Shown piece by piece: positions 1-64,000 of a stretch of DNA of 64,000 nt. The DNA comes from Minwuia thermotolerans (GTDB lineage: Bacteria; Pseudomonadota; Alphaproteobacteria; Minwuiales; Minwuiaceae). Both the position numbers and the translations under genes were made by a program. Every line of letters starts with the position of its first letter. Within the stretch, counting starts at the first letter, position 1. The notes beneath the pieces were generated by a model. That model made no database searches. It saw only the letters and a list, made by a program, of their open reading frames with translations, and had not been told where the DNA came from. Location of the stretch: positions 124,001 through 188,000 of the forward strand of contig NZ_PIGG01000065.1 of assembly GCF_002924445.1 (NCBI RefSeq). The letters are read 5' to 3'.

Positions 1-2
1 GC

Positions 3-368
3 CTGTCGGCGGGCAGGCCGGTCGACGTCGCCGTGGACGGCGCGGCGGAACCCTTCTTCGAGCGGGGGAAGGCCCTCTACCGCGAGCGGCGCGGGCAGAT
101 GAATCTGGCCTGCTTCCAGTGCCACGACGAGCGCGCCGGACAATGGGTCCGCGGCGAGCAGTTGAGTCAGGGCCAGATCAACGCCTATCCGGCCTATCTG
201 CTGCGCTGGTCCGGTGTGGGCTCGACGCACCGGCGCTTCCGCTTCTGCGACGACCAGCGCGTCGCCGAGCCGCGGCCGCTCGGTTCCGAGGCCTACCTGG
301 CGCTGGAGCTCTACCTCGCCTGGCGCGGCAACGGCCTGCCCGTCGAGGCGCCGGCGGTCAGGCGTTAG
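3..368 (+). CDS. soxA: SoxA, diheme c-type cytochrome subunit (3' end only)
   Basis: Periplasmic SoxA pairs with SoxX and joins thiosulfate oxidatively to the SoxY carrier. Only the last 121 residues are present; the gene runs off the left edge. What is seen is a heme-attachment motif CFQCH at 111-125, then LSQGQINAYPAY, HRRFRFC (Cys codon at 246-248, the position of the modified Cys that ligates the active-site heme in known SoxA proteins) and the family-typical ending LYLAWRGNGLP. The order matches the SoxA C-terminal cytochrome domain. No other sox gene lies to the right, so any sox cluster must lie to the left. The identification is firm; the N-terminal half cannot be judged. Confidence 0.9.
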   Translation: MSAGRPVDVAVDGAAEPFFERGKALYRERRGQMNLACFQCHDERAGQWVRGEQLSQGQINAYPAYLLRWSGVGSTHRRFRFCDDQRVAEPRPLGSEAYLALELYLAWRGNGLPVEAPAVRR

Positions 369-408
369 CTGACCGGTTTCAAATTGTGTTCGCGCTGCCT
401 AACTCGTT

Positions 409-429
409 ACCCCCGCCTTGTGCGGGGGT
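409..429. repeat. Perfect 8-bp stem palindrome downstream of soxA
   Basis: ACCCCCGC (409-416) and GCGGGGGT (422-429) form a perfect stem around a 5-base loop. It lies between soxA and the convergent flavin reductase gene. It may stop transcription from either side, but no T-run follows, so it fits a repetitive extragenic palindrome better than a classical intrinsic terminator. Confidence 0.55.
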
Positions 430-466
430 CCGGTGCGGCTTCGCCACAAGTCGATATTCTGCCCGG

Positions 467-488
467 ATGCCCGCACGGGGGCGGGCAT
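467..488. repeat. Second extragenic palindrome, GCCCGC type
   Basis: ATGCCCGC (467-474) pairs perfectly with GCGGGCAT (481-488) around a 6-base loop. ATGCCCGC...GCGGGCAT is the style of the abundant interspersed palindromes of alphaproteobacterial genomes. Its pairing with the hairpin 38 bases upstream suggests one composite element filling the gap between two convergent genes. Confidence 0.5.
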
Positions 489-533
489 GACACCAGAGTA
501 TTCTGACCTGATTGACCCCGAAGGGGACGTCCC

Positions 534-1145
534 CTAGTCCGGCCGGTCCATGGTGAAGACCTTCTCGACCACGGTGTAGTCCATGTAGCCGAGCCGGGCG
601 ATCGGGCGGTAGGTCGGCATGTCGATCATGCCGTCCTTGATGATCCGCTCGTCGATGTGGATGCCGATCACCTCGCCGACGACCATGTTGTTGGTGATCT
701 TCGGATTGCTGGAGCGGAGCTGGATGACCTGCACCAGCCGGCATTCCAGGTTGACCGGGCTTTCCTTGACCCGCGGCGCCGAGACCAATTCGCAGTCGGC
801 GGCAGTGAGCCCCGCTTCCTTGAACTCGTCCACATTGCGCGGCACGTGGGCGGAGCTCCTGTTCATCTGTTCGCGCAGTTCCCAGGTGGCCATGTTGACC
901 ACGAACTCGCCGGTGTCGCGGGCGTTGGCCGCGGTGTCCTTGGTGTCGCCTTCCGGATGCGGGCCGTTGCAGCCGAAGACAACCGTCGGCGGGTAGTCGG
1001 TGATGGCGTTGAAGTAGCTGAAGGGCGCCAGGTTGAAGCCGCCCTGCCGGTCCCGCGTGGAAATCCAGCCGATCGGCCGGGGCGACACGAGCGCCTTGAA
1101 CGGGTTGTGCTTCAGGCCGTGGTCCTGCTCGGCGCGATAGAACAT
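534..1145 (-). CDS. Flavin reductase family protein (DIM6/NTAB type)
   Basis: A 203-residue protein of the flavin-reductase-like FMN-binding split-barrel family, whose members reduce or hold FMN and often feed monooxygenases. The N-terminal stretch with PFKALVSPRPIGWIST and NLAPFSYFNAI is the family's flavin-contact region, and a late HIDERIIKDG segment is typical of the DIM6/NTAB branch. The start at 1145 was chosen over longer open frame upstream because GGGGAG precedes it at good distance and the alignment-like region begins there. The gene is convergent with soxA and stands alone. The partner enzyme is unknown; several flavin-dependent monooxygenases lie elsewhere in the window but not beside it. 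Confidence 0.85.
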   Translation of the reverse strand: MFYRAEQDHGLKHNPFKALVSPRPIGWISTRDRQGGFNLAPFSYFNAITDYPPTVVFGCNGPHPEGDTKDTAANARDTGEFVVNMATWELREQMNRSSAHVPRNVDEFKEAGLTAADCELVSAPRVKESPVNLECRLVQVIQLRSSNPKITNNMVVGEVIGIHIDERIIKDGMIDMPTYRPIARLGYMDYTVVEKVFTMDRPD

Positions 1146-1380
1146 CAATGTCTCCCCCTGATCTTCCCTGCGGCGCTCAAAGCTAGTGCGACCGAAGCGG
1201 GCTATCAACGCCGAAGGCGGCGAGGGGGGGGCATCGAATCCCGGGACACGCCGCCATTGCGCCATTGCGTGGCGGCGACCTGCCGGCATCTGGGCAAAGT
1301 GCCGGAAAGTCCTGGCCTGACTTGAAACCGCGATCACCATCGGCTCATACTTCTGCAATCATTCGGTGCAGGGGAATGGC

Positions 1381-1548
1381 ATGAGCGGGAACGCGGCGTC
1401 GGGCGGCGAGGAAAAGCTCTGGCTGGTCTACGCGGTGGTGTCCTTCGGCGGCCGCAATGAGGTGTTGGCGACGCTCAAGCGCGACCGGAAGGTCAAATCC
1501 CTCCAGCCCGTTCCCGCCGCCCAGGACCCGGGAGTGGTGGAATGGTAA
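1381..1548 (+). CDS. Small hypothetical protein (55 aa), possibly a leader or gene remnant
   Basis: An open frame with GGGGAA just ahead of ATG encodes 55 residues including LWLVYAVVSFGGRNEVLATL. I recognise no family. Its last codons contain the Shine-Dalgarno (GGGAG near 1530) of the following AT-rich gene, and the two frames overlap by 7 bases, so it could translationally couple that gene. It could equally be the truncated 5' end of a host gene cut by whatever brought in the AT-rich segment. Confidence 0.35.
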   Translation: MSGNAASGGEEKLWLVYAVVSFGGRNEVLATLKRDRKVKSLQPVPAAQDPGVVEW

Positions 1549-2141
1549 GAACTCATGCAAAGTATCGCTGGCTGACCTTGGCAATATTCTCTACGATAAG
1601 CGCCCTAGTTTTTCTGATATCCACTACGGTTATTTGCCAAGAGAGAGGTGATGAAAATGTATATAAAAAAATCTGTATAAATCAGAAAGAATTCTTTGAA
1701 CATCTCGCAAAAATAGCAAAAAATGATCATAATTTCTATATTTGTGCGAGATCGGAGACAAAAATACTTGTAAACGCTTTTGATTTTGGGAAACATAAAC
1801 TGTATTTAAACTGGGGAAAATGGGATAATATTAGTGAAGAGGGTGGGATATCTTCATCTGAATATGAATCAGATTTCGCGGATATACAAATTATTCAATA
1901 TTGCAAATATCACTGTCCGGATATATTAAGTAATATATCAGAACATAGTCTCTTGATTCAAATGAAAAAGTGGTCTATATTTAATAATAGGAAAATTCAG
2001 TATTGCTATTTTTTCGTTCTTCGAGAGAGGTTGTATTTTTTGAGATCGGAAGAAACTTGTTCTACGCATCTGTTTGTTGCGATGAAAAGGTTCTTCTTCG
2101 GGAGCATTTTGACATCGCGTGCTGTGGGTGGCCATGAGTGA
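1542..2141 (+). CDS. AT-rich orphan protein with N-terminal membrane/signal segment
   Basis: The gene encodes 199 residues in DNA far richer in A+T than all neighbours, with codons such as ata, aaa, tat and aat that are nearly absent around it. ATG at 1542 has GGGAG seven bases upstream. Residues 10-32 form one hydrophobic segment (WLTLAIFSTISALVFLIS), a signal peptide or anchor, and the rest is polar with several Cys (QYCKYHC, IQYCYFF), which suggests an exported protein with disulfides. I recognise no domain. Base composition argues for horizontal acquisition. No transposase, integrase or terminal repeat was seen at its borders. Confidence 0.6.
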   Translation: MVRTHAKYRWLTLAIFSTISALVFLISTTVICQERGDENVYKKICINQKEFFEHLAKIAKNDHNFYICARSETKILVNAFDFGKHKLYLNWGKWDNISEEGGISSSEYESDFADIQIIQYCKYHCPDILSNISEHSLLIQMKKWSIFNNRKIQYCYFFVLRERLYFLRSEETCSTHLFVAMKRFFFGSILTSRAVGGHE

Positions 2142-2443
2142 TTTGGGTTTTTTTGAACTTTCCAGCAGTCGACTGAAAGAGCGGGATTTTCGCCGAGATC
2201 TACGAGGCCGGCGAATGGGAATCGCAGGGCCCGCGCCTGCCGGCCCCCGAGGCGCCTGCCCGTCCGCCGGTCAGCGCGCGGCACGATTTCCTTTGCGGTG
2301 CCGGCGCGTATCGCTTATCTGGGAATCCATGATGAGAGTTCGGATCGCACGACGACGACAGGTCTGACGTGTCCGGGGCGGCAGAGGCGCCCGGGACGCG
2401 ATGCCCTGAAATCGTCCCCATCAGCCGATCCGAAAGTTCCTCC
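2142..2443. other. Gap of about 300 bases: GC-rich remnant next to AT-rich island
   Basis: Composition returns abruptly to GC-rich around 2165. Frame 2 is open from 2177 to the stop at 2330-2332, giving about 51 residues with ordinary high-GC codon use (EIYEAGEWESQGPRLPAPEA) but no start codon after the stop at 2174. It looks like the orphaned 3' end of a gene. I see no convincing promoter or terminator. Confidence 0.4.
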
Positions 2444-2956
2444 ATGTTCCAGTTCACCCTGTTGAATGCCGTCGCACGGGCGGCGCTCCCCGCCCTGCTC
2501 GACGTCTCCTTCGGCCCCGAGCGGGAGAAGAAGATCGCCTATCGTTTCCGCGATCACGTCGACGAGGACGAACGCTTCGGCATGGCCGCCTGGGACGGCG
2601 ACCTGATGGTCGGCGCGATCCAGTACTGGCCCTGCCGGGCCGGCGGCGTCGACGCCATGCTGCTGGGGCCGCTGGCCGTGGCGCCGTCCTATCGCGGCCG
2701 CGGCGCGGCCCGGGCGCTGGTCAACCAGAGTCTGCAGAAGGTCGCCGATGCGGGCATCGACCTGGTGGTGCTGATCGGCGATCCCAGGCTCTATCTGCAA
2801 TACGGCTTCACGCCGGCCTCGGGGCAGGGCTTGTGGATCGAGGGCGAGCCGGATTCCAGGGTGCAGATGAAGCCGCTCACGGCAGCCGGCAGATCGGCAA
2901 GCGGGCAGGTCACGCCGATGGCGGCGCTGCGGCGGCGGCAACGCAGCGCCGGTTGA
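2444..2956 (+). CDS. GNAT family N-acetyltransferase
   Basis: A 170-residue GNAT protein that would transfer an acetyl group from acetyl-CoA to an amine. LGPLAVAPSYRGRGAARALV contains the acetyl-CoA pyrophosphate loop (R-G-R-G-A), and LVVLIGDPRLYLQYGF matches the YhbS-like branch, where a D-P-x-x-Y-x-x-F-G-F type segment follows the core. ATG at 2444 is preferred because the fold begins there; an in-frame GTG at 2369 would add 25 residues without domain support. Substrate unknown. It ends 12 bases from the convergent IalB gene. Confidence 0.8.
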   Translation: MFQFTLLNAVARAALPALLDVSFGPEREKKIAYRFRDHVDEDERFGMAAWDGDLMVGAIQYWPCRAGGVDAMLLGPLAVAPSYRGRGAARALVNQSLQKVADAGIDLVVLIGDPRLYLQYGFTPASGQGLWIEGEPDSRVQMKPLTAAGRSASGQVTPMAALRRRQRSAG

Positions 2957-2968
2957 GTCCCGTTCGGC

Positions 2969-3499
2969 CTATTCGAGGGAACGGAGTCCGGCGGTCACGC
3001 CCATCAGCGAGATCGGCACCTCGATCGGCACCTCCGGATCGGCGAAGAAGGTAATCGTCGCCGTGCTTCCGCCCTTCAGCGCGGCTTCCTGCTCGCCAGA
3101 CAGGATGGCGATCGCGGCGCAGCGGTCGGGGTGGCAGAACTGGTACGGCACGCCGCCGAAGTCCTGACCGTCGATATGGACCCGCAGACCGCTCGGCAGA
3201 TGGACCCCGATCGGCACCTCGAAGCGGGCGACGGTCTCGGCCCCGTTCTCGCCGCCGCGGGTCAGCGTCGCCACGGCGCGGACCTGGGCCGTCGGGTTGT
3301 CGCCCATCTGCACCAGGGCGCAGCGTTGGCCCTGCGCCTGCAGATCGATGCAGCGCTTCTCCCAGTCGCCGTGCGTGCCGACCACTTCGCTCCGGGGCTG
3401 TGGCGCCTGGTTCTGTGCGCCGGCCTTCGGCGCGTCCAGCATGACCAGGGCCGCCAGCGCCATTGCGCCCATGCGGACCGCATTGGAACCGATCGCCAT
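2969..3499 (-). CDS. Invasion-associated locus B (IalB) family protein
   Basis: A 176-residue exported protein. It has an N-terminal hydrophobic signal segment (residues 8-28, ending AGAQ), then the family landmarks HGDWEKRC, RCALVQMG, VPIGVHLPSGLRVHIDG and YQFCHPDRCAA, with four conserved-looking Cys that probably form two disulfides. IalB was named in Bartonella for erythrocyte invasion but is widespread in free-living alphaproteobacteria, where its role is unclear, so the name should not imply virulence. The gene is single, with 107 bases to the P450 gene upstream. Confidence 0.88.
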   Translation of the reverse strand: MAIGSNAVRMGAMALAALVMLDAPKAGAQNQAPQPRSEVVGTHGDWEKRCIDLQAQGQRCALVQMGDNPTAQVRAVATLTRGGENGAETVARFEVPIGVHLPSGLRVHIDGQDFGGVPYQFCHPDRCAAIAILSGEQEAALKGGSTATITFFADPEVPIEVPISLMGVTAGLRSLE

Positions 3500-3606
3500 C
3501 GTCTGCTCCCACTACATGATGTGTCCGGTCGATTGGCGGGGGAGCCTAGAGCAATCCCCGGCAGGATGAAACGGGCGCAACGCGTCCGTCCATGAGGCCG
3601 CCCGGC

Positions 3607-4980
3607 CTACAGCCGGGTCAGCTTCACCGGCAGGCCGTCCAGGGGCTTCGGGATCGGGATACGCGCCCATTTCGGCTCGTAGCCGGGCTCGATCGAGACC
3701 TCGAAGCGCTGCAGCAGCTGGAAGGCGAAGGCCTTCACCTGCATGTAGGCGAAGTGCATGCCCAGGCACTTGTGCGCGCCGCCGCCGAACGGCGCCCAGG
3801 CGAACTTGTGGTTCTTGTCCTCGGCGCGGTTGGGGCTGAAGCGGTCGGGATCGAACTTCTGCGGGTCCGTCCAGAGCTCCGGCATCATGTGGACATAGCC
3901 CGGGCTGACCGAGACGTTCGCGCCGGCGGGGATGCGCTGCCCCTGGAACTCGAACTCGCGCACCACGCGGCGCGGGATGAACGGCACCGGGGGGATCATG
4001 CGCAGCGCTTCCTTGAAGGCGCGCTCGGCCACGTCCATTCGCGATACATCCTCATAGCCCAGTTCCGCGCCGCCGATCTCCGCGATCTCGCGGCGGATGC
4101 GCTCCTGCCATTCGGGATGCGCCGCAAGCGCCCAGATCATCGTGGTCAGCGAACTGGTGGTCGTGTCGTGGGCCGCCATCAGCAGGAAGTTCATGTGATC
4201 GATGATTTCCTGGTCGGTCAGCATGCGGCCGTCCTCGGACTCGGCGCGGCAGAGCTGGCTGAACATGTCGTCGCCTTCGGTCTCGCTGCCGCGGCGTTCC
4301 TCGATCAGGCGCGCGAACAGCTCGGAAAGGAACTGCCGCGCCTTCACGCCCTTGTACATCTTCAGACCCGGCACCGGCTTGCGGACGACGGCGATGGAGG
4401 CCGCGACCTCGTCGACGAAGGCCTGGTTGATCCGCCGCGCCTCGGGTCCGGCGTCGATGCCGAGGAAGACGCTGGCGCCGAGATCCAGCGTGAGCTGCTT
4501 GATCTGCGGGTAGAACAGGAACTCCGGCGCGCGCTCCCAGGCGTCAAGGCGCTCCCGAATGCCGCCGTTCATGCGCAGCAGATAGTCCTTCATCGGGGCG
4601 GGCTTGAAGGCGACCTGCATGATCCGCCGGTGCGCCCGGTGATCGTCGAAGTCGCGCAGCATCAGTCCGTCGGAGAACAGGCGGCTGAGCATGTGGTGCC
4701 AGCCGGCGCGGGAGGAGAAATTCTTGTCCCGGTCCATCAGCACCAGTTCCAGCGCGTCGGGACCGAGCATGGAGACCGACCACTGCATGAATGTGCGCGA
4801 CTTGTAGACGTTGCCGTAATCGGCATGGGCCTTCATCGTCATGGCCAGCGGGTCGCGGATGAAATCGATCGTGCCCTTCAGCGGAATCCGGCTCGGCTTG
4901 CCGGGCAGGTGCGCCAGCTCTTCCGCGCCGGCGCGGTAGTGGCCCCCGTCCTTTTCCTCGACGCTTTCGGCAACGGCCAT
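3607..4980 (-). CDS. Cytochrome P450
   Basis: A 457-residue soluble bacterial P450 (heme-thiolate monooxygenase) without membrane anchor. The I-helix oxygen-activation motif reads AAHDTTTSSL, the K-helix ExxR appears in FKEALRM, and the heme-binding loop is FGGGAHKCLGMHFA with the axial Cys. Length and motif spacing are normal. Redox partners (ferredoxin, reductase) are not adjacent. It is divergent from the helicase gene over 128 bases. Substrate cannot be read from the sequence; a general hydroxylation role on hydrophobic compounds or fatty acids is inference. Confidence 0.93.
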   Translation of the reverse strand: MAVAESVEEKDGGHYRAGAEELAHLPGKPSRIPLKGTIDFIRDPLAMTMKAHADYGNVYKSRTFMQWSVSMLGPDALELVLMDRDKNFSSRAGWHHMLSRLFSDGLMLRDFDDHRAHRRIMQVAFKPAPMKDYLLRMNGGIRERLDAWERAPEFLFYPQIKQLTLDLGASVFLGIDAGPEARRINQAFVDEVAASIAVVRKPVPGLKMYKGVKARQFLSELFARLIEERRGSETEGDDMFSQLCRAESEDGRMLTDQEIIDHMNFLLMAAHDTTTSSLTTMIWALAAHPEWQERIRREIAEIGGAELGYEDVSRMDVAERAFKEALRMIPPVPFIPRRVVREFEFQGQRIPAGANVSVSPGYVHMMPELWTDPQKFDPDRFSPNRAEDKNHKFAWAPFGGGAHKCLGMHFAYMQVKAFAFQLLQRFEVSIEPGYEPKWARIPIPKPLDGLPVKLTRL

Positions 4981-5108
4981 GGGTGCTGCTCCACAGTTCC
5001 TGAGGCTCGGAATTTCCTAAGTGAACCCTAGTCAGTTGCGCCGGATGACGCAAAGGGAAAGCGGATCGGGCGGCGCGGAACGGCTTCGGGATCGCTATAG
5101 TCCGGGCG

Positions 5109-7853
5109 ATGGATTCGCGTGCGCCCGAAATCGCTCTGCCCAGCGTGCCCGCCTTTGCGATGGCGGGCCGCGGCGGGGTGCTGATGACCGCCGACGGCGA
5201 GATCGAGGATCTCGACGCGGATGCCGCCGGACGCCGCATCGCGCGCGATCTGCCGCTGGTGGTCTGCATGCCGACGGTGGCGCGGCGGCTGGGTATCCGG
5301 CGCTTCGCCGCGCACGATCTGCTGGAACTGTTCGCCTTCGTCAGGCCAGCGCGCTTCTGTCTGCCGACCCTGGACGGCCTGGCCCGCGCCGTCGGCCTTG
5401 CGCCGGCCGGCAAACCCCCGGATCCGGCGCGCCTGCCGGAAATCGCCGAAGTGCTGCTGGCCGAACTCTCTGAGCTCGGCGGCGAAGCGCGGACGCGCGC
5501 GGCCTCGCTGGCCCAGGCGATGGCCGATGGCGGCTGGCCCTGGGCGGCGCCGGTGCTGAAGGCGCTGGGCGAGGGGGGCTCGAAATCGCGCTTTCGCGGC
5601 CTCGACGCCTGGACGCGGGTGCCGGAGTTCCCGGACATGGCCCCGCCGCCGCCGCCCGGTTCCGCCGCTGTCGAACCGGTGGAGGCGGCGGATCGTCTGC
5701 GCGCCATGCTGGGGACAGGCGCGGAAGAGCGCGAGGCCCAGCGCCGCTACGCCGAGGGCGCGGCGCACGCCTTCCGGCCCCGGGATCATGTCGACGAGCC
5801 GCGTATCGTGCTGGCCGAGGCGGGGACCGGCACGGGCAAGACGCTGGGCTATGTCGCGCCGGCCTCTGTCTGGGCGGAGAAGAACGGCGGCGCGGTGTGG
5901 ATCTCCACCTACACCAGGAACCTGCAGCGCCAGCTCGATCAGGAACTGGACCGCCTCTACCCGGACCCGAAGCTGAAGGCCGAGCGGGCGGTGATCCGCA
6001 AGGGGCGCGAGAACTATCTCTGCCTGCTGAACTTCATGGAGGCGGTGCAGGGCGGCGCGGCGCGGCGTGCGGACATCGTGCCGCTCGCCCTGGTCGCGCG
6101 CTGGATCGAGGCGACCCGCGACGGCGACCTGGCCGGCGGCGACTTCCCGTCCTGGCTGACGCTGCTGTTCGGCTCCGAACGCACCACCGGCCTCGCCGAC
6201 CGGCGCGGGGAGTGTGTGTTCTCCGCCTGCGAGCATTACCGGAAATGCTTCATCGAGGTGGCGCGAAAGAAATCCGAACGCGCCGAGATCGTCGTCGCCA
6301 ACCACGCCCTGGTGCTGGCGCGCGCAGTCCAGCTCCGGGCCGAGGAGAGCGTGGCCCGGCGCTATGTCTTCGACGAGGGCCACCACCTGCTCGACGCCGC
6401 CGATAGCGCCTTCTCGGCCGAACTGTCGGGGCTGGAGGCCGCCGAACTCCGGCGCTGGATCCGGGGCGCCGAGGATGGCGCGCGCGGCCGGGCGCGGGGC
6501 CTGACCCGCCGCATCGCCGACCTGATCGTTGGCGACGACGATGCGACCGCGGCGCTGGACCGGGTGACCCACGCCGCCCGGGTCCTGCCGGGTTTCGACT
6601 GGCTGACGCGGCTGAAGGGCGAGAACCCGGCCGGTCCGACGGAGGCGTTCCTGACCCGGCTGCGCCAGCAGGTGATGGCGCGCAGCGCCGGGCCGGACAA
6701 CCCCTACGGCCTGGAATGCGAGACCGCTCCCCCCGTGCCCGGCCTGCCGGAAGCGGCGCAGACGCTTGTGCAGGCGCTGGACGAGATCCGCAAGCCCCTG
6801 GTCGGGCTCAAGTCGGCGCTGGCGGCCCGGCTGGACGAGGAGACCGACGAGTTGCCGACGGGCGAGCGGGTCAGGCTTGAAGCGGCGATCAACGGCATCG
6901 AGTACCGCTGCGAGGCGGTGCTGGGGGCGTGGATGTCGATGCTGGGCGGCGTGGGCGGCCCGCCGGCGGAAGGCTTCGTCGACTGGTTCTCGGTGCGGCG
7001 CATCGCCGGGCGGGAGGTCGACGTCGGTTTCCACCGCCATGTTGTCGATCCGACCGGGCCCTTCGCCGAGACCGTGCTGAAGCCGGCCCACGGGGCGGTC
7101 ATCACGTCGGCCAGCCTGCGCGACCGTTCGGGCGACGGGGACGACTGGAGCACCGCCGAGGCCCGGACCGGCCTCGCGCATATGGTCGCGCCGGCTGTCC
7201 GCCTCAGTGTGCCTTCGCCCTTCGACTATGGCGAGAACACCCGGATCTTCGTCGTCGGCGACGTGCGCCGCGACCGGCCCGACGAGATCGCCGCGGCTTA
7301 TCGCGAGCTGTTCTTCGCTTCGGGCGGCGGGGGACTCGGACTGTTCACGGCCATCCGGCGGCTGCGCAATGTCCACGAACGTCTGCTGGAGCCGCTGGAG
7401 AACGCAGGCCTGCCGCTCTATGCGCAGCATGTCGACCCGATGGACACCTCGACGCTGGTCGACATCTTCCGCGCCGAGACCGATTCCTGCCTGCTGGGAA
7501 CCGACGCGGTGCGCGATGGCGTCGACGTGCCGGGCGAGTCGCTGCGGCTGATCGTCTTCGATCGCGTGCCCTGGCCCAGGCCGGACATCCTGCACAAGGC
7601 CCGGCGCAAGGCCTTCGGCGCCCGGCGCTATGACGACATGCTGGTCAGGCTCCGCCTGAAGCAGGCCTATGGCCGTCTGCTCCGCCGCGCCGGCGACCGT
7701 GGCGTCTTCGTGATGCTGGATCCGATGCTGCCGAGCCGGCTCTGCGACGCCTTTCCGCCCGAGGTCGAAATCCGCCGGGTGGGCATTGCCGAAGCCGTCG
7801 AGGGTGTTAGAACCTTCTTCGGCGTCCCCGAGGCGTCCGGCAAATCCGCGTGA
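5109..7853 (+). CDS. ATP-dependent DNA helicase, DinG/Rad3-XPD type with Fe-S cluster
   Basis: A 914-residue superfamily 2 helicase. It shows Walker A GTGTGKT near residue 240, the DEGH motif II (family DEAH variant) near 423, and the motif VI segment QAYGRLLRRAGDRG near 851. Four Cys at about residues 304, 369, 374 and 380, lying between motifs I and II, match the Fe-S domain of XPD and DinG, 5'-3' helicases that unwind damaged or structured DNA. The N-terminal 200 residues before the helicase core are longer than in E. coli DinG and unassigned. TerB follows after 15 bases and may be co-transcribed. Confidence 0.9.
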   Translation: MDSRAPEIALPSVPAFAMAGRGGVLMTADGEIEDLDADAAGRRIARDLPLVVCMPTVARRLGIRRFAAHDLLELFAFVRPARFCLPTLDGLARAVGLAPAGKPPDPARLPEIAEVLLAELSELGGEARTRAASLAQAMADGGWPWAAPVLKALGEGGSKSRFRGLDAWTRVPEFPDMAPPPPPGSAAVEPVEAADRLRAMLGTGAEEREAQRRYAEGAAHAFRPRDHVDEPRIVLAEAGTGTGKTLGYVAPASVWAEKNGGAVWISTYTRNLQRQLDQELDRLYPDPKLKAERAVIRKGRENYLCLLNFMEAVQGGAARRADIVPLALVARWIEATRDGDLAGGDFPSWLTLLFGSERTTGLADRRGECVFSACEHYRKCFIEVARKKSERAEIVVANHALVLARAVQLRAEESVARRYVFDEGHHLLDAADSAFSAELSGLEAAELRRWIRGAEDGARGRARGLTRRIADLIVGDDDATAALDRVTHAARVLPGFDWLTRLKGENPAGPTEAFLTRLRQQVMARSAGPDNPYGLECETAPPVPGLPEAAQTLVQALDEIRKPLVGLKSALAARLDEETDELPTGERVRLEAAINGIEYRCEAVLGAWMSMLGGVGGPPAEGFVDWFSVRRIAGREVDVGFHRHVVDPTGPFAETVLKPAHGAVITSASLRDRSGDGDDWSTAEARTGLAHMVAPAVRLSVPSPFDYGENTRIFVVGDVRRDRPDEIAAAYRELFFASGGGGLGLFTAIRRLRNVHERLLEPLENAGLPLYAQHVDPMDTSTLVDIFRAETDSCLLGTDAVRDGVDVPGESLRLIVFDRVPWPRPDILHKARRKAFGARRYDDMLVRLRLKQAYGRLLRRAGDRGVFVMLDPMLPSRLCDAFPPEVEIRRVGIAEAVEGVRTFFGVPEASGKSA

Positions 7854-7868
7854 AATGAGGAAAAACCG

Positions 7869-8282
7869 ATGGCCTTGAAAATGAGCCCGCACAGCGCGCT
7901 GGTGCACGTCATGGTGCTGACCGCGTGCGCCGACAAGGAACTGGCCGAGCAGGAGATCATCCTGATGAGCGAGATGATCCGCATCCTGCCCGCCTTCCGG
8001 GGTTACGATCTCGACGATCTTTCCGCCGACTCCGAATCCTGCCTCGGTTATCTGGAAAAGGAGGAGGGGCTGGAGGAACTGATGCGTGACGTCGCCGACG
8101 CCCTGCCGCCGCGCCTGGCCGAGACCGCCTACGCGCTGGCCTGCGACGTCGCCGCCGCGGACGGCGAGGCCAGCCAGCCGGAACTGCAGGTGCTGATGAT
8201 CATCCGCCAGTCGCTGGGCGTCGGCCGTCTGCCGGCAGCGGCGATCGAGCGTGGCTCCCGCGCCCGCATGATGGCGATCTGA
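7869..8282 (+). CDS. TerB-family protein
   Basis: A 137-residue acidic helical protein of the TerB superfamily (tellurite-resistance B-like). The pattern of paired helices carrying acidic residues, ADKELAEQEI in the N half and ACDVAAADGEASQPEL in the C half, is the metal-binding two-repeat layout of the family. Other ter genes are absent, so tellurite resistance is not implied; lone TerB proteins are common and poorly understood. It sits just behind the Fe-S helicase with a good RBS (GAGGAAAAACC ahead of ATG). Confidence 0.8.
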   Translation: MALKMSPHSALVHVMVLTACADKELAEQEIILMSEMIRILPAFRGYDLDDLSADSESCLGYLEKEEGLEELMRDVADALPPRLAETAYALACDVAAADGEASQPELQVLMIIRQSLGVGRLPAAAIERGSRARMMAI

Positions 8283-8291
8283 CTCCGGCCT

Positions 8292-9125
8292 TCAGTCCCG
8301 GGCGACGGTGACGCCTGTGCCCTCGTAAAGCGCCCCGAGCTGGCGTTTCATGGCATCCTCGTGGGCGGCCAGCGCGGCCGGATCGAGATCGTTCGCCGGG
8401 TCCGGTTCCATCTCGAAATGGCCGCAGGCGTCGACCCCGCGCACCAGCATGGCCGAGTTCGCGGCCTTCACCGGCCGGACGTGGGGCGGGATGTAGCGGA
8501 TGGCGAGACCGATCCGCCGGTCGCCGGTGCGGTTGGGTTCCGAACCATGCACCAGGCGGATGTGGTGGAGCGAGAACTCGCCTGCCTTCAGCGGCGCATC
8601 GACCGCCCGTTCCTCCTCGACCGCCATGTCGATCACCTGGCCGCGGCTCAGCAGGTTGTGCTCGTGGAAGGTGTCGTGATGGGCGAACTGGTCCAGATGG
8701 TGCGACCCGGTCAGGAACTTCATCGGGCCGGCTTCCAGCGGCGCGTCCGACAGCGCCACCCAGGCGGTGACGACCTCCGGCGGTTCCAGCCCCCAGTAGG
8801 TCGAATCCTGATGCCAGGAGACGAAGCCGGGATCGCGCGCCTCCTTGATGAAGAAATTGGTCGACCAGCAGAGGATGTTCGCTCCGATGATATCCTCCAC
8901 CGCGTCGAGGATACGCGGATGACGCACGATCTCGTTGGCCCAGGTGAAGAGCAGATGCACCTTGTGGCGCATGTTGGATCGGATGGGACCGCCTTCGGCG
9001 GCCTCGAACGCTTCCAGCCTGGCGCGATAGGATGCAGCCGTTTCGGGCGCGAAGGCCCTGAACGGAAACAGATATCCGTCGCGATCGAAGGCTTCGACCT
9101 GGGCCGAACTGAGCGTTCTCGGCAT
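8292..9125 (-). CDS. Phytanoyl-CoA dioxygenase (PhyH) family protein
   Basis: A 277-residue Fe(II)/2-oxoglutarate dioxygenase. The iron-binding triad is visible as H105-x-D107 in SWHQDSTYW and a distal His near 193 in RLVHGSEPN, with an Arg (RIGLAIRY, about residue 204-210) for 2-oxoglutarate. Family members hydroxylate CoA esters, ectoine, small acids or natural products; this one lacks features that would mark it as ectoine hydroxylase, and it is far from the ectoine genes. It diverges from the acyl-CoA dehydrogenase over 166 bases, so action on an acyl-CoA is plausible. Confidence 0.85.
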   Translation of the reverse strand: MPRTLSSAQVEAFDRDGYLFPFRAFAPETAASYRARLEAFEAAEGGPIRSNMRHKVHLLFTWANEIVRHPRILDAVEDIIGANILCWSTNFFIKEARDPGFVSWHQDSTYWGLEPPEVVTAWVALSDAPLEAGPMKFLTGSHHLDQFAHHDTFHEHNLLSRGQVIDMAVEEERAVDAPLKAGEFSLHHIRLVHGSEPNRTGDRRIGLAIRYIPPHVRPVKAANSAMLVRGVDACGHFEMEPDPANDLDPAALAAHEDAMKRQLGALYEGTGVTVARD

Positions 9126-9291
9126 GGTGAACGGGCGCGCGGCTGCGGACCGGACGCCTCCCCGGTGTTTCCGACGCCGAACTGTAACCGGATTGACGCC
9201 GTGCTGTCATCGCTCCTGCGCCGGGCTGATCGATTTCGCGTTGCCGGCGCCGGGGCTATGCTCGGCAAAGTCATCGACAGGGGAGGGGAAC

Positions 9292-10437
9292 ATGGCCTTC
9301 GAGCCGGAGCTTACGAAGCGTGAAGCCGCGATCGCCGAGACGGCGCGCCGTTTCGCCGCCGAAGAGGTGGCGCCTCACGCCGCGCGCTGGGAGAAGGACC
9401 GGGTCTATCCCGCCGAAACCCAGCGCCGGGCCGCCGACGCCGGCCTGACCGGGCTGCTGGTGCCGGAATCGGAGGGCGGGCACGGACTCAGTCTGACCGG
9501 CGCCTGCCGGGTCTTCGAGGAACTGGCCGCGGCCTGCATGCCGTTCGCCTTCGGTCTGATCGTCCATGACAACCTGATGGGCAATATCGCCCGCAATGGC
9601 AGCGAGGCGCAGCGCCGCGCCCTGCTGCCCGACATGCTGGCCTGCCGGCGCATCGGCACCTTCCTCCTGACCGAACCCGGCATGGGCTCCGACGCCACGG
9701 CGGTGGCCTGCCGCGCCGTCGCCGATGACGGCGGCTGGCGTCTCGAGGGCGAGAAGGCCTGGATATCCAGCGCCGCCCACGCCGACGTCCTGTCGGTCTA
9801 TGCGCAGGCCGACCCCGAGCAGGGCTGGCGGGGGGTGATGTGCTTTCTGGTCGAGGCCGGACGGCCGGGCGTCAGCCGGGTCGGACCCTATGACCTTGCC
9901 GGCGGCCATGCGCTCGGCGCCGGCGGATTCCGCTTCGACGGCGTCCGCCTGACCGAAGCGGACGTCCTGCTGCCGCAGGAGCGGGCCTTCCGCGCGGCCA
10001 TGTCGGGCATCGACGCGGCCCGTATCTTCGTCGGTGGAATGTCGGTCGGCATGATGCGCGCATCGCTGGATCGGGCGGTCTCCTATGTGAAGGAACGCCA
10101 GGCATTCGGCCGGCGGATCGCCGACTTCCAGGGCGTGCAGTGGATGCTCGCGGATGTCGAGACGGACCTGGAGGCGAGCCGGCTGCTGACCTACCGCGCC
10201 GCGGCGCTGGTCGATGCCGGCCGGGACGCCACCCGCGCGGCCGCCCACGCCAAGAAATTTGCGACCCGCGCCGCGCTGCATCGGATCGCGGACTGCATGC
10301 AGGTGATGGGCGCCAACGGCCTCCGGCTGGAGGAGCCCGCCGCCCGGCACCTCGCATCGGCAAAGATCGGCCAGTACATCGACGGCGCGACGGAGATCCA
10401 GAACGTGGTTCTCGCCCGCGCCTTGCTTGGCAGTTGA
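9292..10437 (+). CDS. Acyl-CoA dehydrogenase
   Basis: A 381-residue flavoprotein that would form a 2,3-double bond in an acyl-CoA and pass electrons to ETF. It shows LLTEPGMGSDAT and the FAD/substrate segment LEGEKAWIS, plus the C-terminal helical domain with RQAFGRRIADFQGVQWMLAD. GGGAGGGG stands just before ATG at 9292, which excludes a longer frame upstream. Where medium-chain enzymes have the catalytic Glu (Y-E-G), this protein reads Y-I-D364-G, so the base is Asp or lies elsewhere. Substrate unknown. Confidence 0.88.
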   Translation: MAFEPELTKREAAIAETARRFAAEEVAPHAARWEKDRVYPAETQRRAADAGLTGLLVPESEGGHGLSLTGACRVFEELAAACMPFAFGLIVHDNLMGNIARNGSEAQRRALLPDMLACRRIGTFLLTEPGMGSDATAVACRAVADDGGWRLEGEKAWISSAAHADVLSVYAQADPEQGWRGVMCFLVEAGRPGVSRVGPYDLAGGHALGAGGFRFDGVRLTEADVLLPQERAFRAAMSGIDAARIFVGGMSVGMMRASLDRAVSYVKERQAFGRRIADFQGVQWMLADVETDLEASRLLTYRAAALVDAGRDATRAAAHAKKFATRAALHRIADCMQVMGANGLRLEEPAARHLASAKIGQYIDGATEIQNVVLARALLGS

Positions 10438-10582
10438 TCGGATCCGCCCGAAGCGAGCGCGGAATCCCGCATTGCGGGTCATCGGGGCCGTCTGGATAGC
10501 CGCCGCCGCGTTTACCAAGCCTTAGGGCGCGGCTGTTATGAGTGGTGGTTCGAAAAACCCGTGACCGGGCAGGATTCATCGT

Positions 10583-11521
10583 TTGAGCACCCAGTACGAA
10601 CAGGGCGGGACGACACGCAATGGCGGCCTGTGGCAGCGCCTCAACTCCTGGTGGGGCGGTGACGAGGACGCACGACCGTCTGCGCCGTCCCGGCGCGCGT
10701 CACAATCCGGCGCACTTGATGCGGAGTGCCAATCCGACAAGGGGCCGTGGCCGGAGGAACGCATCGTCCTGCTGGAGGGTCTCTTCGGTCCCGGCATGAT
10801 CAGTCCCGCCGCCGACGCTGTCTACGAGCGGCTCGCCGGCCCTCTGCAACTCAACGAGGAATCGCGCGTGGTGGAACTGGCCGCAGGCATGGGCGGTCTG
10901 GGCCATCGACTGACCGGCGACTGCGAAGCCGCGATTTTCGCCTACAACGACGAGGTCGAGCATGCCGATCTGGCGCAGGGCTGGCTCGGTTCCAGGGGCT
11001 CCCGCGTCAAGGCGGACCGGCGTGACTATCATGACACGGGCCTCAAGAGGGGCTTTGCCGACGCCATCATCGGCAAGGAACCCTTTACCCACGTCCGGCG
11101 CAAGCACCGGGTCTTGCGGCATCTGTTCCACGTCCTGAAGCCGGACGGAAAGATCTATTTCAGCGATCTGTTTCTCACGGGTGACGATCCCGAGTGCCCC
11201 GAGGTGGCTGTGTGGTCGGCGCTGGAGCGGCAGCCCATGCATCTGGTCAGCCCGCAACGCTTCCGCGACATGGCCGACGACATCGGCTTCGACGCGCCGA
11301 CATTCGAAGACATCACCCCCCTCTATACTGAGGCCATCCGCAAGGCCTTCGCCAAGACCCGGCAAATTCTGGCGGCCGCGGGTCCGCTGGCGCCCAGGCT
11401 GCAGCCCTGGCTGGTGTCGGAGGCGGAATACTGGAACCGCCGCGCCACCCTGCTGGAAAGCGGCGAGGCGAAGGTGCAATGCGTCGGTCTGCAGCCCTAT
11501 ACGGGCGCAGATCTGGTCTGA
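10583..11521 (+). CDS. Predicted class I SAM-dependent methyltransferase
   Basis: The 312-residue product has a variable, polar N-terminal 55 residues and then a Rossmann methyltransferase core. Motif I is VVELAAGMGGLGHRL near 96-110, and HVLKPDGKIYFSDL is the usual post-core strand. The C-terminal 80 residues are helical and unassigned. The start is TTG at 10583, with an AGGA about nine bases upstream; no better ATG precedes the core. It is convergent with the phosphoribosyltransferase gene, 6 bases apart. Substrate is not recognisable. Confidence 0.65.
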   Translation: MSTQYEQGGTTRNGGLWQRLNSWWGGDEDARPSAPSRRASQSGALDAECQSDKGPWPEERIVLLEGLFGPGMISPAADAVYERLAGPLQLNEESRVVELAAGMGGLGHRLTGDCEAAIFAYNDEVEHADLAQGWLGSRGSRVKADRRDYHDTGLKRGFADAIIGKEPFTHVRRKHRVLRHLFHVLKPDGKIYFSDLFLTGDDPECPEVAVWSALERQPMHLVSPQRFRDMADDIGFDAPTFEDITPLYTEAIRKAFAKTRQILAAAGPLAPRLQPWLVSEAEYWNRRATLLESGEAKVQCVGLQPYTGADLV

Positions 11522-11527
11522 TTCCGG

Positions 11528-12085
11528 TCAGGACGGCTTGGCCCGGTCGATGCCGGGATGGATCTTGTGGCGGGCGATTTCCTCGGACGTCAGGCCGTGG
11601 ATCTCGTGCGGGAAGACAATCCACCTGTCCGTCTGGTGGATGAAATAGTCGGGCTCGCGGCTGGTGCGGTTCAGCGCCGGCTTGAAGAAGACGGTAGCGA
11701 CGCGGATTTCGGTGGGCGTGTTGCGCCGGCACTTGCGTTCGATTTCCGTGATCACGGCATCGATGCTGCGCCCCGAATCGAAAGTGTCATCGACGATCAG
11801 CAACTGGTCGTCGGCGTCGATGTTGTCGATGATGTAGTTGAGGCCGAAGACGCGCACCGTGTTCGCCTGTTCGCCGGGGCGGACATAGGACGCGGTGCGG
11901 ATGGCGATGTGGTCGTTTCGCACGCCGTAGTGGTCCAGTACCTCCTGCACCGCGATGCCGATGGGCGCGCCGCCGCGCCAGACGCCGACGATGAAGGAGG
12001 GGCGGAAGCCGCTCTCGTAGACCCTGAGCCCGAGCTCGAAGGAATCGCGCAACAGCTCGTCGGCGGTCACATAAATCTTTTCCAT
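11528..12085 (-). CDS. Phosphoribosyltransferase (hypoxanthine/xanthine type)
   Basis: A 185-residue type I phosphoribosyltransferase. The PRPP-binding loop is LLIVDDTFDSGRS at about 95-107, and the pyrophosphate loop VWRGGAPIG lies near 36-43. The C-terminal region with ADYF-like PDYFIHQTDRWIVFP resembles the hypoxanthine PRT-like proteins often annotated in alphaproteobacteria as purine salvage enzymes. Start at 12085 matches the onset of homology. It diverges from cobT over 111 bases; a link to cobalamin (which also uses a phosphoribosyl transfer) is not supported by any sequence feature. Confidence 0.82.
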   Translation of the reverse strand: MEKIYVTADELLRDSFELGLRVYESGFRPSFIVGVWRGGAPIGIAVQEVLDHYGVRNDHIAIRTASYVRPGEQANTVRVFGLNYIIDNIDADDQLLIVDDTFDSGRSIDAVITEIERKCRRNTPTEIRVATVFFKPALNRTSREPDYFIHQTDRWIVFPHEIHGLTSEEIARHKIHPGIDRAKPS

Positions 12086-12196
12086 GTCGGCTCCGGTTGT
12101 GCGAAACGGCTCCATGCCATATCGCGCCGCCACCGCGATTCCAAGCCGCCTCGGCCGGGCGCGGGCACGGCGGATTCAGGAACGAACGGGAGCGTC

Positions 12197-13222
12197 ATGA
12201 TCGATCTGTCTTCCATGGAGGCCCTTCGGGCGGCCTGCACCGATTTTGCCGGCGGCGACGTGGCGTCAGCCGACGCCGCGCGCGCGCGTCAGGCCGAACT
12301 GGTCAAGCCCGAGGGTTCGCTGGGCCGGCTGGAGGACATCGCCGTGCACATGGCGCGCTGGCAGCGCACCCTCCGGCCGCGCCTCGACAACGCCCGCATC
12401 ATCGTCTTCGCCGGCAGCCACGGCGTCACCCGCAACGGCGTCTCCCCGTTCCCCGACGAGGTCAATGCCCAGATGCTGGGCGGCTTCCGCGCGGGTTTCG
12501 CCGCGATCTGCCAGCTGGCCGAGGCGTTCGGCGCGCGACTGGAGGCGATCGATTGCGGCGTCGACGAGCCGACCGGCGATCTGGCGAGTGAGCCGGCGAT
12601 GACCGAGGAAGGCTTCCTTGAGGCGGTGCGCAAGGGCGTGAACGCGGTTGGTGGCAGCGAGGACATCCTGATCTTTGGCGATATGGGCATCGGCAACACG
12701 ACCGCTGCGGCCGCGGTCGCCGCCGCATTGTTCGGCGGCACCGGTGCCGACTGGGCGGGCCGCGGGGCGGGGCTCGATGAGACAGGGCTGGCGCGCAAGG
12801 CCGAGGTGGTGGATAGCGCGCTGGCGTTCCATGGCGATGCCCTTGGCGATCCGCTGGAGGCGCTCCGCCGCGTGGGCGGTCGGGAAATGGCCGCCATCAT
12901 GGGCGCCTGCCTGGCCGCCCGCCGCCATGGCGTGCCCGTGCTGCTGGACGGCTATATTGTCTGCGCGTCCGTGGCGCCGCTTTACCGGCTGGATCGTTCG
13001 GCGCTGGATCATGCCCTGGCCGCGCACCGTTCGGCGGAGCCAGGGCATAGGCGGGTGCTTGAGGGGCTGGGGCTCGATCCGTTGCTCGATCTCGGCATGC
13101 GGCTGGGGGAGGGCTCGGGCGCTGCGACCGCGCTGGGCCTCGTGCGCGCCGCGCTGGCCTGTCACAACGGCATGGCGACCTTCGCCGAGGCCGCCGTCGC
13201 GGGACGCAAGGGCGACGTCTGA
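12197..13222 (+). CDS. cobT: Nicotinate-nucleotide--dimethylbenzimidazole phosphoribosyltransferase
   Basis: A 341-residue CobT, which makes alpha-ribazole phosphate for the lower ligand of cobalamin. Family motifs are present: KPEGSLGRLEDIA, FAGSHGVTRNGVSPFP, FGDMGIGNTTAAAAV and the catalytic-Glu segment LGEGSGAATAL (Glu near 305). The full normal length is present. It starts an operon with cobU (3-base gap) and cobS (4-base overlap). No cobalamin riboswitch could be recognised in the 111 bases upstream. Confidence 0.95.
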   Translation: MIDLSSMEALRAACTDFAGGDVASADAARARQAELVKPEGSLGRLEDIAVHMARWQRTLRPRLDNARIIVFAGSHGVTRNGVSPFPDEVNAQMLGGFRAGFAAICQLAEAFGARLEAIDCGVDEPTGDLASEPAMTEEGFLEAVRKGVNAVGGSEDILIFGDMGIGNTTAAAAVAAALFGGTGADWAGRGAGLDETGLARKAEVVDSALAFHGDALGDPLEALRRVGGREMAAIMGACLAARRHGVPVLLDGYIVCASVAPLYRLDRSALDHALAAHRSAEPGHRRVLEGLGLDPLLDLGMRLGEGSGAATALGLVRAALACHNGMATFAEAAVAGRKGDV

Positions 13223-13225
13223 GCC

Positions 13226-13780
13226 ATGGATCCCTGGGCCGAAGCGCTGGGAGAGGGAGCGGCCGCGCCGGCGCTGACCCTGGTGCTTGGAGGCGCGCGC
13301 TCGGGCAAGAGCCACTGGGGCGAGAGGTTGATCCGGGCCGCGGCAGGGACCGCGACCCCGGTCTACGTCGCCACAGCCGAGGCGCTGGACGACGAAATGG
13401 CCGAACGCATCGCCCGCCACCAGGCGGAGCGGGGCCGGAACTGGCGCACGATCGAAGCACCGCATGAGCTTCCTGCCGCGATCCGGGAAGACGCCGAGAC
13501 GCCCATGCTGGTCGACTGCCTGACACTCTGGCTGAGCAACCGCCTGCTGGCGGAGGCCGATCTCGCCGCCGACCGGGCTGCGTTGATCGCGGCTCTCGCT
13601 GTCCGCTCCGGTCCCACCGTGGTGGTCTCGAACGAGGTCGGACTGGGGCTGGTGCCCGACAACCGGCTGGGCCGCGCTTTCCGCGACGCCCAGGGCGCAT
13701 TGAACCGGGAGGTCGCCGCGACGGCGGATTGCGTGCTGTTCGTGACCGCCGGCCTGCCGCTGGTGATGAAGCGGTCATGA
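13226..13780 (+). CDS. cobU: Adenosylcobinamide kinase / adenosylcobinamide-phosphate guanylyltransferase
   Basis: A 184-residue bifunctional CobU/CobP enzyme that phosphorylates adenosylcobinamide and then attaches GMP. It carries Walker A LGGARSGKS at residues 21-29, and HQAERGRNWRTIEAP, in which the early His-x(n)-R-G-x-x-W is the nucleotidylation region of the family. VVSNEVGLGLVPDNRLGR is the diagnostic late motif. The N-terminus is about 15 residues longer than in typical CobU, so a downstream start is possible, but no second ATG offers itself. Position between cobT and cobS supports the call. Confidence 0.95.
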   Translation: MDPWAEALGEGAAAPALTLVLGGARSGKSHWGERLIRAAAGTATPVYVATAEALDDEMAERIARHQAERGRNWRTIEAPHELPAAIREDAETPMLVDCLTLWLSNRLLAEADLAADRAALIAALAVRSGPTVVVSNEVGLGLVPDNRLGRAFRDAQGALNREVAATADCVLFVTAGLPLVMKRS

Positions 13781-14550
13781 ACCGGCGTCGGCAGGTTGAA
13801 ATGGCGCTGGCCCTCGCCTGGCTGACCCGGCTGCCGGTACGGTTTCCCGCTCGCGGGGGCGGAGAGCGGACGCTGGCGGAGGCGGTCTGGGCCTTTCCGC
13901 TGGCCGGCGTCGTTGTCGCTGCCGCAGGCGCCGCCGCTTTCGTGGTGGCCCACTGCTTCGGCGGGCCGGGTCTGCTGGCGGCGGTCCTCGCGGTCGCGGC
14001 GATGGTGGTTGTCACGGGCGCCCTGCACGAGGATGGCGTGGCCGACTTCTTCGACGGACTTGGGGCGCGGGGCGGGCGGACCGCCCGGCTTGCGGCGATG
14101 CGCGACAGCCATGTCGGCGTCTATGGCGTCATCGCCCTGATCCTGCTGCTGGCCGCGCGTGTCGCGGCGCTTTCCGGCCTCTCGGGCGGCGAGGCGCTGG
14201 CGGCATTGCTCGCCGCGGCCACCCTGTCGCGGGCGGCCATGGCCTGGCTGATGCTGACCGGCGCCCCGGCGCGGACGGACGGCGCGGGCAGGGCCGCAGG
14301 TGAGCCGGGCGAAGGCGCGGTTGCCGCCGCCGGCGGACTCGCACTGTTGGCGCTAGTGGCCGCCGCCGTGGTGGCGCCGTTCGGCATTGCGGGACTGGTG
14401 CTGGCGCCGGTTCTGGCGCTGACCGTGGCGGAAGCGGTGGGGCGCAGGGCGGCGCGGCGTTTCGGGGGCTATACCGGCGACGTGCTGGGCGCGGCCTGCG
14501 TGCTGAGCGAGACGGCAGTGCTGATACTACTGGCCCTGCTGCTCGCCTGA
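13777..14550 (+). CDS. cobS: Adenosylcobinamide-GDP ribazoletransferase (cobalamin synthase)
   Basis: A 257-residue integral membrane enzyme joining adenosylcobinamide-GDP and alpha-ribazole in the last step of cobalamin assembly. The Mg-binding signature reads GALHEDGVADFFDG near 80-93, and RDSHVGVYGVIAL follows as in other CobS proteins; the rest is strongly hydrophobic with about six membrane helices. ATG at 13777 overlaps the cobU stop as ATGA, implying coupled translation. The last 24 bases overlap the convergent GH3-family gene, an unusually long convergent overlap. Confidence 0.93.
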   Translation: MNRRRQVEMALALAWLTRLPVRFPARGGGERTLAEAVWAFPLAGVVVAAAGAAAFVVAHCFGGPGLLAAVLAVAAMVVVTGALHEDGVADFFDGLGARGGRTARLAAMRDSHVGVYGVIALILLLAARVAALSGLSGGEALAALLAAATLSRAAMAWLMLTGAPARTDGAGRAAGEPGEGAVAAAGGLALLALVAAAVVAPFGIAGLVLAPVLALTVAEAVGRRAARRFGGYTGDVLGAACVLSETAVLILLALLLA

Positions 14551-16059
14551 CTCCGGGTCGACACCGAAATCCCCCAGCATGGCGCGGAACCGGTCGGCGT
14601 CGGCGATCACGCGCGGCACCTTGTGTTGGCCGCCGGACTTGCCCTGGGAAGCCATCCAGCGCTCGAAGCCGCCTTCGCCGACCAGCACCACGCGCGGCGG
14701 CTCCATGCCCGTACCCTCGGCGCGGTGGGCCGCGTAGTCGTCGTTGACCTCCGAAAGCCGCTCGTCGATACGCTTGGCGAGACGGTCGGCATCGGCGCTC
14801 CCGCCCTCGGTCTCGATCAGATAGATGTGGCCGCCGCGGCCGCCCCGTTCGGCGTGCAGCACCGGACCGACGGTGAACTCGGCCACCTGGACACCCTGGT
14901 CGCCGGCGGCGTCGTGCACGGCGGTCTCGATCTCGCTGCCGATCAGGTGCTCGCCGAAGGCCGAGAGCATGTACGAGGTCCGCCCGGTGATCTTCAGCCT
15001 CGGACCGTCGCGGTCGACGAAGCGGACCGTGTCGCCGACCATGTAGGCATAGAGGCCGGCATTCGACGACAGCACCACGGCGTAGTCCTGTCCCGTTTCC
15101 AGATTGCCGACCCAGTGCCGGGTCGGATTGTCCGAATCGAGTTCCTCGAGCGGCACGAACTCGAAGAAGATGCCGTTGTCCGCGATCAGTCGCAGACCGT
15201 CTTCATAGGCCCTGTCGGCGACCGCGATGAAGCCTTCCGAGGCCGGATAGACTTCCCGCGTCTTGGCGCCGGTCTCGGCCAGGAAGGGCGCGAACCGCTC
15301 CCGGTAGAGCTCCCAAGAGACGCCGCCATGGACCAGCAGTTCCAGGTTCGGGAACAGCGGCCGTCCCTCCGCGATCTCCCGCATCCTGTCGATCAGAATC
15401 AGCATCCAGCTCGGCGTGCCGGTCCAGATGGTGATCTTTTCCTCGAAGGCGTCGCGGGCGAAGCGGTCCAGTTTCTTCTCCCAGTCCTCCCACAGCGCGA
15501 CGTCGGTCGGCGGATAGGCGAAGGGCTTCGTCCAGGCGCTCTGGGTGGTGACTGCGATGCCGCTGAGGTCGCCGCTGTCGACGCCGGGCGCCTGTTCGAC
15601 CAGGTCGGTGGATCCGCCCATCATGAAGGTCTTGCCGGCAAGCGGGCGGCTGTCGGGATGGTTCGCCAGGTGGTGAACCACGACGTCGACGGCTGCCTTC
15701 TTGTTGGAGGCGATCATTTCGCGGGTCACCGGGATGTACTTGGTCTTGCCCGAGGTCGTGCCTGAAGTGACGGCGAAGTGAGGCGTCCGACCAGGGCTGG
15801 TGATGTTGTCGTGGACGGGAAACGATTCGCGCCACCAGTCTCGCCAGTAGTCCTCGTAGCTGGCGATGGGCACGGCGGCCTGGAAGTCCTCGACCGTGCG
15901 GATCTCCGCGAAATCGTGGGCCTTGCCGAAACGCGTGTCCTTCGCCCAGTGGAGCAGTTTCATCAACTCCCGCTCCTGCGCCTCACGCGGGCTGCGCCGC
16001 TTCAGCCGGGCGATCCGCCAGCGGGCGTAGATCTTCATGAGAGGGGTGGCGTCCAGCAT
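14527..16059 (-). CDS. GH3 auxin-responsive-promoter family (acyl-adenylating) protein
   Basis: A 510-residue bacterial relative of plant GH3 acyl-acid amido synthetases, enzymes that adenylate carboxylates and couple them to amino acids. Seen are the GH3 adenylation signature FAVTSGTTSGKTKYIPVT near 90-110, the hinge-side MVGDTVRF and the closing GGQHKVPRVI. Bacterial substrates are largely unknown. GGAGGA precedes ATG at 16059. The 3' end overlaps cobS by 24 bases. It diverges from the acyl-CoA ligase operon across 212 bases that hold an inverted pair of operator-like sites, so joint control is possible. Confidence 0.88.
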   Translation of the reverse strand: MLDATPLMKIYARWRIARLKRRSPREAQERELMKLLHWAKDTRFGKAHDFAEIRTVEDFQAAVPIASYEDYWRDWWRESFPVHDNITSPGRTPHFAVTSGTTSGKTKYIPVTREMIASNKKAAVDVVVHHLANHPDSRPLAGKTFMMGGSTDLVEQAPGVDSGDLSGIAVTTQSAWTKPFAYPPTDVALWEDWEKKLDRFARDAFEEKITIWTGTPSWMLILIDRMREIAEGRPLFPNLELLVHGGVSWELYRERFAPFLAETGAKTREVYPASEGFIAVADRAYEDGLRLIADNGIFFEFVPLEELDSDNPTRHWVGNLETGQDYAVVLSSNAGLYAYMVGDTVRFVDRDGPRLKITGRTSYMLSAFGEHLIGSEIETAVHDAAGDQGVQVAEFTVGPVLHAERGGRGGHIYLIETEGGSADADRLAKRIDERLSEVNDDYAAHRAEGTGMEPPRVVLVGEGGFERWMASQGKSGGQHKVPRVIADADRFRAMLGDFGVDPESGEQQGQ

Positions 16060-16140
16060 GGCGTCTTCCTCCGGTTCAGTCCCGACGGGTTCCGGCGTCG
16101 GTCGCGCCGGCATCCGGAGAACACGTCCCGAGCCTTTGCT

Positions 16141-16185
16141 TGACCGATCGTTTCGGGCGCGCCTTAATCACGGAACGGTCCGTCA
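16141..16185. promoter_or_regulatory. Inverted pair of 14-mers between divergent adenylating-enzyme genes
   Basis: TGACCGATCGTTTC (16141-16154) recurs in inverted orientation at 16172-16185, where the complement reads TGACGGACCGTTCC; 11 of 14 bases agree. The second copy overlaps a near-palindrome, ACGGAACGGTCCGT (16170-16183, six of seven base pairs). The spacing and form resemble TetR-family operators controlling acyl-CoA ligase operons, but the regulator is not in this window. Confidence 0.4.
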
Positions 16186-16271
16186 CGGAAGCGAAACAGA
16201 ACATCCGGCCGGGTCACGAACAAGGCGGAACGACAGGGGTTCCGCCGCTGCGATTGGGAGGTCGCGAGCGC

Positions 16272-18263
16272 ATGACCGATGTCAGCGCGAGCATCGCGCG
16301 TGGCGACACGCTGCCGAAGCTCGTCTTGCGAAACGCACGTCAATGGCCGGACCGGGTCGCCTTCCGCGAGAAGGACTATGGCATCTGGCAGAGCTATCGA
16401 TGGAAGGAAACCGAGGAGGGCATCCGCGCTCTCGCTCTGGGGTTCAAGGCCCTCGGCCTGCAGCGCGGAGACAAGGTTTCCATCGTCGGCGACAACCGGC
16501 CGCAGCTCTACTGGGTCTTCCTCGCCGTCGAGGCCATGGGCGGCATCGCCGTGCCCATCTACCAGGATTCGGGCGCCGAAGAGGCCCGGTTCGTCCTCGA
16601 CCACGGTGAAGTCCGGTTCGTCGTCGCGGAAAACCAGGAACAGGTCGACAAGATCCTCGAGATCAAGGATGCCTGCCCGTCCATCGAGACGGTGGTCTGC
16701 TTCTTCCAGAGGGGCATGCGGAACTACGACATGCCGTTCCTGCATTCCTTCGAGCATGTGCAGGAGATGGGCCGCCGGCTGCAGGCCGACAAGCCCGACC
16801 TTTACGAGGCCGAGGTGGCGAAGGGCGAGCCCGGCGACGTCAGCCTGATCGCCTACACCTCCGGCACGACAGGCAACCCCAAGGGCGTCATGCACACCCA
16901 TCATTCGATCATCACAGCGGCCCGGGCGGTGATCGAGTTCGAGGAACTGAACGAGCACGACGAGATCATCTGCTACCTGCCCATGGCCTGGGTGGGCGAT
17001 CATTTCTTCTTCGCCCAGGGCGTCATCGGCGGGTTTCCCGTAAGTTGTCCCGAAAGCGCAGAGACGCTGCTCAATGACATCCGGGAACTGGGGCCGACCT
17101 ATTTCTTCGCGCCGCCGGCGATCTTCGAGAACCTGCTTACCAACATCACCATCCGCATGGACGACGCCGGCGCCATCAAGCGCCGAATGTACGAGTTCTT
17201 CATCGGCGTTGCCCGCCGCTGCGGTATCGATATCCTGGAGGGGCGGAAGGTGAATCCGATCGATCGGCTACTCTACGCCATCGGCCGTGTTCTGGTCTAC
17301 GGACCGCTGAAGGACAATCTGGGCTTCTCCCGGGTGCGACTGGCCTATACGGGCGGCGCGCCGATGGGGCCCGACATCTTCAACTTCTACCGCGGCATCG
17401 GCTTCAACCTGAAACAGCTCTACGGTCAGACCGAGAGCTGCGCCTACGCCTGCATCCAGCGCAATGGCGACGTCCGTCCCGACACCGTGGGACCGCCGGC
17501 GCCGGGCTGCGAGATACGCATCGCCGACGACGGCGAGATACTGGTACGCACGCCGGGTGTGTTCACAGCCTACTACAAGAACGATGAGGCGACGCAGGAA
17601 ACGCTGGTCGAAGGCTGGATCCACACCGGCGACGCCGGTATCTTCACCGACGACGGGCATCTGAAGGTGATCGACCGCGCCAGGGACGTGGGCAAGCTGA
17701 ACGACGGCACGCTGTTCGCGCCGCAGTTCCTGGAGAACAAGCTGAAGTTCTTCCCCGCCATCCGCGAGGCGGTGTGCCACGGCGATGGCCGCGATTTCGT
17801 GACCGCGTTCATCGTCATCGATCAGGAGGCGGTAGGCAGCTGGGCGGAGAAGAACAGCATCTCCTTCGCTTCCTATGCCGATCTGGCCGGCCGCGCCGCG
17901 GTTTCCGACCTGATTGCCGGCTGCGTCGAGAAGGTCAACGCCGACCTGGCCCGGGATTCGGAACTGGCGAGTTCCCAGATCCGGCGCTTCCTGTTGCTGC
18001 ACAAGGAACTCGACGCCGATGACGGCGAACTGACCCGCACGCGCAAGGTCCGCCGCCGCATCGTCGCGGAACGCTACGAACCGTTGATCGAGGCGCTGTT
18101 CTCCGGCGCCGAGGAAGCCTCCATCGAGAGCCAGGTCACCTATGAGGACGGGCGCAAGGGCTCGCTCAGGGCCAATGTGAAGGTGCGCGACGCCCGGACG
18201 TTCGAGCCGCTGCGCCAGTCGCCGCAGGCGACGCCGGCCGAGCCGCTGCGCAAGGCCGGCTGA
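16272..18263 (+). CDS. AMP-forming long-chain-type acyl-CoA ligase
   Basis: A 663-residue member of the ANL adenylating family. The P-loop-like signature LIAYTSGTTGNPKGVMHTHHS lies near residue 193-213, and motifs for adenylate binding (YGQTESCAY) and the hinge (GWIHTGDAG) follow in order. Length and the insert after the hinge are like bacterial long-chain acyl-CoA synthetases (FadD15 type). GGGAGG precedes ATG at 16272. Liv genes follow within 11 bases, so it most likely activates the acid brought in by that importer, which would point to a carboxylic acid rather than an amino acid; this is inference from context. Confidence 0.92.
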   Translation: MTDVSASIARGDTLPKLVLRNARQWPDRVAFREKDYGIWQSYRWKETEEGIRALALGFKALGLQRGDKVSIVGDNRPQLYWVFLAVEAMGGIAVPIYQDSGAEEARFVLDHGEVRFVVAENQEQVDKILEIKDACPSIETVVCFFQRGMRNYDMPFLHSFEHVQEMGRRLQADKPDLYEAEVAKGEPGDVSLIAYTSGTTGNPKGVMHTHHSIITAARAVIEFEELNEHDEIICYLPMAWVGDHFFFAQGVIGGFPVSCPESAETLLNDIRELGPTYFFAPPAIFENLLTNITIRMDDAGAIKRRMYEFFIGVARRCGIDILEGRKVNPIDRLLYAIGRVLVYGPLKDNLGFSRVRLAYTGGAPMGPDIFNFYRGIGFNLKQLYGQTESCAYACIQRNGDVRPDTVGPPAPGCEIRIADDGEILVRTPGVFTAYYKNDEATQETLVEGWIHTGDAGIFTDDGHLKVIDRARDVGKLNDGTLFAPQFLENKLKFFPAIREAVCHGDGRDFVTAFIVIDQEAVGSWAEKNSISFASYADLAGRAAVSDLIAGCVEKVNADLARDSELASSQIRRFLLLHKELDADDGELTRTRKVRRRIVAERYEPLIEALFSGAEEASIESQVTYEDGRKGSLRANVKVRDARTFEPLRQSPQATPAEPLRKAG

Positions 18264-18274
18264 GGGAAGGGATC

Positions 18275-19096
18275 ATGAGCACAGCGGAACAGCTTCCCGC
18301 CCGGACCTTCGGGCCGGAGCTTCTCTCGGTCCAGGACGTCTCGCTCAGCTTCGGCGCCGTCAAGGCGATCGTCGGCGTCAGCCTGGAAGTGAACGAGGGC
18401 GAGGTCTTCGCCATCATCGGTCCCAACGGCGCCGGCAAGACGTCGATGCTGAACTGCATCAACGGCGTCTACCATCCGCAGGAGGGGACGATCACCTTCC
18501 GCGGCGAGAAGCGCCGGCAGATGAAACCCCATGAGGCCGCCGCCGGCGGCATCGCGCGAACCTTCCAGAACGTTGCCCTGTTCCGGGGCATGTCGACGCT
18601 CGACAACATCATGACCGGCCGCAACCTGATGATGAAGTCGCACTGGCTGCTGCAGGCGTTGCGCTGGGGGCCGGCGCTCAGGGAGGAACTGGCGCATCGC
18701 CGCAAGGTCGAGGAGATCATCGACTTCCTGGAGATCGAGGCGATTCGCAAGACTCCTGTCGGGCGGCTGCCATACGGCCTGCAGAAGCGGGTCGAACTGG
18801 GCCGCGCACTGGCTGCCGAACCGGACCTGCTGCTGCTGGACGAGCCCATGGCCGGCATGAACATGGAGGAGAAGGAGGACATGTGCCGCTTCATCCTCGA
18901 TGTGAACGAGGAGTTCGGCACCACGATCATTCTGATCGAGCATGACATGGGCGTCGTGATGGATATTTCCGACCGTGTCGCGGTGCTGGAGTACGGGCGC
19001 AAGATCGCCGACGGCACGCCGGACGAGGTCAAGAGGGATCCGAAGGTCATCGAGGCCTATCTGGGCGTCTCGCACCAGGACGGCGTAGAGGGGTAG
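18275..19096 (+). CDS. livG: Branched-chain-type ABC transporter ATPase, LivG
   Basis: A 273-residue ATPase with Walker A GPNGAGKTS near 50, the signature region LPYGLQKRVELGRAL (the usual Liv deviation from LSGGQ), Walker B LLLLDEPMAGMN and the switch His in LIEHDMGVVM. The C-terminal extension past the H-loop is the LivG hallmark. It energises import with LivF through LivH and LivM. The gene begins 11 bases after the ligase and ends 7 bases before livH, so it is plainly co-transcribed. Confidence 0.93.
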   Translation: MSTAEQLPARTFGPELLSVQDVSLSFGAVKAIVGVSLEVNEGEVFAIIGPNGAGKTSMLNCINGVYHPQEGTITFRGEKRRQMKPHEAAAGGIARTFQNVALFRGMSTLDNIMTGRNLMMKSHWLLQALRWGPALREELAHRRKVEEIIDFLEIEAIRKTPVGRLPYGLQKRVELGRALAAEPDLLLLDEPMAGMNMEEKEDMCRFILDVNEEFGTTIILIEHDMGVVMDISDRVAVLEYGRKIADGTPDEVKRDPKVIEAYLGVSHQDGVEG

Positions 19097-19103
19097 CGCG
19101 GAC

Positions 19104-20021
19104 ATGCTGGAAATCATTCCGGAACAGCCGATGTTCCTGGTGGAGGTGATCGTCAGCGGTCTCCTCACGGGGATGATGTACGCCCTGGTGGCGCTGGGCT
19201 TCGTGCTGATCTTCAAGGCCTCGGGCATCTTCAACTTCGCGCAGGGCGCCTTCGTCTTCTTCGCGGCGCTGAGCTTCGTCGGTCTGCTCGAAATGGGGGT
19301 GAACTTCTGGCTGGCGCTGGTGCTCACGCTCATCATCATGCTGGTGCTGGCCATCGCCATCGAGCGCGTGGTGCTCAGGCCGCTGGTGAACCAGCCGCTG
19401 ATCATCCTGTTCATGGCCACGATCGGCCTCAACTTCCTCGTCGAGGGTATCGCCCAGGTCACCTGGGGCTCCGACGTCTACGCCCTCGACATCCGCATCG
19501 AGGACACGCCGGTCGAGTTCTTCATCGAGCACACGGGCATGTTCCTCTCCCGCCAGGAGATCGTCGCCGCCTGCATCGCCGCGGCCATGGTCGTGATCCT
19601 GACGATCTTCTTCAACCGGACGAAATACGGCCGGGCCCTGCGCGCGGTCGCCGACGATCATCAGGCGGCGCTGTCGGTGGGTATTCCGCTGCAGACCATC
19701 TGGGCCATCACCTGGGGCGCCGCGGGCATCATCGCGCTGGTCGCGGGCATGATGTGGGGCGCCAAGACCGGCGTGCAGTTCAGCCTGGCGCTGCTGGCGC
19801 TCAAGGCGCTGCCGGTGCTGATCATCGGCGGCTTCGATTCCATCACCGGGGCGGTCGTCGGCGGTCTGATCATCGGCGCCGGCGAGAAGTTCTTCGAAGT
19901 GTTCATCGGCAGCTATTTCGGCGGCGGAACCGAAAACTGGTTCCCCTTCGTGCTGGCCACCGTATTCCTGCTGTTCCGGCCCCAGGGCCTGTTCGGCGAG
20001 AAGATCATCGAGCGGGTCTGA
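19104..20021 (+). CDS. livH: Branched-chain-type ABC transporter permease, LivH
   Basis: A 305-residue inner-membrane permease with about eight hydrophobic helices. The early segment SGLLTGMMYALVALGFVLIFKASGIFNFAQGAFV is laid out like LivH, and the cytoplasmic coupling loop is GRALRAVADDHQAALSVGI, where the EAA-like signature contacts the ATPase. Start ATG at 19104 follows livG by 7 bases. It pairs with LivM, 3 bases downstream. Confidence 0.93.
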   Translation: MLEIIPEQPMFLVEVIVSGLLTGMMYALVALGFVLIFKASGIFNFAQGAFVFFAALSFVGLLEMGVNFWLALVLTLIIMLVLAIAIERVVLRPLVNQPLIILFMATIGLNFLVEGIAQVTWGSDVYALDIRIEDTPVEFFIEHTGMFLSRQEIVAACIAAAMVVILTIFFNRTKYGRALRAVADDHQAALSVGIPLQTIWAITWGAAGIIALVAGMMWGAKTGVQFSLALLALKALPVLIIGGFDSITGAVVGGLIIGAGEKFFEVFIGSYFGGGTENWFPFVLATVFLLFRPQGLFGEKIIERV

Positions 20022-20024
20022 ACC

Positions 20025-21089
20025 ATGATCTTCAGAGAAGCCGGCCAGTTCAAGTCGAGCTACCGCGAGGACGAGGCGCATCTGGTCCTGCGCGAGGAGC
20101 GCCTGTTCGTCCTCGCGGTGACGCTGTTCGCCGCGGTCGTGGTGCCCGCCATCGCCGGCGAATACCTGCTGCGCTCCATCCTGATCCCGTTCCTGATCTT
20201 CGCCCTGGCGACGATCGGGCTGAACATCCTGGTGGGCTATACGGGGCTGATCTCGCTGGGCACCGCCGGGTTCATGGCCGTGGGCGCCTTCGCCGCCTAC
20301 AAGATCGCGACGTCCTTTCCGTGGATGCACTTCGGCATCGTCTTCGTGCTTGCGGCTGTCGTGGCCGCGGTGGTCGGCATCGCCTTCGGCCTGCCAAGTC
20401 TCAGGATCAAGGGCTTCTACCTGGCCGTGACGACGCTGGCGGCGCATTTCTTCATCGAATGGACGCTGACCCATTTCGGCTGGTTCTCGAATTACGCCAG
20501 CTCCGGCGTCATCTCCTCGCCGCCGCTGGAGACATTCGGCTATGTCATCGACGCGGCCTGGGAGCGATACCTGCTCTGTCTCGGCTTCCTTGTCGTCATG
20601 ACGGTGATCGCCAAGAATCTGGTCAGATCGGCGCTGGGCCGGTCGTGGATGGCGATCCGCGACATGGACGTGGCGGCCGAGGTGATCGGCATCCCGATCC
20701 TGAAGACCAAGCTGCTGGCCTTCGCCATCTCGTCGTTCTACTGCGGCCTTGCCGGCGCGCTCTGGGCCTTCGTCTTCCTCGGTTCGGTCGAGGCGCAGGC
20801 CTTCGACATCTTCCGCGCCTTCGACGTGCTGTTCATGGTCATCATCGGCGGTCTGGGCTCCATCGTCGGCTCCTATCTGGGCGCCGGCTTCTTCGTGATC
20901 CTGCCGATCGTGATCACCAACGTCGCCGGCCTGTTCGGCGGCGCCGTCGCCACGGATACGCTGGCGAGCCTGGAACTGGTGGTCTTCGGCGGCATGATCG
21001 TCTTCTTCCTGATCGTGGAGCCGTTCGGCCTCGCCCGCATCTGGGAACTGGCGAAGGAAAAGCTCAGACTCTGGCCGTTCCCGTACTGA
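20025..21089 (+). CDS. livM: Branched-chain-type ABC transporter permease, LivM
   Basis: A 354-residue permease with a roughly 30-residue cytoplasmic N-terminus rich in charge (SSYREDEAHLVLREER) before the first helix, which is a little unusual but seen in this branch. Typical LivM motifs are TIGLNILVGYTGLISLGTAG, FGLPSLRIKGFYLAVTTLA and the coupling loop GRSWMAIRDMDVAAEVIGI. Translation is likely coupled to livH. With LivH it forms the pore of the importer. Confidence 0.92.
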   Translation: MIFREAGQFKSSYREDEAHLVLREERLFVLAVTLFAAVVVPAIAGEYLLRSILIPFLIFALATIGLNILVGYTGLISLGTAGFMAVGAFAAYKIATSFPWMHFGIVFVLAAVVAAVVGIAFGLPSLRIKGFYLAVTTLAAHFFIEWTLTHFGWFSNYASSGVISSPPLETFGYVIDAAWERYLLCLGFLVVMTVIAKNLVRSALGRSWMAIRDMDVAAEVIGIPILKTKLLAFAISSFYCGLAGALWAFVFLGSVEAQAFDIFRAFDVLFMVIIGGLGSIVGSYLGAGFFVILPIVITNVAGLFGGAVATDTLASLELVVFGGMIVFFLIVEPFGLARIWELAKEKLRLWPFPY

Positions 21090-21213
21090 AACGGTCGGCG
21101 CTGCCCCTGCCGGAGGACGGCGATCGGCTGGCGGAGCCAGGTTCCGCATGGTATCCTTACCGGCGACAATAATCAGGCTCCGAACACGGAGCGCGACATA
21201 CAGGGAGACAACG

Positions 21214-22524
21214 ATGCAATTCCGCAAAGTTGCGATCGGCGTGACCGCCGCCGCCATGCTGGCGGGCTCGGCGCAAGCGGCCGAACAGTTCATACCGGTA
21301 GCGGCCTACTGGACGGGGCCCTACGCCGCCGGCGGTTCGGCCTTCGGCGACGGCATGGCCGACTACTACGAGTTCCTCAACATCCGCGACGGCGGCATCA
21401 ACGGCGTCAAGCTGACCTACGAGAAGTGCGAGACGGCCTACAAGACCGACCGCATCGTGGAATGCTACGAGAAGATGAAGAACAACGGGCCGACCGGTTC
21501 GCCATTCTACCATCCGTTCTCGACGGGCGGCACCTACGCGGTGTTCGAGCGCGCCGAAGCCGACAAGATCCCGATCATCACCATCGGCTATGGCCGCACG
21601 GACGCCTCTGATGGCCGGGTCTTCCCCTATCTGTTTCCGGCTCTGACCAACTACTGGAGTCAGTCGACGGCGAAGATCAAGTTCATCGGCTCGCTCGAGG
21701 GCGGGATGGAGAAGCTCAAGGGCCTGAAGATCGCCAACGTCCATCACGACTCGGCCTACGGCAAGGAGACCATCCCGGTCCTGGAGGAGCAGGCGAAGAA
21801 GTACGGCTTCGAGTTCCGCAACTTTCCCGTTGCCCATCCGGGGCTGGACCAGAAGGCCATCTGGCTGCAGATCGCCCGGCAGTACCGGCCGGACTACGTG
21901 ATCCTGCGCGGCTGGGGCGTGATGAACCCGACCTCGCTGAAGGAAGCTGCGCGCGTGCGTTTCCCGGCGAACAAGATCGTCGGCGTGTGGTGGTCGGGTT
22001 CCGAGGAGGATACCCGTCCCGCCGGTGATGCGGCCGAGGGCTACTACGCCGCCGGCTACCACGGCGCGGGCACTGACTATCCGGTGATCCAGTGGATGAT
22101 GGAGCACCTCTACAGCAAGGGTAAGGGCTCGGTCGATCAGGACCGCCTGGGCACGATCTACGTCAACCGCGCCTTCGCCATGGCCATGGTCGGCACGGAG
22201 GCGATCCGCGACGCCATGAAGATGGTGGGCGAGAACCGGCCGGTGACGGGCCCAGAGGTACAGGCCGCGCTGGAGCAGCTCACCTTCGACAAGGCCCGGC
22301 TGGAGAAGCTGGGCGCCGTCGGCCTGCTGCCCGAGTTCGCCATGACCTGCCAGGACCATGAGGGCGGCGCGCCGGTGCGCTTCCTGCAGTGGAACAACGG
22401 CGCGTGGACGTCCGCCTCGGACTGGATCGAGACCGACCAGTCGATCGTGCGTCCGATGGTGGAGAAGTCGGCCGCCGCCTATGCGGCGGAGAAGGGCATC
22501 ACGCCCCGCGACTGCGGCGCCTGA
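21214..22524 (+). CDS. ABC transporter substrate-binding protein (periplasmic, Liv type)
   Basis: A 436-residue periplasmic binding protein of the Leu/Ile/Val-binding (peripla_BP_6) superfamily. The signal peptide is residues 1-22 with cleavage expected after SAQA. The mature region opens with PVAAYWTGPYAAGGSAFGDG, and GLKIANVHHDSAYGKE marks the start of the second lobe. GGGAG stands eight bases before ATG at 21214. It is larger than the amino-acid binders (about 350 residues) and matches proteins found with acyl-CoA ligases, supporting an aromatic or other organic acid as ligand (inference). Confidence 0.9.
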   Translation: MQFRKVAIGVTAAAMLAGSAQAAEQFIPVAAYWTGPYAAGGSAFGDGMADYYEFLNIRDGGINGVKLTYEKCETAYKTDRIVECYEKMKNNGPTGSPFYHPFSTGGTYAVFERAEADKIPIITIGYGRTDASDGRVFPYLFPALTNYWSQSTAKIKFIGSLEGGMEKLKGLKIANVHHDSAYGKETIPVLEEQAKKYGFEFRNFPVAHPGLDQKAIWLQIARQYRPDYVILRGWGVMNPTSLKEAARVRFPANKIVGVWWSGSEEDTRPAGDAAEGYYAAGYHGAGTDYPVIQWMMEHLYSKGKGSVDQDRLGTIYVNRAFAMAMVGTEAIRDAMKMVGENRPVTGPEVQAALEQLTFDKARLEKLGAVGLLPEFAMTCQDHEGGAPVRFLQWNNGAWTSASDWIETDQSIVRPMVEKSAAAYAAEKGITPRDCGA

Positions 22525-22620
22525 TCCTCGCGATCCGATTGACGGCGCGGCGTCACGGAGAATGCTCCGGGGCGCCGTGGCCCGTCAGTCCCCCCTGAAC
22601 CGATCCTGCCGGAGCCGCCG

Positions 22621-23436
22621 ATGAGCGAAGCGACCAAGCCTCTGCTGTCGATCAGCAATATCGAGGTCATCTACGACCACGTCATTCTGGTGCTGCGCGG
22701 CGTCTCGCTCGAAGTGCCCGAGGGCGGCATCGTCTGTCTGCTCGGCGCCAACGGCGCAGGCAAGACGACGACCCTGAAGTCCGTCTCCAACCTGCTGCGG
22801 TCCGAACGCGGTGAGGTTACCAAGGGGTTCATCGAATACCGCGGCAAGCGGATCGACCGGCTGACGCCCAACGATGTCGTCAAGCTGGGCGTCGTGCAGG
22901 TGATGGAGGGTCGGCATTGCTTCGGCCACCTCACGGTGGAGGAGAACCTGATGACCGGCGCCTATACGCGTCGCGACGGAGCGGGCGAGATCCAGAAGGA
23001 TATCGATCTGGTCTACCAGTACTTTCCGCGCCTGAAGGAACGCCGGAGCGCCGAGGCCGGCTATATTTCCGGCGGCGAGCAGCAGATGACGGCGATCGGC
23101 CGGGCGCTGATGGCGCGACCCAATCTGATCCTGCTGGACGAGCCCTCGATGGGCCTGGCGCCGCAGCTGGTCGAGGAAATCTTCGAGATCGTCGCCCGCC
23201 TGAACCGCGAACAGGGCGTCAGCTTTCTTGTCGCCGAGCAGAACACCAATATCGCGCTTCGCTTCGCGCAATACGGCTACATCCTGGAAAACGGCCGCGT
23301 CGTGATGGACGGCACCGCCGAGAGCCTGGCCAACAACGAAGACGTCAAGGAATTCTATCTGGGCCTGTCCTCCGACGGCCGGAGGAGCTTCCGCGAGACC
23401 AAGCACTACCGGCGGCGCAAGCGCTGGCTGTCCTGA
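22621..23436 (+). CDS. livF: Branched-chain-type ABC transporter ATPase, LivF
   Basis: A 271-residue ATPase that completes the importer. It shows Walker A LLGANGAGKTTT near 43-52, the signature SGGEQQMTAIGRALM, Walker B LILLDEPSMGLAP and the H-loop region LVAEQNTNIAL. A C-terminal basic tail (KHYRRRKRWLS) is longer than in standard LivF. It is 96 bases from the binding-protein gene and ends the operon; 16 bases separate it from the convergent ProX-like gene. Confidence 0.93.
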   Translation: MSEATKPLLSISNIEVIYDHVILVLRGVSLEVPEGGIVCLLGANGAGKTTTLKSVSNLLRSERGEVTKGFIEYRGKRIDRLTPNDVVKLGVVQVMEGRHCFGHLTVEENLMTGAYTRRDGAGEIQKDIDLVYQYFPRLKERRSAEAGYISGGEQQMTAIGRALMARPNLILLDEPSMGLAPQLVEEIFEIVARLNREQGVSFLVAEQNTNIALRFAQYGYILENGRVVMDGTAESLANNEDVKEFYLGLSSDGRRSFRETKHYRRRKRWLS

Positions 23437-23452
23437 GCCGCAGCCGGCCGGG

Positions 23453-24454
23453 TCAGGAAAGCCCCTCGCGCACGCGACGGGCGACATCCTCCGGCACCCA
23501 TTCGGTCCATATCTCCGGGCGTGCGGTCAGGAAGCGCCGCGCTGCCGCCTCCGCGTCGCCTTCAAGACGGCGCATGTCCGCCAGCGCCGCCGAGACCAGG
23601 TCGTTGGAGGTGCGGTAGGATTCCAGAAAGCCGACGATCTCCGGCGCCGCTTCGGCGAACTCGTCGCTTACCGCGATGGTTATCGCGGACGTCGGGTAGG
23701 CAGTCGCTGCCTCGGGTCTTCGGGTCCGGTTCATCTCCGACCAGATATCGGGGTCGTAGGGCGGCTCTTCCAGCATGACCAGATCGTAGGTCCCCAACAC
23801 CCAGGTCGGTCCCCAGTAGTAGGTCAGGAACGGCTCCCGCTTTTCGTAGTGGCTGGCAATGGCGCGCACCAGGGCGCGGCCGGAAACGGGCCGGAAGTTG
23901 TTGAAGTCGTCGGCCAGTCCGTAGGCGTGAAGCTTCCGCGTGTTCACCTTCTCGCAGCCCCAGCCCAGCATGCAGTTGTAGAAGCGGCCCTTGCCGCGGT
24001 CCTCGGGGTCCGCGAACAGGTCGCGATAGCCCGCCAGGTCGCGGACGGATTCCAGGTCCGGCGCGGGGGCGTCCTCGCCCTGGACCAGATAGGCGGGCAC
24101 GAACCAGCCCTGGACCGCGTCCGGATAGTTGACGCCCATCTCGATCACGTCGCCTGCCTGTGCCGCCTGCCGCCAGAGGGTCGGGATGTTGTCCTTCCAG
24201 ACCTCCATCATGATATCGACCTCGCCGCGGGCGAGCGCCTTGAACAGTGGCCGGGTCGCCCCCGGCTTCCGTTCGACGTGGCAGCCATAGCCATCCTTCA
24301 GGATGCGGGCCGCGACGGCGACGTGGAAGGCGCTGGAATCCCAGTTCAGGTCGGCCAACGTCACCGGCTTGTCCACCTCGCAGCGCGCCAGCACCGCAGG
24401 TGCGATGGTCATGATGGCAAGGGCTGCGAGGGCGGCCCGGAGAGTACGCGTCAT
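23453..24454 (-). CDS. Glycine-betaine/choline-type ABC substrate-binding protein (ProX/OpuAC family)
   Basis: A 333-residue exported binding protein. The signal peptide covers residues 1-24 (RAALAALAIMTIAPAVLA), then VTLADLNWDSSAFHVAVAARIL, VDIMMEVWKDN and FLTYYWGPTWVLGTYDLVMLEEP, all usual for quaternary-ammonium binders; several Trp/Tyr could make the aromatic cage. The start at 24454 gives a proper signal peptide, while a longer frame would bury it. No permease or ATPase of this class is adjacent, so it is an orphan receptor. Osmoprotectant uptake is the family role, in line with the ectoine genes at the right edge. Confidence 0.85.
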   Translation of the reverse strand: MTRTLRAALAALAIMTIAPAVLARCEVDKPVTLADLNWDSSAFHVAVAARILKDGYGCHVERKPGATRPLFKALARGEVDIMMEVWKDNIPTLWRQAAQAGDVIEMGVNYPDAVQGWFVPAYLVQGEDAPAPDLESVRDLAGYRDLFADPEDRGKGRFYNCMLGWGCEKVNTRKLHAYGLADDFNNFRPVSGRALVRAIASHYEKREPFLTYYWGPTWVLGTYDLVMLEEPPYDPDIWSEMNRTRRPEAATAYPTSAITIAVSDEFAEAAPEIVGFLESYRTSNDLVSAALADMRRLEGDAEAAARRFLTARPEIWTEWVPEDVARRVREGLS

Positions 24455-24563
24455 GCTGTTGCGCGCTCGTTGATTTCGTTGCTGTTTCACCGTTCCATCA
24501 TAGACGAAGGGGCCGCCCCTGTCAGGACGGCCCCCTCGGTAGGTCCGGCGATGGTCGGATTTC

Positions 24564-26612
24564 TCAGGCCACGGCGTGACTTCGGGCCTGGATCCAGGCC
24601 AGCGCCACGGCCGGCAGGCCGATGACAAGACCGGCGATCACCAGTTCGACATGGGTGTATCCGGTCAGTTCGCCCCCCGGCGCCAGGAACAGAAGCGCCG
24701 CGAGTCCTACCGCAAAACGGATGGGCCATTGCAGCATCCGGTGATGGGTCAGCTTGCCCACGCCGATCATGTATCCCTGAAGCGCAGAGGCGAGCAGCAC
24801 GACGCCGACGACCGCGGTGCCGGTGACCACCAGCACCTGCGGCACAGTACCCTGCATGATCAGGCCCGGATTGAGCACGAAGAAGAACGGGATGAAGTAG
24901 ATCACCGATCCCAGCCGCATCGCTTCGAACCCCGTTCGCATGGGATTGGAGCCCGCGAGGCTCGCCGCCGCGAACGCCCCCAGAGCCACCGGCGGGGTGA
25001 TGAAGCTGAGCATGCCCCAGTAGAGCATGAACATGTGCACCGCCATCGGATTGAGTCCCGATTGCGTCAGCGCCGGCGCCAGGGTGATCGCCAGGATGAT
25101 GTAGGCGACCGTGACGGTGACGCCGATGCCCATGATGAAGCTGGCGAGCGCGCCCATCAGCAGCAGCAGGAAGATGTCGCCGCCGGCCATCGAGAGCAGC
25201 TCGTTGGCGAGCGTCGATATCTTGGCGGTCATCGACAGCGCACCGACGATCATGCCGATGCCGGCGAGGATCGCGGCCAGTTCGGCGAACAGGCGGCCGA
25301 CGCCGGTGATGAAGTTCTCGATTTCCTTCCAGCCCCAGCGGTTGCCCGGCGTGACCTGGTTGAGGACGATCAGAAGGGCGGTCGCATAGTAGGGGGCCAG
25401 CGCCTCCCGCTGCAGATAGAGCAGCATGAAGACCAGCAGCAGGAACACGAAGATGTAGTGCCAGCCCTCCTTGATGGTTTCCCTGACCGACGGCATCTCG
25501 TGCCGCGGCAGGCCCTTAAGCCCCATCCACGCCGCATAGGCGTCGATCTGCATGAACAGGCCGAAGAAGTAGAGGAAGGACGGGATCGCCGCGGCGATGA
25601 TGATCTCCGAATAGGGCACGTTCAGGTAGATCGCCATGATGAAGGCGGTGGCGCCCATGATCGGCGGCATCAGCACGCCGCCGGTCGAGGCGCAGGCCTC
25701 GACGCCGGCGGCGTAGTGAGCCTTGAAGCCCGTCCGCTTCATCGCCGGGATGGAGAGGGAACCGGTGGTCAGCACGTTGGTGATGACGCTGCCGCTCATG
25801 GAACCCATCAGACCCGAGGAGAAGATGGCGACCTTGGCCGGGCCGCCGCGGACATGCCCGAGCAGCGAGAAGGCCAGGTTGATGAAGAACTTGCCGCCGC
25901 CGGTGTGCTGCAGCGCCACGCCGAACATCAGGAAGCCGATGACCAGATTGGCGAAGGCGCGGAAGGGGATGCCCAGGATCGATTCGGATGAGATCGCGTG
26001 ATAGGCGACCGTCTTGCCGAAGGGCTCGTTCTCGAATGTCTCCAGCGGATCCGGCAGCCACTCACCGTAAAGGGGATAGGTGGAGAAGACGAGCACGATC
26101 AGGACGACGGAGAGTCCGGCGGCCCGCCGCGTGGCCTCGAGAACCAGCAGCCAGAGAATACCCGAGGCGATCTGGATGTGCGTGGGCGCGGCCCATTCCC
26201 AGCCCAGGTTCACGATGTCGCGGGCGTAGGTGAACAGATAGACGTTGGCGCCGACTGCCGCAGCCATGAGCAGGAGGTCGAATCCGAACAGGGCCCGCTC
26301 GGTCCCGTGCGAACCGGCCTTGCCGGCCTTCCGGAGCGGAAAGACGAGGAGGCAGAGCGGCAGCAGCAGCGCCAGCAGGATGAAGAAATACTGCGTATCG
26401 ACCGGGACATAACCGAAGGTATGTCCCAGGTTGAAGAGCATGTAGATCGACAGGAGAACGGTGATGACCGTTGCGGTCATCAATATGCCGCGCCAGAAAG
26501 GCGACAATGGCCGATACCGGTTCTCGGCATCGGCCACTGCCATCTTCGGTCGCGCGGCGTCCGGCGGACCCCCAGCGGGGCCGGCCGGCTCTTTACCGGC
26601 GCTCTGGTTCAT
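24564..26612 (-). CDS. TRAP transporter fused permease (DctQM, TAXI type)
   Basis: A 682-residue membrane protein joining the small (Q) and large (M) TRAP subunits, as usual for TAXI-family systems driven by a cation gradient. The first 190 residues carry the Q-like four-helix part; from about 200 the M part shows GVALQHTGGGKFFINLAFSL, GSMSGSVITNVLTTG and GGVLMPPIMGATAFIMA, the hallmark permease segments. The soluble cytoplasmic N-terminus is Pro/Ala rich. The gene is 14 bases downstream of its receptor. Loss of the receptor frame would leave this transporter without a binding protein. Confidence 0.92.
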   Translation of the reverse strand: MNQSAGKEPAGPAGGPPDAARPKMAVADAENRYRPLSPFWRGILMTATVITVLLSIYMLFNLGHTFGYVPVDTQYFFILLALLLPLCLLVFPLRKAGKAGSHGTERALFGFDLLLMAAAVGANVYLFTYARDIVNLGWEWAAPTHIQIASGILWLLVLEATRRAAGLSVVLIVLVFSTYPLYGEWLPDPLETFENEPFGKTVAYHAISSESILGIPFRAFANLVIGFLMFGVALQHTGGGKFFINLAFSLLGHVRGGPAKVAIFSSGLMGSMSGSVITNVLTTGSLSIPAMKRTGFKAHYAAGVEACASTGGVLMPPIMGATAFIMAIYLNVPYSEIIIAAAIPSFLYFFGLFMQIDAYAAWMGLKGLPRHEMPSVRETIKEGWHYIFVFLLLVFMLLYLQREALAPYYATALLIVLNQVTPGNRWGWKEIENFITGVGRLFAELAAILAGIGMIVGALSMTAKISTLANELLSMAGGDIFLLLLMGALASFIMGIGVTVTVAYIILAITLAPALTQSGLNPMAVHMFMLYWGMLSFITPPVALGAFAAASLAGSNPMRTGFEAMRLGSVIYFIPFFFVLNPGLIMQGTVPQVLVVTGTAVVGVVLLASALQGYMIGVGKLTHHRMLQWPIRFAVGLAALLFLAPGGELTGYTHVELVIAGLVIGLPAVALAWIQARSHAVA

Positions 26613-26626
26613 TCATTTCCGACCGT

Positions 26627-27776
26627 TCAGTTGAAGACTACCGGCAGGCCGGCGTCCTCGAGGGCCTTGGCGCGGATCGGCATCCACTTGGCGCTGACCT
26701 CTTCCGGGCTCATGCCGGCGACCGAACCCATCGAGTCCCAGGCGTCCTTGATGAGCTTCTGGCGCTTCAGCAGCGTCTCGTGGTTGGCCTGGGCCTCGTC
26801 GGTCCACATGCCCTGCTCCTTGAAGAAGCGGATGGCGCCCTCGTGATAGGGGATGCCCCAGACCATCGACTGGTTGTCCATCGACCAGCCGTCGGCGCCC
26901 GGCGCGGAGTCCTTGTAGGCGTCGAAGTTCTCGTGGATCCCCTTGATCAGGGCATAGACCTCGTCGGCGTCCTGATCGGCATTGGTCACCAGGATCGGGT
27001 ACGGATAGGTGTAGCCGACATGCGGGTTCTCGGGCGACATTTCCGCCCCCTGGGTGCCCACGTGCTTGAGCGCGATCGGCTGCGCCGCCTGCAGGCGCTT
27101 CCAGCCTTCGGTGTCGTCATGCGGCAGGGGCGGCCCAGTGGAGGCCGCGCGGGGAAGCCGCCAGACGCTGCGCATGCGGCGTCACGGTGGACATGAAGGC
27201 GGCGTCGGACTGGCCATTGATGATGGCGTCGATCGACGCCTTGAAGCCCGAGACCTCGACCTTCTCGACATCGTCCCAGGTCAGGCCGGCGAAGGCCATG
27301 TTGGCGGCGGCGTTCCAGTTCAGCGCGTCGCCCGCGACCACCCAGGAAACCCGCTTGCCCTTCAGATCCGCCATGGTCTCGATCCCGGCGTCCTTGGCGG
27401 TGGCCAGGGCCAGGTTGTTCTTGCCAATCGCGGTCATGACCACGCGCAGCGGCTGCGGGCCCCACTCCTCGGAAGCGAACAGGAAGGCGGCTTCCTGACC
27501 GAAATAGGCGGCCGCGCCACAGGCGCAGTAGTCCGCCTGGCCGTCGCGCAGCGGCGCCATGCGGGAAACGTCGTTCTTGCCCGGAATGACGCGCATCTTG
27601 ACGCCATAGGCCTTGTTCAGCGCATCGCCGACGGCCACCGACTGGGCGTAGCCCGAGGCCGTGGTGCCATAGGCGGTCCAGGTCATCTTGTCCGGCAGCC
27701 CGCCCTCGGCGGCGCCGGCCGCGAACGGCAGCGTGGCCAGAGCGGCGGCGGCCGCAACTCGAGTCATGATTCGCAT
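26627..27776 (-). pseudogene. TAXI-family TRAP solute receptor, frameshifted
   Basis: The two halves of a TAXI receptor occupy different frames. From ATG at 27776 (GGAGGAG ten bases upstream, signal peptide ending GAAEGG) the frame reads through TWTAYGTTASGYAQS and stops at 27117. The rest, from PLPHDDTEGW to the stop at 26627, continues in another frame. Near 27125-27135 removing a single base would restore HWAPLPHDD and one frame of about 382 residues. The span of 1150 bases is one more than a multiple of three. This is either a real disruption or a sequencing error; both halves look otherwise intact, which suggests a recent event or an error. Confidence 0.85.
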
Positions 27777-27825
27777 GGGTAAACTCCTCCCTGTTGATCC
27801 TTGACCATCTGGAACGTGGCCTGTT

Positions 27826-27845
27826 GGAAGGGCGTATACTTCCAG
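27826..27845. promoter_or_regulatory. Inverted repeat between TAXI-TRAP operon and ThDP enzyme gene
   Basis: TGGAAG (27826-27831) and CTTCCA (27840-27845) form an inverted repeat with an 8-base spacer that contains GTATA. A further TGGAA lies about 15 bases upstream. It sits in the 160-base divergent region, so one regulator could control both sides. No regulator gene is adjacent. Confidence 0.35.
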
Positions 27846-27936
27846 ACACGCGCGTCCGCTGCAAGCTTGGTATGCAAAATCAGCCCGTGCTAGGAAGCAC
27901 TTGGAGAACAAGAAAAACCTGATCCCGGGGAGGAAC

Positions 27937-29583
27937 ATGCCGATGACCCGCGCCGCCGATCTGATCGTCGCCTGCCTGGAGGCGCAGGGCGCCGACCGCG
28001 CCTTCTGCGTGCCAGGCGAGAGCTACCTGGCCACGCTGGACGCCTTCGCGCGGCGCAACCGCATCGAACTGGTCCAGGCGCGCCACGAATCGGGCGCGGG
28101 CTTCATGGCGGTGGCCGACGCCAAGCTGACCGGACGGCCCGGCATCGCGCTGGTCAGCCGTGGACCCGGCGCCACCAACGCCTCCATCGCGGTGCACACG
28201 GCCGAGCAGGACGCCGTGCCGCTGGTGCTGTTCATCGGCCAGGTTTCCCGTGACGAGATCGGCCGCGGGGCCTTTCAGGAGATTGACTATTCGAAGATGT
28301 TCGCCGACATCGCCAAGGCGGTCTGGACCATCTCCGACGCCGACCGCATCCCGGAGATTGTCGCCCGCGCCTACCAGATCGCGCAGAGCGGGACGCCGGG
28401 GCCGGTGGTCATCGTGCTGCCCGAAGACATGCAGTTCGACGAGACGGAGGCGCGGCCCGCGGAGCCGATGCCCGTGCCGCGCACGGCGCCGGCGGGTGAC
28501 GATGTCGACCGTGTCGCGAAGCTGCTGGCAAAGGCCGAGCGGCCGGTGATGATCGCCGGCGGCCTGCTCGACCTGCCGCCGGCCCGCGCGGCGCTGCTGA
28601 AGGCGGCGGAGGCGTGGTCGCTGCCGGTGGTCACCAGCTTCAAGCATCAGGACGTCTTCCCGAACGACAGCCCGCTCTATGCCGGCTATCTGGGCTTCAA
28701 CATTCCGAAGCCGCAGGTGGAGCTGCTGTCGGAAAGCGATCTGATCGTCGCCGTTGGCACGCGCCTGGGCGACACCACCACGCAGGGTTATGTCTTCCCC
28801 TCGATCCCGCCGAAGCAGCCGCTGGTGCACGTCTATCCGGACGCCGGCGTCGTCGGCCGGATCTTCGCCGCCGAAATCGGTCTGACGGCGGACCCCGTCG
28901 CCTTTCTCGAGGCGCTCGCCGCGCGCGGGAGCGGGGGCGGCCGGGGCGACTGGAACGCGCGGCTGAAAGCCTATGTCGACAAGCTGATGGGCGGCGCGCC
29001 TGAGCCGGCGGACGACGGCGTCAATTTCGGCCTTGTCGTCGAGGCGCTGAAGCCGCACCTGACCGACGACGCCATCGTGGTCACCGACGCGGGCAATTTC
29101 TCCAGCTGGATTCACCGCCATGTCCGCTTCAACGGGCGGCAGACCATGCTGGGCGCGGTCTCCGGCGCCATGGGCATGGGCACGCCGGCGGCGGTGGCTG
29201 CCAGCCTGCGCGCGCCGGAACGGCAGATCATCACCTTTCTCGGCGACGGCGGCGCCATGATGACGGGCCACGAGCTCGCCACCGCGATCGCCCGCGGCGT
29301 GAAGTTCAAGGTCTTCGTCTCAAACAACGGCTCCTACGGCACTATCCGCCTGCATCAGGAGAAGTTCTTTCCCGGCACCGTCGCCTCGACCCAGCTCGCC
29401 AATCCCGATTTCGCCAAATGGGGCGAGAGCTTCGGCGCGATGGGGGTGACGATCACGAAGGACGATGATCTCGCTGCGAAGGTCGCCGAGGTGATGGCGC
29501 ATGACGGGCCGGTCGTGGCCGATGTCCATTCGAGCCTGGAACGGATCTCCGCCTATGTCTCGATCGGCGATCTGAAGGGCTGA
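27937..29583 (+). CDS. ThDP-dependent enzyme, acetolactate-synthase large-subunit family
   Basis: A 548-residue three-domain ThDP enzyme of the acetolactate synthase, benzoylformate decarboxylase and oxalyl-CoA decarboxylase family. It shows FCVPGESYLATLDAF with the catalytic Glu near 30, RHESGAGFMA, and the ThDP-binding motif FLGDGGAMMTGHELA ending in SNNGSYG. GGGGAGG lies before ATG at 27937. No small regulatory subunit gene is near, so biosynthetic acetolactate synthase is unlikely and a catabolic 2-oxo-acid or CoA-ester role is more plausible. It diverges from the TAXI transporter, which could import its substrate (inference). Confidence 0.88.
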   Translation: MPMTRAADLIVACLEAQGADRAFCVPGESYLATLDAFARRNRIELVQARHESGAGFMAVADAKLTGRPGIALVSRGPGATNASIAVHTAEQDAVPLVLFIGQVSRDEIGRGAFQEIDYSKMFADIAKAVWTISDADRIPEIVARAYQIAQSGTPGPVVIVLPEDMQFDETEARPAEPMPVPRTAPAGDDVDRVAKLLAKAERPVMIAGGLLDLPPARAALLKAAEAWSLPVVTSFKHQDVFPNDSPLYAGYLGFNIPKPQVELLSESDLIVAVGTRLGDTTTQGYVFPSIPPKQPLVHVYPDAGVVGRIFAAEIGLTADPVAFLEALAARGSGGGRGDWNARLKAYVDKLMGGAPEPADDGVNFGLVVEALKPHLTDDAIVVTDAGNFSSWIHRHVRFNGRQTMLGAVSGAMGMGTPAAVAASLRAPERQIITFLGDGGAMMTGHELATAIARGVKFKVFVSNNGSYGTIRLHQEKFFPGTVASTQLANPDFAKWGESFGAMGVTITKDDDLAAKVAEVMAHDGPVVADVHSSLERISAYVSIGDLKG

Positions 29584-29588
29584 GTCCC

Positions 29589-30932
29589 TCAGAACGGCTG
29601 GTCGCGTTCCTCGCGGACGCCGGCCAGCAGGAACAGGCCGACGATCAGGAAGACCAGGATCACCGAAACGCCGATGCGGTTCGAATCGCTGGCGTCGGTC
29701 ACGCGCGCGATGGCGAAGGGGGCCAGGAAGGCCGTGACCTTGCCCGACAGCGAGAACAGGCCGAAGAACTGACCGAGCTGTCCGGGCGGGGCGAGGCGCG
29801 TGACCATCGACCGGCTGGCGGCCTGCGACGGGCCGGCGACAAGGCCGAGCAGCGCCGTAAGTCCGAGCATGACCCATTCCGCCGGGGCGGCGAACAGGCC
29901 GTCGCCGGCGACGGGGAAGGCCATCGGCACGAAGAACAGCACCCGGTCGTCGCCGATAGAGATGATTCCGAGCGTCGTCAGCACCAGCCCGCCGATCGAG
30001 AGAAAGAGGGTCCGCTTCGAGCCGATGCGGTCGTCCAGCCAGCCGCCCAGCAGGCTTCCCGGAACGCCGAAGATCAGCGTCAGGATGCCGAAAAGCCCGA
30101 GCTCCAGCGTTGTCCAGCCGAGCTGGGCCGCGACGTAGATGCCACCGAAGGCGAAGATCGCGTTGAGGCCGTCATAGTAGATCATGCGCGCGATCAGGAA
30201 GCGGAACATGTTGCGCCGCTTCGGCAGGGTGCGGATGGTCTGGCGCAGTTCGCGGAGCCCCGCGCGGATCGCGGCCAGGCGGTCGCTGACCAGCCGCGGC
30301 TGGTCCGGCGTCCAGATCAGGAACGGAATCAGGAAGACGATGAACCAGACGCCCGAGAAGGGGCCGGCCAGCCGCTCGCCGATATAGCTGCCTTCCGGGA
30401 AACTCGGTCCTGCCATGCCGGGCAGCTGCCCGGTCACCCACAGCATGATGGGCAGGGCGATCAGGGCGCCGCCATAGCCCATGGCCCAGCCGAAGCCGGA
30501 CAGCTTGCCGACCTGGTCGCCCTTGGCCAGCGACGGCAGCATGGCGTTGTTGAAGACGATGGAGAACTCCGCCCCGATGACGCCGATCACCACCAGGGCG
30601 ACGATCAGCGCGATGCGGCTGTCGTCGGCGCCGGGCGTGGCGAACCAGAGTCCGAAACAGGCGGCGATGCAGACGACGCTGAATCCGACCACCCAGGGCT
30701 TGCGCGGACCTGTCGCGTCGGCCAGCGAACCCAGCACCGGCGCCATGAAGGCCATGACCAGGCCGGCGATGGTCTGGGTGTCGCCCCAGAGCGCCTGCCC
30801 GGCTGCCGCATCGCCGACCACCACGTTCACGAAATAAGGGCCGAAGATGAAGGTGAAGATGATGGTGAAGAACGGCTGGGCCGCCCAGTCGTACATGGCC
30901 CAGCCGAGCCGGGCCTTGAATCCCGCCTGCAT
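29589..30932 (-). CDS. MFS transporter, Atg22/UMF1-like
   Basis: A 447-residue major facilitator with about 12 helices. The opening MYDWAAQPFFTIIFTFIFG is the Atg22/UMF1 signature segment, named from a yeast vacuolar amino-acid effluxer; bacterial members have unknown cargo. GDDRVLFF and DDRIGSKRTL mark central loops, the latter like the MFS loop motif. ATG at 30932 is favoured: GGAGGGG sits directly in front, whereas the TTG at 30950 would be upstream of that site. It is convergent with the ThDP gene, 5 bases apart. Confidence 0.85.
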   Translation of the reverse strand: MQAGFKARLGWAMYDWAAQPFFTIIFTFIFGPYFVNVVVGDAAAGQALWGDTQTIAGLVMAFMAPVLGSLADATGPRKPWVVGFSVVCIAACFGLWFATPGADDSRIALIVALVVIGVIGAEFSIVFNNAMLPSLAKGDQVGKLSGFGWAMGYGGALIALPIMLWVTGQLPGMAGPSFPEGSYIGERLAGPFSGVWFIVFLIPFLIWTPDQPRLVSDRLAAIRAGLRELRQTIRTLPKRRNMFRFLIARMIYYDGLNAIFAFGGIYVAAQLGWTTLELGLFGILTLIFGVPGSLLGGWLDDRIGSKRTLFLSIGGLVLTTLGIISIGDDRVLFFVPMAFPVAGDGLFAAPAEWVMLGLTALLGLVAGPSQAASRSMVTRLAPPGQLGQFFGLFSLSGKVTAFLAPFAIARVTDASDSNRIGVSVILVFLIVGLFLLAGVREERDQPF

Positions 30933-31050
30933 TCGCCGCCCCTCCGTCAAGCCGCGTGACGCCCGGCAGTGAGACTAGAGGACGCGGCGGAAAGGGAAAC
31001 CGGTTTTCGGCGCGGGACGCGGGAGCGGTGCGCTGCCGGGTCGAAACCTA

Positions 31051-31065
31051 TTGACGTTAACGTAA
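31051..31065. promoter_or_regulatory. Palindromic operator-like site (ACGTTAACGT core) upstream of di-iron gene
   Basis: TTGACGTTAACGTAA contains a perfect 10-bp palindrome ACGTTAACGT (31054-31063) with TT and AA flanks. It closely resembles the sites described for LiuR-type MerR regulators of branched-chain amino acid and fatty acid degradation in proteobacteria. It lies 51 bases ahead of the start at 31116 and could also affect the divergent MFS gene. Assignment to LiuR is from memory of that consensus. Confidence 0.5.
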
Positions 31066-31115
31066 GCGGCAGACAGTATCCGGGTCGGAAAAGTCGCTTT
31101 GGGGAGGTAGCCCGA

Positions 31116-32231
31116 ATGTCCCGCCACATTACCCATGACCGGTCCTACGACACAGTCGACCGGGACGCCTTCTCCGTCATGATGGACGTGGAGCGCTACA
31201 ATCGCCGCTCCGACGCCTTCGACGAGATCATTTCGGCCACGCACGACCATTTCTGGGATCCGCTGAACCCCGTCTACGTGGATTTCTCCCAGCCCTTCGA
31301 CATCGACAACGAATACATCATGCCGCCGGAGCAGGTGCCGGAGCTTTCGGGCGCGGTCTACGACCGCCTCGACGAGGGTCAGCGCATCCGGCTGGCGAAC
31401 GAATCCACGCGCTGGGGCGTCTCTTCCATCCTGCACGGCGAGCAGGGCGCGCTCAGCCTCTCGGCCAGCCTCTGCCACATCCTGGTCGATCCGGGCGCGC
31501 AGGAATACGCCTCCAACCAGGCCCGCGAGGAGGCCCGCCACGTCACCGGCTTCGCGAAGTACATCGCCCACCGCTGGGGCAGCGCCTACCCGGTCGGCGA
31601 CTCGCTGGGCTCGCTGATGGAAGAGCTCGTGCTGGCGCCGGAGGTGTACAAGAAGCTGGTCGGCATGCAGATGCTGATCGAGGGGCTGGCCATGGGCGCC
31701 TTCGCCAACCTTCACCGGTACACCAACGACCCGGTGCTCAAGCGCCTGGTACAGCTGGTCATGACCGACGAGGCCTTCCACCACAAGTTCGGCAAGATCT
31801 GGGCGGACCGCACCATTCCGAAGCTCTCGGAAGAGGAGCACTGCATCGTCGAGGACTGGGCGGCGAAGTGCTTCGAGACCCTGCTGTTCAATCTCACCAA
31901 TATCCGCCAGAAGCGGGCGATCTACCCGCAGTTCGGCCTGGACTGGGAGTGGGTGCGCGACTCGGTGCGCGAGGTCTACCGGGATCGCGATTCCAAACGC
32001 CGCAACGACCTGAAGGATCCGACCAACATCATGCGCGTGCTGGTCAAGACCCTGCTCAATGCCGGAATCATCACCGACCGCACGCGGCCGCTCTACGCCA
32101 ACTGGATCGACGTCGACGATCTGGAGCGCGAGGAGGGCCTGCACATCGGCGAGGCCATCGCGGCCGACGGCATCGAGTACCTGAAGGAACTCAACAAGGG
32201 CCGCAAGGTGATCGGCCAGAAGCCGATCTGA
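31116..32231 (+). CDS. Ferritin-like di-iron protein
   Basis: The 371-residue product has the spacing of a di-iron carboxylate four-helix bundle: E109 (HGEQG), E139-x-x-H142 (EEARHVTG), E189 (LIEGLAMGAF) and E219-x-x-H222 (DEAFHHKFG). Two E-x-x-H motifs plus two lone Glu are the ligand set of oxygenase and oxidase members such as AurF-like N-oxygenases, but I cannot name the reaction. GGGGAGG lies before ATG at 31116, preferred over a frame opening at 30969. It is preceded by a palindromic operator-like site and followed by a terminator hairpin, so it is probably transcribed alone. Confidence 0.8.
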   Translation: MSRHITHDRSYDTVDRDAFSVMMDVERYNRRSDAFDEIISATHDHFWDPLNPVYVDFSQPFDIDNEYIMPPEQVPELSGAVYDRLDEGQRIRLANESTRWGVSSILHGEQGALSLSASLCHILVDPGAQEYASNQAREEARHVTGFAKYIAHRWGSAYPVGDSLGSLMEELVLAPEVYKKLVGMQMLIEGLAMGAFANLHRYTNDPVLKRLVQLVMTDEAFHHKFGKIWADRTIPKLSEEEHCIVEDWAAKCFETLLFNLTNIRQKRAIYPQFGLDWEWVRDSVREVYRDRDSKRRNDLKDPTNIMRVLVKTLLNAGIITDRTRPLYANWIDVDDLEREEGLHIGEAIAADGIEYLKELNKGRKVIGQKPI

Positions 32232-32261
32232 GCCGGGGCGGCTTCAGGCCGCCGGCTTTTT
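32232..32261. terminator. Intrinsic terminator after the di-iron gene
   Basis: Immediately after the stop, GCCGG and CGGC pair with GCCG and CCGGC (two bases bulged) around a 5-base loop, followed by TTTTT at 32257-32261. The hairpin reaches into the last codons of the convergent methyltransferase gene. Confidence 0.7.
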
Positions 32262-33044
32262 CCAGGTCAGGATCAGGGCGGGCATGTCGAACGCGACGCG
32301 TCCGTCCGTTCCCCTGAACGGCGCCAGTTCGCGCGCCGATTCCGCCAGCAGGCTTTCGAACTGCGCGTCGTCCAGAATGCCGCCGAGGGTCCAGACGCAG
32401 GCGCGCTCGGTCGAGACAAGCGCCTCGATGCTGTCGAAGCGCACCTGGCCCCAATGGTCCTCGATCGCGGCGCCGGAGAGGCCGGCCTCTCCGGCGATGG
32501 CGCCGAGCAGGACCCTGTCGCCCAGCGCGAAGGGCGCGCGGAAGGCGTCGCCGACCTGCCGCCCGAACAGGCGATCCAGCAGACCTGCGAAGACAGCGTA
32601 GCCCGGCGAACGGGCGACGTCGCCGCAGACGGCGACCGCAAGCCGGCCGCCCGGACGGAGCACGCGCGCCATCTCGCGGAGCGCCCGCGGCCGGTTGTCG
32701 AAGAACATCATGCCGAACTGGCTGACCACGGCATCGAAACTGCCGCTCTCGAACGGCAATGCCTCGGCCATCCCTTCATGCCATTCGACGGTGTCCGTCT
32801 TCCGCCCTGCGACCTCCAGCATTTCCGGATTGGCGTCGAGACCGGCGACCCGGCCCCTGTCGCCTGCGCGTTCGGCGCAGGCCAGTGTCAGAGCGCCCGT
32901 GCCGCAGGCGACGTCGAGCACGCGATGCCCTGCGCCGATTCCGGCAAGACCGGCGATCACGGGTCCCCACTGACCGAACAGGGCCGGCACGAATTTCTCG
33001 TCATATATCTCGGCGGGCGGCTTCTCGGCGACGGTAGGCGTCAT
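32244..33044 (-). CDS. Class I SAM-dependent methyltransferase (UbiE-like)
   Basis: A 266-residue methyltransferase with motif I VLDVACGTGALTLACA near 42-57, the acidic motif II region GLDANPEML, and a post-core FDAVVSQFGMMFFDN typical of the UbiE/Methyltransf_11 group. Length fits a small-molecule methyltransferase. Its substrate is unknown and it is not clustered with quinone genes. It is convergent with the di-iron protein gene and diverges from the AraC regulator over 74 bases, so it may be a regulated target of that regulator (inference). Confidence 0.85.
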   Translation of the reverse strand: MTPTVAEKPPAEIYDEKFVPALFGQWGPVIAGLAGIGAGHRVLDVACGTGALTLACAERAGDRGRVAGLDANPEMLEVAGRKTDTVEWHEGMAEALPFESGSFDAVVSQFGMMFFDNRPRALREMARVLRPGGRLAVAVCGDVARSPGYAVFAGLLDRLFGRQVGDAFRAPFALGDRVLLGAIAGEAGLSGAAIEDHWGQVRFDSIEALVSTERACVWTLGGILDDAQFESLLAESARELAPFRGTDGRVAFDMPALILTWKKPAA

Positions 33045-33118
33045 GGCTGAGCTTCCCCTGCTCCGTTGCGGGGCCTAGTCTTGCGGCTGGCCCGACCGCT
33101 CCGATGTTAGGGAGCGCC

Positions 33119-34153
33119 ATGTCCGAAGCCCATGACCAGGCGTCCTCAAGCCTTGCTCCGGCGTCCATTTCGCCGCCCGGCGCCGACCCGCTCTCCGATG
33201 TCCTGCGTTCGATCCGACTGACAGGCGCGCTGTTCTTCGTCGTCGATGCCTCGAGCCCCTGGTGCGTGGACATCCCGCGGGCGAAGTCCTTCGCCGAGAT
33301 CATCCTGCCGGGCGCCCGGCAGATCATCTCCTATCACGTCGTGGTCGAGGGGCGGGGCCATGCCGGCGTGCCCGGCAGTCCCGCCGTCGAGATCGGGCCC
33401 GGCGACATCGTCGTGTTTCCCCACGGTGATCCCTACACCATGCTCAGCGAACCGGGGACGCCGCCCGAACTGGGCCCTGCGGAGACGATGGACTTCTTTC
33501 GCGACCTTGCCGCCGGGCGGCTGCCCTTCGTCATTCCGGAGGGTGGCGGGGCGCCGCCGCCGGCGAAGTTCATCTGCGGCTTTCTCGGTTGCGACCTGTC
33601 GCCGTTCAATCCGTTGCTGGCGAACCTGCCCCGGCTTCTGCACATACGCCGAAGCGCCGCCGGCGAAGCCGATCTGCTCGACCGCCTGATCGAACTGACG
33701 CTCGAGGAATCCCGGCGCGAGCGGGCCGGGGGCGCCAGTATCCGTCTCGGCCTGAGCGAATTGATGTTCGTGGAAGCGCTTCGCCGCCATCTGTCGGCCA
33801 CGGATGGGGGCGGGTGCGGCTGGCTGTCAGGGCTCGCCGATCCTGGCGTCGGGCGCGCGCTCTCCCTGATCCATGCCGATCCCGCCCGCGGCTGGACGCT
33901 GGCCGCTCTGGCGCAGGAAGCCGGCCTGTCGCGCAGCGTGCTGGCCGCCCGTTTTGCCGCCACGGTGGGGGAGACACCGATGCACTATCTTGCGCTGTGG
34001 CGGATGCACGTGGCCGGCCGATATCTGCGTGACGGCGTCAAGGTGGCTGCTGTCGCGCGTGAGGTGGGTTATGCGTCCGAGGCCGCGTTCAGCCGTGCCT
34101 TCAAGAAGTTCATTGGACTTTCCCCCGCCGCCTGGCACGCCGCCGAACGGTGA
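33119..34153 (+). CDS. AraC-family transcriptional regulator with cupin sensor domain
   Basis: A 344-residue regulator. The first 200 residues form a cupin_6-type effector domain (SYHVVVEGRGHAGVPG, EIGPGDIVVFPHGDPY). The C-terminal 100 residues hold two helix-turn-helix units: WTLAALAQEAGLSRSVLAARF and VAAVAREVGYASEAAFSRAFKKF, the second being the AraC consensus. The start at 33119 has AGGGAGC in front; an ATG 15 bases earlier lacks one. AraC proteins with this cupin usually control adjacent oxidoreductase or detoxification genes; candidates are the divergent methyltransferase and the convergent PfpI gene. Confidence 0.9.
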   Translation: MSEAHDQASSSLAPASISPPGADPLSDVLRSIRLTGALFFVVDASSPWCVDIPRAKSFAEIILPGARQIISYHVVVEGRGHAGVPGSPAVEIGPGDIVVFPHGDPYTMLSEPGTPPELGPAETMDFFRDLAAGRLPFVIPEGGGAPPPAKFICGFLGCDLSPFNPLLANLPRLLHIRRSAAGEADLLDRLIELTLEESRRERAGGASIRLGLSELMFVEALRRHLSATDGGGCGWLSGLADPGVGRALSLIHADPARGWTLAALAQEAGLSRSVLAARFAATVGETPMHYLALWRMHVAGRYLRDGVKVAAVAREVGYASEAAFSRAFKKFIGLSPAAWHAAER

Positions 34154-34175
34154 CGCGGCGGCGAATGAGACCAGG

Positions 34176-34712
34176 CTAGGCAGCCTGGAACAGACGGACC
34201 GTCTCCCTGCAGAAGGCCGGCAGGTCGCCGGGATTGCGGCTGGTGACGAAATTGCCGTCGACCACGACCTCCTGGTCGACCCATTCCGCCCCGGCATTGG
34301 CCAGATCGTTCTTCAGCGACGGCCAGGAGGTCATCTTCCGGCCCTTCGCCGCGCCGGCCTCGATCAGCGTCCAGGGACCGTGGCAGATCGCGGCCACCGG
34401 CTTCTCCGCCTCGACGAAGCTCTGCACGAAGGCGACGGCCTTGTCCTTGATGCGCAGCGCGTCCGGATTGATCACACCGCCGGGCAGCAACAGGGCGTCG
34501 TAGTCGGCCGCGTCCGTCTCGGCCAGGGTGGCGTCGACCTCGAACTTGCTGCCCCAGTCGGTCTTCTGCCAGCTGGTTACCTTGCCGTCGTGCGGCGCGA
34601 CGATAACCGTCTCCATGCCGGCGTCCTGCAAGGCCTCACGGGGCTCGCACAGTTCCACTTCCTCGAATCCGTCGGTGACCAGGATGGCCACCCGTTTGCT
34701 GTTCTCGGCCAT
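34176..34712 (-). CDS. PfpI/DJ-1 family protein (deglycase/protease type)
   Basis: A 178-residue single-domain member of the DJ-1/PfpI superfamily. The nucleophile elbow reads AAICHGPW with Cys-110 followed by His-111, and a conserved acidic residue stands in DGFEEVEL near 17-20, matching PfpI and YhbO. Members are described as proteases, glyoxalases or glycation-repair enzymes; which applies is not decidable here. It is a stand-alone gene, convergent with the AraC regulator (22 bases) and divergent from the membrane hydroxylase. Confidence 0.9.
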   Translation of the reverse strand: MAENSKRVAILVTDGFEEVELCEPREALQDAGMETVIVAPHDGKVTSWQKTDWGSKFEVDATLAETDAADYDALLLPGGVINPDALRIKDKAVAFVQSFVEAEKPVAAICHGPWTLIEAGAAKGRKMTSWPSLKNDLANAGAEWVDQEVVVDGNFVTSRNPGDLPAFCRETVRLFQAA

Positions 34713-34927
34713 GTCTCGCGTCCTCTACTCTGCGATTGGCGTTGCGGGCCGTTCGATGCGGCCTGCGGCTGAAACCGCGATCTGGGAACGGTGTGCGCCC
34801 CGGACAACGGGCCGGCCGCGGGACTGTGTCCCTTGGCCGCGCCGGCCTGCGCGGAGGCGGTTTCCCGGGGCCCGCCGCTTCGTTAGGATGATCGCTCGAT
34901 CAGCGGGGCAAGTCGGGGAGGACGGCC

Positions 34928-35614
34928 ATGACCCTTGCCGAACAACAGGCATTCCGCGCCGAGTTCCGGCATACGATACCGGCAGGCTACAGCGGCGTCC
35001 GCCACGGCCTGACGGCGCTGGGGATCGGTCTGGCTTTCATCGCGCTGTTCCTCTGGGCACTCGACGCGCCGCTGGCCTGGACCGACCTCGCCATGATCGC
35101 CGTCGGGATCGTGGGCTGGAACTTCGTCGAATGGTGGGTGCACGCCAGGGTGCTGCACCAGCCGCGGAAGAACCGCATCGCGCGGGCGCTCTACCAGCGC
35201 CATACCCATACCCATCACCGCTTCTTCACCCGGGAACTGGCGCGCTACGAGGGGACGCGGGACCTGAAGATCGTGTTCTTTCCCGTCTTCGCGCTGCCGG
35301 CGACCCTGCTGCTGTCGACGCCTGTGGCGGGGCTGGCCTGGCTTGCGACCTCCGCCAACGCCGCGCTCCTGCTTCTGGCGACGGTGGCGGCGATGTACAT
35401 CCTGTTCGAGGTCATGCACTTCTGCGCCCACATGCCTGACAACGCCTTCGTCCGGCACGCGCCGCTGATCGCCATGATGCGCCGCCACCACATCGCGCAC
35501 CATGAACCGTCGCGAATGATGCGCGCGAACATGAACTTCACCTTTCCGCTCTTTGACTGGCTGTTCGGCGCCGTGGACACCGGGCCTGCAGCGGCGGAAC
35601 AGCCGGCGGAATAG
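34928..35614 (+). CDS. Membrane His-box hydroxylase/desaturase-like protein
   Basis: A 228-residue membrane protein with about four helices and clustered histidines on cytoplasmic loops: WWVHARVLHQ, RHTHTHHRFF, HFCAHM and RRHHIAHH. This is the di-iron histidine pattern of the fatty acid hydroxylase / sterol desaturase superfamily, in a short form. Substrate is unknown; lipid or carotenoid hydroxylation is a guess from the family. ATG at 34928 follows GGGGAGG at good distance. It ends 9 bases from the convergent transglutaminase-like gene. Confidence 0.78.
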   Translation: MTLAEQQAFRAEFRHTIPAGYSGVRHGLTALGIGLAFIALFLWALDAPLAWTDLAMIAVGIVGWNFVEWWVHARVLHQPRKNRIARALYQRHTHTHHRFFTRELARYEGTRDLKIVFFPVFALPATLLLSTPVAGLAWLATSANAALLLLATVAAMYILFEVMHFCAHMPDNAFVRHAPLIAMMRRHHIAHHEPSRMMRANMNFTFPLFDWLFGAVDTGPAAAEQPAE

Positions 35615-35623
35615 CGCATCCGT

Positions 35624-36436
35624 TCAGTTGGCGGCGTCGTCGACGGGATAGGTCCAGACGCGGAAGCTCTGAAGCGTGTTGGGGCCGAAGGTCAGGCTGA
35701 TGGGCACGTCCGTGGCGTCCCGGCCGCGGGCGATGAGAATGCGGCCATAGCGCGGCGTGTTGTTGCGCGGATCGAAGATACGCCAGCCGCCGTTGAGCCA
35801 GACTTCTAGCCAGGCGGCGAAATCCGGTTCGGTCGGCTCGAAGCCGATATCGCTGAGATAGCCGGTGCAGTAGCGCGCCGGGATGTTCAGGCAGCGCAGG
35901 AAGGCGATCGCCAGGTGGGTGTAGTCCCGGCAGACGCCGAAACGCTCGTTGAAGACGTCCAGGGCGGTCATCGTGGGCCGCGCCCGGAAATAGTCGAACG
36001 TGATGTGGTTGTGCACATAGTCGCAGATCGCCTGGACGCGCTGCCAGCCGGGCGGCGTATGACCGAAAAGATCCCATGCGGCTTCCATCAGCCGGTCGGT
36101 CTCGCAATAGCGGCTGCCGAGCAGGAAGGTCAGCACCTCGGCGGGCAGTTCCTCCACCGGGTGTTGGGCGGCCGAGTACAGCGCCGGATCGGGTTGGCCG
36201 GAATCCCGGATCAACGCGTCGGCGGTGACCGTCGTCGGACCGGCCGGGGCGACGATCCGCGTGCACCAGTTGCCGAAGCCGTCGCGATAGGCATCCATCG
36301 GAACCGACGGACTCACGATCATGTGGTCCGGGCGGACGAAATCCGAAACGCGTGAAAAATGAGTGTGCAGCAGCAGCAGCATTGGCGTCGGCTGCGGGCA
36401 ATCATGAACGATCTCGTAGCCGATCCTGATGAGCAT
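35624..36436 (-). CDS. Transglutaminase-like protein of the alphaproteobacterial type, catalytic His missing
   Basis: The 270-residue protein starts with the family-specific beta domain (IGYEIVHDCPQPTPMLLLLH) followed by a transglutaminase core with the nucleophile in RFGVCRDYTHLAIAF (Cys-169) and PARYCTGYL. In classic members the second triad residue lies in H-A-W-x-E; here the segment is FAAWLEVW, so Ala stands at the His position, while Asp in FDPRNN is kept. I recall the same replacement in many alphaproteobacterial homologues, so the group may work differently or not be catalytic. GGGAAGGA precedes the start. Confidence 0.85.
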   Translation of the reverse strand: MLIRIGYEIVHDCPQPTPMLLLLHTHFSRVSDFVRPDHMIVSPSVPMDAYRDGFGNWCTRIVAPAGPTTVTADALIRDSGQPDPALYSAAQHPVEELPAEVLTFLLGSRYCETDRLMEAAWDLFGHTPPGWQRVQAICDYVHNHITFDYFRARPTMTALDVFNERFGVCRDYTHLAIAFLRCLNIPARYCTGYLSDIGFEPTEPDFAAWLEVWLNGGWRIFDPRNNTPRYGRILIARGRDATDVPISLTFGPNTLQSFRVWTYPVDDAAN

Positions 36437-36521
36437 TGCCGGTCCTTCCCTGTGCTTTTGTTGAACATCGGAAGGAGGAAGGCGGGCTTCCGCCTCAATG
36501 CATGGTCGGCGACAATCTGGC

Positions 36522-36542
36522 GGGACGCTCCGGCCGCGTCCC
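36522..36542. repeat. Perfect 7-bp hairpin between two minus-strand genes
   Basis: GGGACGC (36522-36528) pairs with GCGTCCC (36536-36542) around a 7-base loop, just beyond the stop of the small Lys/Ala-rich gene. It could terminate that transcript, but no T-run follows on the minus strand. A smaller hairpin, AGGCGG with CCGCCT, lies at 36480-36495. Confidence 0.35.
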
Positions 36543-36552
36543 GGTGGCGGGT

Positions 36553-36807
36553 CTATTCGCCCGGCGTGCCGGATGCCTTCGCCTTGGGCCGGGCGGTCTT
36601 CTTGGCGCTCTTGGCGGCTTTGGCAGCGGTGGCGGCCGCCTTTTCCTCGATCTCGGCTTCCTCTTTCGCCAGGCGGAGCAGGCGCAGCTTCTCGGTCTTG
36701 GCGAGACGCGACTGGCGTTCCTTCTCCTTGTCGCGGATGAACTGCTTGTCCTTCTTGCGGTCCGCCTCACGGCGCGCATCGGCGGCGGTCATCGCGGGCT
36801 TCTTCAT
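36553..36807 (-). CDS. Small highly charged Lys/Ala-rich protein
   Basis: The 84-residue product is almost entirely helical and charged (AREADRKKDKQFIRDKEKERQ), ending in an Ala/Lys/Pro tail (AAKAAKSAKKTARPKAK) like the nucleic-acid-binding tails of histone-H1-type proteins. I recognise no named family. ATG at 36807 has only a weak RBS (GGGAAA). Codon use matches the neighbours, and it lies 150 bases after the cold-shock gene on the same strand, so a nucleoid or RNA-related role would be a guess. Confidence 0.55.
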   Translation of the reverse strand: MKKPAMTAADARREADRKKDKQFIRDKEKERQSRLAKTEKLRLLRLAKEEAEIEEKAAATAAKAAKSAKKTARPKAKASGTPGE

Positions 36808-36867
36808 CAAGGTTTCCCAATCTGCGAGGGGAGGGGAGCGGCGCGGACCGATCCCAAAAGCAATGAC

Positions 36868-36891
36868 GGGGGCGCTGTCGCCAGCACCCCC
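36868..36891 (-). terminator. Hairpin after the cold-shock gene
   Basis: GGGGGCGCTG (36868-36877) and CAGCACCCCC (36882-36891) pair with one mismatch around a 4-base loop. Read on the minus strand, GTCATTGCTTTTG follows, with a short T4. It is the likely end of the cold-shock transcript. Confidence 0.5.
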
Positions 36892-36957
36892 GCACATGCA
36901 CGGTAGCCGAACCATGACCCGGATCTAGATGAGTCCGGACCCCGGCCGACCGCGAGT

Positions 36958-37167
36958 TCAGTCGACGATCGTGAGGTTCTCCGCGGAGGATTTGCCCTGC
37001 CGTCCGGTGACGAGTTCGTACTCGACCTTCTGGCCCTCGTCGAGCGTGCTGAGACCGGCGCGTTCAACGGCCGAGATGTGGACGAAGGCGTCTTTCGAGC
37101 CGTCGTCAGGAGCGATGAATCCGAACCCCTTGGTCGAATTGAACCACTTAACGGTGCCTACGGTTAT
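36958..37167 (-). CDS. Cold-shock protein, CspA family, with ATA at the start position
   Basis: The 69-residue protein is a complete single cold-shock domain, an RNA/DNA chaperone. [16 protein letters not shown] contains RNP1 (KGFGFI), AFVHIS is RNP2, and the ending [10 protein letters not shown] is in register with CspA proteins. The coding frame begins exactly where CspA proteins begin, with GGAG seven bases upstream, but the start triplet at 37165-37167 reads ATA on the minus strand, not ATG. The frame upstream holds no ATG, GTG or TTG nearby, only a CTG eight codons earlier. The long upstream gap fits a cold-shock 5' leader. Confidence 0.88.
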
Positions 37168-37683
37168 TGTCTTTCTCCAGAACAGTTCGCGGCGTCGGGC
37201 GTTACTCGATGCAATGCCGTCTCGTGCCGCTTTTTTCGCTTCGCAGGCAGATTGCGTCGAATGACCCGGGTACTTCTTCGAAGCCCGCGCCTGACAATTT
37301 GCCTGCAGCCACGAATATAGCCATAGGGCGGGGGAAATTCAATCATGGATTTCGGCAGGGACCGAGAAGGGACTGGCAGCGGTTTTCCGGGAACGCCAGG
37401 CTGGCCTGCCGCATCGGTCCCGCGGCGGAAATGCTCGGCGGCAGCGGGTGAAACGGCCGACAAGGCCGGTCCGTCCGCGCGAATTGCCTCGCGAATATGT
37501 GCCCCCGGCGCAAAATTCGATGGTATCGCGCTCAATCGATATAAAAAATTGCTCGAAACAATTTTGAAAACTGAAAAAAATAAAATGCAAAATACAAATA
37601 AAAAAATCTATCGTTGCGGCAACTTGATTTATAATGTACACGTATTTTGAAGTTACGGCAGCTGAAATTTAAGGAATTTATGC
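37168..37683. other. 516-base gap: presumed cold-shock leader and AT-rich promoter region
   Basis: The half next to the cold-shock gene (37168-37520) is GC-rich and gene-free, suitable for a long structured 5' leader. From about 37530 to 37680 the DNA is strongly AT-rich, with A-runs at 37573-37607. TATAAT occurs at 37630-37635 on the plus strand, 49 bases before the next gene, without a good -35 hexamer at 17 bases. Promoters for both flanking genes probably lie in this AT-rich patch; I cannot place them exactly. Confidence 0.45.
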
Positions 37684-38034
37684 ATGAATACCCCCGTATG
37701 GACCAAACCAGCCCTTTTCGGCGCGGCCGGTGGCGCAGCGCTTCTCGCCCTGGTCGGCTTTGCCTGGGCTGGCTGGGAGACAGCCGATTCCGCCGAGCAG
37801 ATGGCAACGCAGCGCGCCCACGCGGAGGTGGTGGCCGCGCTGGTGCCCTTCTGTGTGCAGAACGCCGGTGCGGACCCGCAGCGGGTCGCGGTGCTGACAC
37901 GGATGAAGGCGGCGCCGACCTATTCCCGCGCCGAGATGCTGATGGAGAGCGGCTGGGCGACGATGCCCGGCGACGAGCGGCCCGACCGCAGTCTCGCCAA
38001 CGCGTGCCTGGACCGGCTGGCCACCGAATTCTAG
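37684..38034 (+). CDS. Conserved hypothetical protein with N-terminal membrane helix
   Basis: A 116-residue protein. Residues 8-30 (ALFGAAGGAALLALVGFAW) form one membrane helix or uncleaved signal; the remainder, with ALVPFCVQNAG and SLANACLDRL, has two Cys that could pair in the periplasm. I have seen proteins of this build (ending in the periplasm, with a G-W-x-G motif after the helix) annotated as hypothetical in many alphaproteobacteria. Function unknown. The stop interlocks with that of the convergent YaiI gene in CTAG (38031-38034). Confidence 0.7.
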   Translation: MNTPVWTKPALFGAAGGAALLALVGFAWAGWETADSAEQMATQRAHAEVVAALVPFCVQNAGADPQRVAVLTRMKAAPTYSRAEMLMESGWATMPGDERPDRSLANACLDRLATEF

Positions 38035-38510
38035 GGACTGTCGTCACCCGGGCCGGACTGTTTCCGCGCGGCCTGCACCGCCCGCTCCAGCCGGTCGAGG
38101 AAGCGCGAGCGGTCCGCCCTGCCGAACGGGCGGCCGCCGCCGCCGGTCCAGAGGGGATTGGCCGCGCGGATGTCAGCCATCAGGTTCCGCGCCGCGAGCT
38201 GGGCCCCGATGTTGTCGGGCGTGAAGGCGTCGCCGTTGTGGCGGATGGCCATCGCGCCCCGCTCCAGGCAGCGGCCGGCCAGCGGTATGTCGCCTGTAAT
38301 GCAGATGTCGCCCGGTCCGGCGCGCTCGGCTATCCAGTCGTCGGCCGCGTCGGCGCCCTCGGCGACGATCACCGTCTTTACCAACGGATCGCGGCTGGGT
38401 CTGAGGCCGCCATTGGAGACGACGTAGACCTCCAGCCCGTGCCGCGCGGCCACGCGCTCGACCTCCTGTCTGACGGGGCAGGCGTCGGCGTCTACGAAGA
38501 TGCGGGTCAT
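38031..38510 (-). CDS. YaiI/YqxD family protein (DUF188)
   Basis: A 159-residue protein of the UPF0178 family, a PIN-like fold of unknown activity. The opening IFVDADACPVRQEV is the signature, with paired Asp residues, and AERAGPGDICITGDIPLAGRC forms the second acidic site. GRADRSRFLDRLERAVQ closes the domain. Start at 38510 places the signature at residue 5, as in homologues. The gene follows the halohydrin-dehalogenase-like gene by 8 bases and is probably co-transcribed. Confidence 0.92.
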   Translation of the reverse strand: MTRIFVDADACPVRQEVERVAARHGLEVYVVSNGGLRPSRDPLVKTVIVAEGADAADDWIAERAGPGDICITGDIPLAGRCLERGAMAIRHNGDAFTPDNIGAQLAARNLMADIRAANPLWTGGGGRPFGRADRSRFLDRLERAVQAARKQSGPGDDSP

Positions 38511-38518
38511 GTTGAGCC

Positions 38519-39184
38519 TCAGGTCGCCCAGCCGCCGGCCAGAGGGATGATCTGGCCGACCATGTGGTTGCACCTTTCGCTGGCGAGGTAGGCGGCGAGT
38601 TCCGCGGTTTCCTCGGCCGCGCCCACCCGGTTGGTCGGCACGTTGCGTTTGACGTGCTCGAGGAACTTCGCGTTGTCCAGAATGTCGTCGGGATAATAGG
38701 TGTCGTTGTTGATGTAGTTCTGCGCGATGGCGTTGGCCTGGATGTTCTCGCGCGCCAGTTCGAGTCCCAGGGCCTTGATGAAGCCGTTCTGCGCGCCGCG
38801 CGCGGCGCAGTAGGCGGCGTTGTTGGGAATGCCACGGAGCGGCGCCGCGCTAGTCACGGCAATGATCCTGCCCGACCGCCGCTCCCGCATCTGCGGAACC
38901 ACCGCGCGGACCACGTACATCAGCGGATCGACCATGGATTCGAACAGTCTCCGCCAGTCCGTATTGTCGATTGCCTCGACCGGCCCGGTCATCGGCGGTT
39001 CGGCCAGGTTGGCGACCAGAATGTCGATCCGGCCCGCGGCCGCCACCAGCGCCTCGCATTCGGCCTGGCTCTTCATGGGCTCGCCGCCCCGGATCACCGC
39101 TATGCCGAGTTCTTCGAACCTGCGGGCGATCGCCGGACCCATATAGCGCTCGGCGCAGGTGACGAGGGCGGTTCGCTTGGTCAT
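38519..39184 (-). CDS. Halohydrin-dehalogenase-like short-chain dehydrogenase-fold protein
   Basis: The 221-residue SDR-fold protein lacks both normal SDR marks. The Gly-rich NAD loop is replaced by VTCAERYMG, where T9-x4-Y14-x-G16 is the T-x4-[F/Y]-x-G motif defining halohydrin dehalogenases. The catalytic site is S112-x12-Y125-x3-R129, with Arg where SDRs have Lys; Ser-Tyr-Arg is the halohydrin dehalogenase triad. The later segment with NY and YYP before a short helix also resembles HheC. Such enzymes close vicinal haloalcohols to epoxides with loss of halide and open epoxides with azide, cyanide or nitrite. No haloalkane-metabolising neighbour is visible. Confidence 0.8.
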   Translation of the reverse strand: MTKRTALVTCAERYMGPAIARRFEELGIAVIRGGEPMKSQAECEALVAAAGRIDILVANLAEPPMTGPVEAIDNTDWRRLFESMVDPLMYVVRAVVPQMRERRSGRIIAVTSAAPLRGIPNNAAYCAARGAQNGFIKALGLELARENIQANAIAQNYINNDTYYPDDILDNAKFLEHVKRNVPTNRVGAAEETAELAAYLASERCNHMVGQIIPLAGGWAT

Positions 39185-39341
39185 GGTTCGGTTCCCGGAA
39201 GACGGATGATGGCGCGGCGGTGTCGACCGCCCGAAGCTAGATGAAGGCGCGCCGGGATGGAACCGCCGCGCGCCCTGCCGGTTGGAACCTGAGGCCACGC
39301 CAGCCATAGTGGCGGAAACCATGCCAATGAGGAGCGAGACC

Positions 39342-39833
39342 ATGAGCGAGAAGCGCTGGAGCGTCTATCTGTCGGGCGAAATCCACAGCGACTGGCGCGA
39401 GCGGATCGAGAGCGGCATCGCCGAGGCCGGTCTGCCGGTCGATCTGAGCGCGCCGATCACCGTCCATGAGGACTCCGACGATTGCGGCGTCGCGATCTTC
39501 GGGGCCGAACCGGACAAGTTCTGGCACGACCGCAAGGGCGCGCAGCTCAACGCCATGCGCACCCAGACGTTGATCCGGGAGGCCGACCTTGTCGTCGTCC
39601 GCTTCGGGGAAAAGTACAAGCAGTGGAACGCCGCCTTCGACGCCGGTTTTGCGGCGGCTCTGGGCATTCCCTACATCACGCTCCATCCCGAGCAGCACGA
39701 CCACGCGCTGAAGGAAGTCGACGGCGCGGCCAACGCCGTCGCCCGGGAGCCCGAACAGGTCGTGCAGGCGCTGGCCTACATCATTAGCGGACGGATGCCG
39801 GCGGTCATGTCGGGCACTCAGGCGGCGGAGTAG
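39342..39833 (+). CDS. YtoQ family protein
   Basis: A 163-residue protein matching YtoQ: WSVYLSGEIHSDWRERIE at the start, DDCGVAIFGAEPDKFWHD, and VVRFGEKYKQWNAAFDAG in the middle. The fold is related to nucleoside 2-deoxyribosyltransferase-like proteins; function is not established. Start at 39342 is preceded by GAGGAG, while earlier in-frame ATGs are not. It ends 3 bases from the convergent luciferase-like monooxygenase gene. Confidence 0.87.
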   Translation: MSEKRWSVYLSGEIHSDWRERIESGIAEAGLPVDLSAPITVHEDSDDCGVAIFGAEPDKFWHDRKGAQLNAMRTQTLIREADLVVVRFGEKYKQWNAAFDAGFAAALGIPYITLHPEQHDHALKEVDGAANAVAREPEQVVQALAYIISGRMPAVMSGTQAAE

Positions 39834-39836
39834 CGG

Positions 39837-40853
39837 TCAGCCCGCCGCCGCCTTGAGGCGGGGGGCGACGTCGCGCACGAACCGCTCCAGATGCGGGTTC
39901 ATCTGAGCGGCGGTCATGCCCGGCGGCACGCCCCAGGTCACAAGATCCGTGACGCCGTACTCGGCGATGAAGGCGGACAGCTCGGCGACGCAGTGATCGA
40001 CGTCGCCGACCACCCAGCTCTGAGGGATGCGGTCGACATCCCGGCTGGTGGCGAGACCGTCGCCGGATTCCCGGTTGAAGCGCAGATAGACCTCCATGCG
40101 GTAGCGCTCGGCCTGTTTCACCGCGGGCCAGTCCCGCTCCGGATCGTCGGTGACGAGACAGGACCGGATGATGCCGACGCGGCGGCTATCGGGATCGTGG
40201 CCGGCGGCGCGCATGTCCTCGCGCCAGGGATCGAGAACCTCTGCCCGCGGTCCCTGGGGCAGCAGGTTGGCGCCGAAGCGGGCGGCGCGCCGCGCCCCGG
40301 GCTCCGACATGGCGGCGATCCAGATGGGCGGGCCGCCTTCCTGGACATAGCCGGGCCGGATCTCGACATCCTCGAACCGGTATCGCTTGCCGGCGAAGCT
40401 GAACTTCTCGCCCGAGAAGCAACGCTGCAGCACCTCGATTCCTTCCTCGGTACGGGAGACGCGCTGCTTCACCGGAATGCCGAAGCCACGGAACTCGTGC
40501 GGCGCATAGCCCATGCCGATGCCGATCTCGATCCGTCCGTTCGACAGGTTGTCGATGACGGCCAGGTCCTCGGCCAGCCTGACGGGGTTCTGGAACGGCA
40601 TCAGGCAGATGTCCGACGAGAAGCGGACATGCTTCGTCCGCGCGGCCATGGCCGCGGCCACTGGCGTCCATGACGGCAGGTAGCCGTCCTCCAGAAAGTG
40701 GTGCTCGGTGAACCAGACCAGGTCCAGGCCGAGGCCATCGAGCCAGGCGACCTGGTCCAGGATAGTGCCGTAGAGCTCGGTGTTGGCGATGCCGGAATCC
40801 GGCGGATTGCGGAAATCGTAGGCGACGCCGATCCGAAGCGGCGGTCGGGCCAT
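39837..40853 (-). CDS. Luciferase-like flavin-dependent monooxygenase (LLM class)
   Basis: A 338-residue bacterial-luciferase-fold enzyme that uses reduced FMN or F420. Typical features are the barrel start RIGVAYDFRNPP, GLDLVWFTEHHF, RIEIGIGMGYAPHEFRGFG and GPPIWIAAMSEPGARRAARFG. Start at 40853 has no obvious strong RBS but gives the exact family N-terminus. It is probably a single gene. The substrate is unknown; the family includes alkane, sulfonate and nitrilotriacetate monooxygenases. The flavin reductase at 534-1145 could serve it, but that is speculation. Confidence 0.85.
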   Translation of the reverse strand: MARPPLRIGVAYDFRNPPDSGIANTELYGTILDQVAWLDGLGLDLVWFTEHHFLEDGYLPSWTPVAAAMAARTKHVRFSSDICLMPFQNPVRLAEDLAVIDNLSNGRIEIGIGMGYAPHEFRGFGIPVKQRVSRTEEGIEVLQRCFSGEKFSFAGKRYRFEDVEIRPGYVQEGGPPIWIAAMSEPGARRAARFGANLLPQGPRAEVLDPWREDMRAAGHDPDSRRVGIIRSCLVTDDPERDWPAVKQAERYRMEVYLRFNRESGDGLATSRDVDRIPQSWVVGDVDHCVAELSAFIAEYGVTDLVTWGVPPGMTAAQMNPHLERFVRDVAPRLKAAAG

Positions 40854-41015
40854 GGTTTCTCTCCCCGTCTGTCTCTCTCCCGCAGGCGATCCTGACCGCA
40901 TTCGTCCGCCGGGGCCAGAGGGTGCGGTGCGGCGCGGCGTTGACGATTTGTTAACCTGTCCGGGTTCTGCTGGCGGCATGAGCCGAGAAGTCTCTAGAGC
41001 GCGGAAGCGGTCGGC

Positions 41016-41981
41016 ATGATCGTCGGACTGTCATCGACGCCTCCGGCGACGGTCGCGAACTCGACCGCCCGCTCGAGTCGCGAGGCGGCGCCCCAGGGCG
41101 TGCGTCCGGTGGCGGAGAGCCTCGCCGAGTACCGCGGCCGCGGCAACGGATTCGCCGAGGCCCGCGGCGGCTTCACCGTTGCCGGCGGGACGCTGGTGGC
41201 GGCCCAGGAAGAGGGCAGCCGCTCCCGCAAGCCGGCCGAAGAGCCGACGGTTGAGCCGCGATCGGGCGCGCCCTCGGAACTCGGCCAGGAAGAGAAGAAG
41301 GAAGTCCGCGACCTGCAGGCCCAGGACCGTGAGGTCCGCGCCCATGAACAGGCGCACGCCCGCGCCGGCGGCCGCTACGCCAGCGCGCCGGAATACGAAC
41401 TCGAACGCGGCCCGGACGGGCGGAGCTACGCCACCGGCGGCCATGTCTCCATTTCGACCAGTCCGGTGCCCGGCGATCCGCAAGCGACCGTCGACAAGAT
41501 GGATATTGTCCGCAAGGCGGCCCTGGCTCCGGCCGAGCCGTCGGGGCAGGACCGCCGCGTGGCCGCCGACGCCACGGCCAAGCGCAATGCGGCCCGGGCC
41601 GAGATCGCCGCCCAGACGGCCGAGGAGGCCGGAGCGCGCTTCGACGAGGGCGGCGAGGTGAAGGCGCCGGAGCCCCGCGAAGCCGCCGATATCCCGACCG
41701 GCGAGGCGGCGGCCACGGCCGGACCTCAGTCCGCCGGCGATTCCATCGGGGCCGAGGCCCGGGACGAACAGGGCGATGGCGCGGCAACCGACGGCTTGGG
41801 CGCCGTGGACGACCGCAAGTCGCGCGCCGAAGGCTTCATGGCGGCCTTGTCCCAGGGGATCGACCGCATCGCCGGCATTGCGACGGGCGGCATGACCCGT
41901 CTGGAGGCGCAAGCCATGCCGGCCGCGGCAGCAGAGGCCGCCGCGCCTGTCAGGCGGACGGGTGTCGATATCCGGGTCTGA
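41016..41981 (+). CDS. SprA-related / putative metalloprotease family protein
   Basis: The 321-residue product has a disordered, Arg/Ala/Glu-rich N-terminus (about 100 residues) and then the conserved block QDREVRAHEQAHARAGGRY with H110-E-Q-A-H114, a zincin-like HExxH motif, followed by YATGGHVSISTSPVPGDP and ALAPAEPSGQDRRVAADA, matching the SprA-related family (putative metalloproteases). No signal peptide is seen, so it is probably cytoplasmic. The C-terminal 150 residues are Ala/Glu-rich and low in complexity. Homologues are unevenly characterised; the true activity is open. Confidence 0.8.
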   Translation: MIVGLSSTPPATVANSTARSSREAAPQGVRPVAESLAEYRGRGNGFAEARGGFTVAGGTLVAAQEEGSRSRKPAEEPTVEPRSGAPSELGQEEKKEVRDLQAQDREVRAHEQAHARAGGRYASAPEYELERGPDGRSYATGGHVSISTSPVPGDPQATVDKMDIVRKAALAPAEPSGQDRRVAADATAKRNAARAEIAAQTAEEAGARFDEGGEVKAPEPREAADIPTGEAAATAGPQSAGDSIGAEARDEQGDGAATDGLGAVDDRKSRAEGFMAALSQGIDRIAGIATGGMTRLEAQAMPAAAAEAAAPVRRTGVDIRV

Positions 41982-42076
41982 CCGGCGCCGGAGCCGGCTT
42001 GAACGGCGCGCCCTCCGCCCCAACCTCTTCCACAAGGGTAGCGTCCCCCTGGCTCACGCGTTGATGGAGGCAAGCC

Positions 42077-42391
42077 ATGGCCTACTGGATCAATACGGAC
42101 GAGGCGCGCATTCAGCCGAATGTCGATGGAATCGCCGATCAGGTGCGGAAGCGCAAACGGTCGGTCGCCTCGCTTGTTGGTCATGTCCGCCGGCCCCACG
42201 GCGATGGCGAGCGGATGAACAGGGCCTTCCGTGAGCGCGCGCGGAACCCGGGCAGAACGCAGCGCGACGCCGAGCCCTTCCTCGACCTTGCGCGGCGGCG
42301 GGACGACATCTTCGAAACGGCGACCTATGCGCCGGGCCGTCAGTTGCCGTCGGGCAGCGCATCCGCGGTGGCGAAGCGCCGAAAGGACTGA
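42077..42391 (+). CDS. Small basic hypothetical protein
   Basis: A 104-residue protein, rich in Arg and Lys, starting MAYWINTDEARI, with DQVRKRKRSVASLVG and AFRERARNPGRTQRDAEP. GGAGG lies seven to ten bases before ATG, which supports translation. No family recognised; no membrane segment. Codon use is ordinary. It sits between the SprA-related gene and the antiporter. Confidence 0.55.
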   Translation: MAYWINTDEARIQPNVDGIADQVRKRKRSVASLVGHVRRPHGDGERMNRAFRERARNPGRTQRDAEPFLDLARRRDDIFETATYAPGRQLPSGSASAVAKRRKD

Positions 42392-42505
42392 GCGGACCCG
42401 ACGCGAGCCGCCCGCGCGCGTCTTGAAGCGTGGACGCGGCGCGGTCAGAGTGTCGGCGGGATCCGGTGACGGTCCCCTCCTTCACCGCGTCCGGAGGCCC
42501 GCCAG

Positions 42506-43756
<1,251 letters not shown>

Positions 43757-43759
<3 letters not shown>

Positions 43760-43774
43760 GGCGCCGCCGCCTCA
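43757..43774. terminator. Hairpin built from two convergent stop regions
   Basis: TGAGGCG (43757-43763) pairs with CGCCTCA (43768-43774) across a 4-base loop. The outer TGA is the stop of the antiporter and TCA encodes the stop of the convergent VOC gene, so the stem spans both stops. No T-run is present. Confidence 0.45.
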
Positions 43775-44281
43775 GGGCTTCTGGAACTCCTGGAATTCCA
43801 GGATCGTGCGATCGGGATCGTAGCAGCAGAACACCTTCTGGCGCGTGCCGCCCATGGCGAGCATCGTCGGCGCGGTGAAGCATTCCGCGCCGGCGGCCAC
43901 GGCGGCCTGATAGGCCCCGTCACAGTCCTTCACCCGGAAGCAGAGCCGCGCCATGCCCATCTGGGTCATGTGCGCGGGCGCGCCGCCGGGCTTCGGCTCG
44001 ATCCACTCGATCAGGTCGAGGATCGTCGCGCGCGCATCGTCGCCGAGGCGCAGGAAGGCCGCGCGCATCCTCGCGGTCGGATCGACGCCGAGAATCTCCG
44101 CCAGGCCGGGCGTCCGTTCGCCGATCGTCCGGTCGCGGCCGTCCGCCGGCTCATCCATGCTGAAATCGTTGATCACCTTGAACCCCAGCGCCTTGTAGAA
44201 GGCAACGGAACGATCGAGATTGCTGCAGTTCACGTTGATATGGAACATCTGCAGGTTGTTCCGGTCCATCGGCAGTGTCAT
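43772..44281 (-). CDS. VOC family protein (glyoxalase-like)
   Basis: A 169-residue vicinal-oxygen-chelate protein, NMFHINVNCSNLDRSVAFYKALGF at its start (first metal His in the beta strand), MARLCFRVKDCDGAYQAAVAAGAECF as the second module, and KVFCCYDPDRTILEFQEF with the closing Glu. The metal ligands typical of the fold (His, Glu) are present. Substrates in the family range from methylglyoxal to catechols and cannot be told here. It diverges from the GST gene over 160 bases that hold a palindromic site. Confidence 0.85.
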   Translation of the reverse strand: MTLPMDRNNLQMFHINVNCSNLDRSVAFYKALGFKVINDFSMDEPADGRDRTIGERTPGLAEILGVDPTARMRAAFLRLGDDARATILDLIEWIEPKPGGAPAHMTQMGMARLCFRVKDCDGAYQAAVAAGAECFTAPTMLAMGGTRQKVFCCYDPDRTILEFQEFQKP

Positions 44282-44402
44282 CCGCGTCTCCCCTTGCGGC
44301 TCCCTCTCCTCCGTCCGCAGCCTATCGACGAGCGGCCCGGTGGCCAACAACATGGCAGGGTCGTGTACATCGCGGTTGGTGTGGCGCCGGGGCGGGCCTA
44401 CA

Positions 44403-44418
44403 CTGAACGAACGTTAAG
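44403..44418. promoter_or_regulatory. 16-bp imperfect palindrome between VOC and GST genes
   Basis: CTGAACGAACGTTAAG matches its own reverse complement at 12 of 16 positions (pattern CTnAACGnnCGTTnAG). It lies 23 bases before the GST start, in a position and form that fit a TetR-type operator for the divergent pair. Confidence 0.4.
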
Positions 44419-44441
44419 GGCGACCACGGGGGAAGGCGGTC

Positions 44442-45380
44442 GTGTCCAGTCCGATACTTCATCATTACGGCATCTCTTCATATGCGGAGAAGGTCCGGCC
44501 CATGCTGGGTCTGAAGCGGCTTGCCTGGTCGGGCGTCGAAATCCCCTCGACGCTGCCGAAGCCGGATCTGGTGCCGCTGACCGGGGGTTACCGCAAGACG
44601 CCGGTCATGCAGATCGGCGCCGACATCTACTGCGACACGCGGCGGATCGCCGAAGAACTGGAGCGGTGCTGGCCGGAGCCGTCGATCATGGCGGGCGGCC
44701 GGGGGCTCGCCAATGTGATGTCGGCTTTCGCCGAGGGGCCGTCCTTCTGGACCCTGGCGGTCTACGTGATGGGGGCCAATGCCGACGTCATGCCGGCTTC
44801 GTTCCATGAGGATCGGGCCCGCATGCGGGGCGCGGCGGGCGCCGACATCAAACGCATCAAGGCCTCGGTGCCGCGCCATCTGGAACAGCTCCGGCCGCGG
44901 CTTGCCTGGATGGCGGACCTGTTTCGCGACGGCCGCCCGTTCGTCGCCGGTGATCGGCCGGGGCTGGCGGATTTCACGCTCTACCATCCGCTCTGGTTCA
45001 TCCGCGTCAACGGCCCGGGCGTTGCGCGCGTTCTCGAACCGCATCCGGCGCTGATCGCCTTCATGGATCGCATTGCCGCGATCGGCCACGGCGAGATGCG
45101 CGCGATGAGCGCCGAAGCCGCCCTGGACGCCGCACGCGAGGCCATGCCGGAGCCGCCGGCTGGCGTCATGGCCAACGCCGAAGGCTGGCGCGAGGGCGAC
45201 CTTGTCGAAGTGACGCCGACGGACTATGGCCGCGAGCCGGTCGCCGGCATGCTGAGGGGGTACGGCCCGGAAGGGATTACCCTGGTTCGCGAAGACGACA
45301 GGGTGGGTGAGGTGGCGGTGCATTTTCCCAGGGTCGGTTTCGCGATCCGCCATGCGCGGGCGTTGTGTGACGCAGCGTAG
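44442..45380 (+). CDS. Glutathione S-transferase family protein with extra C-terminal domain
   Basis: The 312-residue product has a thioredoxin-fold N-terminal part (ILHHYGISSYAEKVRPMLGL, then GGYRKTPVMQIGADIYCDT for the glutathione contact region) and a helical second domain up to about residue 215. The remaining 90 residues (EGDLVEVTPTDYGREPVAG, GYGPEGITLVRED) look like an added beta-rich domain that classical GSTs lack. Start is GTG at 44442 with GGGGGAAGG upstream. The natural substrate is unknown; its neighbour is a BVMO, but a strong promoter separates them. Confidence 0.82.
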   Translation: MSSPILHHYGISSYAEKVRPMLGLKRLAWSGVEIPSTLPKPDLVPLTGGYRKTPVMQIGADIYCDTRRIAEELERCWPEPSIMAGGRGLANVMSAFAEGPSFWTLAVYVMGANADVMPASFHEDRARMRGAAGADIKRIKASVPRHLEQLRPRLAWMADLFRDGRPFVAGDRPGLADFTLYHPLWFIRVNGPGVARVLEPHPALIAFMDRIAAIGHGEMRAMSAEAALDAAREAMPEPPAGVMANAEGWREGDLVEVTPTDYGREPVAGMLRGYGPEGITLVREDDRVGEVAVHFPRVGFAIRHARALCDAA

Positions 45381-45410
45381 CATTTCATGCAACGATGTGT
45401 GGTTTACTAC

Positions 45411-45440
45411 TTGACAGAAAAACCTACCGATGAGTATATT
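45411..45440 (+). promoter_or_regulatory. Near-consensus sigma-70 promoter for the BVMO gene
   Basis: TTGACA (45411-45416) and TATATT (45435-45440) are separated by 18 bases. In a GC-rich genome such a match is rare. It places the start of transcription near 45447 and leaves a leader of about 95 bases, which excludes the longer open frame beginning at 45387 as the coding start. Confidence 0.65.
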
Positions 45441-45542
45441 AATGGCCAGAAACTGTGGGGAGGACCCTCTGCCGCGCTCCAGATGCGACGGCTGGTCCGC
45501 ATCGGCCGAAAATGGCCGGAAAGCATTCAGGAACAGGAGCAG

Positions 45543-47228
45543 ATGGTGACCGACAAGAACAAGACACACTATGAGGCCATTGTGATAGGCGCCGGCGTGT
45601 GCGGCATCTATCAGATCAAGCGCCTCGCCGATATGGGCATGGACGCGACCGTGCTGGAGGCCGGGGGCGATCTCGGCGGCACATGGTATTTCAACCGCTA
45701 TCCGGGCTGCCGTTTCGATTCGGAGAGCTACACCTACGGCTACACGTTCTCGCAGGAACTGCTGGACGAGTGGCACTGGGTCGAGGCCTATTCGCCGCAG
45801 CCGGAGAACCTGAAGTATCTGAACTTCGTTGCCGACAAGTTCGACCTGCGCAAGTACATGCAGTTCAACGTCTTCGTGAAGTCGGCGCACTGGGACGAGG
45901 CGGAGAACCTCTGGCGTCTTGGCCTGGACGACGGGCGCACCCTGACGACCCGCTTCCTGGTCATGGGCCTCGGTCTGCTTTCGCAGCCGACCATGCCGCG
46001 CGTCGAAGGTATCGACGACTTCAAGGGCCAGTCCTTCCACACCTATTACTGGCCGCACGAAGGCGTGGACCTGAAGGGCAAGAAGGTCGGCATCATCGGC
46101 ACCGGCGCCACCGCCATCCAGGTGATCGGCGAGATCGCCGACAAGGTGGGCGAACTGACCGTGTTCCAGCGCCGGCCGAACTGGGCCGCGCCGCTGAACA
46201 ACTACCGGATCGACGACGAAAAGATGGCGGAGATCCGCGCGCGCTATGACGAGATCTTCGCCAACTGCGCCAAGTCGCCGGGCGGCTTCGAGCATCAGCC
46301 CGACCGGCGCGGCTTCTGGGAAGTCACGCGGGAGGAGCGGATCAAGCTCTGGGACCGTCTTTATGACGAGCCGGGCTTCGGCATCTGGCTGCAGAACTTC
46401 CGGGAAATCTTTACCGACGAGAAGGCGAACGCGGAGTTCTCCGAATACATCGCCGACCGTATCCGCCAGCGCGTCAACGACAAGGAACTGGCCGAGAAGC
46501 TGATTCCGCGCGACCACGGCTTTGGCGTCCAGCGCGTGCCGCTGGAGACCAACTACTACGAGGCCTACAACCGCGACAACGTGCATCTGGTCGATCTCTC
46601 CGAGACGCCGCTCAAGCGGATCACGGAGAAGGGGATCATGACCTCCGACGACGTCGAGCGCGAGTTCGACATCATCATCTACGGCACGGGCTTCGACGCC
46701 ATCACCGGCGCCTACGATCACATCGACATCCGTGGCGTCGGCGGCGAGCGCCTGAAGGCCAAGTGGGACGAGGCGATCCAGACCTATCTGGGCATGTTCA
46801 TCCACGGTTTCCCGAACATGTTCCTGCCGGCCGGACCGCAGTCAGGCTCTGCGTCGACCAACTACCCGCGCGGCATCGAGACCGGCGTGAACTGGGTCAG
46901 CGACATGCTGGAATACGTCCAGGAGCGGGGCTATACCCGCGTCGAGGCGAGCGCCGAGGCCGAGAAGGAATGGACCGACCATGTGGTCCAGATGTACTCG
47001 GTCATGCTGATGCGGAAGGCCAAGTCCTGGTTCACCGGCTACAACTCGAACGTCGAGGGCCACGAGGCCGGCAATCCGCGCTATCTGGTCTACAACGGCG
47101 GCGCGCCGAAATACGTCCAGCGTATCAAGCAGGTCGCCGGCGCGGGCTATGAGGGCATCGAGATGACCTCCGGCGAGGCCTATGCCGCGGCCCTGAACGC
47201 CCAGCGCGTGGGCGACGCCGCCGACTGA
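45543..47228 (+). CDS. Flavin-containing Baeyer-Villiger monooxygenase
   Basis: A 561-residue class B flavoprotein that inserts oxygen next to a ketone using NADPH. Two dinucleotide motifs appear, IVIGAGVCGIYQI near 9-20 and KVGIIGTGATAIQ near 180, flanking the diagnostic BVMO fingerprint FKGQSFHTYYWP at residues 160-171 (F-x-G-x3-H-x3-W-P). Length is typical. RBS CAGGAGCAG precedes ATG. The gene has its own near-consensus promoter and a strong downstream hairpin, so it is a monocistronic unit. Substrates could be cyclic, acyclic or steroid ketones. Confidence 0.93.
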   Translation: MVTDKNKTHYEAIVIGAGVCGIYQIKRLADMGMDATVLEAGGDLGGTWYFNRYPGCRFDSESYTYGYTFSQELLDEWHWVEAYSPQPENLKYLNFVADKFDLRKYMQFNVFVKSAHWDEAENLWRLGLDDGRTLTTRFLVMGLGLLSQPTMPRVEGIDDFKGQSFHTYYWPHEGVDLKGKKVGIIGTGATAIQVIGEIADKVGELTVFQRRPNWAAPLNNYRIDDEKMAEIRARYDEIFANCAKSPGGFEHQPDRRGFWEVTREERIKLWDRLYDEPGFGIWLQNFREIFTDEKANAEFSEYIADRIRQRVNDKELAEKLIPRDHGFGVQRVPLETNYYEAYNRDNVHLVDLSETPLKRITEKGIMTSDDVEREFDIIIYGTGFDAITGAYDHIDIRGVGGERLKAKWDEAIQTYLGMFIHGFPNMFLPAGPQSGSASTNYPRGIETGVNWVSDMLEYVQERGYTRVEASAEAEKEWTDHVVQMYSVMLMRKAKSWFTGYNSNVEGHEAGNPRYLVYNGGAPKYVQRIKQVAGAGYEGIEMTSGEAYAAALNAQRVGDAAD

Positions 47229-47261
47229 CGGCACTGCCAATTGCCCTCTGTAGCGTTGCAG

Positions 47262-47300
47262 ACGGCCGGCTTCCATCGGGAAGCCGGCCGTTTCGCGTTT
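47262..47300 (+). terminator. Strong intrinsic terminator after BVMO
   Basis: ACGGCCGGCTTCC (47262-47274) pairs perfectly for 13 bp with GGAAGCCGGCCGT (47279-47291) around a 4-base loop, followed by TTTCGCGTTT. It sits just beyond the BVMO stop and before the end of the convergent amidase gene. Confidence 0.8.
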
Positions 47301-48718
47301 CAGGCGGCGTGGCCCTGCCAGGCGGCTTCGTCCGGATGGCGGAGGTGCCAGTCGGTCCGCGCCTGCCAGGCCATGCCGGCGCGCAACGCCGCCGCCTCCT
47401 CGAACGGCCGGCCGATCAGCTGGAACGCCAGGGGCAGACCCAGGCGGCTGAAACCGCAGGGCAGGGTGAGCGCCGGCTGCCCGGATAGCGTGAAGGGCAG
47501 GGTGAAGCGGAAGACATCGCCCTGATCGAAGAAGTCGCCTGACAGTGCGTGAGTCAGCCGGGCCGGCGGCGCCGGCGCGGGTGTCGGCGGCAGGATCAGC
47601 AGATCGACCTCCTCGTGCAGCGCGGCCAGCCGCCCCGTCCAGTTCCGACGGCGTTCGTGCGCCTCTGCGAGTTCGACGCCCGTCAGGCGTTGCCCGATGC
47701 GGATGAGCTCCGCGAGGTGCGGGCCATAGTCGTCCTCGCGTCCCGGAAACAGGTCGCGGTGCGCCAAGGCGACGTCGGCATGCAGGATTGCCGCGCCGGC
47801 GCGGATCGCCTCCCCGCGGTCGGGGGCATCGACATTCACCCGGACGGCGCCGGCACGCTCCAGTTCTGCCGCCGCTTCCAGAACCGATTTGCTGAGTTCC
47901 GGATCGACCCCGTCGGTGATCCAGCGTTCGTCGACGCCGATCCTGAGCCCTTCGATGCCCTGATCCAGACCGGCAAGATCGCCGCTGATCGAACGCCGTA
48001 CAGCCGTCGGATCGGCCTCGTCAGGCCCGGCGATGACGCGCAGCATCGAGGCGGCGTCTTCCGCGCTCCGCGTCATCGGTCCCAAATGGTCCAGCGTCGC
48101 CGAAAGCGGGAACACCTTGGCGCGCGAGACCCGGCCATAGGTCGGCTTCAGGCCGGTCACGCCATTGAAGTGCGACGGGGCGCGTATCGAGCCCGCGGTG
48201 TCCGATCCCAGCGCGCCGAAGCAGAGACCGGCGGCTACGGCGACCCCGGAGCCGCTGGACGACGCGCCCGACCAGTAGTCGGGGTTCCAGGGGTTCTTCG
48301 GCTGCGGCGTCTCGGGGTGGTGCACCGCGCTGGCGCCCTCGGTCATCACCAGCAGGCCCAGGATCACCGCGCCGGCTTCCTCCAGCCGCCGCACGACCGT
48401 CGCGTCCGTCTCGGCGACCCGCTCGCGCATCACCTTCGTGCCGGCGGCGGTGCGCACGCCCTTCATGTCGCAGAGCGCCTTGACGGCGACCGGCACGCCG
48501 GTCAGCGGTCCTGCTTCGCCTGCGCGCCAGGCCGTCTCGGCCCGCGCCGCCTGAGCCATCGCCCGCTCGGCGGTCACTTCGTCATAGCTGCCGAGCAGCG
48601 GGTCGACCGTCTCGATCCGGTCCAGCATGGCGCACGTCACCTCTACGGGCGAGACGGCGCCGCTGCGGAAATCGCCGGTCAGTTCCGCCGCCGATTTCCA
48701 GTGCAGTTCCGCGCTCAC
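47300..48718 (-). CDS. Amidase (amidase-signature family)
   Basis: A 472-residue serine amidase with the Ser-cisSer-Lys triad: K80 in VPVAVKALCDMKG, the Gly/Ser-rich signature WSGASSSGSGVA near 149-160 and the nucleophile S177 in GSDTAGSIRAP. Length fits. It overlaps the upstream TauD-type dioxygenase gene by ATGA, so the two are translated together. It could hydrolyse an amide whose product the dioxygenase then handles, or the reverse; this is inference. It is distinct from the GatA subunit, since gatB/C are absent. Confidence 0.92.
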   Translation of the reverse strand: MSAELHWKSAAELTGDFRSGAVSPVEVTCAMLDRIETVDPLLGSYDEVTAERAMAQAARAETAWRAGEAGPLTGVPVAVKALCDMKGVRTAAGTKVMRERVAETDATVVRRLEEAGAVILGLLVMTEGASAVHHPETPQPKNPWNPDYWSGASSSGSGVAVAAGLCFGALGSDTAGSIRAPSHFNGVTGLKPTYGRVSRAKVFPLSATLDHLGPMTRSAEDAASMLRVIAGPDEADPTAVRRSISGDLAGLDQGIEGLRIGVDERWITDGVDPELSKSVLEAAAELERAGAVRVNVDAPDRGEAIRAGAAILHADVALAHRDLFPGREDDYGPHLAELIRIGQRLTGVELAEAHERRRNWTGRLAALHEEVDLLILPPTPAPAPPARLTHALSGDFFDQGDVFRFTLPFTLSGQPALTLPCGFSRLGLPLAFQLIGRPFEEAAALRAGMAWQARTDWHLRHPDEAAWQGHAA

Positions 48719-49788
48719 AGCCGGATCGCTCCGTCGGCGCGGCGGGGCCGTGGCTGGCGGTGCAGGCCTGCCGCCATCTCCTCGGGCGTGAAGCCGATCA
48801 GGCCGTGGCGGCCAATGCCATACCGGATCACCGCCTCGTCCACCGTCTCGCGGAAGTCCGGCAGGTCGAGCCAGATGCGCAGCAGCAGACGCTTCTCGGC
48901 TTCCGCTTCGATCGGGGCGTGGGCCGCGCGCCCGTGCAGAACGGTCAGGTTGTTGCAGAACTGGATGTCGCCCTTCTCGAAGGGAAACTCGAAGCGGGCT
49001 TCGTGGCCAATCTCGTCGATCAGGTCGAAGATCTCGCGCTCCTCCGCCGTGACCAGGCTTTCGTCATTCGTGGCGGCGCTTTCGATCCAGTTGCGGTTGT
49101 AGCGGCAGGAAAGCTGCCCTGCCGCGAGTGAGAACAGCGGCACGCGGTACTCGGAATACGGCGCTTCCCAGCCGAGCTGCTCGCCCATGCGCGACCAGTG
49201 AAAGCCGGCCATCAGCCGCTCCAGCGCCTCGGGACCGCGTTCCAGCAACGTATTGTAGATCTGTCCGGCGCTGCCGACGCGGCTGTGCGGCGAGTCCGGC
49301 GCCTGGCGGACGCAGAACAGCGAGACCACGTCGGTCAGATCGACATGCAGGCGCGATTCCTTCGGCAGACCGACGCCGCGGGTGCCCTGGTTGGGCCTGA
49401 GCGCCCCATCGGTGACGTAGTGGATCAGCGTCGCGTCGCTGTTCTGTGTCAGCGGCTGACCAAGCTGCACGCAGAGGCCGAAATAGAGCATGTCGAGATC
49501 GGCAAGGTCGTGGCCGTCGACCGGGAAGCCGTGCAACAAGGCGAAGCCGCGCCCGTCGCGCAATTCCGACTCGATCCGCCGCATCGTCGCGCCGAGCCCT
49601 GGCAGGCGGAAATTGTCCGCCGTCAGATCGGCATAGGCGAGCCCTTCGGTCTTCGCCTTCGCCAGCGCGTCTTCCAGTTCGCGGACATCTGCCGGTTCCA
49701 GGCCGAACTCGAAACTGCGATCCACTTCCAGGTCGCGGCCGTGCCAGACGCTCCGGCCGCTGACGGGTTTCAGGTCATGGTTGGTCAT
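48715..49788 (-). CDS. TauD/TfdA family Fe(II)/2-oxoglutarate dioxygenase
   Basis: A 357-residue dioxygenase. The iron motif is H148-x-D150 in SRLHVDLTD; the distal His lies in NNLTVLHGRAAH and the 2-oxoglutarate Arg in EKRLLLRIWLDL, about 20 residues later. GFALLHGFPV near the start is a conserved family segment. The gene leads an operon with the overlapping amidase and shares a 176-base divergent region with the unknown 337-residue protein, where a short inverted repeat occurs. Substrate unknown. Confidence 0.9.
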   Translation of the reverse strand: MTNHDLKPVSGRSVWHGRDLEVDRSFEFGLEPADVRELEDALAKAKTEGLAYADLTADNFRLPGLGATMRRIESELRDGRGFALLHGFPVDGHDLADLDMLYFGLCVQLGQPLTQNSDATLIHYVTDGALRPNQGTRGVGLPKESRLHVDLTDVVSLFCVRQAPDSPHSRVGSAGQIYNTLLERGPEALERLMAGFHWSRMGEQLGWEAPYSEYRVPLFSLAAGQLSCRYNRNWIESAATNDESLVTAEEREIFDLIDEIGHEARFEFPFEKGDIQFCNNLTVLHGRAAHAPIEAEAEKRLLLRIWLDLPDFRETVDEAVIRYGIGRHGLIGFTPEEMAAGLHRQPRPRRADGAIRL

Positions 49789-49810
49789 CCGACGCCTCCC
49801 CAGTCGTCAG

Positions 49811-49825
49811 GCGGGTGAAACCCGC
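49811..49825. promoter_or_regulatory. Inverted repeat GCGGGT-GAA-ACCCGC in a divergent region
   Basis: A perfect 6-bp inverted repeat with a 3-base spacer lies 22 bases in front of the TauD start and 139 bases in front of the unknown gene. It could be an operator; it could also be a chance hairpin in GC-rich DNA. Confidence 0.3.
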
Positions 49826-49964
49826 TGAAGTGTCAGTATAGGAAGTGGGCGGTCACTCCGAAAGACGGCCCCGGCGGGCGGCGATGTGCCGTTTGACAGC
49901 AGCCTGGCCGGGAAGCACGCTTGAACGCGGGGAGATATCTGGCAAGGACAGGGGAGATCCGGCC

Positions 49965-50978
49965 ATGAGCATACCGATCGGGGAATGGGGCGTCAGGCTC
50001 TGCGAGAAGGTCGACGGCGCGCTGGCCGCCGGCGATCTGGCGGCGGCGCGGCGGCTGGTGCAGGACGGCGACGGGGAGACCCGAAGCCTCGCCAAGGAAT
50101 ACGCCATGATGGTGGGCGGCCTCGGCATCACGGTCCGGATTATCGCCGATCTCGCCGTCTCGACCCTGGAACGCCGACCGGATGCCGCAGCGGCCAACGG
50201 CATCACGGCGCTGATTCACCGCTTCAGGCAGGACATCGGAAACCTCTATGGCGTGGGCGTCGACGCGGCAGATGGCGCGGCGGGCGAGGCGGCGGCGCTG
50301 CCCGAGACCTATGCTGCCTGCCTGAAAGCCTTCCACGAGGACCACGGCGCGCTGGCGAAGGAGATCGTCGCCCGCATCGACGAAGGCGACGCCGAGGCCG
50401 CACGAGAGGTGCTCCGCAGGCGTGAGACGGCGCATTACGTACCCTTTCACGATCGCATCATCCGCTTCATGGCCGACAGCTTCGCCTGGGCGCTACAACA
50501 TTTTGGCGAGGACGAACTTCTGAGGTTCCAGCTCGACCTGGCCGAGGGACAGCGAGCCGGCTTCGAGGCTTGGGAAAAGCTGCCGACGGCCGAATTCGCC
50601 CGGATCAGCGCCTTCCTTCTGAAGCAGCACATGAGCCATGTCGCCGTCACCGAGGAGTCGGACCGCTTCATCATCGAGATGGATCCCTGCGGTAGCGGCG
50701 GCCGTCTGCGGAAGTCCGGCAGCTATGCTGGGGAGGGTGGCGACCTGCCCTTTGTCGAGGAAGCCGGTCCGCTGACCTTCGGCCGGGAACGCCTGCCGGT
50801 CTACTGCACCCATTGCCCGATCTGGAACGGCTCCGCGACCCTGCGCTGGTTCGGCCGGGCGCAATGGGTCTTCGCCGATCCAGCGCGCGCCGATGGCGGT
50901 TGCACCGTGCATCTCTACAAGCAGGCAGGCTACACGCCGCCCGACTATGCGGCGAAGGTCGCCATCGAGGAGAAATGA
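49965..50978 (+). CDS. Uncharacterised Cys/His protein
   Basis: A 337-residue soluble protein without signal. The first two thirds are helical, with a His/Glu/Arg-rich stretch (RRETAHYVPFHDRIIRFMAD). The C-terminal 110 residues hold a conserved-looking cysteine array: MDPCGSGGRLRKSG, then after about 40 residues PVYCTHCPIWNG, suggesting a metal or Fe-S site (C-x-n-C-x-H-C). I do not recognise the family with certainty. GGGGAG precedes ATG at 49965. The pirin gene follows immediately and shares its transcript. Confidence 0.7.
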   Translation: MSIPIGEWGVRLCEKVDGALAAGDLAAARRLVQDGDGETRSLAKEYAMMVGGLGITVRIIADLAVSTLERRPDAAAANGITALIHRFRQDIGNLYGVGVDAADGAAGEAAALPETYAACLKAFHEDHGALAKEIVARIDEGDAEAAREVLRRRETAHYVPFHDRIIRFMADSFAWALQHFGEDELLRFQLDLAEGQRAGFEAWEKLPTAEFARISAFLLKQHMSHVAVTEESDRFIIEMDPCGSGGRLRKSGSYAGEGGDLPFVEEAGPLTFGRERLPVYCTHCPIWNGSATLRWFGRAQWVFADPARADGGCTVHLYKQAGYTPPDYAAKVAIEEK

Positions 50979-50979
50979 G

Positions 50980-51846
50980 TTGAGCCGCAGCATCGCGCAG
51001 ACCGTTACCGCGCACCAGCAGCGCGAGGGAGCGGGCTTTCTGGTGCGCCGGCCCGTGCCCACCAGGGGGCTGGACCAGGTCGATCCGTTCCTGATGCTGG
51101 ACGAGGTCGGTCCCGTCGACTACGGACCGGGGGAGGCGCTCGGCGCGCCTGATCATCCGCACAGGGGATTCGAGACCGTCTCCTACATTCTGCAGGGCGA
51201 GAAGCTGCACGAGGATTCCACCGGCAAGACCCAGCTGATCCGCGCCGGCGACGTGCAGTGGATGACCGCCGGCGCCGGAATCGTCCATTCGGAGCTGCCC
51301 TCGCCGGAAATGCAGCGGGCGGGCGGCACGGCGCACGGCTTCCAGATCTGGGTCAACCTGCCGGCCCGGGAGAAGTTCGCGGAGCCCGGCTACCAGCATC
51401 TTGCCGGCGCCGAAATTCCGCGCGCGGCGAGTCCGGACGGGCGCATCGAGGTGGTGGTCATTGCCGGCGAGGCCTTCGGTGTAGCGGCGAAGATCGGCAC
51501 GCGGACGCCGATCTGGCTGCAGGACTGGCGCGTCGGCGCCGGCGCGGAGGCGGAAATCGCCATCCCGACGGACTTCAACGCCGCCGCCTATGTCTTCGAC
51601 GGCACGGTATCCTTTGGTCGGGAACGCGAAACGGTCGAACGCGGCCAGATGGCCGTCTTCGGGCCGGGCGCCTCGCTGACCGTGTCGGGGGCCGGCGAGG
51701 GCGGGCGTTTCCTGCTGTTGGGCGGCACGCCCATCGGCGAACCCGTGGCGCGCTACGGTCCCTTCGTCATGAACTCGGAGGAAGAGATCCACGCCGCCGT
51801 CCGCGACTACCAGTCCGGCCGCATGGGTGAGATCGAACGCGTCTGA
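50980..51846 (+). CDS. Pirin family protein
   Basis: A 288-residue bicupin of the pirin family (quercetinase or redox-regulator type). The N-terminal cupin has DHPHRGFETVSYIL (His-x-His), HEDSTG and GAGIVHSELPSPE, giving three His and a Glu for the metal. The start is TTG at 50980; GAGGAG lies 7-8 bases upstream, and no ATG precedes the domain. The stop of the upstream unknown gene (TGA, 50976-50978) is one base away, so the genes are translationally coupled. In this GC-rich genome a TTG start in such a coupled site is unremarkable. Confidence 0.9.
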   Translation: MSRSIAQTVTAHQQREGAGFLVRRPVPTRGLDQVDPFLMLDEVGPVDYGPGEALGAPDHPHRGFETVSYILQGEKLHEDSTGKTQLIRAGDVQWMTAGAGIVHSELPSPEMQRAGGTAHGFQIWVNLPAREKFAEPGYQHLAGAEIPRAASPDGRIEVVVIAGEAFGVAAKIGTRTPIWLQDWRVGAGAEAEIAIPTDFNAAAYVFDGTVSFGRERETVERGQMAVFGPGASLTVSGAGEGGRFLLLGGTPIGEPVARYGPFVMNSEEEIHAAVRDYQSGRMGEIERV

Positions 51847-51942
51847 CAGTCGCTGCCGCCGCCTTGCGCCTGCGGTGCGGAGCCTCGACCTAGGATTGGA
51901 GCCGATCACCCGTTCCGAGCCTGGAGGACGCAAGGCGCGGCC

Positions 51943-52812
51943 ATGGAAAACGAGTCCGAGACGGAGACCGCCGCGCAACTGGATCGCCATCTCGAACGTC
52001 TGGCGGAACTACTGCCCGACCTCGCTGGCGCGCTCGTCCTGTTGCTGGCGTTCGTTCTGGTCGGCTGGATCATCGGCCGTGCGCTGGGGTCGCTGGTCCG
52101 CCGCCGGGGCGACCGCATCCACGCCAACTTCGTCAGTCGTCTGCCGGTCTGGATATTCGCCTTCCTGGGGGTGCTGCTGGCCACCGATCTGCTCGGCTGG
52201 GAAAATCTGGCCGCCGGTCTGCTCGCCGGCGGCGGGATGACGGCGTTGATTCTCGGCTTTGCCTTCCGCGGCGTCGGCGAGAATTTCCTGGCGGGTTTCT
52301 TTCTTGTCTTTTCCCGTCCCTTCCGCATCGGCGATCTCATTCAGTCGGGCGACCTGCCGCAAGGCGCGGTGACGGCTGTGGACCTGAGAAACACACATGT
52401 CCGCACCGCCGACGGCCGAGACATCTACATACCGAATTCGATCATCTTCAATTCGCCGCTGATCAACTTCACCCGGGACGGGCTGAGGCGGCCGACCTTC
52501 ACCCTGGGCGTCGACTACCGCGCGCCGCTGCCGGAGGTTCGGGCGGCGATCGTCGCCCGGGTCGCCGGACTGGAGGGCGTACTGGAAACGCCGGAGCCGC
52601 GGGTGACGATCGCCAGCTACGAGGCCACCCATGTCATGCTGGAGGTCTGGGTCTGGATCGACACCTTCCGTGGCGCAGACTTCGCTTTGGTGCGCACCGC
52701 CGCGATGGAAGCGGCGCGCTCGGCCGTGCTCGACAATGGCTGGAAACTGAGCGCCGACGTCTCGAGCGCGGTCGAACTGGTGGACGGCCGCCCGTCGGAA
52801 AGCGGCCGCTGA
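51943..52812 (+). CDS. Small-conductance mechanosensitive channel, MscS family
   Basis: A 289-residue channel. After an acidic N-terminus three helices are predicted (about 25-50, 70-90, 105-130), the last being the pore helix GGGMTALILGFAFRGVGENF, followed by FRIGDLIQSG and the beta domain with IYIPNSIIFNSPLINF, the MscS hallmark. The C-terminal domain is a compact ferredoxin-like fold. It releases solutes on hypo-osmotic shock, consistent with ectoine use in this organism. Single gene, start ATG at 51943. Confidence 0.92.
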   Translation: MENESETETAAQLDRHLERLAELLPDLAGALVLLLAFVLVGWIIGRALGSLVRRRGDRIHANFVSRLPVWIFAFLGVLLATDLLGWENLAAGLLAGGGMTALILGFAFRGVGENFLAGFFLVFSRPFRIGDLIQSGDLPQGAVTAVDLRNTHVRTADGRDIYIPNSIIFNSPLINFTRDGLRRPTFTLGVDYRAPLPEVRAAIVARVAGLEGVLETPEPRVTIASYEATHVMLEVWVWIDTFRGADFALVRTAAMEAARSAVLDNGWKLSADVSSAVELVDGRPSESGR

Positions 52813-52945
52813 GCCGCCCGTCTCGCGCGGGCCGCCATGCGCGTGCGCGGCCCTTGCCGGCGTCCGCAGGCCCCTTCATTAATCCGGGGCGACGCGGACG
52901 GCGGAGTAGGCCGTTCGGCAACTGCGATCCAAGGGGAGGACGGCA

Positions 52946-54517
52946 ATGGCCGATGGCGAAACCGGCGACGAGAATGTAGGCAGCGTGACCGGCGTGTTCC
53001 GGGAGCGGCGGCGGAAGATCCGCGAGGAGATGGGCGGCGCCGAGCGCATCGCGAGGCTGCACGATCGCGGCGCTCTGACCGTCCGCGAGCGCATTGACCG
53101 ATTTCTTGATCCCGACAGCTTCATCGAACTCGGAACCTTCGCCCGGTCGGAGCGGCCCGAGGACGCTGCGACCTCGCCCGGCGACGGCAAGATCGGCGGC
53201 TATGGCACGGTCGATGGCCGCACGGTCTGGGTCGGTGGCGACGACCTGACCGTCAAGCGCGGTTCCAGCTCGGTGGTCGGCAGCCGCAAGAAGACGCGCA
53301 TGCTGCAGCAGGCTGTGGAGCACGGCCATCCCTTCGTCTTCTTCGCCGAGACCGGCGGCGCGCGCATTCCCGATACCCTGGGCTCGGAGGGCTTCGTGAA
53401 GGTCACGCCCAGCGTCGAGACCCACCGGCGCAACCGCTCGGTTCCGCTGGCGACGGCGATCCTGGGCAATTGCTTCGGCGGTGGCACATTCCAGGGCGCC
53501 TTCTCCGACTTCGTCGTGCAGCTGAGGGGTTCCTGCATGGCGGTAACCAGCCCGCGCGTGGTGGAGATCGCCACGGGCGAGAAGATCAGCTTCGAGGATC
53601 TGGGCGGCACCGAGGTGCACGAAAAGGTCACCGGCATGATCGACCGGGTCGCCGAAACCGAGGACGAGGCCTTCCAGCTGATCCGGGATTTCCTCTCCTA
53701 CCTGCCGTCGAACGCCTGGGAATTGCCCCCGGAGCACGACTGGCCCGGCCTCGCGGATGTCGACGAGACGATCTACGACCTGGTGCCGATGCGCCGCACC
53801 CGCGCCTACGACATGCGCCGGGTGCTGCGCTACCTGGCGGACGACGACCGCATCTTCGAGCTGAAACCGCGCTTCGGCGGCAGCATCATCACGGCTCTGT
53901 CGCGCATGGGCGGACGGACTGTGGGATTCGTCGCCTCCCAGCCGCTGCACTACGCCGGCGCGCTCTCACCGGGCGCGTGTGACAAGATCACGGCGTTCAT
54001 CTGTCTCTGCGACGCCTTCAACATCCCGCTCGTCTTCCTGCAGGACGTACCCGGATTCATGGTCGGGTCCAAGGTGGAGCACGACCGGTTGCTCAGCCGC
54101 GCCATCATGATGGTGGAAGCGCTGTCGATCTGCCGGGTGCCGCGTATCTCGCTGGTCTTCCGCAAGGCTTTCGGGCTGGCCTACTTCGCCATGGGCGGCA
54201 CCAACATGGGCTCCGATGTCGTCGCGGCCTGGCCGTCGGCCGAACTCTCCTTCATGGATCCGGACGTCGGCGTCAATGTCGTGCATGGCGGGCGGCTGGA
54301 ACAGGCCGAGGACGCGGCGGCGGAGCGTGCGGCTCTGATTGAGCAGTGGACGGAGGATACCGACCCCTATGATGGCGCTGGCATTCTCGGCGTCGACGAG
54401 ATTGTCGACCCGGCCGAGACCAAGCGCTGGCTGCAGTCGCAGATCCGCCGCTTGCGGGTGAAGCCGAAGCCCTGGGGGCAGCCCAACCCGCTGGCCTACT
54501 GGCCAACCTGCTACTGA
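52946..54517 (+). CDS. Acyl-CoA carboxylase carboxyltransferase (beta) subunit
   Basis: A 523-residue carboxyltransferase of the propionyl/methylcrotonyl-CoA carboxylase beta family. It carries two crotonase-fold halves, with FFAETGGARIPD and NCFGGGTFQGAFSDF in the first and VFLQDVPGFMVGSKVEHD and YFAMGGTNMGSDV in the second, the latter lining the acyl-CoA and biotin sites. ATG at 52946 has GGGGAGG upstream. No biotin carboxylase or biotin carrier subunit lies in the window, so the partner must come from elsewhere. Substrate cannot be fixed from sequence. Confidence 0.9.
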   Translation: MADGETGDENVGSVTGVFRERRRKIREEMGGAERIARLHDRGALTVRERIDRFLDPDSFIELGTFARSERPEDAATSPGDGKIGGYGTVDGRTVWVGGDDLTVKRGSSSVVGSRKKTRMLQQAVEHGHPFVFFAETGGARIPDTLGSEGFVKVTPSVETHRRNRSVPLATAILGNCFGGGTFQGAFSDFVVQLRGSCMAVTSPRVVEIATGEKISFEDLGGTEVHEKVTGMIDRVAETEDEAFQLIRDFLSYLPSNAWELPPEHDWPGLADVDETIYDLVPMRRTRAYDMRRVLRYLADDDRIFELKPRFGGSIITALSRMGGRTVGFVASQPLHYAGALSPGACDKITAFICLCDAFNIPLVFLQDVPGFMVGSKVEHDRLLSRAIMMVEALSICRVPRISLVFRKAFGLAYFAMGGTNMGSDVVAAWPSAELSFMDPDVGVNVVHGGRLEQAEDAAAERAALIEQWTEDTDPYDGAGILGVDEIVDPAETKRWLQSQIRRLRVKPKPWGQPNPLAYWPTCY

Positions 54518-54530
54518 GCGATCGCCGGAC

Positions 54531-55316
54531 CTAGTCAGTCTCGTCGGTACGGCCGCGCAGGTAGCAGATCCAGTAAACGCCGGCGACGAGCAGGCCGCCG
54601 CCGGCGATGTTGCCCAGCGTTACGGGAACGAGGTTGCCGAGCAGGCCGGCGAGGTCGAATTCGCCGCCCGCCAGCATCCCGGCCGGGATCAGGTACATGT
54701 TGGCGACCGAATGCTCGAAGCCGAGCGCCACGAAGGCGGTGATCGGAGGCACGATTACCAGCACCTTGCCGGCGACATCGCGGGCGGCGAAGCAGAGCCA
54801 CACCGCGAGACAGACCAACACGTTGCAGAGAACGCCGCGGGCAAACGCCTCCAGAGGGTTCAGGGAGAGCTTGGCGGCGGCGATCGCCGCCGCGGTGTCG
54901 CCGACCGCGCCGTCCGCCATGTCGTGGGTTCCGGCGAGCCAGACGAGGGCAAGGGTGCCCAGCGCCCCGGCCAGGTTGGCAGGATAGACCAGCGCCCAGT
55001 TCCGCAGCAGACGCGCCGTGCTCACCTGCCGCGCCGCCCAGGCCATGACCATCAGGCTGTTGCCCGTGAACAGTTCCGCGCCGCCGACGACCACCAGGAT
55101 CAGGCCCAGCGAGAAAGCCGCGCCGCCGAGCAGCCGCGCGGGCCCGAACCCCAGCGGCGAGCCTGTCATGACGATGGTGTAGAGGACCGCGCCGAAGGCT
55201 ATGAACGCCCCCGCCAGCAGGCCCAGGGTGAGGACGGAGACGGCGGGGAGCCTGACCTTGGCGACGCCGACGGTGCGGACGCGCACGGCCATCTCGGCCG
55301 GCGTATAGGCGTCCAT
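54531..55316 (-). CDS. Formate/nitrite transporter (FNT) family channel
   Basis: A 261-residue channel with six hydrophobic helices. The N-terminus YTPAEMAVRVRTVGVAKVRLP, the segment AFGAVLYTIV and the later ARGVLCNVLVCLAVWLCFAARD are typical FNT regions (half-helices with the central pore His region not individually checked). ATG at 55316 was chosen over a GTG at 55352 because the family begins near Y-x-P-A-E. FNT channels pass formate, nitrite or HS-. The position at the end of an operon headed by a dimethylformamidase-like protein suggests formate. Confidence 0.87.
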   Translation of the reverse strand: MDAYTPAEMAVRVRTVGVAKVRLPAVSVLTLGLLAGAFIAFGAVLYTIVMTGSPLGFGPARLLGGAAFSLGLILVVVGGAELFTGNSLMVMAWAARQVSTARLLRNWALVYPANLAGALGTLALVWLAGTHDMADGAVGDTAAAIAAAKLSLNPLEAFARGVLCNVLVCLAVWLCFAARDVAGKVLVIVPPITAFVALGFEHSVANMYLIPAGMLAGGEFDLAGLLGNLVPVTLGNIAGGGLLVAGVYWICYLRGRTDETD

Positions 55317-55359
55317 GGGGTTGCCGGTCCCGTTCGGCGCTGGCGCGGTCACCGCGCTG

Positions 55360-56163
55360 CTACTTCTTCAACTGATATTCGCGCGTCGTTTCCTTGAAAA
55401 ACACCGTCACCGGTTCGCCCCAGTCATAGGGCAGGTCGACCAGTTCGCCCGGCGTTGTACCGCTCGCGGCCAGCTCCAGCGCGTCGGTCAGAATCCGGCG
55501 CTGCTGGGCCCGGTCTTCGGGCCGGCCGAAGGCGTTGCCCATGGGAAAATTGACGAAGACCGTGCGCGGCGGCTTCACCTGCGCCGAGAGATCACGGCCG
55601 GTGGAGACGCAGACCGTGGGAATGCCCGCTTCCTCGACCGTGCGCGCCACCAGTCCGGCGGTTTGATGGTCCAGCGGGCAGGCCGGCACCAGGATCAGCA
55701 GGTCGACGCCGTCCTCTTTCAGTTCGTCGGCGAGCCAGGCGGCCTTTTCCAGTGTCGCCTGGCGCTTGTAGATGCGCCCCATGAAGCCGCTCCAGAGCCG
55801 GGGCGCGACGCTGCCGATGACGCCATCCGCCGCCAGTTCCCGCAGCCGTTCGATGGGGAACTGGCAATTGATATCGGCGTTGGCGTCCGTGTGGTCGTAA
55901 TAGTTGTCGTTGATCTCGAAGCCGTCCGCCGGCCAGTCCGACGGCACTGCGTCAAGCCGCAGGTCGTTGCGTGCGTCCGGGTCGAAACCGGGCTCCCCGC
56001 GGCACGAAGCGCCCGAGGTGGTGAGCATGGACACGCGGCACGCGCCGAGCGGCTTTTCCAGCGGCGTCAGCGGCGCATGTTCGTTGATGGTCCACTGGTA
56101 CGGCGGAAAGCCCAGCGACTGGTACTTCTCGTTCAGGCGTTCGACATAGCGGACCGGTTCCAT
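55360..56163 (-). CDS. GrdB-like protein (glycine/sarcosine/betaine reductase selenoprotein B family), Cys form
   Basis: A 267-residue homologue of the B component of glycine, sarcosine, betaine and proline reductases. The segment DNYYDHTDANADINC and RLRELAADGVIGSVAPRLW fit the family, and LILVPACPLDHQTAG (Cys-162, codon TGC) takes the place where selenoproteins of the group carry Sec, followed by ARTVEEAGIPTV. No in-frame TGA is used. Such Cys forms occur in aerobic bacteria, where their role is unknown. It lies in the same operon as the DMF-amidase-like, thioesterase and FNT genes. Confidence 0.75.
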   Translation of the reverse strand: MEPVRYVERLNEKYQSLGFPPYQWTINEHAPLTPLEKPLGACRVSMLTTSGASCRGEPGFDPDARNDLRLDAVPSDWPADGFEINDNYYDHTDANADINCQFPIERLRELAADGVIGSVAPRLWSGFMGRIYKRQATLEKAAWLADELKEDGVDLLILVPACPLDHQTAGLVARTVEEAGIPTVCVSTGRDLSAQVKPPRTVFVNFPMGNAFGRPEDRAQQRRILTDALELAASGTTPGELVDLPYDWGEPVTVFFKETTREYQLKK

Positions 56164-56237
56164 GGCCTTCTCCCCCGACAGGCGATCGATGCGAAGCGCA
56201 GTCTAGCGCGCCGGGCCGGCAGCCGGAACCGCCGCCG

Positions 56238-56693
56238 TCATCCCGGCCGCCCGACTTCCAGCGCATCGCCTTCGAGGGTCCGGATCAGATCGATGAACCG
56301 GTCCGGCACGGGCACCGTTTCGTGCGTCGTCTGGTTGGTGTTCACCCAGATGTTCTCGCCCGTCGCCCGCGGTTCGCTCTCGCCCTTGCCGAAGATGCCG
56401 AGTTCGAAGACCAGCGAGGAACGGCCGATCCTCGGCACGCGGACGCCGACCTCGATCTCCTCGTCGAAGCGAATCGGCGCCCTGTACTCCAGCGTCGTCT
56501 TGACGAGATGGAAGTCGTCGCCCGTGCGTTTGACCTCGGCCTCGTAGTCATAGCCCAGATGGCGCAGATACTCGGTGATCGCGGTGTCGAAATAGGTCAG
56601 GTAGTGGGCGTTGAAGACGATGCCCTGGCCGTCGATCTCCGCATAGCGGACGCGGAAGGGATGGGCGAAGCGGAACGCGTTGCGCTGACTCAT
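56238..56693 (-). CDS. Acyl-CoA thioesterase (4HBT superfamily)
   Basis: A 151-residue hotdog-fold protein. RVRYAEIDGQGIVFNAHYLTYFD contains the active-site region of 4-hydroxybenzoyl-CoA-thioesterase-like enzymes (Asp in YAEIDGQG, then the H-Y-L-T-Y-F-D segment), followed by the long helix and strands EYRAPIRFDEEIEVGVRV. ATG overlaps the last codon of the upstream 748-residue gene as ATGA. It would hydrolyse a small acyl-CoA or another thioester; the substrate may be linked to the amide degraded by the neighbouring protein. Confidence 0.88.
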   Translation of the reverse strand: MSQRNAFRFAHPFRVRYAEIDGQGIVFNAHYLTYFDTAITEYLRHLGYDYEAEVKRTGDDFHLVKTTLEYRAPIRFDEEIEVGVRVPRIGRSSLVFELGIFGKGESEPRATGENIWVNTNQTTHETVPVPDRFIDLIRTLEGDALEVGRPG

Positions 56694-58936
56694 CTGCGGT
56701 CTCCCTTCGCAGTCTCGCCGGGCAGTTCGAAGGGCGTCGGATCGATGAAGCGGCGCAGGACGTTGGTCGTGATGCGGGCCACGTTGTTGTTCCAGTTCTC
56801 GTGGCCGAGGCTGCCGGCCCAGCTGATCGATCCGGTGGAAAACACCGCTCCCCCATTGGGGCATTCGAAGAAGGTGAGATCGGCACGCACCTTCGGGTCG
56901 TCGAACCAGGGAATGGTCGACAGGAACTCCTCCTTGGTGCGCAGCATCTGTTCGCCGTGGTCCTCCGAGGTCGCGACCACCAGGGCATGCCGCGGCGAGC
57001 CCAGGCGGACGTCGTGGCGGTCGATCTCCTCGCCGGCCGCGCCGCCGCCGACAGTGCCGAAATCGCCGATGATCTCGTCGGTGACACCGGCCATGATGAA
57101 TGCCGCTCGCGGGTCGTCGGCCTCCGGCCGCCGGCGGTAATAGGTGCTCCGCTCGAAACCCTGGGCGGCGAAGCCGACGCCCGCCAGCCGGTTGGGCGGG
57201 CGGCCCTGCCGCCGCCAGAGCCCGCCATATTCGCCGTTGAAGGCGTGGTAGTACTCACCGGGCTCGGCGATCCAGGCGCGGGTGCCGTCCTCGGCGCGTC
57301 GCACCTCCAGCACGCCCGGCAGATCGTCGCGAAAGGCGACGCGCCAGTAGAAGCCGTTGCCGCCCATGTACATCAGCCGCCCGCCCTGACCGGTGAAGGT
57401 CTCCAGCGCATCGAGCATTGCGGTCGAGTGGTACTCCGGATGCGAGCCGGTGATGACGCAGCGCCAGGGCGCCAGAAGGGCGGCGCCATGCTGGTGCAGG
57501 TCCTCGTCGGTGATGATGTCGAAGGGTTCGCCGACATGGTCGAGCAAGGCGAGAATGTTGCAGTCCGCGGGCAGGCCCCAGGGCCGGTTGTCGCCCGGTT
57601 TCATGTTGGTCACCGGCCTGAGTCGGGAAGAGTATTGTATGCCGGAGCGGTCGCTGTGCAGATCGTAGGTCGAGCCGCCGAGTTCCGGATGGGCGCCGAG
57701 GAAGGCGTCGTTGACGCATTTCGGCCGGCCGTCGCCGAACAGCGGGTTGGCTTTCAGGCGCAGCCGGTAGTTGGCGTAGGCGAGATAGGAGGCCGTCGGC
57801 ATCAGGAAGACCGCGGGCGCCGTCGCAGTGCCGAGCGGAGGGCGGACGACGAAGGGAATGCGGTCGACGTCGCCGCCATGGCGCAGGCGCACCGCGTAGA
57901 GCCCGCTCGGCAGGTCCGCCGGTACGGTGAATGAGAAATCCTGCTCCCAGCCCGCGTCGTAGAGGTCGTCGTCGTGAAAGTGTACGGCGCCGTAGTGCTC
58001 GGGCTTCTCCCGCCAGTCGTGGGCTTCGCCGGTCCAGTTGAACCCGGTCGAGGCCCGCGCCGGCAGGTTGACCAGCCGGCCGTGCCGGCCCGCCGGGCCG
58101 AGATCGGTGATCCGGTCGGTGGGAATGTCGCGGCTGAAATCCCAGCATCCAATCAGGTCGCCGCGAAGAGATTCGTCCGGACCGGCGGCCATGAGGCGAT
58201 CCACATCCGCCGGGTCGAGGGCGCGCGCGGCGATGCGCGGTCGGTCGATCTTGCCGTTGTAGTGATCGGCGGGACCTTCGGCGCCGGCGCTGGCGGCGAA
58301 CATGACCGGAGCCTCGCCCGATTCCGGCCGCAGGCCTCGCTCCAGCGTCGCTCGCGCCTCCGCGGCCCCGGCGGCCACGCTCTGGCCCGGTGAAAGGCCG
58401 TGCGGCTGCTGGCTCAGACGGACCTCTCCGGTCCTCGCGTCGTAGCTGGCGGAGACGCGGTACCACTGGCGCTGGACGACCGGCGTGCCGGTAGAGATCA
58501 TCCGGCCGCCGCCCTTGCCGTCACCGATTTCCAGCGCCAGCGCCCCCTCGGCGTCTAGCAGCAGGCGGAACCCGGCGCGGCGGTCCGCATCCCAGCAGCC
58601 GAGGATCGATTGCGACCGGCCGCCCGGCAGGGTGGGCCAGATCCAGGCGGCCATGGTCAGTCCGTCCATGGGGCCGATGGGGGCGCCGGATTCGACGACG
58701 CCAAATGAACCTGGCTGGAGCGGCTGATTCCGGCCGGGATAGGTTCCGGCGAAATCGGCCGCCAGTACATCCTCGATCATGCCCACGCTGGCGTCGCTGA
58801 AATCGTCACCGGCGCGCACATGCACCAGTTCGGCCTCATAGTCGCCCGGCGCGTAGGTCGAGATCATGAACCCGATGGTCTCGCCCGGCGTTGCCGAGAA
58901 CGGATTGCAGTAGCCGGTAATCGTCTTCTCGCGCAT
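56690..58936 (-). CDS. N,N-dimethylformamidase-like large subunit
   Basis: A 748-residue protein. Residues 50-300 hold a concanavalin-like (LamG) insert (PMDGLTMAAWIWPTLPG, GCWDADRRAGFRLLLD), and the rest is the DMFase beta-subunit domain with SYLAYANYRLR near 383-393, TYDLHSDRSGIQYS near 423-436 and GSHPEYHS near 497-504. Paracoccus DMFase uses a mononuclear iron held by two Tyr and one carboxylate; Tyr and H-P-E sites here match that layout. The reaction gives formate plus amine from a formamide. No gene for the small DMFase subunit is adjacent. Start 58936. Confidence 0.82.
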   Translation of the reverse strand: MREKTITGYCNPFSATPGETIGFMISTYAPGDYEAELVHVRAGDDFSDASVGMIEDVLAADFAGTYPGRNQPLQPGSFGVVESGAPIGPMDGLTMAAWIWPTLPGGRSQSILGCWDADRRAGFRLLLDAEGALALEIGDGKGGGRMISTGTPVVQRQWYRVSASYDARTGEVRLSQQPHGLSPGQSVAAGAAEARATLERGLRPESGEAPVMFAASAGAEGPADHYNGKIDRPRIAARALDPADVDRLMAAGPDESLRGDLIGCWDFSRDIPTDRITDLGPAGRHGRLVNLPARASTGFNWTGEAHDWREKPEHYGAVHFHDDDLYDAGWEQDFSFTVPADLPSGLYAVRLRHGGDVDRIPFVVRPPLGTATAPAVFLMPTASYLAYANYRLRLKANPLFGDGRPKCVNDAFLGAHPELGGSTYDLHSDRSGIQYSSRLRPVTNMKPGDNRPWGLPADCNILALLDHVGEPFDIITDEDLHQHGAALLAPWRCVITGSHPEYHSTAMLDALETFTGQGGRLMYMGGNGFYWRVAFRDDLPGVLEVRRAEDGTRAWIAEPGEYYHAFNGEYGGLWRRQGRPPNRLAGVGFAAQGFERSTYYRRRPEADDPRAAFIMAGVTDEIIGDFGTVGGGAAGEEIDRHDVRLGSPRHALVVATSEDHGEQMLRTKEEFLSTIPWFDDPKVRADLTFFECPNGGAVFSTGSISWAGSLGHENWNNNVARITTNVLRRFIDPTPFELPGETAKGDRR

Positions 58937-58976
58937 TCCCTGTCTCCCCGAATGCGATTTCTCCCCGCGCACGATC

Positions 58977-58992
58977 CTAGCGGCCCCGCTAG
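58977..58992. promoter_or_regulatory. Palindromic operator-like site, CTAGCGG-CC-CCGCTAG
   Basis: A perfect 7-bp inverted repeat with a 2-base centre lies in the 95-base divergent region between the DMFase-like operon and the LLM gene, 41 bases from the operon's start codon and 40 from the LLM start. CTAG is rare in such genomes, so two CTAG ends facing each other look selected. It fits a dimeric repressor controlling both units. Confidence 0.55.
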
Positions 58993-59031
58993 ACTGGCGC
59001 GAGTGGGAGAGAACGGACATGGAGGGGAGCC

Positions 59032-59946
59032 ATGGAATGGGGCATTCATCTGCCGCATCTGGGGCGGAACGTCGACCGACGGACACTGACCGGCTTCGCA
59101 CGCGAAGCCGAGCGGCTGGGCTGCCATTCGGCCTGGGTCAGCGACCACATCTGCTGGCCGGCCGAGTTCGCATCGAAATATCCCTACAGCAAGGACGGCT
59201 CCTTCGGCCCTTCGCCGGACATGAGCTGGCTGGACGCCATCAGCACCCTGACCTTTGTCGCGGCCTGCACGGAAAAGATCCGGCTCGGTACGACGGTGCT
59301 GATCCTGCCCTACCGGCCGCCGGTACAGACGGCGAAACAGATAGCCACTCTGGACGTCCTTTCCGAAGGCCGGGTCATTCTGGGCGCCGGCGTTGGCTGG
59401 ATGGCAGAGGAGGCGGCCGTTCTCGGCATGCCATGGGACCTCCGCGGGCGGCGGACGGACGAGCAACTCGAGATCTTCCGGACGCTGTTCGAGGATGCGG
59501 CGCCTAGGTTCCAGGGCGAGTTCTACCAGTTTCCCGAAGTCGGCTTCGAGCCGAAACCGGTCCAGAAGCCGCTGCCCATCTGGATCGGCGGCTCCAGCAC
59601 GCCGGCGTTCCGGCGCGTCGCCCGCTACGGACAGGCGTTCCATGCCGCCTTCCAGCCGCGTCCGGTCGTGGCCGACGAATGGCGGCAGTGCCGCGAAGCG
59701 TGCGGGGCGATCGGGCGTGACCCGGACGAACTGACGCTGTCGCTACGTGTCTTCCTGGATCCGGCGAAGGCGATGGAGCCGGAGAAGTCCATCGCCGGCT
59801 CGCCGGAAGAGATGCTGGAGACCATCGGCCGGCTGAAGGAAATCGGGGTCAGTCACATCCTGCTCGATCCGGTCGCCCGCGGCGGCGTGGATGCCCGTCT
59901 GGACGCGCTCCGCGCCTTCATGGAGGACGTCGCGCCGCGCGCCTAG
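59032..59946 (+). CDS. Luciferase-like monooxygenase, F420/FMN-dependent (TIGR03619-like)
   Basis: A 304-residue LLM enzyme. WGIHLPHLGRNVDRRTLTGFA opens the barrel; AEFASKYPYS, LGTTVLILPYRPPVQTAKQ and VILGAGVGWMAEEA are typical, the last being the phosphate-binding strand. The residues fit the subgroup often labelled F420-dependent, though FMN use is as likely in this organism. It diverges from the DMFase-like operon behind a shared palindrome, so it may monooxygenate an amine or amide of that pathway (inference). Its stop interlocks with that of the next gene in CTAG. Confidence 0.85.
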   Translation: MEWGIHLPHLGRNVDRRTLTGFAREAERLGCHSAWVSDHICWPAEFASKYPYSKDGSFGPSPDMSWLDAISTLTFVAACTEKIRLGTTVLILPYRPPVQTAKQIATLDVLSEGRVILGAGVGWMAEEAAVLGMPWDLRGRRTDEQLEIFRTLFEDAAPRFQGEFYQFPEVGFEPKPVQKPLPIWIGGSSTPAFRRVARYGQAFHAAFQPRPVVADEWRQCREACGAIGRDPDELTLSLRVFLDPAKAMEPEKSIAGSPEEMLETIGRLKEIGVSHILLDPVARGGVDARLDALRAFMEDVAPRA

Positions 59947-60188
59947 CTGTCGGTCGGCCGCTCCCCTTCGGCGTCGCTGCGGTGCCGGCGGCGCAACTGC
60001 CAGGCGCGTATGCCGCCCGCCGCCAACAGGACGAGAACGGTCGTGGTGATGATCGGGTTGACCGCGGCGAAGAGGCCGAGCGCGATGACGCCTCCGGCGA
60101 GGGCCGCCAGCAGCACCACGGCGCAGCCGCCCAGAACGATGCCGCCGCCGATGCATCCGGCCATGCCGGTGCCCTCGCCATCCGCCAT
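59943..60188 (-). CDS. Small hypothetical membrane protein
   Basis: An 81-residue protein with two hydrophobic helices (GCIGGGIVLGGCAVVLLAALAGG and ALGLFAAVNPIITTTVLVLLAAGG) and an Arg-rich, acidic-ended tail (RRRHRSDAEGE). ATG at 60188 has GGAGG at the right distance, while the in-frame ATG six bases upstream does not. No family is known to me. It diverges from the sensor kinase gene by 176 bases. Confidence 0.6.
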   Translation of the reverse strand: MADGEGTGMAGCIGGGIVLGGCAVVLLAALAGGVIALGLFAAVNPIITTTVLVLLAAGGIRAWQLRRRHRSDAEGERPTDS

Positions 60189-60364
60189 CTTCATGCCTCC
60201 GTGGCTTCGACCGCCGCCGCCGATCCGATCTTTACCGTCGTGCTGATCCGGGTGACAGGGGCGCTTCCTGATGACGCCGGGTGTGATGCCGGCTTGTTTC
60301 CTGCGCGGTCCTGCATGGCGTAGACTGCATGGAACAACCGGCCGCGACGGCCCGGGAGCATGCA

Positions 60365-62242
60365 ATGGCGGAGGCGGACAGCAAGCGGAAGGCAGGCGCG
60401 CGTCGCCAGCGGGGCGATTCGCTGCGCAGCATGCTGCTTGTCGCCTTCTTCCTGGTCGCTGTCATCCCCGTCGGGCTCCTGGCCTTCTGGACGCAGCGGT
60501 CGGCCTACGAGAAGGAACTCGACGAGGTCAGCGAGCGCCACCTGCTGCTGGCGAAGAACCTGTCGCACGCACTGGACCGCTACGCCCGGGACGTGGAGGC
60601 CGTGTTCCAGCTCTCGATCGCGGCGATGAACGGCGGCACGACCATCGACGGCGGCGTCGCCCGCCTGCTGGTGGAGATGGGTTTCGAGCATGACTGCATC
60701 GTCGACGAGAGGGGCCGGCCCGTCAGCATCATCCTCAATGTCGAGAACCGCGAGGGATACTATACGCCGGCGGAGATCAGCGAACTGCAGGCGACCGCGA
60801 AAGCAGCGGACGGCGACGTGGTCTTCACCGGCGTCAGGGCCAACTGGGCGGGCCAGCCGAAGCTGGTGGTGGTGAGGCAACTCGACGATGGCCGCACTGC
60901 GCTTGGCGTGCTGGGCATGAATTACCTTCTCCGTCTCCAGAAGGAGATCGCCTTCGGCGAACGTGGCCACTCCGCCATTGTCGACCAGTTCGGCCGCGTT
61001 CTGGCGCATCCGAACGAGTCCTGGCGGCTGGAAATGAAGGACATATCGGCCATCCTGCCGGTGGCCCGGATGGTTGCCGGAGAAACCGGCGTCGAGACCT
61101 TCTATTCGCCGGCCATGGAGGCCGACATGATCGCCGGCTTCACCAGCGTCGACAGGACGGGCTGGGGCGTGATGGTGCCGCAGCCGATCCGGGAACTGGA
61201 GCGCCACGCCAACCAGGTTCAGATGGCCTCCCTGCTGATCGGCGCGCTCGGCCTGCTGGCGGCGCTGGCGCTCGCCTGGGTGCTGGCGCGGCATCTTGCG
61301 CGGCCCATCGAGACGGTGGCGGCCGTGGCGCGCGAGGTCGAGGGCGGCAACGCCGAGGCCCGGGTCGAAGGCCTGCCGCAGCCCACGCCACGGGAAATCC
61401 GGTCGCTGTCGGAAGCGTTCAACCGCATGCTCGGCGAAATGCAGCAGTCGGGCGAGCAGCTGCGCATCAAGGCGTACGAGGCCGATCAGGCCAGCCGCGC
61501 CAAGAGCCGCTTCCTCGCCAACATGAGCCATGAACTGCGCACGCCGCTCAGCGCCATCATCGGTTTCGCCGACATCATGGTTGACCGGTTGCTGGGCCCG
61601 GTCGGCAAGGACGGCGCCTATGAGGAGCATGCGCGCTCGATCCGGACCGCCGGGCAGCACCTTCTGCAACTCGTCGACCAGATCCTGCTGCTGACCCGTT
61701 CGGAGGCGGGCCGGCTGGAGCTGCATGTGGAGGAGACGGACGTTGCCGAAAGCATCGGCTTCGCCATCGCGATGGTTGCGCCGATGGCCAGGGACAGGGG
61801 CGTCGAACTGGTGGACGAGACCACAGGCACGCTGCCGGCCCTGTGGTCCGATACCGGCAAGCTGCGTCAGGTGATCATCAACCTGCTGTCCAACGCAGTG
61901 AAGTTCACGGAGGCCGGCGGGCGGGTTCGCGTGAAGGCCGCGCCGGGCGCCGGCGACTGGCCGGTGATAATATCGATCGCCGACACCGGCATCGGCATCG
62001 CCTCCGACGACATGGAGAAGGTGCTCTCGCCCTTCGGCCAGGCCGCCGACAGCTATGACCGCCGTCATGGCGGTATGGGACTGGGGCTGCCGCTCACCCG
62101 GGAACTCGTGACCCTGCTGGGCGGCGAATTCGAGCTCCGCTCCCGCCCCGGGGAGGGGACGGTCGCGCTGGTCCGCCTGCCGCTCGCCGCGCCCCTAGAC
62201 ACCGTCAGCGACGGCCCGGCAGCCACAAACGCGGCCGACTAG
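60365..62242 (+). CDS. Membrane sensor histidine kinase
   Basis: A 625-residue kinase. A first transmembrane helix (residues 20-40), an extracellular dCache-like sensor domain of about 240 residues, a second helix near 285-305 and a HAMP-like linker (REVEGGNAEARVEGLP) precede the HisKA dimerisation helix with H389 in FLANMSHELRTPLSAIIGFAD. The ATPase domain shows the N box LRQVIINLLSNAVKFT, G1 DTGIGIASDD and G2 GGMGLGLPLTREL. GGGAG precedes ATG at 60365. No response regulator is adjacent, so it is an orphan; signal unknown, with ectoine genes next door hinting at osmosensing without proof. Confidence 0.9.
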   Translation: MAEADSKRKAGARRQRGDSLRSMLLVAFFLVAVIPVGLLAFWTQRSAYEKELDEVSERHLLLAKNLSHALDRYARDVEAVFQLSIAAMNGGTTIDGGVARLLVEMGFEHDCIVDERGRPVSIILNVENREGYYTPAEISELQATAKAADGDVVFTGVRANWAGQPKLVVVRQLDDGRTALGVLGMNYLLRLQKEIAFGERGHSAIVDQFGRVLAHPNESWRLEMKDISAILPVARMVAGETGVETFYSPAMEADMIAGFTSVDRTGWGVMVPQPIRELERHANQVQMASLLIGALGLLAALALAWVLARHLARPIETVAAVAREVEGGNAEARVEGLPQPTPREIRSLSEAFNRMLGEMQQSGEQLRIKAYEADQASRAKSRFLANMSHELRTPLSAIIGFADIMVDRLLGPVGKDGAYEEHARSIRTAGQHLLQLVDQILLLTRSEAGRLELHVEETDVAESIGFAIAMVAPMARDRGVELVDETTGTLPALWSDTGKLRQVIINLLSNAVKFTEAGGRVRVKAAPGAGDWPVIISIADTGIGIASDDMEKVLSPFGQAADSYDRRHGGMGLGLPLTRELVTLLGGEFELRSRPGEGTVALVRLPLAAPLDTVSDGPAATNAAD

Positions 62243-63657
62243 GCGGCGCGGCGCAGTTCGGTCGGCTGATTCTCGATGAAGGCGGCGTGGAGCGCCTTGA
62301 TGGCCGGCTGCAGGGCGTCGCGTTCAAAGATGAACTGGACATCGACATTGCGCGGGCCCTGGCTCGCGCCCACCGCCTCCAGATCCGCGCCGGCGATCGC
62401 CTGCAGACCCCGGGTGAGCACGGACAGGCCGTTCAGGTCCCGCCCGATCACCGCGGCCATCGCCATCGGCCGCGCCGAAATGCTGGCGGCGGGGTAGAGC
62501 CCCTGAAGGTCGCGCTCCACGCGGCGCATGGTCTTCAGCGAGGAGTCCAGATAGTGCGTGATGGTGTTGGCGTTCGACACCTTGGAGACGATGCGGACAT
62601 TGTGGCGCTTGAGCACGTCGAGGATCGCCGCGTCGTAGCCCTTGACGCCGACCATGTCCTGCTCGAACAGCTCGAGCGTGATGATGTCGAGGCCGGTGAC
62701 GATCTCGACTGCGGCGGTCTCGGCCGGCTGATCGTCGATCAGAGTCCCCGGATCGCCCGGTTCGAAGGCGTTGGTCACGCGCAGCGGCACGTCCGCCTGG
62801 CGCAGCGTCTTCGCCGCCTTCGGGTGGATCGCTTCCATCCCCATGTTGGAAAGCTGGTCGGCCACGTCGTAGTTGGTCCGGCCCAGCTTGCGCACCGCGT
62901 CCTGCCCGACGATGTTCGGGTCGGCCGAGGAGAGGTGGAACTCCTTGTGGATGATCGCCTCGCGCGCGCCGGTGAGCGCGGCGATGCGGGAGAACGTGAC
63001 CTCCGAGTATCCCCGGTCGAACTCCTTCATCAGGCCGTCCACGCACTGCGCGTAGCCGGTGACGATGGGCATCTCCGACATCGGGTCGACGCCTTTCATC
63101 GCCGAGGTGATCCGCTCATCAAGGCTCATGTCGCCCTCGTCGCGCCATCCGGTCAGGTCGACGCGGCGTGCGTTCACGCCGGCGCGCTGCAGCATCAGCG
63201 TGGTGACGAAGGCCGAATGCGCCTCACCCAGGCCGGAAAGCAGTTCGCGGATCTGCAGCATGTGTTCCGCCAGCCGGAAATGGCCATAGGCGCAGAGCCG
63301 GTGCAGGTCGATCAGGCAGTTGCGTGCGCCTTCGATACGGTCGCGCACGAACTCGTCGGCCCGTTCGACGTCGCCTGCGTGGGAAAGAATCTCCCGGTGC
63401 GCCGACCGCATCGCCTCGGCCACCCGGTCCAGAGCCTCGTGCCAGCCATGGTCGTTGTCGGCGTTGGCGAACCGCGCATAGACGCCCTGCTCGCCGGTCT
63501 TCTTGTGCTCCAGCAGCAGGTTGGTGATGCCGCCGAAGGCGGAGACCACGAAGACACGGCCGTAGGGATCGTCGCCGCCCGAAAGGAACAGCGGTTCAAG
63601 CAATTCGTTGAGGCGGGACATGGAAGTCCCGCCGATCTTTTCGACTGTATGTGGCAT
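62239..63657 (-). CDS. ask: Aspartate kinase of the ectoine-operon type
   Basis: A 472-residue aspartokinase. VEKIGGTSMSRLNELL at the N-terminus is the K-x-G-G-T-S phosphate loop, and the C-terminus holds two ACT domains (EQDMVGVKGYDAAIL, AAVIGRDLNGLSVLTRG). It stands 14 bases downstream of ectC, as in ectABC-ask operons, where this specialised enzyme feeds aspartyl phosphate into ectoine synthesis; distinct from the general LysC. Its stop interlocks with that of the sensor kinase gene in CTAG (62239-62242). Confidence 0.92.
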   Translation of the reverse strand: MPHTVEKIGGTSMSRLNELLEPLFLSGGDDPYGRVFVVSAFGGITNLLLEHKKTGEQGVYARFANADNDHGWHEALDRVAEAMRSAHREILSHAGDVERADEFVRDRIEGARNCLIDLHRLCAYGHFRLAEHMLQIRELLSGLGEAHSAFVTTLMLQRAGVNARRVDLTGWRDEGDMSLDERITSAMKGVDPMSEMPIVTGYAQCVDGLMKEFDRGYSEVTFSRIAALTGAREAIIHKEFHLSSADPNIVGQDAVRKLGRTNYDVADQLSNMGMEAIHPKAAKTLRQADVPLRVTNAFEPGDPGTLIDDQPAETAAVEIVTGLDIITLELFEQDMVGVKGYDAAILDVLKRHNVRIVSKVSNANTITHYLDSSLKTMRRVERDLQGLYPAASISARPMAMAAVIGRDLNGLSVLTRGLQAIAGADLEAVGASQGPRNVDVQFIFERDALQPAIKALHAAFIENQPTELRRAA

Positions 63658-63671
63658 GATACTACTCTGAA

Positions 63672-64000
63672 CTACTTTGCGAATTCGTCTGCCGGCGCAT
63701 AGGAACCGTCTTCGCGATGCACTTCCTTGCCCGTCACCGGCGGGTTGAAGCAGCAGGCCATGACGAGGTCTTCCTCGGCGCGGACGGTGTGGTGGTCGTG
63801 CAGGTTGAGCGCATACATCACGCCCGGCTTGATCTGGTGGGTTTCGCCGGTCCCGAGATCCGTGATCGAGCCGCGGCCCGAGATGCAGTAGACGCTCTCG
63901 AAGTGGTGCTTGTAGTGAAAGGTATGCTCCGAGCCGGCCTTCAGCGTCGTGATGTGGAACGAAAATCCCATCCCGTCGTCGGCCAGCAGCATCCGCACGG
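63672..64000 (-). CDS. ectC: L-ectoine synthase (3' part, runs off the right edge)
   Basis: The visible 108 residues are the C-terminal part of EctC, which cyclises N-acetyl-diaminobutyrate to ectoine, a compatible solute. [36 protein letters not shown] (iron-ligand region: Glu and His of the cupin) and [17 protein letters not shown] are family segments; [14 protein letters not shown] closes the cupin. About 25-30 N-terminal residues are missing beyond position 64000. The upstream genes ectA and ectB are expected just outside. Confidence 0.95.

Follow-up and report, generated by a model that had tools for sequence, protein, structure and literature searches.

The question raised by this locus is whether the minus-strand gene at 38519..39184 of the window (the whole stretch of 64,000 nucleotides that was analysed) encodes a halohydrin dehalogenase (HHDH), and what natural job such an enzyme could have. 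The original prediction had recognized the product as an HHDH by its fingerprint and had expected its default annotation to be that of a plain SDR oxidoreductase. Indeed, Pfam and NCBIfam searches returned generic SDR families only, and the fingerprint is backed by a profile, a tree and a modelled fold.

Family placement of the window protein

The HHDH-like protein (P0002) has 221 aa, and its frame runs on the minus strand from an ATG at 39184 to a stop ending at 38519. An alternative longer ORF starts upstream at 39343; of the 45 relatives found by a genome-contig scan, 41 align from the first residue of the 221-aa form onwards. Motif 1 (residues 9-16, TCAERYMG; 39137..39160, minus strand) replaces the NAD(P) glycine loop, as seen in the sequence and in an SDR alignment, and reads T9-x4-Y14-x-G16 (T9-C-A-E-R-Y14-M-G16). 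Motif 2 (residues 112-129; 38798..38851, minus strand) reads S112-x12-Y125-x3-R129, where S112, Y125 and R129 form the presumed catalytic set. Both motifs agree exactly with the positions predicted for them and occupy the same positions in the relatives. In publications, the HHDH motifs are given as T-X4-F/Y-X-G and S-X12-Y-X3-R (PMC4989007, PMC11976700), and their classical SDR counterparts are T-G/A-X3-G/A-X-G and S-X10-14-Y-X3-K (PMC11976700).

Comparison with characterized enzymes pointed to the B and D types. Using phmmer against PDB sequences, P0002 matched HheD2 (7b73, 2.3e-54), then HheD8 (8xxb, 2e-52) and then HheB (3e-41). A profile was built from a 25-row alignment (22 rows from the P0002 clade and three, at 44-46% identity, from the window's class), and it gave 261 bits for HheD8, 258 for HheD2 and 228 for HheB vs. 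120 (119.9) for the best classical SDR. The same profile gave 153 bits to the 'dehalogenase' 6a41 and 121-124 to HheC and its mutants. By this measure, enzymes of types A, C and G come no closer to the P0002 clade than classical SDRs do, or scarcely closer. HheC (1pwx) also belongs to the HHDHs and has a catalytic set of this kind (PMC4989007), but it has 254 aa and, at 120.9 bits, is about as distant from the profile as the best classical SDR. The special likeness to HheC that had been proposed was therefore not borne out, as HheB and HheD are nearer by phmmer, structure and profile.

HHDHs are homotetramers whose SDR fold holds a nucleophile pocket where SDRs have the cofactor site. The monomer model of P0002, made from the same 25 rows, has a mean pLDDT of 85.8 and a pTM of 0.87, with weaker parts at block 111-120 (pLDDT 65) and at the final residues (<50). 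Its top four structural matches (VIA Z) are HheB (31.1), an HheB mutant (31.1), HheD8 (30.1) and HheD2 (30.0), and the best other SDR follows at 28.1, a small margin. The SDR fold that P0002 would share with HHDHs is by itself no proof of function. Specifically, HheB of Corynebacterium sp. N-1074 (4zd6; rmsd 1.9 over 218 residues) shares both motifs and a similar length with P0002, but has 39.7% identity to it and a separate tree branch. HheD2 and HheD8 share both motifs, the length, the fold (Z 30) and the N-F...Y-F-P stretch after the triad, but they differ in their separate tree branch and in their identity (43.0 and 41.6%, respectively, over the stretches compared). Thus the nearest characterized enzymes compared have only 40-43% identity to P0002.

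The tree was limited to B and D types, 21 of the 45 relatives and 19 of 28 SDRs from the window's own genome. It split 33 HHDH rows from the 19 own SDRs at 100/100. P0002 falls in a group of 27 rows (96/96, with a bootstrap not fully converged) that lies outside both the HheB branch and the HheD2/HheD8 branch. P0002 therefore stands apart from the B and D enzymes compared, and a placement in subtype D was not supported, P0002 being off the HheD branch with HheD2 and HheD8 as references. Concerning subtype D, HheD19-38 have 57-95% identity to verified D enzymes according to the 2016 review (PMC4989007), vs. 43 and 42% for P0002. Overall, P0002 looks like a genuine HHDH, another well-supported member of a known family. 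Judged from its sequence and model, it is with good confidence best explained as a cofactor-free HHDH of the B/D lineage, with an activity that would follow from the chemistry of the family. Type E HHDHs have been described from marine gammaproteobacteria, and for that reason the P0002 clade may be type E.

One genome-contig scan led to 45 relatives at 63-82% identity to P0002. The titles of 42 begin with MAG, and their names point mainly to Gammaproteobacteria and Pseudomonadales, and in some cases to Burkholderiales and Rhodospirillaceae; the sample names hint at a marine origin. Both motifs are intact in 42 of the 45, a count somewhat biased by the fact that two of the six search patterns fall in the motifs. 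The exceptions are L023 (Ser for Thr9), L038 (an N in the Thr9 codon) and L039, where the HHDH frame breaks after 36 codons (L039:8001), either through an assembly error or as a pseudogene. The expectation that members are few did not hold, given these 45 relatives from one scan and an HheD series that already extends to HheD38 in the 2016 review (PMC4989007). In wider searches, which scored no more than the best 7 or 10 candidates of each genome, HHDH relatives were found in three of 288 other genomes drawn from the window's class (E 1e-50; 45-47% identity), in none of 397 other genomes drawn from its phylum (E 1e-60) and in seven of 293 genomes drawn from the order of G303, G303 included (E 1e-60; 48-77%).

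Genes beside the HHDH of the relatives

In the relatives, a DsbA-like gene (PF01323; nearest solved protein FrnE) is located directly upstream of the HHDH gene on the same strand. In 34 of the 45 loci it has an in-frame TGA at the codon of the first active-site Cys (U-P-W-C), and this conservation of an in-frame TGA at a redox motif across species marks it as a predicted selenoprotein gene. It lies just before the HHDH gene in 33 of these 34 loci and 4.2 kb off in L049. Examples are L022:7375-8001 and L013:7277-7894, from the set L009-L053. The gene ends at most 330 nt from the start of the HHDH match in 32 of 33 loci measured and overlaps it by 1 or 4 nt in 15 of the 33; L052 overlaps too. 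It is missing in nine loci, and L017 and L025 have about 110 bases or fewer upstream. ORF calling placed the start of the DsbA-like gene after its TGA.

Third codon positions are 93% conserved over the 36 nt from the TGA on, vs. 67% in the preceding 30 nt and 58% in the following 64 nt. From 13 nt past the TGA, a 7-bp stem closing a 5-nt loop can pair completely in 31 of 32 distinct sequences (36 loci); L015 has 6 of 7 pairs, and L078 and L122 keep the stem with a different loop. Because single-sequence folds after the TGA vary in detail and an Rfam search of four loci gave no SECIS match, we grade this sequence element as a likely SECIS. Additionally, of 19 tested genomes with both the TGA gene and HHDH (from the 34 loci, L049 included), 17 gave a tRNA-Sec match of at least 59.9 bits, and the 67-bit match of G303 was read as tRNA-SeC by ARAGORN. 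tRNA-Sec is missing in L021 and L033, perhaps due to incomplete assembly. Among the four genomes with HHDH and no partner gene, tRNA-Sec is present in L036 and L046 and absent in L012 and L047.

UxxC DsbA-like proteins are a listed selenoprotein family (PMC13188914). The DsbA-like protein form 1 of that list, a predicted selenoprotein family, resembles the partner found here in its PF01323 match and its U-x-x-C, but a pairing with HHDH is absent from the part describing it (PMC13188914). No publication naming both 'halohydrin dehalogenase' and 'selenoprotein' was found in our literature search. Both the HHDH family and the UxxC DsbA-like family are already known; it is for the link between the two genes that this search gave no published account.

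ORFs near the HHDH gene were clustered over 46 sets including the window; the loci are related, which makes the following counts interdependent. In 37 sets, a CoA-transferase III gene is located downstream of HHDH in convergent orientation, and in 35 there is an acyl-CoA dehydrogenase gene on the same strand as the CoA-transferase. A TPR protein (29 sets), a MaoC hydratase (23) and a thiolase (15) were also recurrent. The CoA-transferase resembles 2-methylfumaryl-CoA isomerase but scores under its cut-off (549 vs. 725 bits). In L126 and L129, the CoA-transferase matches each have one TAA inside the matched stretch. An alkyl sulfatase (PF14863/PF14864) is found upstream of HHDH in 13 sets (L022, L026, L027, L030 and others), beside the TPR protein, and a second sulfatase-like protein, named from sequence alone, in nine.

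The co-occurrence of these genes was also followed in the order of G303. HHDH at 68% identity or more is present in G303, G310 and G313, the same three genomes with a DsbA-like gene at 64% or more, all bearing the TGA; they are already among the 45 relatives, so this co-occurrence adds no new evidence. At E 1e-45, the DsbA-like gene was missing from the four genomes with HHDH at 48-61%. Some genomes speak against a strict pair: G535 lacks an HHDH at E 1e-60 but has a DsbA-like gene with the TGA (53%) and a CoA-transferase (55%), and G336 has a CoA-transferase (63%) with neither HHDH nor DsbA-like gene at the limits used. Nine genomes in total, G535 and G336 among them, lack an HHDH at E 1e-60 and possess a CoA-transferase at 50-63%. 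Finally, three contigs of G287 carry between them a DsbA-like gene with the TGA (64%), a CoA-transferase (55%) and an HHDH, but this HHDH groups with HheB in the tree, outside the P0002 clade.

Proposed chemistry and natural role

In the proposed reaction, Ser112 would hold a vicinal haloalcohol while Tyr125, aided by Arg129, deprotonates it. The haloalcohol oxygen would then expel the halide, which enters a pocket that motif 1 lines, and an epoxide would result. Asn156-Tyr157, matched to HheC, presumably line the halide pocket as well. In the reverse reaction, P0002 would open epoxides with small anions. In the gammaproteobacterial relatives, HHDH and the selenocysteine DsbA/FrnE-like gene would act as a two-gene unit beside CoA-linked catabolic genes. 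In gammaproteobacteria, the P0002 clade and the selenocysteine redox protein probably take part in the same CoA-linked catabolic route, and the native job of the enzyme in these bacteria is probably one step in breaking down a halogenated or epoxidized metabolite. Any chemistry assigned to the HHDH-selenoprotein pair would be a guess. The sulfatase genes near HHDH make a sulfated substrate possible. In some loci, the alkyl sulfatase and sulfatase genes close by would be in keeping with halogenated sulfolipids; no publication with 'chlorosulfolipid' was found in our literature search, and for this reason the idea is only a guess.

The most serious alternative is that proteins with the HHDH architecture carry out another reaction in nature, such as epoxide opening by another small anion, a thiol or a selenol, or an elimination on a CoA or lipid intermediate, dehalogenation being a mere side activity. 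The pairing of HHDH with a selenocysteine redox protein and CoA-catabolism genes speaks for this, as does the fact that ten clusters scanned for family, with one representative each, included no epoxide hydrolase and no halogen-related family. According to the 2016 review, only two known HHDH genes shared an operon with an epoxide hydrolase at that time, and functions beyond the breakdown of halogenated compounds stay possible (PMC4989007). However, the motif residues are kept in nearly all of the relatives, and 19 HHDHs that had been selected on these two motifs proved active in published assays (PMC4989007). We consider this alternative a real possibility, at somewhat less than an even chance.

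The window copy and its genus

Two genes flank the HHDH gene in the window: yaiI (DUF188; 38031..38510, minus strand), which starts 8 nt past the HHDH stop, and ytoQ (PF11071; 39342..39833, plus strand), a divergent neighbour. An operon with the YaiI gene had been claimed; the shared strand and the 8-nt gap make co-transcription plausible only. It had also been claimed that no halogen-related gene stands nearby, and a scan of ten proteins from the 33.1 to 44.4 kb part of the window found none. Two genes from HHDH, at 39837-40979, lies a gene for a luciferase-like flavin monooxygenase (PF00296), a homologue of which is located away from yaiI-ytoQ in G001-G003 (on another contig, or more than 400 kb off in G003).

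The HHDH gene is present in two of the seven genomes of the genus, namely the window's own (G000) and G006, and the copy of G006 is 98% identical to P0002. Over 221 codons, dN is 0.010 and dS 0.210 (dN/dS about 0.05), and the gene is under purifying selection. In G001-G004, yaiI and ytoQ are adjacent and in tandem on one strand without HHDH, and for G005 ytoQ alone was seen. The window has an inverted yaiI that follows the HHDH gene, in the same order as in G006, so a rearrangement accompanied the HHDH gene. A simple one-gene insertion of HHDH between yaiI and ytoQ is ruled out by the same inversion. An origin of the gene from a phage or plasmid was also rejected, as none of 49 viral stretches encodes an HHDH relative and a plasmid search gave a single match, at 39.6% identity.

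The partners of the relatives were not found here. Of the 27 clusters found in four loci or more, the HHDH cluster is the only one that includes the window. No selenoprotein partner was found in the window's genome, where the best DsbA-like match has 30% identity, and no CoA-transferase matched at E 1e-40. Since the selenoprotein and CoA context is absent around the window copy, it gives no direct word on the function of that copy. For tRNA-Sec, G000, G006 and G003 scored 48-49 bits (official cut-off 47), and ARAGORN read the matches of G000 and G003 and the second match of G306 all as tRNA-Ser. The best match of the window's genome, at 49 bits, was thus rejected as a tRNA-Sec.

These absences, together with the restriction of HHDH to two genomes of the genus, would suit a stray acquired gene without present use, but this is very unlikely in view of the low dN/dS between two species that retain the gene, a GC content like that of its surroundings, the intact frame and the close spacing to yaiI. 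The organism of the window appears instead to hold an enzyme without selenium or CoA partners beside yaiI, and the use of this copy may be a simpler job, e.g., clearing haloalcohols or epoxides.

The same genome also supplied the SDR controls, 28 SDR ORFs from 27 of 53 matching places. Motif 1 occurs anywhere in three of the 28, motif 2 in none and both motifs in none. In the alignment, the Y14 column is Gly in 27 of the 28 and the R129 column is Lys in 25. The spacing T9-N59 is 50 residues in P0002, and the matching spacing is 73-91 residues (median 77) in the 16 own SDRs that allowed the measurement, making the cofactor-holding stretch about 27 residues shorter in P0002. In SDRs this stretch normally holds the adenosine part of the cofactor, and from the short spacing much of it would be gone in P0002. 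The glycine-rich loop and Tyr-x3-Lys of classical SDRs are both lacking, and a classical SDR identity was rejected on the basis of the loop, the Lys-to-Arg change and the tree. That P0002 is an ordinary NAD(P)-dependent SDR oxidoreductase resembling HHDH motifs by chance would agree with its generic Pfam and NCBIfam assignment and its SDR fold, but is extremely improbable given the Tyr in place of the second loop Gly, the Arg in place of Lys, the motif counts, the shortened stretch and a profile and tree that place it with HheB/HheD.

As a broader and rather unlikely reading, offered tentatively, a gammaproteobacterial and probably marine clade would use HHDH and the Sec DsbA/FrnE-like protein as a pair in the CoA-linked breakdown of a halogenated or epoxidized natural product, and the window's genus, unable to read UGA as selenocysteine, would have kept or acquired HHDH without the selenium partner. 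HHDHs are industrial enzymes, and the repeated gene neighbourhood of this clade is a lead on their natural role. The larger gain lies in the closely spaced selenoprotein gene and the CoA-catabolism genes, which name concrete partners for testing. If true, the pair reading would give the enzyme clade of P0002 a natural pathway.
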